Source: a virus. From it: a stretch of 25,576 bases of DNA. Where the stretch lies: positions 1 to 25,576 of IMG/VR virus record IMGVR_UViG_3300023176_004004. One strand, written 5' to 3'. Below the pieces are notes generated by a model, which worked only from the letters and a program-made list of their open reading frames with translations, searched no databases and was not told the DNA's origin. This document shows positions 1 to 25,576 of the stretch, piece by piece; positions within the stretch are counted from its first letter, which is position 1; each line of letters starts with the position of its first letter. The position numbers and the translations under genes are program-made.

Positions 1-3000
1 TTGGGTAATCACATCGCCGTCGTTGGCTGTTATATTACCACTAAGTGTAAGTTCAACTTGCTGATAGTTTTCAGTAGCAATGTCACCAGCTTTTAGATCA
101 GCTGCTGGAATATTATCTACTTGTTCTAGTCTAGACAGATAACCATTTGTGTTTGTGTTTGTAAACTGACGTGTAGCAGGAATCAAGTCTGCATTCAACT
201 GACCGTTTGTGTTCAACTGAACAATAGCACCCGGAACAGCCGCAGTAGACACAGTTTTGTCAACAAAGCCACCTAGCCTGTTACTAATAAAACTTCTTAC
301 TGCTAACTGTGTAGAAAGTCTAGCATCACTAGGACCGCCGATTTCATCGTCACCCAAGTTAACACTGGTTGAAATTTCTTCAATAGCAACATCTGACAAG
401 CTCAGTCTCAATGCGTCAAGTTCGTCCACCTGCACTTTGTTTCTAAATGTAATGTTACCAGTTCTGTTGAACGCTGTAATAAAGTCACCAACCTTAAAGT
501 CACCAAGTTCGTTTGTACCTGATGAGTAGCAACGACCTGGTAATTCTTCAAACTGTTCATATTCTTCTCTTGTGTTACCACCGTTTTGTGGAAGTGCATT
601 ATAGTCTGTACCAGAACCTGCATATTCCCAAGTGTGTGCAGATGAGTTAACAACCGATGGTCGGTGGAACCATACTGATTTTTCTGGTAAGTTACTTAGG
701 TTTGTTAGACTACTTGTACCGTCTGTAGCAGTAACGGTAAATGTAGCAGTACCTAAATCTCTAACTGCACTAACTTCGTTTACACCAATACTTGTGTTAG
801 GTGAACCAGCATGATCGCTGGTAATTGTACTAGTTGCATCAAATTGAATACGTAACGTGCTTGATCCAACTGTAACTTGTTCTACACTAACAATAAGTTT
901 TCTTTCTATAGGTGTCCAACTGTGTACAATAGCAGCATTATTGTTTACTCCTGTTGTACCTGTAATCTGTCTACCTGGAACAAATTCGTAACTTTCAGAC
1001 CCTGATTCAAGTATTAACTGTTGATAAGTTGTATGACTGCTTAAAATTTCTTCTACAAAAAACTCTATAATATTTGATAAGAATTTATGCGTTCCGCTAT
1101 TATTAAAGCCGGTAAACAATACAACATCGAATTCCAAACTATCATCAAATGCTAAAGTAAATTCATTCTCATCGATTAGTTTGATGTAGTATGTTTGTTC
1201 TGGATCTAAACCGCCAATTGGTGTGTTTCCGTCTGGATCGTATATAACTTTTTGTCCATTTGTGTATCCATGTCCTGTGATTGTAAAGATACTTGTGCCA
1301 GCATTAACATCTGCACTTGCATCAAAAGTTTGCTCAGTTGGTGCTGGTTTATATGAGTTTGTTACATCACCTTCTGAACTAACCTCAGTGTATGACGGAA
1401 TATCGCCAGGATCTCTAATTGCTTCTTTTACAATTTCAAATCTTGAATCTACAAAGTCTTCGATTGCTAGTGTAACACCTGTTAGTCCACTTATTGCTGT
1501 GTTTGCTAACTCACTTGCTTTTTCAACAGCAGCAATAGTTTGACGTTCTTGTCCACTAATTTGACTTCTAGTACTATCTGCTAAGTTGTTAGTATAGTAA
1601 GACAAGCCTGCGGCACGTGTGTATCTATTACCAGTATCCCAAGTATCTTGTGCAACAGCTTCAACAATTAGTCTTGTATCTCTACGACATTTTTCAATGT
1701 CGTATGTAAAGTTGTACCAGATAGCTGGTGCAATTTGTTCTTCTATGTATTCGTTTACATTTTGAGCAATATTAATTCTTGTTGTGTAATCAAGTAAGTT
1801 ATAATTATCCTGTAAACTTTGTGTTGTCCAAGAAATATCTGGATAATCTTGTTCAAGTTCACTTATTGTTGCATCGCCATCTGCATCAATATAATCTATA
1901 ATTTCTTGCACTAGAGATTCTGCTTTTGTTGCAGCAGCTGAAGAACCAGCAGTGCCACTTGTGTCTTGCACTTCTGTTGTACCACTTGAAGTTGTAACAG
2001 CAGTTTCTAGTATAACTTCGCCAATTACTGTTTTGAGTCTGCCATAAGCAGCAATAGTTTCTTCTTTTTTACCAGAACCATATTGTGCTACTGTACCGAC
2101 AAAGTACGCCAATGCAGCGTCATATGTTTGTAAGTTTCCGCCATATGTTAAGTCATAAATCAAGGCGTCGATAATCAATCCAATATCTTCTTGACATTTC
2201 GCAGAATTGTAAGCAAAATTAGTTGCAAATGGTGAAGTGCCTGCCGAAACTTGATCAGCTATCCAAGCAGTAACTTCATCTTGGACAAATGCTTTGTTTG
2301 CAATTAATTGTTGTACTGCATTTGCGTAACCTGCGTCACTAGCATTATTTGATCCGCCTGTTGGTGTTGGGAAACTGTATGCATCAGCAGCACCTTCGCC
2401 GTTTTGTACAATATCTATAATTTCGTCCCATAGGGCATTTACACGAGCTATAAATGTACTATCTCCAAGATAATCATCAGTAATACTTTTAGCATATGTA
2501 AATGCTTCAACGTGTTGATCACGTTGATCTGGTAATGTATCAAATGTACCATTATAGTAGCGTAAACCCGCACTTACACTTCTGTAATTACTGTTAAACA
2601 CAGCATCTTGTCTTATTGCATTTAGTAAAAGATTGACATCACGTTTACATTTTTCTACATTGTAATCAAATCCTGCCCAAATACTAGGAGTTGCAGCGGC
2701 TATTTGCGCTTGAATCCAAGTTACTGTGTCATCAGCAATAGTATTTTTCTCAGCTATTAATGTATCGTATGCTGTTCTATATCCAGGTTCTCTAAAACGT
2801 AAAACAAATTCTTCAACAGGAGTATCACGATTAATACCCACAATTGTAAGTGTTTGTTTACCTTCACTTTGACCTGTAGCAGTAACACTAGCACGGTCAA
2901 ATTCAAATGCTTTAGGTGAATAACCACTTGAACGTAGCGCATACAAACCAAAGTTTGTTGCAGAGTTAGTAATTGAGCAATATCCGCCTGATTGTGTATA

Positions 3001-4197
3001 AACACCGTTGAGTAGGAAAATTTGGAAACAGCTAACGATCTGTGCATAAGCATCGTTAAGTAGTCGCCAACCTGTACCACCAAACGAAAGCATGGTGTAT
3101 GCGTTAGCAACCATCGATTTACCTTGTTCAGGTACAGCACCAATAGCTGGATTCTCTGCTTCAATTGGAAAATCAGGAACGTTAGGCGATTCAACTAATG
3201 CACCATCAATTTTAGCACCACTACCACCTAAGAAAGAAATAATCGAACAGTTTTGTGTATATGGAGATGTAAAAATTCTTGGTCTTGAGTCTGGCAGGTT
3301 TGTATATTCTGCACGGTCGGTAACGTCAGTTGCAAAAGGATCATCAAACACTGTTGCATAATCCCAAGTAATAACAGGAATTCCGTTAGCATCAATACCG
3401 TCGCGGAAAGTAAATTCACCAAAGTAACAAGCGTTACGAACACGGAACATGTCCAAGTTAGCATTCGCAGGACGCACAATACATCCACGCAAACCGTCGC
3501 CTTTTACAACAACATTGTCTGGAATAATAACAGGGTTGTCTTCTGTATAGTCGCCAACAGCAACTTTTACGTTTACCCTTGTGCCAGAAAGTGTACCGTC
3601 TGCATTATAAACAATAGCAGATGCTAATTTACAAGCACGTTTAATTGTTTTAACTGGAGCACTCTGTCCATCGTTAGCATCGTCGCCTTGTTCTTCGGAA
3701 ACGTATATAACATTACCGCCAAAAATATCAGGATCAGTAAAACTTAGATTACCTTGCCCATCTGTTTTGAGTAGCTGACCTATTGTACCTGTAACTGGAG
3801 GCAAAGTTAAGGTATATCCGTCTGCTAGTGTATCTGGTGATTTAATACTAACACCGTCATCGCCAGATGCTGTTAATTCTTTAAATGTAAGCGTATTTGC
3901 ATCTTCGATATTAACTCTATCTTTTAAATTAATATCAGTGTCATTGATAATCATACGTTCTGTGTTATTTACAGTTACAGTAACTTGAGCCTGATCAGCA
4001 GCTCCTAAATCATCAACTTTAACTTCTGAATCGCCTTCAAAAATTCTTTTGGTAATATCTTGAACAGTGTTATCATCACGCAATAGGTATACTTTACCAT
4101 CGGCTGTATTGATTGCTAATTCACCTGATTCTAATTGAGAAACTATTGGCTGTTTGCCAGCCACAGCACTACGCTTGTGTCTAATTGTTGTTGCCAT
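1..4197 (-). CDS. Giant fibre-like virion protein, 3' end outside the window (at least 1399 aa)
   Basis: The frame is open from ATG at 4197 to the left edge with no stop, so the gene is partial. A GGAGG ribosome site lies at 4206-4210. The N-terminus (residues 8-45) has the 'KRSAVAGKQP...GELAINTADGKVYLLRDD' pattern common at the start of phage fibre proteins. Residues about 160-420 look like a pectin-lyase-type beta-helix domain ('DDANDGQSAPVKTIKRA', 'VAVGDYTEDNPV'). Three helical modules follow with Cys at 517, 668 and 837. A small beta domain is near 970-1014 ('GHGYTNGQKVIY...GL...TYYIKLI'), and a 'YNALP' domain near 1195. The visible end has beta-repeat sequence ('LTLSGNITANDGD'). The architecture parallels the 2528-aa protein upstream, so the two are probably paralogues. 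The likely role is a tail or baseplate fibre, by inference; the exact attachment site on the virion is unknown. Confidence 0.85.
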   Translation of the reverse strand, partial: MATTIRHKRSAVAGKQPIVSQLESGELAINTADGKVYLLRDDNTVQDITKRIFEGDSEVKVDDLGAADQAQVTVTVNNTERMIINDTDINLKDRVNIEDANTLTFKELTASGDDGVSIKSPDTLADGYTLTLPPVTGTIGQLLKTDGQGNLSFTDPDIFGGNVIYVSEEQGDDANDGQSAPVKTIKRACKLASAIVYNADGTLSGTRVNVKVAVGDYTEDNPVIIPDNVVVKGDGLRGCIVRPANANLDMFRVRNACYFGEFTFRDGIDANGIPVITWDYATVFDDPFATDVTDRAEYTNLPDSRPRIFTSPYTQNCSIISFLGGSGAKIDGALVESPNVPDFPIEAENPAIGAVPEQGKSMVANAYTMLSFGGTGWRLLNDAYAQIVSCFQIFLLNGVYTQSGGYCSITNSATNFGLYALRSSGYSPKAFEFDRASVTATGQSEGKQTLTIVGINRDTPVEEFVLRFREPGYRTAYDTLIAEKNTIADDTVTWIQAQIAAATPSIWAGFDYNVEKCKRDVNLLLNAIRQDAVFNSNYRSVSAGLRYYNGTFDTLPDQRDQHVEAFTYAKSITDDYLGDSTFIARVNALWDEIIDIVQNGEGAADAYSFPTPTGGSNNASDAGYANAVQQLIANKAFVQDEVTAWIADQVSAGTSPFATNFAYNSAKCQEDIGLIIDALIYDLTYGGNLQTYDAALAYFVGTVAQYGSGKKEETIAAYGRLKTVIGEVILETAVTTSSGTTEVQDTSGTAGSSAAATKAESLVQEIIDYIDADGDATISELEQDYPDISWTTQSLQDNYNLLDYTTRINIAQNVNEYIEEQIAPAIWYNFTYDIEKCRRDTRLIVEAVAQDTWDTGNRYTRAAGLSYYTNNLADSTRSQISGQERQTIAAVEKASELANTAISGLTGVTLAIEDFVDSRFEIVKEAIRDPGDIPSYTEVSSEGDVTNSYKPAPTEQTFDASADVNAGTSIFTITGHGYTNGQKVIYDPDGNTPIGGLDPEQTYYIKLIDENEFTLAFDDSLEFDVVLFTGFNNSGTHKFLSNIIEFFVEEILSSHTTYQQLILESGSESYEFVPGRQITGTTGVNNNAAIVHSWTPIERKLIVSVEQVTVGSSTLRIQFDATSTITSDHAGSPNTSIGVNEVSAVRDLGTATFTVTATDGTSSLTNLSNLPEKSVWFHRPSVVNSSAHTWEYAGSGTDYNALPQNGGNTREEYEQFEELPGRCYSSGTNELGDFKVGDFITAFNRTGNITFRNKVQVDELDALRLSLSDVAIEEISTSVNLGDDEIGGPSDARLSTQLAVRSFISNRLGGFVDKTVSTAAVPGAIVQLNTNGQLNADLIPATRQFTNTNTNGYLSRLEQVDNIPAADLKAGDIATENYQQVELTLSGNITANDGDVITQ
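1498..2685 (-). repeat. Three helical 'CxRD...IIDA' modules in the left giant fibre-like protein
   Basis: Cores begin at Cys517 (KCKRDVNLLLNAI), Cys668 (KCQEDIGLIIDAL) and Cys837 (KCRRDTRLIVEAV). Each is followed by a D-x5-8-N segment and an aromatic 'AxxYY' or 'AxxYF' motif. Spacings are 151 and 169 residues. The 668 module has core YGGN and carries the downstream 'SSGTTEVQD' insertion; the 517 module has NSNY and lacks it. The modules are diverged protein repeats, not DNA repeats. Confidence 0.8.
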
Positions 4198-4273
4198 TCG
4201 GCATGCCTCCTATTTAGGTACGGGTCAAGTCTATATAGACGCCCAAAACTACACGATAGAAATCGCTGTACAG

Positions 4274-4282
4274 TTATTTATC
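4274..4282 (-). promoter_or_regulatory. T4-type late promoter motif GATAAATAA
   Basis: The motif reads GATAAATAA on the minus strand, one base from the T4 late consensus TATAAATA. It lies about 77 bases upstream of the left fibre gene start and just after the terminator-like hairpin of the preceding gene. The leader between them contains a GTCTATATAGAC palindrome (4230-4241). A promoter call from a short motif is an inference, supported by position. Confidence 0.5.
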
Positions 4283-4288
4283 ATAGGA

Positions 4289-4316
4289 GAAAAGTAGTAG
4301 CTTAATTAAAAGCTAC
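4289..4316 (-). terminator. Weak intrinsic terminator at the end of the 2528-aa gene
   Basis: On the minus strand a 7-bp stem GTAGCTT / AAGCTAC with loop TTAATT is followed by TACTTTTC. The stop codon TAA of the giant fibre gene lies in the loop region. The U-run is short, so termination is probably partial. Confidence 0.45.
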
Positions 4317-7300
4317 CACCGTCGATTGTATCTGTCCAAACCGGAGTTGCATCAACATCACTAGTTACAGTAAGTAATTGGAAACTTGTACTTGCATCGC
4401 TAGTACCAGCTGCATCTGTAACTTGTACTGGATTTGCAGTATCACCATAAAGTATACCATTTTCAGTAAATGTACTTACACCTGTACCACCGTATTGTAC
4501 TTCAAGATCGTTATTGGTTAGTACCAGTGTTCCATCTACTGTTAAGTCTTCATTTACAGTAACACTTTGATCAAATGTTGTTAAGCCGCCCGATGCGCCG
4601 ATTGCAATTGTAGTTGCTGCACCGCCAAAATTAACAGTTGTAGCAGTTGTGTTTAACAAGTTAAATGTTGTTTGATCAGTGCTTAGTGTATCATTATTGA
4701 TTGCAACATCAGTAGTAAATGTAGAAACTGTTTCACTTAAACGTAATTTTTCAACATCAGCAGCACCACTTATCATTGTGCGGAAGACCATGTCAAAGTC
4801 TTCTTGTCCGCTTGTTACATCAGTAGCAACAACATCAATTACACCAATGTTTTCAAAGTTACTATTTCCTGTTTCAAACTCAAATTTAAGACCAGTACCA
4901 CCACCTGCTCCAGGTGAACCACCGTCATTATGATGAGCAAGTGTTATTGGATAAATGATGTTTGTTGCATCTCCAGCGGCAGCGTTATTGAATATTTTTG
5001 CTGTATTTTGTAATTCAATAGTATCTGCAGGAATAATAATAGCATCTGTTTGTAAATCAGTTAACTGTAAGTTTCCGTCATTATTGCCACTTATAAATCC
5101 TTGTACATGCAAGTTTTCTGCAATGCCAACGCCACCTGCTACTACTAATGCTCCTGTTTGATAATCTGTGCTTGTTGTAGTTGCGTTAAGTGTTACTGTT
5201 AAAACTGTACTATCAAACGAAGATGCAGCATTTTCAATTATAAAACGTTGAGCGTCATTTGTAAAGAATTTTAATTGATCGTTGTCAGTACCTGGTGAAT
5301 CTTCAGGACTAATATAAGTGTCTTGATCAACGTCTTTCACACCGCCTAATGATCCCCACGCAGTACCGTCATATCCTTCAAATGTGCTATCAGTTGTGTT
5401 GTAACGAATTTGACCTTGTACTTCTGTAGGTCTTTCTAGTGTTGTACCGACTGGAATCTGTAATGCACTTGTACTGTCAATAATAACATCTTCTACATTA
5501 ATAGTCATTGTGCCTGTAGCAGCACCCATATTAATTGTTGTAGCTGCGCCAAATGCGTTTATAGTAGTAGCATTTGTATTAAAGACGTTAAATGTACCTG
5601 TTTCGTCAGTTATAATATTTGTACCGTTTACTTCTACATCTCTGTCAGCAATTAAATCCCTGTCTGCAACAACATCTTGTCCAGCGTGTATGTTAACTAG
5701 TGAAGATATTCCACCTGTTACTTGTAATGCGCCTGTAGAATTGTCAGTAGCAGCGTCAGAATTTAACAACACTAAATTAGCTATTTGTCCAATTTCTACT
5801 TTTTCAGCGCCGTCGGTTGTGTTGATACTTATATAGTCTTCAATGTTTTCGTGTAGTCTAAATGCGTCAACAGTATCATCCGGAAGATCAATATCTGTAA
5901 TACCATTTATATCAATTGTATCTTCTGCTCTATCACTACCTAAACGTGTATCTCCGTTTACATTCAAACTCAATTGAACATATAAATCTTCACCAATACC
6001 TACACCACCATCTACAACAAGAGCACCTGTAGTAGGACTTGTACTACCGCTATCATTTTGAATTTCAACTTTTGGTTGTTCACCAAATGTAAATTTTTCT
6101 TCGCCCTCACGTGTATTAATACTTACATAGTCTTCTGTGCCAACACTAATACTGTATGCTTGTAGACTTTCTTGTGGAATAGTTAGTTCAACGTCTCCTG
6201 TAAATGTAATATTTCCATTTACTGTAAGCGTACCTTCAACTAACAAATCTGGATTAATTGTAACTAAACCTGTTGCAGAACCTACATTTATAACGGTTGC
6301 TTCACCACCAAAGTTAATTGTTTCTGCTGTTGTGTTTAAGAGGTTGAAGCTATCAACATTTGTAGATAACACATCACCGTCGACATCTAAATTACCATCA
6401 AGTATCAAGTTTCCTGTTACAGTACCGCCTGTTAGTTTATTAAGATATCTATTTTCAACGTATGTTGTTACAGCTGATTGTGTTGGAGCAGTGTTAATAT
6501 CTACTAAACCGTTACTTGCTGTTAAGTTAGGATTGTTACTTACTTCTTTCAGTTCTACACCAACTGGAATACCATCTCTAATAAATGGTCCTACACTGGT
6601 TAAACCTTGTAAGTCAATTTCATTAGCGTTAAGTGTAATAGCACCTGTAAGTGCGTTAACTGCAAAGAAATTACCAACTCTAAAGTTACCAATTTGGTCA
6701 ACAGTACCACCTGCAAATACTTTACCTTGACCTACTTCGATAATTTCTTGCGTGGCAATCGGAGATCCGCCAAAGAATGGAAGTGCGTTATATGTAATAC
6801 CTGCGCCAACATATTCAAATGCGTGACCTGATGTTGAAATTGTACTAACATTGTAAAGCTGTCCAAGTGTGTCGTTTTGGATAGTAATCAAACCTGGTGA
6901 TATAATAATATCATATGTACCACCGTATGTTGCGTTGATTTGTTTTATTGCTTCGTCAACAATATTTTCTGTGTTACGTAAAATCATTTCACGTTCTATA
7001 TTGTATGTACTATTACCCAACGAATAATCGTGATTTACTTCACTCCATCCTGTTGTATAACCTTCTTCAATAGATTGAGCTATTCTATCAATTAATAATT
7101 CTACAGTTTGTCCAGCAGCTAGAGTACCGTCTGGTATACTTACATCTTGCGTTAAAGAGTTGCCTGGACTTTTTGTAATAGGATTATTTTGTGCAATTTC
7201 TTTTAGAATGTCGCCTAGATATCTATAAGTTAATTCAGTAATTGATTCTTGACCTTCAATTACAGCATTATTGTAGTATGCTAATCCTGCACGTCTAGTT

Positions 7301-10300
7301 TGTTTGTTACCTCCGTACATCAGATCATAGACTACTGCATCTATAATGTATTTTGTATCTCTTTCACAAACATCAACTTTATAATCAAAATCAACAATAC
7401 TATCAAATATAAAGTCTGTTACTTGACCTTGAATAGTTGCTTTTGCAGCTAATAGTTGTGCTGCTGCATTTTGTTGAACTGTGTTTAACCAACTAAAGTT
7501 AGGTTGAATTTCACCAGGTGTGCCACTTAAAGTTTGATTCGTTACAGCATCTTCGATAATTTGCAACAAATTCTCTGCTGAGTTTGCTTCTGTAAGTGTA
7601 CCATAATTTCCATTTAAACTCTGAGATTCACCGTTTCCTGTACTCGGAGTAACTGCAACACCTTGTATAACATCAGCAACCACATCTGCTAAGTGTGCAT
7701 ATGCAGCACCAGTTATAGCCGCTTGCTCAGTTGGTAAGTATTGTGTTGATCCTAAGAAATATGCTCTTGTTGCAATGAGTATTGCAATGTTACCTGTATA
7801 CAATAAATCATGACATAATGCATCAATAATATATCTTGTATCTCTTTCACATTTTTCTTGATTATATGAGAATCCATTGTATGTAGTGTTAATATAGCTA
7901 ATAGTATCTGTTTGTAATGTAGACTTTAGATCTACAAAATCTTGTCTAGCAGCTAATACACCTGCATCAACCCATGCAGTTGACGGCGAAGATATTGCTG
8001 GAAGAGTATCAGTTCCATATTCAATACAATCCTCTACAATTTGAACTAATGATTCTAAATCGCTAACTTCAGTTGCACTTGAATTGCTACCGCTTGTATC
8101 TTGTGTTTCTGCATTTCCAGTTTGCGCTGTTATTGCGTTGCCTAATAAAATATCTTCAATTAAACTTTGCAAGTGGTTAAAACCAGCTGCTGTTTCTACT
8201 TGCTGTCCACTAACTTGTGTTACTGCATTTTCAAAATATGCGCTTGCTGCTTTTCTTGTTGCTGTATTTCCGCCATAAACAATATCATATGTTAATGCAT
8301 CGACAACATATCTAACATCTCTTTCACATTTTGTTTGATTGAATGTTAAACTTGGATAGTTGTTTACAATATAGGCTCCTACGTCAGCAGCTAAAAAGTC
8401 TCTGTTATTTTGCAGTCTATCTCTAGCTGCTGTAATTGTTGCTGCTGCTCCTGTTGGTATAGGAAACGTTAATGCGTCTGCGGCTGTATCTGTACTTACA
8501 ACACCGTTTTGAATAATATCTATAATTTCATCAAAAGCAGCATCACTTCTAAGAACTGCTGTAGCATCAGCAGTCATAATGTTAGACGCTCTGCCTTTTA
8601 GATATGTAATTGCGCCCACTGTTTGTGTAGATTGATCGCTTTGTACATAAGAGCTTCCTGCTCTTTGATATGATAAACCTGCTGTAACTGCATTATAATT
8701 TGTACCAAACGCAACGTCAGCTGATACTGCATCGATTATTAATCCTGTGTCTCTTGAGCATTTGTCGTCATCATAAACAAATAAAGTGCCACTACCGTTA
8801 TCATAAACGTTATTAATATATGCAGTAACTTCCTTTGTTAAAAATTCTCTGTTGTTAATTACTTGTTCAACTGCATCAATTAAATCTTGTGATGCAGGAC
8901 CAGGACTTTCAAAAACTCTACCTTCACTAGGAATTTCATCATATTCGATTACTTGTAATACATCTTCCCAACGAGCTTCTACTTGATCTTTTATAAAACT
9001 GTCTAACTCTACCGCTGCTACACTAAGTTCTTTTGCTTTACGTAAAGCCATAATTGTTGCAGGTTTTTGTTGTTCAGTAAAGTAAGCTGTATTTGCTCTA
9101 TAATATGCTTGTCCTGCTGTTAAACTGTTGTGGTTAGTGCCTAATTGCGCATCTCTATAAACAGCATCAATTATTAAACCAACATCTCTTTCGCATTTTG
9201 TTCTATCAAATGTTTGATTAGGAAATGTTTGTAAAAGGTATGAATTTGTTGCACTTATTATACTTGTACTATTGTTTAATATATCATTTGCAGCATTTTG
9301 TTTTACACTTGTTTCAGTATCATATGTTGGATAAGAAATAAGAGGCAATCTACTTGTTGTATTTTCCGCAACCATGTCTTCAATGTTAAACAACAAGGAA
9401 TCTAGTGCATCTGCTTCAATACTTGTAGCTGCTGCATTACTAAAATCTTGCGTTTCGGTTGCGCCTGGTGATTGAACTACAACTTGTTCTCTAACAACAG
9501 ATTTAATTACTGCTCTCATTCGTGCAAAGCCATCTGCAATACGGGTTCTATTAATAGCAGTATAGTCGTCTATTTTTCTTCTAGCGTAATATCTAAATCC
9601 TTCACGCACTACGCCACTGTTACCTGTGTACAAAATATCATAAGTTAAAGCATCTACAATTTTTTCAAAATCTGCATAAAAATTATCTTCATCTACTGAC
9701 GTCCAAGTATCAGTAAGTGTAGGGTGTTCGCTTTTCATATAAGCAATAAATTCATCTGCTAAAAATGCTTTGTTTGCTTGTATTTGATTTTTTGCGTCTC
9801 TTCTATTTGCTTCAACTCCGGTATGATCAGGATAATCAATAGTAATACCTGCACTATCGCCATCATCAAAAATATTGATATATGTATTAAATGCTTCATT
9901 TGTTGTTTGCAACATTGTATTGTCAGCTTGTACTTGTGTAAGTTGTAATGCTCTGTTTTGTACATCTTGCCATGCTGCTAAGTATAGACTTTTTTGTGTA
10001 TCTCTAACTACATACTCTTGTGCATCTCTTACAACATGGTAATTACTTCCTAAAGCACAATAATATGCTGTGGCTTTTAACAAGTTATTTGCATCTGTTT
10101 CAAATTGCGGAACATTGTAACTTAATTCAGTAAACTGATTTCTAATATATTCGGTAATTTCTTCAACAATAAAATCTTTATTTGCTACAATATTATCTTT
10201 TGCTCTACGTACACCAATGTCAACAGTTGATAAATCATTATACACAATATCTGGTGCAGCACTACTGTCTTCGTTTCTTAAGAAATTAGTTATAATAGCA

Positions 10301-11892
10301 AATTTTTCAGTTATTAGAGTTTGCACTGCTACGTTTTGTGTAAGTGCTATCATTTCGTCTCTTGCAACGTTGATACCAAATATTGTAGGTTCTAATTGAT
10401 CATTAAGAACTTTACCCGATCTTGCACGTAAATAACTTCTACCTGCTGCAATACTTTGGTAATTTGTACCTAAAACAATATCACCTATTACAGCATCAAT
10501 AATAAATCTTGTGTCTCTTTTACAAACTTCTTCATCGTAAAAGAACGGTGGTGTAATTTGTCTTGATTCTGTAATGTAATAAAATGTATTGTCGTTTAAG
10601 AATTGTGCAATACTACCAACCTGTGGTTTATCTCTCAAGCTACCTATTCTAATCAAACTATTTGTTGATAAGTTAATAGTTCCTTCTGCACGTATTTGCG
10701 GATCACCTCCTACAAATTGGACAGCAGGCACTCTTTCGTATCCTGATCCTTGATCAATTATTGTTACACCTGCAATGTTACCTGTAGTTGCATCTAATAC
10801 TGCGGTTGCTGTTGCTTGTGTACCACCTGCTCCAGTAGGAGCATCAATTACAACAGCAGGAGTGTTTACATATCCAACACCCGGACTTGTAACTGTAATA
10901 CTTGCAACACTTGAATAATAATCTTGAACTGGTCTTGCACTTGTATAACTTGTTGGATAATAACCATCTGCTACACAACCAAAATCGCCAAAGTCACTAA
11001 CAGAGTTTGAAATACTTAGATAACCACCTCTTGTAGTTTTGAATCCTGTTGTGCAGAAAACTGTAAAGCAACTAACAATCTGCGTATATCCAAAGTTTGT
11101 AATTTCAAAACCAGGTCCGCCTTGAGCAATTTGAGTAAATGCGTCAGCAACAAATGACTTAACTAAAGATGCAGGATTATATAAATCTCCATCAACTAGC
11201 ATACCGCCGCCGCCACCTTCTAAGTCTACTTGTTTTTCATAAGGAATAGCTGGATTGTCTTCGATCAATATTGGTCTGGCGCCTGGTGCTATACCTTCAA
11301 TTTGTACAGTTTCAAATGGCACAAATTCAGTACCATCATTTAACCAAGGACCGTTCATGTTTGTACAGTTTTGCACATATGGCGAAGTTGTACACAATGT
11401 TCCTGGTCTAATACTTGCACACCACGCTGGAGCTCTCAAAGCTCTAAATGTCATTTGATATAGATAACATCCGTTACCCATTAAAAAGAAATTTTGAGTT
11501 GGATTATTTGGAAAAACTCTTGTATTACGCAGTTCGCCTGTGCCAGATATTGTAACAAAATCGGGCATAGAAATTGGATTATCTTCATAGTAGTCACCAG
11601 GAGCAACCATAATTGTAGTTCCTGGTACGGCAACTGCTACTGCTGCTTTTATAGTGCGCTTTGCACCATCAGGGCCCATACTACGGCCATCGTTACTATC
11701 GTTACCGTCTTGATTCACATAAAGAACATCAGTTACTTCTGGACCGCTTATGTTTCCTGTAACTGTAACTGTAGCGTCAATAGCCAACTTTCCACTTGGT
11801 GGGTTTATTTCAACATCACCATTAGATTTAAGGATTACCGACTGATCGTTAATCTTTCTTTCGTGAATTTTTTGACCCTTAAAATATTCCAT
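4306..11892 (-). CDS. Giant fibre-like virion protein, 2528 aa
   Basis: ATG at 11892 lies 3 bases after the stop of the 110-aa gene, suggesting translational coupling; a weak GGAAG site precedes it. Order of regions: beta-helix (pectin-lyase-like) residues about 55-310 ('DGNDSNDGRS', 'VAPGDYYEDNP'); a glycine-rich 'GxGY...P.V' beta domain at 330-395; eight helical modules from about 450 to 1650; a 'YNALP' domain at 1701-1705; then a beta-repeat tail. That tail has three copies of a 'FNLLNTTATTINFGGAATT'-like unit (near 1849, 2101, 2410) and three 'TGALVVxGGVGI' units (near 1956, 2053, 2246). The C-terminus 'YGGTGVSTFTENGILYGD' (2467-2484) is typical of phage fibre tips. At about 5 times an average phage protein it is one of the largest genes expected in such a genome. 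Likely a tail or baseplate fibre or whisker; the receptor is unknown. Confidence 0.92.
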   Translation of the reverse strand: MEYFKGQKIHERKINDQSVILKSNGDVEINPPSGKLAIDATVTVTGNISGPEVTDVLYVNQDGNDSNDGRSMGPDGAKRTIKAAVAVAVPGTTIMVAPGDYYEDNPISMPDFVTISGTGELRNTRVFPNNPTQNFFLMGNGCYLYQMTFRALRAPAWCASIRPGTLCTTSPYVQNCTNMNGPWLNDGTEFVPFETVQIEGIAPGARPILIEDNPAIPYEKQVDLEGGGGGMLVDGDLYNPASLVKSFVADAFTQIAQGGPGFEITNFGYTQIVSCFTVFCTTGFKTTRGGYLSISNSVSDFGDFGCVADGYYPTSYTSARPVQDYYSSVASITVTSPGVGYVNTPAVVIDAPTGAGGTQATATAVLDATTGNIAGVTIIDQGSGYERVPAVQFVGGDPQIRAEGTINLSTNSLIRIGSLRDKPQVGSIAQFLNDNTFYYITESRQITPPFFYDEEVCKRDTRFIIDAVIGDIVLGTNYQSIAAGRSYLRARSGKVLNDQLEPTIFGINVARDEMIALTQNVAVQTLITEKFAIITNFLRNEDSSAAPDIVYNDLSTVDIGVRRAKDNIVANKDFIVEEITEYIRNQFTELSYNVPQFETDANNLLKATAYYCALGSNYHVVRDAQEYVVRDTQKSLYLAAWQDVQNRALQLTQVQADNTMLQTTNEAFNTYINIFDDGDSAGITIDYPDHTGVEANRRDAKNQIQANKAFLADEFIAYMKSEHPTLTDTWTSVDEDNFYADFEKIVDALTYDILYTGNSGVVREGFRYYARRKIDDYTAINRTRIADGFARMRAVIKSVVREQVVVQSPGATETQDFSNAAATSIEADALDSLLFNIEDMVAENTTSRLPLISYPTYDTETSVKQNAANDILNNSTSIISATNSYLLQTFPNQTFDRTKCERDVGLIIDAVYRDAQLGTNHNSLTAGQAYYRANTAYFTEQQKPATIMALRKAKELSVAAVELDSFIKDQVEARWEDVLQVIEYDEIPSEGRVFESPGPASQDLIDAVEQVINNREFLTKEVTAYINNVYDNGSGTLFVYDDDKCSRDTGLIIDAVSADVAFGTNYNAVTAGLSYQRAGSSYVQSDQSTQTVGAITYLKGRASNIMTADATAVLRSDAAFDEIIDIIQNGVVSTDTAADALTFPIPTGAAATITAARDRLQNNRDFLAADVGAYIVNNYPSLTFNQTKCERDVRYVVDALTYDIVYGGNTATRKAASAYFENAVTQVSGQQVETAAGFNHLQSLIEDILLGNAITAQTGNAETQDTSGSNSSATEVSDLESLVQIVEDCIEYGTDTLPAISSPSTAWVDAGVLAARQDFVDLKSTLQTDTISYINTTYNGFSYNQEKCERDTRYIIDALCHDLLYTGNIAILIATRAYFLGSTQYLPTEQAAITGAAYAHLADVVADVIQGVAVTPSTGNGESQSLNGNYGTLTEANSAENLLQIIEDAVTNQTLSGTPGEIQPNFSWLNTVQQNAAAQLLAAKATIQGQVTDFIFDSIVDFDYKVDVCERDTKYIIDAVVYDLMYGGNKQTRRAGLAYYNNAVIEGQESITELTYRYLGDILKEIAQNNPITKSPGNSLTQDVSIPDGTLAAGQTVELLIDRIAQSIEEGYTTGWSEVNHDYSLGNSTYNIEREMILRNTENIVDEAIKQINATYGGTYDIIISPGLITIQNDTLGQLYNVSTISTSGHAFEYVGAGITYNALPFFGGSPIATQEIIEVGQGKVFAGGTVDQIGNFRVGNFFAVNALTGAITLNANEIDLQGLTSVGPFIRDGIPVGVELKEVSNNPNLTASNGLVDINTAPTQSAVTTYVENRYLNKLTGGTVTGNLILDGNLDVDGDVLSTNVDSFNLLNTTAETINFGGEATVINVGSATGLVTINPDLLVEGTLTVNGNITFTGDVELTIPQESLQAYSISVGTEDYVSINTREGEEKFTFGEQPKVEIQNDSGSTSPTTGALVVDGGVGIGEDLYVQLSLNVNGDTRLGSDRAEDTIDINGITDIDLPDDTVDAFRLHENIEDYISINTTDGAEKVEIGQIANLVLLNSDAATDNSTGALQVTGGISSLVNIHAGQDVVADRDLIADRDVEVNGTNIITDETGTFNVFNTNATTINAFGAATTINMGAATGTMTINVEDVIIDSTSALQIPVGTTLERPTEVQGQIRYNTTDSTFEGYDGTAWGSLGGVKDVDQDTYISPEDSPGTDNDQLKFFTNDAQRFIIENAASSFDSTVLTVTLNATTTSTDYQTGALVVAGGVGIAENLHVQGFISGNNDGNLQLTDLQTDAIIIPADTIELQNTAKIFNNAAAGDATNIIYPITLAHHNDGGSPGAGGGTGLKFEFETGNSNFENIGVIDVVATDVTSGQEDFDMVFRTMISGAADVEKLRLSETVSTFTTDVAINNDTLSTDQTTFNLLNTTATTVNFGGAATTIAIGASGGLTTFDQSVTVNEDLTVDGTLVLTNNDLEVQYGGTGVSTFTENGILYGDTANPVQVTDAAGTSDASTSFQLLTVTSDVDATPVWTDTIDGGSF
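4513..6435 (-). repeat. Beta-repeat fibre shaft and tip in the 2528-aa protein
   Basis: Residues about 1820-2460 contain interleaved short repeats: three 'FNxxNTxAxTxNxFGxAxTIxxG' units, three 'TGALxVxGGxxI' units, and two 'DYxSINTxxGxEKxxxG' units (near 1921 and 2019). 'GNLxVxGxL' beta strands lie between them. This composition is typical of trimeric phage fibre shafts; the trimer state is an inference. Confidence 0.75.
6943..10545 (-). repeat. Eight helical 'CxRD...IIDA' modules in the 2528-aa protein
   Basis: Module cores align at residues 457, 597, 738, 900, 1045, 1189, 1348 and 1509. Six keep the consensus C-x-R-D-x3-(I/V)-(I/V)-D-A. Module 597 is degenerate and 738 has lost the Cys and the RD. 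Spacings are 140, 141, 162, 145, 144, 159 and 161 residues. Modules with core (L/F)G(T/S)N are followed by the short spacing; modules with Y(G/T)GN are followed by the long one, which holds an extra 'SPGxxxTQD'-type segment plus a helix. Mostly alpha-helical, unlike the beta-rich ends. Function unknown. Confidence 0.85.
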
Positions 11893-11895
11893 GTT

Positions 11896-12228
11896 TTAAA
11901 CTTCCAAATAACTTAATGTAACACTTAAATTGGTAGGTGCAGCACCTACCATAATTATCCTATCACCTTCTTCTAATACCAGTCTTTCGACATTAAACGT
12001 AAATGTTTCTGCCGAAGGCACTGACAAATCATTTAGCACTTGATTGTCGTCACCTTTTGCATCACCGTCTACAACAACATGCATGTCAAAGCTAGTATCG
12101 CCTATTCCTGATCCATCATCAACTGCCGTATTGCATACTAGAATAGTGGTAATAGCATACTTTTTTCCAGACGGAACAGTTAATATGGTAGTATCTGTAG
12201 CGTTTATGGTTGAGTTTACTATTGCCAT
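11896..12228 (-). CDS. Small virion-associated protein, 110 aa, beta-rich
   Basis: ATG at 12228 is preceded by an AAGGAAAG ribosome site. The sequence alternates short beta-strand patterns ('TTILTVPSGKKYAITTILVCN', 'FTFNVERLVLEEGDRIIMVG', 'NLSVTLSYLEV') with acidic turns, and has no signal peptide or membrane segment. This resembles small beta-sandwich phage structural or decoration proteins, but I do not recognise the exact family. It lies 9 bases after the 358-aa gene and 3 bases before the giant fibre gene, so it probably belongs to the same late operon and may be a fibre cap, linker or decoration subunit (inference). Confidence 0.8.
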   Translation of the reverse strand: MAIVNSTINATDTTILTVPSGKKYAITTILVCNTAVDDGSGIGDTSFDMHVVVDGDAKGDDNQVLNDLSVPSAETFTFNVERLVLEEGDRIIMVGAAPTNLSVTLSYLEV

Positions 12229-12237
12229 CTTCTTTCC

Positions 12238-13314
12238 TTAAAATATAATACTAAAAAGCAGAGCTTTATTTCTGCTTATAAGTTCGTCTTGCGTTCCTAA
12301 AGCGTTTCTAAAAAACACACCAGTGCCGCCGTCTCCTTCTGCTTTACCGTAAAGCAACACACCTTCACTAGGATCAGCAGTAGGATCAGTTTGTTCTGTT
12401 AGTTGTGCAACACTATCGACTTGCACAACTCCAGTGCCGCTACCTCTAATAATAACATCGCCGATTAAATCAAGATTGGTAATTATGTTATCATTTAATC
12501 TGATATTTCCTATTTCTACTCTATCATCATAAAATATAGCCGCTTCTGTACTATCAACAGTAATTACTGCTCTACTGTCTTCTAATGGTTCTATTTCTTG
12601 ATCAAAAATTCTAACACTAGTGTTTGTAGTCAAATCATTATATGTAATTCTATCTTGATAGTTGTATTTGTGATAATCTCTTACATAATCAGTTAAAGTT
12701 TTTGCAGTAATTAAAGCATCTAAATCATAAGGTGTTCCAAGTTTATCCGGGTTACTAGCTATGTTTTGTATTTCACCAGCAACGTATGGAAATACTTGTT
12801 GATGATAATCAGCAGTACCTCTAACACTAACTATTCCTGTGCCTTCTGCTAAAAATATTAAATCGTTGTTGCCATTAGTTTTTATACCACTAGCATACAA
12901 AGTTTTAAGTTTATTTTGAGAATCTTTAAATATAAATGCGCCTGCATCTACATCAGGAAATGTAGCTAAATCTAATCCTGAATCACTTGGAACTATGTTT
13001 TTTAATTCTTCATCAAAGAGTATGCTTGCGTTAAAACCTCCAGAAGCTTCGCCTCTGTCGATAATTAAACCAGCTTGACGTGCGCCATCTGCTTCACTAA
13101 CACCTGGACCTACTTCACCGTCGTTTAGTGTGATTGTTCTATCTCTAACAACAACTTCGTTAACTTCGGTCTGAGTAATATTACCTGTAACATTCAAGCT
13201 ACCTGTAATGTTTACTTCTCCTAAATCTGCACCAGTGTCGATTGTAAACGTGGCGTTATCATTTAACTTAATCTTATAGGAATCGAGATCAAGTATTTCA
13301 ACTCTTTGAGCCAT
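12238..13314 (-). CDS. Fibre-like virion structural protein, 358 aa
   Basis: ATG at 13314 follows an AAGGAG site. Residues 34-46 ('NITGSLNVTGNIT') and 54-90 ('VVVRDRTITLNDGE...GLIIDRG') are patterns found repeatedly in marine T4-like phage fibre proteins. The middle part is beta-rich and low in Cys. The C-terminus 'GVFFRNALGTQDELISRNK...' resembles the end segment of this class of structural proteins. It is probably a short tail or baseplate fibre or an adaptor for the giant fibre-like proteins encoded next to it. The family call is by pattern recognition; the precise position in the virion is unknown. Confidence 0.8.
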   Translation of the reverse strand: MAQRVEILDLDSYKIKLNDNATFTIDTGADLGEVNITGSLNVTGNITQTEVNEVVVRDRTITLNDGEVGPGVSEADGARQAGLIIDRGEASGGFNASILFDEELKNIVPSDSGLDLATFPDVDAGAFIFKDSQNKLKTLYASGIKTNGNNDLIFLAEGTGIVSVRGTADYHQQVFPYVAGEIQNIASNPDKLGTPYDLDALITAKTLTDYVRDYHKYNYQDRITYNDLTTNTSVRIFDQEIEPLEDSRAVITVDSTEAAIFYDDRVEIGNIRLNDNIITNLDLIGDVIIRGSGTGVVQVDSVAQLTEQTDPTADPSEGVLLYGKAEGDGGTGVFFRNALGTQDELISRNKALLFSIIF

Positions 13315-13325
13315 TATCTAACTCC

Positions 13326-13688
13326 TTAGATTGCAGTCAAACGTAGTAATGATTCGGTTGAGTCGTCCTCAGCTGTCCATGTATAACGATTTCCGTTATA
13401 ATCTACTGCTGTTCTGTTGAATAACTTTTTAATTGCAATAGCGCCGCCGCCATCTCCAATACCTATGATTTGGCATTCTAAATTTGCGTTTGGTTCTGAA
13501 CCATCTGATGTTAATCTGCAAATTCTTGTAATTGTATCACCATCGTTTGAGCAGTTAAATTTATTTGTACCACGTTGTGATAAAATGTAACCTTCGATTA
13601 AATTTGAACCATCGTGGAATCTAATTGGAATATTAGCTGCTGCTCCACCTGTTGCTCCAAAGTATCTTTTATTTACTGGACGTCCCAT
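13326..13688 (-). CDS. Small conserved virion protein of marine T4-like phages, 120 aa
   Basis: ATG at 13688 follows a clear AAGGAG site. The N-terminus 'MGRPVNKRYFG' and a Gly/Asn-rich beta pattern throughout match, as far as I recall, small hypothetical structural proteins that sit beside fibre genes in marine T4-like phages. There is no signal peptide. Two Cys pairs are loosely spaced ('CSNDGDTITRIC', 'LECQIIG'). It is the first gene of the fibre operon and directly follows the late promoter motif at 13773-13781 and a structured leader. Function is not known; a decoration or fibre-associated role is a guess from context. Confidence 0.8.
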   Translation of the reverse strand: MGRPVNKRYFGATGGAAANIPIRFHDGSNLIEGYILSQRGTNKFNCSNDGDTITRICRLTSDGSEPNANLECQIIGIGDGGGAIAIKKLFNRTAVDYNGNRYTWTAEDDSTESLLRLTAI

Positions 13689-13718
13689 TGTTTTTCTCCT
13701 TATGTTGACGTTCTAGGT

Positions 13719-13755
13719 CTACGCAGTGGGTACTGCATAAGTCCTCATCGTGAGG
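13719..13755 (-). promoter_or_regulatory. Structured mRNA leader with two hairpins and a possible 9-aa leader peptide
   Basis: Two hairpins stand in the leader of the fibre operon: CCTCA-CGA-TGAGG (13743-13755) and an 8-bp stem with one G-U pair and a 4-base loop (13720-13739). A mini-ORF, MRTYAVPTA (13748 down to 13719), starts inside the first hairpin and ends at the base of the second. A GAGGAG site lies 9 bases before its ATG. Whether the peptide is made is unknown. Confidence 0.35.
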
Positions 13756-13772
13756 CTCTCCTCTTGACATAA

Positions 13773-13781
13773 GTATTTATC
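13773..13781 (-). promoter_or_regulatory. T4-type late promoter motif GATAAATAC
   Basis: GATAAATAC on the minus strand, the same octamer core as the motif at 4274-4282. It lies about 85 bases before the 120-aa gene and between the upstream ncRNA terminator and the fibre operon, where a new promoter is needed. Called from motif and position. Confidence 0.55.
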
Positions 13782-13811
13782 TTTTTAGTAAAAATGGGTT
13801 ATAATGACCAT

Positions 13812-13841
13812 AAAAAAAGGCCTGCAATTATGTTGCAGACC
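13812..13841 (-). terminator. Strong intrinsic terminator of the ncRNA unit
   Basis: On the minus strand: stem GGTCTGCAA / TTGCAGGCC (9 bp with one U-G pair), loop CATAA, then seven T. It is a textbook Rho-independent terminator. It ends transcription from the sigma70-like promoter at 14067-14094 and insulates the late promoter downstream. Confidence 0.85.
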
Positions 13842-14060
13842 TTTCTCTATAATATTGATAGGTTGGACTAAGGATTACCAACAATCGCCTTTGTAGATCC
13901 TGTCTAATAAAGCGAAGCCTAGCATCGGATAGTTATTTCCAAAATACGCATCTTCATGTCTCCATGCTCATGCGCTGCCACTACAGCTACTAGCCAAGTT
14001 ACTGCCTCTACTAAGCAGCGTTTCCTTGCACTATCTAACTTGGACCGTCGTCTTCGTTAT
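13812..14060 (-). ncRNA. Putative structured non-coding RNA, about 250 nt
   Basis: No ORF of useful length exists here, but the stretch is bracketed by a sigma70-like promoter and a strong terminator. Helices visible on the minus strand: CCAAGTTA/TAACTTGG (14036-14043 with 13994-14001); inside it CTGCTT/AGGCAG; GCTG/CAGC (13974-13987); CGCAT/ATGCG enclosing CATG/CATG with a GAGA tetraloop (13947-13974); TATTT/AAATA (13934-13946); TCGCTTT/AAAGGCGA with one bulge; GTTGG/CCAAC (13862-13882). GATAGT (14030-14035), inside the first helix, is complementary to ACTATC (13928-13933) outside it, which would form a pseudoknot. I do not match it to tRNA, tmRNA, 6S, RNase P or a ribozyme. It could instead be a cis leader with an attenuator; the new promoter after the terminator favours a separate RNA. 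Confidence 0.6.
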
Positions 14061-14066
14061 GTACTT

Positions 14067-14094
14067 AATATAGCATATACAAAATAAAAGTCAA
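14067..14094 (-). promoter_or_regulatory. Sigma70-type promoter for the ncRNA
   Basis: On the minus strand, -35 TTGACT (14089-14094), 16-base spacer, -10 TATATT (14067-14072). Predicted start near 14060. The -35 box overlaps the TGA stop of the cold-shock-like gene. It differs from the TAAATA-type late motifs elsewhere in the window, so this unit may be read by unmodified host polymerase. Confidence 0.6.
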
Positions 14095-14291
14095 CCTATT
14101 TTTGTAATTTCTTCTGCATATCTTCTACCTTTTTTTTCAATATATGTGTATTCAACTCTGTCACCTTCGTTAAATTCATAATTTATTGTTTCAAAGTAAA
14201 CATCTTGACGTAATGTTTTCCATTGGTCAGGTAGTATTGTTCCATACTTTTTTCTTTTACTAAACTTTATAATTGTGCCAGTGTGTTCCAT
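14091..14291 (-). CDS. Cold-shock-domain-like small protein, 66 aa
   Basis: ATG at 14291 is preceded by GGAG 6 bases upstream. Length and layout match a single cold-shock domain: 'GTIIKFSKRKKYGTILPD' (residues 5-22) at the RNP1 position, 'DVYFETI' (30-36) at RNP2, then 'FNEGDRVEYTYIEKKGRRYAEEI'. In CspA-type proteins these strands bind single-stranded RNA or DNA. Here the RNP1 aromatics are reduced (KYGTI in place of the usual GFGFI), so nucleic-acid binding is probable but not certain. It lies downstream of the gp23 terminator and just upstream of the putative ncRNA. It probably depends on read-through from gp23, since I see no clear promoter. An RNA chaperone role is inferred. Confidence 0.7.
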   Translation of the reverse strand: MEHTGTIIKFSKRKKYGTILPDQWKTLRQDVYFETINYEFNEGDRVEYTYIEKKGRRYAEEITKIG

Positions 14292-14317
14292 ATCAACTCC
14301 AATACAATATACTTATC

Positions 14318-14353
14318 AAAAAAATAGGCCCCGTAGGGCCTATCTTGTTTTTT
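14318..14353 (-). terminator. Strong bidirectional-looking terminator after gp23
   Basis: Perfect 8-bp stem ATAGGCCC / GGGCCTAT with a TACG loop on the minus strand (the very stable UNCG class closed by C-G), then T7 (14318-14324). A matching T-run on the other side (14347-14353) could serve the plus strand. It ends the head-gene operon. Confidence 0.9.
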
Positions 14354-14366
14354 TATAATGTTTGCC

Positions 14367-15539
14367 TTAGCTGAATGATACGTTTGAAACGCTTACACGA
14401 GCTAGGTAATCAGCAGCATTGCCAAGTGACGATGCTGTGTTGTTTAGCTCAACATAACCGTAACGTGTCATGAAGCTTACTACTGGCTCGAATGATGTTG
14501 GATCTAGTACAACACCTGAGCTCATTAGTGGGATGTATGGGCAGTAGAACGCTGCTGCGTCTGATTCTGAAGAACCTTTGTAACCAATTAGTACATCTTT
14601 GCTGTCTGATGCATATGTGTTTACATATACTTTCATTGCGTTGTTCAATGTACCAACCATTTTTGTGTTTGTTGGTGCTTCAAATGTGCCTTCTGTTGTA
14701 CGTGCAAACGCTGAAGTTGTTGCAGATTGTAGTACTGTTAGTGTGTGTGGTGACACAACTGCCCAGTTACCTGCGCCTCTGCGTGTACGCTGTGCGATTT
14801 TGTTTGATGCACGGTTGATCATAACTGCTAGAGCAGCATGTTCGTCACCAACAAATGTCGCTGTACCTGAAACAGCAGCTTGGTCAAACTGTACGTCTGA
14901 TTCCGCTGAACCTGCTAGGCTATATAGTGACTCAAGAACTTCTTGGTCGATTTCAGCAGTAATCTCTTGTGCTAGTGCAGCCATGATTTCTGCTTCTACG
15001 TCGATACCATGCTGTGACTGAGCGTCCTGAGCTGCTTCAAATGTCCAGCGAGCTGACAATTTACGTGTCTTCGCTTCGACAGTTTGCTTCAAGATCTGGA
15101 TGCTTAGACGGTTACCTGCGGTACCTTCCATAGCTGAAGTTGAGTTTGCTTTACCTCCATCTGAACCAGCTTCGTCACCTGAGTAACCGATAGCTAGTTT
15201 AAATGGGCTTAGTGCCTCTTCGCCTGCTGTTGCGTCATCAGCTGTGTCTGTATAACGAACGCGAAGTGTGTGAATCTGGCCAACTGGACCAGTCATTGGT
15301 TGTACACCAACAATCTCGTTTGCGATGACAGTTGGCATCACACGTCTGATTACTGGAAGAATAACACGGTTAAGTGTTGCGATATTACCGGCAGATGTAG
15401 CACCAGCAGTTGCAGTCTCCATCAAATACTTGCGAGTATTTTCAAGTGTTGAAGCCATTACTGCTTTCTTTGTGCCTTGTAGGCCTTCAAGAAGTGCTGT
15501 TTTAGTATCGTGCCAGCGACTTTCTAATAGTTCTGACAT
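14367..15539 (-). CDS. gp23: Major capsid protein gp23, 390 aa
   Basis: Forms the hexameric shell of the head (HK97 fold in the T4 family). Recognisable stretches are 'GNIATLNRVILPVIRRVMPTVIANEIVGVQPMTGPVGQIHTLRVRY' (about residues 51-96), 'TFEAAQDAQSQHGIDVEAEIMAALAQEI', 'RTRRGAGNWAVVSP' and 'CPYIPLMSSGVVLDPTSF'. ATG at 15539 follows AAGGAG. It is shorter than T4 gp23 (521 aa), which suggests a reduced insertion domain. A likely gp21 cleavage site (L/I-x-E) is L39-M40-E41, which would remove about 41 residues in the prohead. It follows gp22 as in T4 and is closed by a strong terminator, fitting high expression. Confidence 0.97.
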   Translation of the reverse strand: MSELLESRWHDTKTALLEGLQGTKKAVMASTLENTRKYLMETATAGATSAGNIATLNRVILPVIRRVMPTVIANEIVGVQPMTGPVGQIHTLRVRYTDTADDATAGEEALSPFKLAIGYSGDEAGSDGGKANSTSAMEGTAGNRLSIQILKQTVEAKTRKLSARWTFEAAQDAQSQHGIDVEAEIMAALAQEITAEIDQEVLESLYSLAGSAESDVQFDQAAVSGTATFVGDEHAALAVMINRASNKIAQRTRRGAGNWAVVSPHTLTVLQSATTSAFARTTEGTFEAPTNTKMVGTLNNAMKVYVNTYASDSKDVLIGYKGSSESDAAAFYCPYIPLMSSGVVLDPTSFEPVVSFMTRYGYVELNNTASSLGNAADYLARVSVSNVSFS

Positions 15540-15550
15540 TGGTTTCTCCT

Positions 15551-15558
15551 TATTTATA
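15551..15558 (-). promoter_or_regulatory. TATAAATA late-promoter octamer before gp23
   Basis: An exact T4 late consensus TATAAATA on the minus strand. It includes the TAA stop of gp22 and abuts the AAGGAG of gp23. A transcript starting about 6 bases downstream would lose most of that ribosome site, so this may be a chance product of stop codon plus Shine-Dalgarno sequence. Confidence 0.3.
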
Positions 15559-16651
15559 GTCCAGCTAAACGCTTAAAGTCAACTAAATTGTCTTTTGCGT
15601 CTGCTGTCATGTCATTTGTTTGTGTTTCTACACGGTTGCCTGTTACTTCTTTTGCCTCTGCCAATACTGCCTTCTTCTTTGCTGGAGATTTACCGTCAAT
15701 TACTGCCGGTAGATACTTGTCAAACGATTCACGAAGTTTCTTCGTTTGTACAGATTCCAGTAAGTCCATCATAATACTTTTCTGATCCTTGTTTAAAGGA
15801 GCAGTTAGTTCACTAATAATGTCATTGCGAGCAATAGACTCGTTAATCATTTTGATTTTCTTGTCTTGTGCTTCTGCAAGTTTGATTGCTTTCGCCGCTG
15901 CTTCACGTGCTTCTGCTACTTGTTTTGTCTTAGCATCAACTACTTTTAATAGTTTAGATGTTTCTGATTTTTCATTTAGCAGACTGTGAGTGTATTCGTT
16001 AGCAAATGCTTCGAATATTTTGCGACCAAAGTCATTCTTACGTGCGCTATCGATATCTTCTTTTAGTGCTGTAATCTCTTTTGTGAGACCTTTAGCAACT
16101 GTTTCTGATACCAATGTTGCACTTTTCTTGATAAAGTCTGACTTAACTTTATCTAGTTGAGCTTTGCCTTCACGTACAAGACGTACTTTTGTTTCAGCAA
16201 GATCTTTTTTATCTTCGTAAAACTCTGCAAGTTCTTTTGCAAGTGACTCTACTACAAACTCTTCCATAGCAACAAATTTGTCAGCCATAGCTTTTTGATC
16301 TGAGTGTAGTTCCGTTACTTCTTTTTTCAACGATTCTAATACAAAATCTTTTAACAAGTTTGCATTTTCACGTTGAGCAACTGCAAATTTAGCTTTTGCC
16401 TCAGCAAGTTGCTTACGATCTTCTTGGAATTCTGCAATTTCTTCACTTAGTTTTTCAGTAACTAGTGCGTCAATTGCTTCTACCATAGTTTGCTTGTCAT
16501 GTTCATATTTGCCAGCAAACTCTTCACGTAGTTCAGCAGTAACAGCAAGGCGATTTTCTTTCACCTTAGCGTTCCAAGCCTCTTCAAGTTCTGTACGAAC
16601 TTCTTCCGAAATAGCAGTGTTTTCAAAGAGTGATTTCAGTGCATCATTCAT
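15554..16651 (-). CDS. gp22: Prohead core scaffold protein gp22, 365 aa
   Basis: The inner scaffold on which gp23 assembles; in T4 it is digested by gp21 before DNA packaging. The protein is Lys/Glu/Ala-rich and almost wholly helical or coiled-coil. Four helical repeats of the form 'xVxExLxxExxExxxDxKxLAexK' lie at residues 62-88, 103-129, 132-158 and 179-205. The C-terminal part (264-365) is less charged and ends 'NLVDFKRLAGL'. I chose ATG at 16651 rather than a GTG 18 bases upstream because AAGGAG lies directly before 16651. It starts 14 bases after gp21 and ends at the gp23 ribosome site, the T4 order 21-22-23. Confidence 0.93.
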   Translation of the reverse strand: MNDALKSLFENTAISEEVRTELEEAWNAKVKENRLAVTAELREEFAGKYEHDKQTMVEAIDALVTEKLSEEIAEFQEDRKQLAEAKAKFAVAQRENANLLKDFVLESLKKEVTELHSDQKAMADKFVAMEEFVVESLAKELAEFYEDKKDLAETKVRLVREGKAQLDKVKSDFIKKSATLVSETVAKGLTKEITALKEDIDSARKNDFGRKIFEAFANEYTHSLLNEKSETSKLLKVVDAKTKQVAEAREAAAKAIKLAEAQDKKIKMINESIARNDIISELTAPLNKDQKSIMMDLLESVQTKKLRESFDKYLPAVIDGKSPAKKKAVLAEAKEVTGNRVETQTNDMTADAKDNLVDFKRLAGL

Positions 16652-16665
16652 TTTTTTCTCCTTGG

Positions 16666-17289
16666 TCACTGGAGTTTGTCTATTATGTTTAATAGACTCT
16701 CTTTTATATATTGTTGTGCCTTTTTGTCGCCTTGTACTTCCCTAGCTGTATGGAACGCCTTCAAACCACCATTGGTATTCATTAGGTGTTCATATATTGG
16801 TGTTGGATAAGCACCGGGGGCGCTAGGCTGAGCCACAACGTCCACGGTGATTATTTCGAAATCAGTTACTTCTCCTGATCCGTCTTCTTTTACATTGCCT
16901 GAACCCCTTGATGAAACACCTAGTTTAACGCTGCTTTCGAGCATTGTTTTTACCAGTTGTCCCATTGGAGTAGGCAAGATTTTTAACTTGCCATAACCGT
17001 TTGGTCCATCCATCCACATTTCTGAGATCATATGGCTTACACGGTCCAAGTTAATGTTAAGTCCGTCTGGATGATCTACTTCACCTAACACTGAGTAGCC
17101 ACCACTAATTTGTTCGTTGAGTGTGGTGACAGCCCTGCCAATCTCGTTAACGGGATAAACACGCTGATTTGCGTTGCGTACTCCGCCTTGAATGCAAATA
17201 CCTTTCATGTAAAGGTCTTTACCATCGTTAGCAGACTCAACAACAATCCTAGCCTGGTCGAAACTCAAATGTTCATTTAGTAAATTCAT
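16666..17289 (-). CDS. gp21: Prohead core protease gp21, 207 aa
   Basis: Serine protease that cleaves scaffold and capsid proteins at (L/I)-x-E sites during head maturation. Visible features: 'GGVRNANQRVYPVNEI' (35-50), the catalytic-His motif 'GEVDHPDG' (His73), and the serine motif 'GVSSRGSG' (Ser126/Ser127). The next block, 'VTDFEIITVDVVAQPSAPGA' (141-160), is also typical of this family. Length is close to T4 gp21 (212 aa). ATG at 17289 has AAGGA 8 bases upstream. It lies between the acidic core protein and gp22. Confidence 0.95.
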   Translation of the reverse strand: MNLLNEHLSFDQARIVVESANDGKDLYMKGICIQGGVRNANQRVYPVNEIGRAVTTLNEQISGGYSVLGEVDHPDGLNINLDRVSHMISEMWMDGPNGYGKLKILPTPMGQLVKTMLESSVKLGVSSRGSGNVKEDGSGEVTDFEIITVDVVAQPSAPGAYPTPIYEHLMNTNGGLKAFHTAREVQGDKKAQQYIKESLLNIIDKLQ

Positions 17290-17308
17290 CAGTCAGTCCT
17301 TAATCAGT

Positions 17309-18256
17309 TTAGCTGCCAATAGTTGATTTTTTATTAGCTGCATCGCCGGCTGCTTTAGCTGCTGGTGCTGATTTAATGTCAGCTGCTTTACCACCTGGAA
17401 CGTTCACGTTACCCATGTCGTCCTCTTTTGGTGCTGCTGCTTTGCCGCCTGCTTCATCTTTTGATCCTGCTGCGATATTTGCTGATGTACCACCCATATC
17501 ATTTTTACTTGCTACAGCTGATTTTGTACCGTTAGTACCTGTATCGCCCATTTTTGGTGACACTGTGTCAACATATTCACGCATTACTTCGCCTGCTGAT
17601 TTTGGTGCTTTTGACTCTTCTACTTCGTCATCAGTTGCTTCTTCAACTTCTTCGTCTTCAAAAGCAATTGCTTCTTCTTCAGCTTCTTCGTCGTCGTCAC
17701 CTTCTTCTGAATCCATGTCCATTGGCATTTCATCATCTGCAGGTGCTTCGTCGTCGCCATCTGCCATCATTGCATCAAATTCTGCTTTTAGTTCGTCTAG
17801 CATGTCTTCAATGTCTGTTAAACGATCTTCTACATCGCCTTCACCTTCGTCGTCCATGCCCATTTCTGGCTCGTCGCCCATTTCTGGCTCATCGCCCATG
17901 TCTGGCATTTCAATGTCACCCATCATGTCATCAACTGGGTCTGCTTCTGCTACGTCACCATCAAAGAAGCTTTCGTCTACTTCTTCGTCTGCTTCGTCTA
18001 ATTCTTCTTCTGATTCGTCAACTTCTTCATCGGTTGCTTCGTCTAGGTCTTCGTCATCTGACTCATCTAGATCTTCATCAGTTGCTTCATCTACTTCTTC
18101 GTCAGTTGTTTCTTCAACTTCTTCATCTTCAAGTAGTGATTCATAAATGTCACGTGATTTTTCTACCACGATTTCGTGAAAAAGCTCTTCCGCACCTGCT
18201 TTGTCTTCATTGACAAGGCGCTCAAGCATTTCTTCAAACTTATTGCGTTCAGTCAT
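17309..18256 (-). CDS. Very acidic prohead core protein (gp68-position), 315 aa
   Basis: ATG at 18256 follows AAAGGAG. Residues 1-43 form an amphipathic helical head ('FEEMLERLVNEDKAGAEELFHEIVVEKSRDIYESLL') like the start of core proteins that precede gp21 in marine T4-like phages. Residues 44-215 are dominated by Asp and Glu, with tandem units such as 'EATDEEVDES' and 'MGDEPE'. The last 100 residues are Gly/Ala/Lys-rich and low in complexity. The position matches T4 gp67/gp68, which are small core proteins digested by gp21. Role as a core or scaffold component is inferred from position and composition; the acidic stretch could also mimic DNA charge inside the prohead. Antisense Ser-rich ORFs opposite it are composition artefacts. 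Confidence 0.75.
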   Translation of the reverse strand: MTERNKFEEMLERLVNEDKAGAEELFHEIVVEKSRDIYESLLEDEEVEETTDEEVDEATDEDLDESDDEDLDEATDEEVDESEEELDEADEEVDESFFDGDVAEADPVDDMMGDIEMPDMGDEPEMGDEPEMGMDDEGEGDVEDRLTDIEDMLDELKAEFDAMMADGDDEAPADDEMPMDMDSEEGDDDEEAEEEAIAFEDEEVEEATDDEVEESKAPKSAGEVMREYVDTVSPKMGDTGTNGTKSAVASKNDMGGTSANIAAGSKDEAGGKAAAPKEDDMGNVNVPGGKAADIKSAPAAKAAGDAANKKSTIGS

Positions 18257-18291
18257 GTTATTCTCCTTTAAATTTACAAGGCTGTCTATTA

Positions 18292-18308
18292 TATTTACAC
18301 TTTATTTA
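18292..18308 (-). promoter_or_regulatory. Two TAAATA cores upstream of the acidic core gene
   Basis: Minus-strand TAAATA occurs at 18303-18308 (TTTAAATAAAG) and 18292-18297 (GTAAATATAATAG), 36-52 bases before the ATG. This 89-base gap is the largest in the head operon. Late-promoter function is possible, but the region is AT-rich and chance matches are expected. Confidence 0.3.
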
Positions 18309-18345
18309 AAATATACGCTTAAAATGGGGCAAAAACACGCCGTTT

Positions 18346-18954
18346 TTATACGGGAAGTGCTTTTAGGCTGAATTTTTGCACAAATTCAGGTATAGTTTGA
18401 TGATATAAGTTTTGTAAATCTTTTAATTGATCAGGTACAAAACCTCTATTGTTTTCAGTTATCCTAATGTATTTAGTTCTTGGATTGGTGTTTATTGTCA
18501 TAGTAGTTTGCCGTACCCAATTACCATAATAAGTTGCTCTTTCGTCTGATCTTTTATAATTTTTTGTGTCTGCAAATAAATTGTTTACTTTATTATTATC
18601 TTCACCTACTCCTAAAAAATCAAATCCTAATATGTAAATGGTTTTAAATTTATGTGTACTAGCAAGCCATAATGCTGTAGGACCACTACTCCATCCTTTG
18701 TTAGGATTGAGTAAATTTAACCCTTCTACAGATTGGCTGTACTTGTTTGGATTAGTATATACTTTATGATGCCTATGATAGCCGTTATCTGCTATTTCCA
18801 TAATCATTTTAGTATCTACAGCTACTAAATGATCAACCGCACATTCTCTATAAACTGCATTACAAGCATATACAGTTCCTTGATCTTTTAATTGAGGTAT
18901 TGATATTTGTTTTCTACTTGTGCCATTGCCAAGCACAAAGGCTATCTCAGACAT
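18346..18954 (-). CDS. Rossmann-type sialyltransferase/MptE-like protein, 202 aa
   Basis: The pattern resembles CstII-type (GT42) sialyltransferases and DUF115/MptE-like proteins: a nucleotide-loop-like 'FVLGNGTSR' (6-14), 'YACNAVYRE' (29-37), 'LVAVDTKM' (43-50), 'SSGPTALWLA' (89-98) and 'IYILGFDF' (106-113). In CstII, GNGPS and the SG...A motif bind the nucleotide sugar. No signal peptide or membrane helix is seen. The start overlaps the stop of the gp67-like gene (TAATG), so the two are coupled. It is out of place among head-assembly genes and has a gap after it, which suggests a cargo gene inserted in the operon. Substrate unknown; surface-sugar modification of host or virion is a guess. 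Confidence 0.6.
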   Translation of the reverse strand: MSEIAFVLGNGTSRKQISIPQLKDQGTVYACNAVYRECAVDHLVAVDTKMIMEIADNGYHRHHKVYTNPNKYSQSVEGLNLLNPNKGWSSGPTALWLASTHKFKTIYILGFDFLGVGEDNNKVNNLFADTKNYKRSDERATYYGNWVRQTTMTINTNPRTKYIRITENNRGFVPDQLKDLQNLYHQTIPEFVQKFSLKALPV

Positions 18955-19202
18955 TAAATTCCAGCGGCTGCTGCTTGTGCTGCAATACCGTACATTTGTT
19001 TCACAAAGTTCAAGTCTTCTGCTTGTTCTTTGCGTTTCATATCGCTTGCTTTACGCACTTTATTAATGTCTTTTAAAGTGAGCTTTGCTTTTCTGTTATC
19101 AGACATTTTCAAAACGCTCATGTCATCTTGAGCATTGTACCTATCATTTTCTGTAGGTTCAAGTGTGTCGTCATCAAAATAAAACAATTCTCTTAGTATC
19201 AT
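18954..19202 (-). CDS. gp67-like prohead core protein, 82 aa
   Basis: A small charged protein directly downstream of the portal, the position of T4 gene 67 (80 aa). The pattern is 'LRELFYFDDDTLEPTENDRYNAQDD' followed by a basic helix 'RKAKLTLKDINKVRKASDMKRKEQAEDLNFVKQMYG', a layout I associate with small core proteins after gp20 in marine T4-like phages. ATG at 19202 has an AAAAGG site 10-11 bases upstream. Its stop overlaps the next start. Assignment is by position, size and charge rather than clear similarity to T4 gp67. Confidence 0.65.
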   Translation of the reverse strand: MILRELFYFDDDTLEPTENDRYNAQDDMSVLKMSDNRKAKLTLKDINKVRKASDMKRKEQAEDLNFVKQMYGIAAQAAAAGI

Positions 19203-19218
19203 GTTATTATTTACCTTT

Positions 19219-20979
19219 TTAAATTGTTTGATCTGTAGCAGGTTCTTCAGCGCCTAATGCTCCTAAGTCTGCGCCTGTGGCAGTATCAGGTGGTGTATCT
19301 TCGCCGCCGTCGATGCCGCCTAAGTCATCATCTAATCCTGTTTCTAAACCACCAAAGTCTCCGCCTAAGTCGCCTCCAGTAACACCTGCGCTACGCATTT
19401 CTGCACTTCCTTCAGCATCCGTTGGCATTAAGTTTTCATCGTTTTCTTCACGCCATAGACGTTCGTTTTCGGCAATTTCTTCTTTGCTCATACCTAAGAA
19501 TCTACTCATTGCAAATCTATTTGAAATATACGGAATAGCAGCCATTTGTGTAAATGTACCTATTCTGTTGTTATCAAGTTCAGCTTGTCTATAACTTGCA
19601 AAGTTTTGTGGTGGAGTTAGTTTTAAGTCAAACATTGCAAAGTCAACGTTTGCACCTTTACTGTTTAAATATAATTTAAATTCTTGGTTAAAAACTTCTT
19701 CAACCATTGCTTGCAAGCGTTCACAATACTTATTAAAACGTAGTTCTTGAATGTATGCTGTGCCTACTCGTCCATCATTATACTGCGATGCACCGTCGTC
19801 TGCACCAGTAGGCAAGTAGGAACTAGGTATACGCAAGCCACGCACCAACTTGTTAGTAAAATACCTAAGGTCATCAATTTCACCTAAGTTAGTACCACCT
19901 GGTAGTGTTTCAACTTTTGATCCACGTCCTTCAGCAGTTTGTGGGAAAAAGTAATCTTCGTTGATTGACAGTGGATTATAACTTGAGTCTATAACATTTT
20001 GTCCACCACCTGTCTTGGATGGGATTCGTCTTTGATGTATTTCCGTTTTAACACGCTCCACAAACTGCATAGCAAGGTGTGAAGGCATGTTGCCCACATC
20101 AACGTAGAATACTCTGCGCTCTGGCGCACGTTGGACACGATAGATAATAATCGCATCCTCAAGCAGTTCTTTCTGCTTGTAAACTTTAAAAATACTTTCT
20201 AGCAGACTGTTGCCAAAAGGAAAGTTTTGATCTAGTCCTTCGCTCATTGACAAATGAACAACGTGATTAGCATCTACAAAAGTTTCTTTTTCGCCCTGCT
20301 CAAATCTGCTTGCTCCTGTTGCAGGTGTACTATTGCCGCCTGTGCCAAATTGATTTGTTACCTGTTGATATCCTTGTGTACCACCAGGACCATAGCTGTT
20401 TTGTGTATTAAGAGGTGTTGCCTCTAGATTTTCAAAACTAAAATTTAAATTCTTTACAACATATTGTTCAGGACGCTTGCCTTCACTTTCGTTTACAATA
20501 ATTTTAGTAACTTGACTAGGGTCTACATGAAACCATTTTTGTGTTTCTGGGTCTCTAATAAAGAACTGGTCACCATATTTAAATGCATTACGCATAATGC
20601 GAAACATTCTTGTTTCAAATTTATTAAGTTTGCACCATTGTTTTAAATACTGTCCAAGAATTTGAACTTCAACATTTGTAGCTTCTTTATTGAAATTAAA
20701 ACTAAAGTGGGTGTCATTTTCTTTTGATGTCTGTGTGCAAAATTCTGCAAGAATGTCAAGTGCAGCATTTACTTCGCTGTCACTATCCATTGTATTGTAT
20801 TGATTATAACGTTCAATACGATTAGGAGAACCAACATAAACATCGGGCAAATGTGAACTATAATTAGCAGCCGCAGGACCTACACCAGAACCTTGTCCTT
20901 GTTTAAAACTGAAAGGACTGTAGCTTCCTGAAGGATTGTTACCAGTTTGTACTGGTTTAAAATGTTTTTTCCAACTCAT
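19219..20979 (-). CDS. gp20: Portal vertex protein gp20, 586 aa
   Basis: Dodecameric portal through which DNA enters and leaves the head; it also nucleates prohead assembly. Typical blocks: 'NRIERYNQYNTMDSDSEVNAALDILAEF' (about 53-80), 'RNAFKYGDQFFIRD', 'GNSLLESIFKVYKQKELLEDAIIIYRVQRAPERRVFYVDVGNMP', and 'FFPQTAEGRGSKVETLPGGTNLGEIDDLRYFTNKLVRGLRIPSSYLP'. It is slightly longer than T4 gp20 (524 aa); the last 70 residues form a Gly/Asp-rich low-complexity tail. Its ATG overlaps the tape-measure stop (ATGA). In T4, genes 18 and 19 precede gene 20; here the tape-measure gene takes that place. Confidence 0.97.
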   Translation of the reverse strand: MSWKKHFKPVQTGNNPSGSYSPFSFKQGQGSGVGPAAANYSSHLPDVYVGSPNRIERYNQYNTMDSDSEVNAALDILAEFCTQTSKENDTHFSFNFNKEATNVEVQILGQYLKQWCKLNKFETRMFRIMRNAFKYGDQFFIRDPETQKWFHVDPSQVTKIIVNESEGKRPEQYVVKNLNFSFENLEATPLNTQNSYGPGGTQGYQQVTNQFGTGGNSTPATGASRFEQGEKETFVDANHVVHLSMSEGLDQNFPFGNSLLESIFKVYKQKELLEDAIIIYRVQRAPERRVFYVDVGNMPSHLAMQFVERVKTEIHQRRIPSKTGGGQNVIDSSYNPLSINEDYFFPQTAEGRGSKVETLPGGTNLGEIDDLRYFTNKLVRGLRIPSSYLPTGADDGASQYNDGRVGTAYIQELRFNKYCERLQAMVEEVFNQEFKLYLNSKGANVDFAMFDLKLTPPQNFASYRQAELDNNRIGTFTQMAAIPYISNRFAMSRFLGMSKEEIAENERLWREENDENLMPTDAEGSAEMRSAGVTGGDLGGDFGGLETGLDDDLGGIDGGEDTPPDTATGADLGALGAEEPATDQTI

Positions 20980-23081
20980 CTAGCAACCCCTTTCAATATA
21001 TTTCCATTTAAGCCTTTTGTAGCACGTAAATTTTTAAGTTCTGTTTGTAGTTGTTGTTCGTTAATGCTTGCTACATTGTATATTCCTACGTTTAAATCTC
21101 TTATAGCATCATTTAAATTTTTAATCATATTACCGAGTTCACTATTGTTATTATTACTTATCGCATTAGAATTGTCAACCTGATTTTCTTGCAAAGTAGC
21201 AACACTATTCATTCTTTCTGCAATTTTATTCATTACATCGAAAGTTTTCATACGACCTGTAATCGATGCACCACCACTTATAATCTCAGGTCCAAACTCT
21301 CCAACTAATCCCATTTCACCTAAAGGAATTCTGCCGCCACTATCAAATCCTCTAATACTACCAGGAACTCTTTGCATATGTGTTAAACTTTCAACTACTC
21401 TTTTAGTTGCTTCAACTTTAGCTTCTGCATTTGCAATTTGTTCAGAAATGTATCTACTTGCTGCATCTTGAGCAGTAAAGCCGTCTGCTGTCATTTGACC
21501 TTGTTGTTCGTGTAATCTTGCTAACTCTTGTTGTGCATCAGCTAATTCTGATCTTGCAGTGTTAACATGTTCTTCAATATCTGTTCTTGTAGAAATTTCA
21601 TTTTCATTTAAAACATTATCAATATCCATTTCTAATTGATTTGCTAAATCAGCTGCTGTTCCTTCGCCTAAAATTACTTCTTCTGCATCCATGTCTACAG
21701 TGTTTGGCGTAAATGAAAATCCTTCGTTTAATCTATCAATTGCATCAGCAGCAGGATTAAGCACTTTACTAATTGCTTCTTCAACTTGTCTACGTAATGC
21801 TGCATCATCGCCCATTGCTTCGGTTACTTTTGTCAGTGCTGTTTCTGCTGCACCTACAAGTGCAGGTAAAGCAGTTTGTTGCACATACATTACTGTTTCA
21901 CGTAATGCTTCTTGCATATCAACAGTTTGTCTAATAATACCACCTGCGCCTATTTGTGCTTGTTGTTGATCTGCAATTGTATCTCTTAAACTTCCTATAA
22001 CTGCTGCTAAGTCATTTGATCCTTCGGCAGCACTAGTAATACCTCTGCGTAAATCAAAACTGCTTTCTAACATATCAGCAGCATTCGCACCTACATCGCT
22101 AAAGTTTCCTAGTAGTGCTAGGTTTGCAAATTCAGGTGACTCCATGCCTTCAACACTTGCACCTATAGCTTCATCTAATAGTCCTTGTGCTTCTTCTGCA
22201 CTTGCTCCATTTCTTATTGCTTGTGCATATGCTTCATATTCATCAATTACACTTGGAAGTGCTTTTGCAATCTCTTTACTTGCATCACTTACTGGTGCAC
22301 CAAAGGCTACCAAGTCCTGAATAAGTGTTTCAAAACCTGGTCCTAATTCACCTGCTGTTTGCAATCCTTCTTGCAATGCCATTGCCGAATCTTCACTGAG
22401 TGTTGATAGCAATGCTTGAACTTGGCCATTACGGCGTCTTTGTCTCATTTCTTCAGCAATTTGATCTCTTTGCTTACCTGTGAGTTTGCTTAATTCATCT
22501 AATGTGGTTGCAAACTGCGCTGCATTTGAATTTAATGTTCCATCAGTACGCATCCTACGCATACCTTCAACTGTTTGTAAATCTGCAAATGTAGCCAATG
22601 ATTCGTTTATATCTTGTACATCATAACCTAGCATACGTAAGTTTGTACCAAAATCACTGTCTAAAAAGTCTTTACTCATTTGTACAAAACTTTGTGTAGC
22701 ATCTTCAGTAGTGCCGCCTAATACTCTTAAAGCATTTTGATTTTTCATAAAAAACTCAGTCATTTCTTTAACTTCGAGACCCATTTCTGCTGCACTTTGT
22801 TTTATATCAACAACACTAGCACCAAAAGTTGCACCTATGTTTGTTAGCTGTTGATACTCTTTAAGACTACCTTCAGCAAAGTTTACCAGGCCTGCAATAG
22901 CTTTACTGGCTGTTCCTAATATTTTTGTGTTTGAATTTAAAGCGTCTGAGTATGCACTTAAACTTTGTGAACCACTAAGAAGGTTACCAGCAATGCCTAA
23001 ACCGGCACTTGCTATGTCACTACCTGCTCTTTTAAAATTTTCTGTTAAAAAATTTAATGCGCCGCCGGTTTCTTCAGCCAA
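20976..23081 (-). CDS. Tail tape-measure protein, 701 aa (gp29-like role)
   Basis: Sets tail length and is ejected with DNA. It is mostly helical and Ala/Gln-rich. Near residues 578-600 it carries 'GFDSGGRIPLGEMGLVGEFGPEI', matching the 'GG-R-x4-G-x4-LVGE-x-GPE' signature common near the end of tape-measure proteins. At about 0.15 nm per residue, 701 aa predicts a tail near 105 nm, similar to T4. The start is TTG at 23081: upstream in the same frame is a stop and no ATG, and AGGAG lies at 23091-23095. It is divergent from gp26 and overlaps gp20 by ATGA. Homology to T4 gp29 itself is not visible by eye; the role is assigned by signature, composition and neighbours. Confidence 0.85.
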   Translation of the reverse strand: MAEETGGALNFLTENFKRAGSDIASAGLGIAGNLLSGSQSLSAYSDALNSNTKILGTASKAIAGLVNFAEGSLKEYQQLTNIGATFGASVVDIKQSAAEMGLEVKEMTEFFMKNQNALRVLGGTTEDATQSFVQMSKDFLDSDFGTNLRMLGYDVQDINESLATFADLQTVEGMRRMRTDGTLNSNAAQFATTLDELSKLTGKQRDQIAEEMRQRRRNGQVQALLSTLSEDSAMALQEGLQTAGELGPGFETLIQDLVAFGAPVSDASKEIAKALPSVIDEYEAYAQAIRNGASAEEAQGLLDEAIGASVEGMESPEFANLALLGNFSDVGANAADMLESSFDLRRGITSAAEGSNDLAAVIGSLRDTIADQQQAQIGAGGIIRQTVDMQEALRETVMYVQQTALPALVGAAETALTKVTEAMGDDAALRRQVEEAISKVLNPAADAIDRLNEGFSFTPNTVDMDAEEVILGEGTAADLANQLEMDIDNVLNENEISTRTDIEEHVNTARSELADAQQELARLHEQQGQMTADGFTAQDAASRYISEQIANAEAKVEATKRVVESLTHMQRVPGSIRGFDSGGRIPLGEMGLVGEFGPEIISGGASITGRMKTFDVMNKIAERMNSVATLQENQVDNSNAISNNNNSELGNMIKNLNDAIRDLNVGIYNVASINEQQLQTELKNLRATKGLNGNILKGVAR

Positions 23082-23108
23082 ATCGTAATACTCCTAGATA
23101 ATTGTACA

Positions 23109-23115
23109 ATAAATA
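23109..23115 (+). promoter_or_regulatory. Late promoter motif ATAAATA for gp26
   Basis: AATAAATAT on the plus strand, about 35 bases before the gp26 ATG, in the divergent gap between gp26 and the tape-measure gene. Confidence 0.5.
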
Positions 23116-23125
23116 TGCTATAGTA

Positions 23126-23131
23126 TATTTA
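23126..23131 (-). promoter_or_regulatory. Late promoter core TAAATA for the tape-measure gene
   Basis: GGTAAATATAC on the minus strand, about 45 bases before the TTG start. It faces away from the gp26 motif and the two would transcribe across each other in a 68-base gap. Only the TAAATA core matches. Confidence 0.35.
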
Positions 23132-23149
23132 CCTGACAGGAGTACTAAC

Positions 23150-23989
23150 ATGAATAATCAAAGCATACTTAGAAAATACAGGAGGCAACCAAAGTTGCAA
23201 ATAGATTTGCCTAGTAGAGGCGAATACTATCCTCCGGGTGCTTTACTTGACGGACAGTATAGCGATATTTCTGTTTTTAGTATGACACCAAATGATGAAA
23301 TAGCATTCAAAACTCCTGATGCATTAATTAACGGAGAAGCCACTGTTGCAACAATTAAAAGTTGTGTACCTGGTATTCAAGACCCGTGGAGTATACCTAC
23401 AATTGATATTGATACTGTTCTTGTAGGTATTAGAATTGCAAGTTATGGTGGATCAATGACTGTGAATAAAGTTTGTGGTGATTGCGGCACAGAAAATCAA
23501 TATGAAATACCATTAAGTTCGTATTTAGATTCATACAGCACAAAATCATTTGTAAACAGACTACCAGTTGACGATTTTATTTTCCATTTACGTCCGTTGA
23601 ACTATAGAGAATTTACAAACAATCAAAAAAGACTTTTAGGTATTAGACGTTCTTTGAACACTATTATAACAAACAAAGATTTGTCAGAAGAAGAAAAAGG
23701 AAAAGCAATGGAACCTCTGTATGTTGAACTTGCACGTACTCAGTTAGATTCAATTTACGCAACAATGGTAGGCATTGAAGTTGAAGGCGAAGTTGAAAAA
23801 GATAAAAATGAAATTGCAGACTTTTTTGAAAACAATGATAACAAATATATTGCAGAAGTAAAAAATGCAATAGAGAAAAACTTTAAAACTTGGTCAGCAC
23901 CAACCCATACCGTGCAATGTACCAATTGTAATAAAGAAGATGAAATGCAGGTTACATTGGATACATCGGATTTTTTCGGGAAAGGCTAG
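23150..23989 (+). CDS. gp26: Baseplate/tail assembly protein gp26-like, 279 aa
   Basis: Resembles the T4 baseplate protein family represented by gp26. Key blocks: 'DLPSRGEYYPPGALLDG' (19-35), 'MTPNDEIAFKTPDALINGEATV' (45-66), 'SCVPGIQDPWSIPTIDIDTVLVGIRIASYG' (71-100). Two CxxC pairs (Cys109/112 and Cys257/260) suggest a zinc site. I chose ATG at 23150 (AGGAG 7 bases before) over an upstream in-frame start at 23102 that overlaps the promoter. In T4 the order 26-51-27-28-29 places this gene upstream of the tape measure. Here it is on the opposite strand but adjacent. The end of the gene carries a -1 frameshift signal, so a second, 353-aa product is predicted. Confidence 0.9.
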   Translation: MNNQSILRKYRRQPKLQIDLPSRGEYYPPGALLDGQYSDISVFSMTPNDEIAFKTPDALINGEATVATIKSCVPGIQDPWSIPTIDIDTVLVGIRIASYGGSMTVNKVCGDCGTENQYEIPLSSYLDSYSTKSFVNRLPVDDFIFHLRPLNYREFTNNQKRLLGIRRSLNTIITNKDLSEEEKGKAMEPLYVELARTQLDSIYATMVGIEVEGEVEKDKNEIADFFENNDNKYIAEVKNAIEKNFKTWSAPTHTVQCTNCNKEDEMQVTLDTSDFFGKG

Positions 23990-24024
23990 TGAGCCTAACC
24001 GACACCGAAGTCTACTCACTAGCC
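23971..24024 (+). promoter_or_regulatory. Programmed -1 ribosomal frameshift signal
   Basis: Slippery heptamer T TTT TTC (23971-23977) is in the gp26 reading frame (GAT TTT TTC). A 6-base spacer GGGAAA follows, then a perfect 10-bp stem GGCTAGTGAG (23984-23993) / CTCACTAGCC (24015-24024) with a 21-base loop. The gp26 stop TAG (23987-23989) is inside the stem. After a -1 slip the ribosome reads CGG GAA AGG CTA GTG and enters the frame of the 73-aa ORF, with no stop until 24210. Confidence 0.85.
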
Positions 24025-24210
24025 GATGATATGGAAAATGAAATAAAACAAATTAAAGACAACTGGTATCGTATTGGCTGGTATATGAGAGGTAGTGCTA
24101 ACATACATGACTTACTTACTGATACAGATGTTGGAGATATAGAAATATTCAACAACATCATTAAAGATAACATCGATACAAGTAAAAATACTAAACTAGC
24201 TTGGGTTTAA
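23989..24210 (+). CDS. 73-aa ORF, probably the frameshift extension of gp26
   Basis: The frame is open from before 23989 to the TAA at 24208-24210. If translated alone it would start at GTG 23989, sharing a base with the gp26 TAG stop (TAGTG) and lying inside the 10-bp stem. The sequence is acidic and helical ('YSLADDMENEIKQIKDNWYRIGWYMRG', then 'DLLTDTDVGDIEIFNNIIKDNI'). I do not recognise a family. It sits at the position of T4 gene 51 but is far shorter (T4 gp51 is 249 aa). As a -1 fusion it adds 77 residues to the first 276 of gp26, giving 353 aa. By analogy with lambda gpGT, the extension may bind tape-measure or tube protein (inference). Confidence 0.75.
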   Translation: MSLTDTEVYSLADDMENEIKQIKDNWYRIGWYMRGSANIHDLLTDTDVGDIEIFNNIIKDNIDTSKNTKLAWV

Positions 24211-25437
24211 CTATTGTCCTGGTCTAAAACCTGGCGCTCCACTGTTTACACTTGGTCCAGGTGCTGGCGGAATTTGATCAGGTCCTCTAGGATCTGTTGC
24301 ATCAGGATCTTCCGGAGCCGCTGCTGCTAAAGGGCCGAAGTCTTCTGCCATCATTATTTCTCTGCGTGAACGAGTATAATATGGAACCTTACGACTTTCT
24401 AAACTTGTACCTGGAGGAAAGATCAAATCTTGGAACACTAGCCTTGCCCATTGACTTGTAGCATATGCACTACCATTTACTCCTGGTATCTCTCTTGCTC
24501 CAGGATCTACAAATCCGCTTGCTTCAGCAGCGCCACTAGCAGCAAAAAAATCATCACTACCAATGATACCACCAGTGATATTATTTAAAATTGATGCTGC
24601 ACCTTGTAAACCTGTACCAGCTAGTTCTACACTACCTTGTAGCATTGCTCCTATGAGACTTTCTTGACCCCACTCAACAATCCAATCAACTAACGCTTTT
24701 TGCGTAGTAGGATTGGTTAATGCATAAATCGCTAACTGAAATCCTGCTTCTGATACTAATGCACTAATAATAGCCGGAATTGTTCCAACACCAGAGCTTC
24801 CTACTGCAAGCTGCCCAGTTCTAACAATTGTTCTTATAGCTCTAACCATAGAGGTTACATTTTTTCCTACACGTAAAAAAACAATCATTATACCTGCAAT
24901 TTGTATTGCATACATACCCCAAGCAACTTCAACTTTATCTATGTATTCAGCTTCAGTAATTTCGCCTTCCATAAATTCAGCTTCAATGTTTGCCATAGTG
25001 ATTAAAATACTATTACGTAAGATTTCTTCAACCATAAACGCACTAAGCATTCTTAAAAACACACGTCCGAATCTTCCAGACATCAAAGCCGAAGTTCTTG
25101 GAAATGCTTGTCTATTAATTGCACTTATTTGTCTAACACGTTGTTTTGTATTACCAGGTAAGTTTCTTGGATTTATCCTAGCAGAAGCATACTGTTCTCT
25201 CAATGCAGGACGTTGTCCTCTTAAACTCCAACGATCTTTTAAATCTTCAGCCATACGTCTAGCTTCACCTATGCTGTCAATTCCATCTCGTCCAACACGG
25301 AATCTAAAGACGTCATTACCAGCAATGAACATATATCCATTGCCAATACGTCTCAATGATGCAGCACCAGGTATTCTTGATGCGATTTCTTCTTCAGATA
25401 AAATTGTTTTTCGATTAGTTATATCAAATAATTTCAT
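24211..25437 (-). CDS. Unrecognised virion-type protein with hydrophobic segments, 408 aa
   Basis: I do not recognise the family. ATG at 25437 has only a weak ribosome site. Residues 1-60 are soluble, with a beta-like 'YMFIAGNDVFRFRVG' (35-49). Residues 60-125 are strongly basic (many Arg). Three hydrophobic or amphipathic segments lie at about 126-149, 172-190 and 216-240. Ala/Gly-rich sequence fills 260-310, and residues 370-408 are Pro-rich and disordered ('PEDPDATDPRGPDQIPPAPGP'). There is no signal peptide. It ends base-to-base against the rightward ORF at 24210. The mix of basic, membrane-like and Pro-rich parts would fit a protein carried in the virion and ejected to the host membrane, but that is only an inference. 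Confidence 0.75.
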   Translation of the reverse strand: MKLFDITNRKTILSEEEIASRIPGAASLRRIGNGYMFIAGNDVFRFRVGRDGIDSIGEARRMAEDLKDRWSLRGQRPALREQYASARINPRNLPGNTKQRVRQISAINRQAFPRTSALMSGRFGRVFLRMLSAFMVEEILRNSILITMANIEAEFMEGEITEAEYIDKVEVAWGMYAIQIAGIMIVFLRVGKNVTSMVRAIRTIVRTGQLAVGSSGVGTIPAIISALVSEAGFQLAIYALTNPTTQKALVDWIVEWGQESLIGAMLQGSVELAGTGLQGAASILNNITGGIIGSDDFFAASGAAEASGFVDPGAREIPGVNGSAYATSQWARLVFQDLIFPPGTSLESRKVPYYTRSRREIMMAEDFGPLAAAAPEDPDATDPRGPDQIPPAPGPSVNSGAPGFRPGQ

Positions 25438-25462
25438 TCACAAGTGTTCCAGCTGTATAATG

Positions 25463-25468
25463 TATTTA
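25463..25468 (-). promoter_or_regulatory. Possible late promoter core TAAATA for the 408-aa gene
   Basis: ACTAAATAC on the minus strand, about 26 bases before the ATG; six of nine bases agree in place with the stronger GATAAATAC motif at 13773-13781 in the TAAATAC part. Weak evidence. Confidence 0.35.
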
Positions 25469-25477
25469 GTTATTAGT

Positions 25478-25497
25478 AGATGAACTAACGTTCATCT
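25478..25497. repeat. Perfect 8-bp inverted repeat upstream of the 408-aa gene
   Basis: AGATGAAC-TAAC-GTTCATCT. It has no T-run on the minus strand, and TGTGTTTTC on the plus strand. It may be a weak plus-strand terminator or a protein-binding site near the promoter motif at 25463-25468. Confidence 0.5.
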
Positions 25498-25553
25498 GTG
25501 TTTTCGTTACACTCAACACGAACTATTTGTTTGTGATTATAGTATTAGTTAAG

Positions 25554-25576
25554 GCATATGCGAATGCATATGCTTT
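25554..25576 (+). terminator. Hairpin GCATATGC-GAAT-GCATATGC at the window edge
   Basis: Perfect 8-bp inverted repeat (25554-25573), each arm itself a palindrome, followed by TTT at the window end. On the plus strand this could be an intrinsic terminator whose T-run continues outside the window. The minus side has no T-run. Confidence 0.4.

Follow-up and report, generated by a model that had tools for sequence, protein, structure and literature searches.

The window, i.e. the whole 25,576-nt stretch of viral DNA analysed here, contains a gene of the gp26 family with a run of six thymines close to its stop codon and a second reading frame open beyond it. This raises the question of whether a single gene gives rise to two proteins. 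We consider it very probable that it does so by programmed −1 ribosomal frameshifting, and that the resulting short and long forms correspond to the tail chaperone pair of the T4 superfamily. Under this proposal the majority of ribosomes would terminate at the TAG codon, giving gp26 of 279 amino acids. A minority would slip back by one base on the sequence T TTT TTC, in the window's clade aided by a stem in the downstream RNA, and would decode 77 further codons to generate a protein of 353 amino acids with a helical C-terminal domain. The two forms would then act together in assembly of the tail. Comparative sequence analysis establishes the signal and how far it is conserved, along with the homology and the covariation of the stem; from these we infer the ribosomal shift itself and its rate at gp26.

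The gp26 gene and its slippery heptamer

The gene occupies positions 23150 to 23989 of the plus strand, and its zero-frame product is the 279-amino acid short form. It belongs to the gp26 family, matching Pfam PF12322 (T4_baseplate) with E = 8e-17 and 62.1 bits, where the gathering cut-off is 24.5, and phrog_150 (baseplate hub) with E = 1.7e-16. The protein was modelled by AlphaFold2 with a pLDDT of 91.5; comparison of this model with folds in the PDB gave no significant match.

The 3′ end of the gene reads GAT TTT TTC GGG AAA GGC TAG, so that the heptamer T TTT TTC (23971–23977, plus strand) lies in the gp26 frame and has the X XXY YYZ form of a −1 frameshift site. It is the single in-frame occurrence among the 8,089 codon positions of 16 open reading frames in the window. 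It is followed by the 6-nt spacer GGGAAA (23978–23983, plus strand); in the window's clade the 10 distinct junctions all have a spacer of this length. Both the in-frame heptamer and the 6-base spacer had been predicted from the sequence of the window. Upstream of the heptamer, no Shine-Dalgarno-like stimulator was found in any of 51 window-type junctions.

Conservation of the heptamer

A profile scan of IMG/VR gave 577 relatives of gp26. The best 80 were taken, together with two contigs encoding a gp26 identical to that of the window. At all 82 of these window-type loci (the best 80 of 577 plus two) the 3′ end of gp26 carries an in-frame NNT TTT TTC and the −1 frame is open. A second scan of IMG/VR used a cyanophage gp26 as query, and here the same arrangement was present in 79 of the 79 complete loci. 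The 82 and 79 loci include close relatives, so these raw counts are inflated by relatedness; they reduce to 51 and 77 distinct junctions. In 11 loci the gp26 stop lies one codon past the Phe-Phe pair encoded by the heptamer, and the tblastn matches ran through that stop.

We also examined the end of the gene in nine named distant phages, with gp26 proteins 22–28% identical to that of the window, and in cyanophage S-SM2. In each of these except XacN1 an in-frame T TTT TTC precedes the stop, and the −1 frame is open. The same heptamer is present in S-SSM4, P-RSM6, ME01, Astolliot, Moby, Vibrio 6E35.1a, SRB7757 and Aeromonas 65.2. Variant heptamers occupy the same gene end in XacN1 (T TTT TTT) and in Rhizobium RHph_I9 (T TTT TTG). 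The EC-F2 gene consists of a single fused frame. The classical heptamer is absent from the 3′ end of gp26 in Cba120 and Vibrio phage D532. We note that in these two phages an extension-like reading frame lies past the stop in the −1 frame (SIFEISESMPWHLDLL and SYTEYNSLMPWHLMSL, respectively).

The −1 extension and its expression

In the window the −1 frame remains open for 77 codons past the heptamer (23977–24210, plus strand, with the stop codon ending at 24210), giving a long form of 353 amino acids in all. The lengths of the open frame and of the two products are as originally predicted. Over the 234 nt concerned the frame was left open in only 4 of 5,000 dinucleotide shuffles. At the protein level the extension is conserved in the relatives, with a WYMRGG motif, so it is both open and conserved as expected for a frameshift site. 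It has 78–79 residues in every complete window-type case in IMG/VR and 61–68 in the cyanophage loci of IMG/VR, where the gp26 stop lies one codon past the Phe-Phe pair. An AlphaFold2 model of the window extension is a helical domain (pLDDT 86.6). Comparison of this model with the PDB gave no significant match, and Pfam scans of the extensions returned hits at chance level only.

The extension might instead be made as a separate protein, with ribosomes terminating at the gp26 TAG and reinitiating at the GTG that overlaps it (TAGTG). The corresponding reading frame of 73 amino acids (23989–24210, plus strand) is present in the window, small open reading frames with their own start are annotated in some relatives, and in many cyanophages an ATG lies 3 or 6 codons past the heptamer. 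The start is not conserved, however. It is lacking in loci L018–L020 and L024–L030, and 28 of the 51 distinct window-type junctions contain no ATG, GTG or TTG within the first 20 codons of the extension; in 21 of 50 there is no start before the WYMRG motif. In RaK2 and PA5oct the extension is present with no gene annotated there. Moreover, every junction has the heptamer and a −1 frame open from the heptamer onward, and reinitiation would require no heptamer. With an early start missing from over half of the distinct window-type junctions, the extension cannot in general be made by independent initiation, and we consider this highly improbable as the explanation of the locus; the 73-amino acid protein is judged not to be the main product in the window. 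Some separate small product may be made in those phages that have a start codon, including most cyanophages.

A stem downstream of the heptamer

Downstream of the spacer the window RNA can form a perfect stem of 10 bp with a loop of 21 nt, GGCTAGTGAG pairing with CTCACTAGCC. The 5′ arm (23984–23993, plus strand) includes the gp26 stop codon TAG at 23987–23989, and the 3′ arm lies at 24015–24024 of the same strand. The original prediction is upheld in each of these respects, i.e. the 10 perfect base pairs, the 21-base loop and the position of the stop within the stem. The 70-nt region containing the stem has a calculated folding energy of −20.3 kcal/mol (z = −2.17), and an equally good stem was found at 1 of 4,932 control positions.

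Within the window's clade, a stem of 9–12 bp at a spacer of 6 nt is present at each of the 10 distinct junctions. In the alignment of this clade 99% of cells are paired; five of the 10 pairs have changes on both sides and five are invariant. The covariation score is 0.489, compared with 0.165 in shuffles and no more than 0.198 in slid controls, and none of 500 shuffles reached the observed value. Thus a structure lies within the range of 5–9 nt downstream that is expected of a stimulator in the window's clade, but this is not general in the wider family. A stem at or above the 95th percentile of controls was found in 24 of the 51 window-type junctions (19 of the 51 at the 99th); several of these strong stems, similarly spaced, come from other branches of the window type (L060, L066, L073/L078/L083/L088, L079, L087 and L096). 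Among cyanophage junctions stems are weak, 10 of 77 being at the control 95th percentile. The heptamer is thus the general element and the stem is lineage-specific. That roughly half of the window-type and the majority of the cyanophage junctions lack a strong stem weighs against the frameshift reading. Alignment of gp26 loci had been proposed as a check on the prediction; its outcome bears out the heptamer throughout the 82 and 79 loci, and the covarying stem within the window's clade and not universally.

The long form could also arise if the RNA polymerase, rather than the ribosome, slipped on the run of six U. Such a run is compatible with slippage by polymerase, though runs of six are short for this. 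The covarying RNA stem and its fixed spacing of 6 nt are typical of ribosomal frameshifting, and we regard a transcriptional origin of the long form as very unlikely.

Coding of the Phe-Phe pair

The codon preceding the Phe-Phe pair of the heptamer varies between GAT, AAT, AGT, TCT, GGT, CGT, CAT and TAT, encoding Asp, Asn, Ser, Gly, Arg, His or Tyr, while its third base is T in all cases of T TTT TTC. Elsewhere in the same loci Phe-Phe is encoded as NNT TTT TTC in 8 of 134 instances for the window type (6%) and 4 of 168 for the cyanophage type (2.4%). The heptamer is therefore under selection at the nucleotide level, beyond that on the amino acids, as is expected of a frameshift site. The idea that Phe-Phe is kept for the sake of the protein, with the heptamer as by-product and the downstream frame an unrelated overlap, can draw on T4 gp26, which also keeps the pair (EFFELL) with no −1 extension, but it has almost nothing to recommend it given that T4 uses TTC TTT after GAG where the frameshifting relatives use a coding found for at most 6% of such pairs elsewhere, that the extension shows conservation at the protein level, and that in cyanophages it is homologous to the tail of gp51.

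Neighbouring genes

The original prediction held that the adjacent gene encodes a tape measure protein. The neighbour is a gene of 701 amino acids at 20976–23081 on the minus strand, and it is thus divergent from gp26 rather than downstream of it. Its counterpart was found by tblastn beside gp26 on the opposite strand in most window-type relatives; it is annotated as a structural protein in PA5oct and as 'similar to tape measure' in RaK2. Searching the window protein against Pfam and PHROG profiles gave no match to a tape measure family, and the protein is a plausible candidate for the tape measure. The cyanophage gene directly downstream of the gp26 locus gives a weak match to tape measure PHROGs.

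Two other genes of the minus strand may be mentioned. A 202-amino acid protein encoded at 18346–18954, adjoining the portal gene, weakly matches an alpha-2,3-sialyltransferase family (phrog_4603, E = 5.7e-4), odd company for head genes. In the head gene region 17309–18256 encodes a very acidic and repetitive protein of 315 amino acids (EEVDEATDED...) with no match to a Pfam or PHROG family.

Relationship to gp26 and gp51 of T4

T4 gp26 and gp51 both belong to PF12322 and are paralogues. The window gp26 profile matches that of the cyanophage and T4 gp26/gp51 proteins with a probability of 99.4% (E = 2e-21). T4 gp51 has approximately 50 additional C-terminal residues. The cyanophage extension matches this gp51-type tail in hhalign at 97.5% (E = 7.8e-12), and the C-terminal columns of phrog_150, the gp26 family, also match the cyanophage extension. 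For the window-type extension the match to the gp51 tail is weak (57%, E = 1e-4). There is no slippery heptamer at the end of either T4 gene, the Phe-Phe of gp26 being read from GAG TTC TTT, and genes 26 and 51 are divergently transcribed.

These comparisons suggest that in T4 the short and long forms have a paralogous gene each. The link to T4 genes 26 and 51 that had been suggested is borne out, although not as one gene split in two, because T4 has two copies of the gp26 domain of which only gp51 retains the tail. The simplest reading would be a duplication after which one copy remained short and the other was permanently fused, a direction of change that we infer without a tree. We lean towards the view that the gp26 frameshift is ancestral in the T4 superfamily, including cyanophages, jumbo phages and several T4-like genera. 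T4 and its close kin would have lost the heptamer by way of duplication, with gp26 keeping Phe-Phe and gp51 fixing the fused form, and separate branches would have evolved stems of their own.

T TTT TTC occupies the same end of the gene in phages that share just 20–30% protein identity, which makes the two-gene layout of T4 look derived and not like an independent solution. T4 is the exception listed in a passage of the 2016 review by Atkins et al., according to which long-tailed phages 'except T4' share a conserved G-T frameshift (PMC5009743). The analysis also corrects annotation; the GenBank records of PA5oct, RaK2, S-SSM4 and Aeromonas 65.2 leave the extension unannotated, and those of several cyanophages label it as a separate gp51. 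The phages compared here, some with culturable hosts, offer a test bed in which a ratio of short to long chaperone set by frameshifting can be compared with one set by gene duplication.

Comparison with tail chaperone systems

The proposal that the two forms of gp26 act as a tail assembly chaperone pair derives from gene layout and the T4 literature. T4 gp26 and gp51 are cited as tail assembly chaperones from Vladimirov et al. (2022, Virology 566:9–15) in passages of the PRFect (PMC10885494) and Adele (PMC12846349) papers. The former cites that work for T4-like phages having a short gene alongside a fused long one, with no frameshifting, and the latter for slippery poly-T sequences in the chaperone genes of T4-like phages. 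The earlier remark that no frameshift was known to have been published at this locus is therefore doubtful (as judged from that citation in PMC12846349), and much of the idea of a gp26 frameshift is probably already contained in Vladimirov et al.

The window phage and T4 share the protein family PF12322, and the tail of gp51 is homologous to the extension in cyanophages; they differ in that T4 has two paralogous genes with no heptamer, whereas the window phage has one gene and a putative frameshift. The cyanophage gp26 and 'gp51 baseplate hub assembly catalyst' (S-SM2, P-RSM6) have the same T TTT TTC and −1 extension. By contrast, their extension is shorter, they mostly have no strong stem, and GenBank gives them as two separate genes or leaves the extension unannotated.

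The gpE and gpE+E′ proteins of P2 come from a tail chaperone frameshift at T TTT TTG. gpE has 91 amino acids compared with 279 for gp26, and no profile homology was detectable for either part; hhalign against PF10109 and PF06528 gave less than 1% using shallow profiles, and there was no Pfam hit. P2-like prophages mostly have T TTT TTG, and two have T TTT TTC. In one of these, from Edwardsiella hoshinae, the stop comes right after Phe-Phe-Gly in a layout like that of T4-superfamily gp26; its chaperone gene protein has no detectable relation to gp26.

The gpG/gpGT pair of lambda, in which low-level −1 frameshifting yields a short and a long form from one gene (PMC5009743), would be alike in mechanism. 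Frameshifting in tail chaperone genes is thus of a known kind, and what is added here is its breadth across the relatives of gp26 and the covarying stem.
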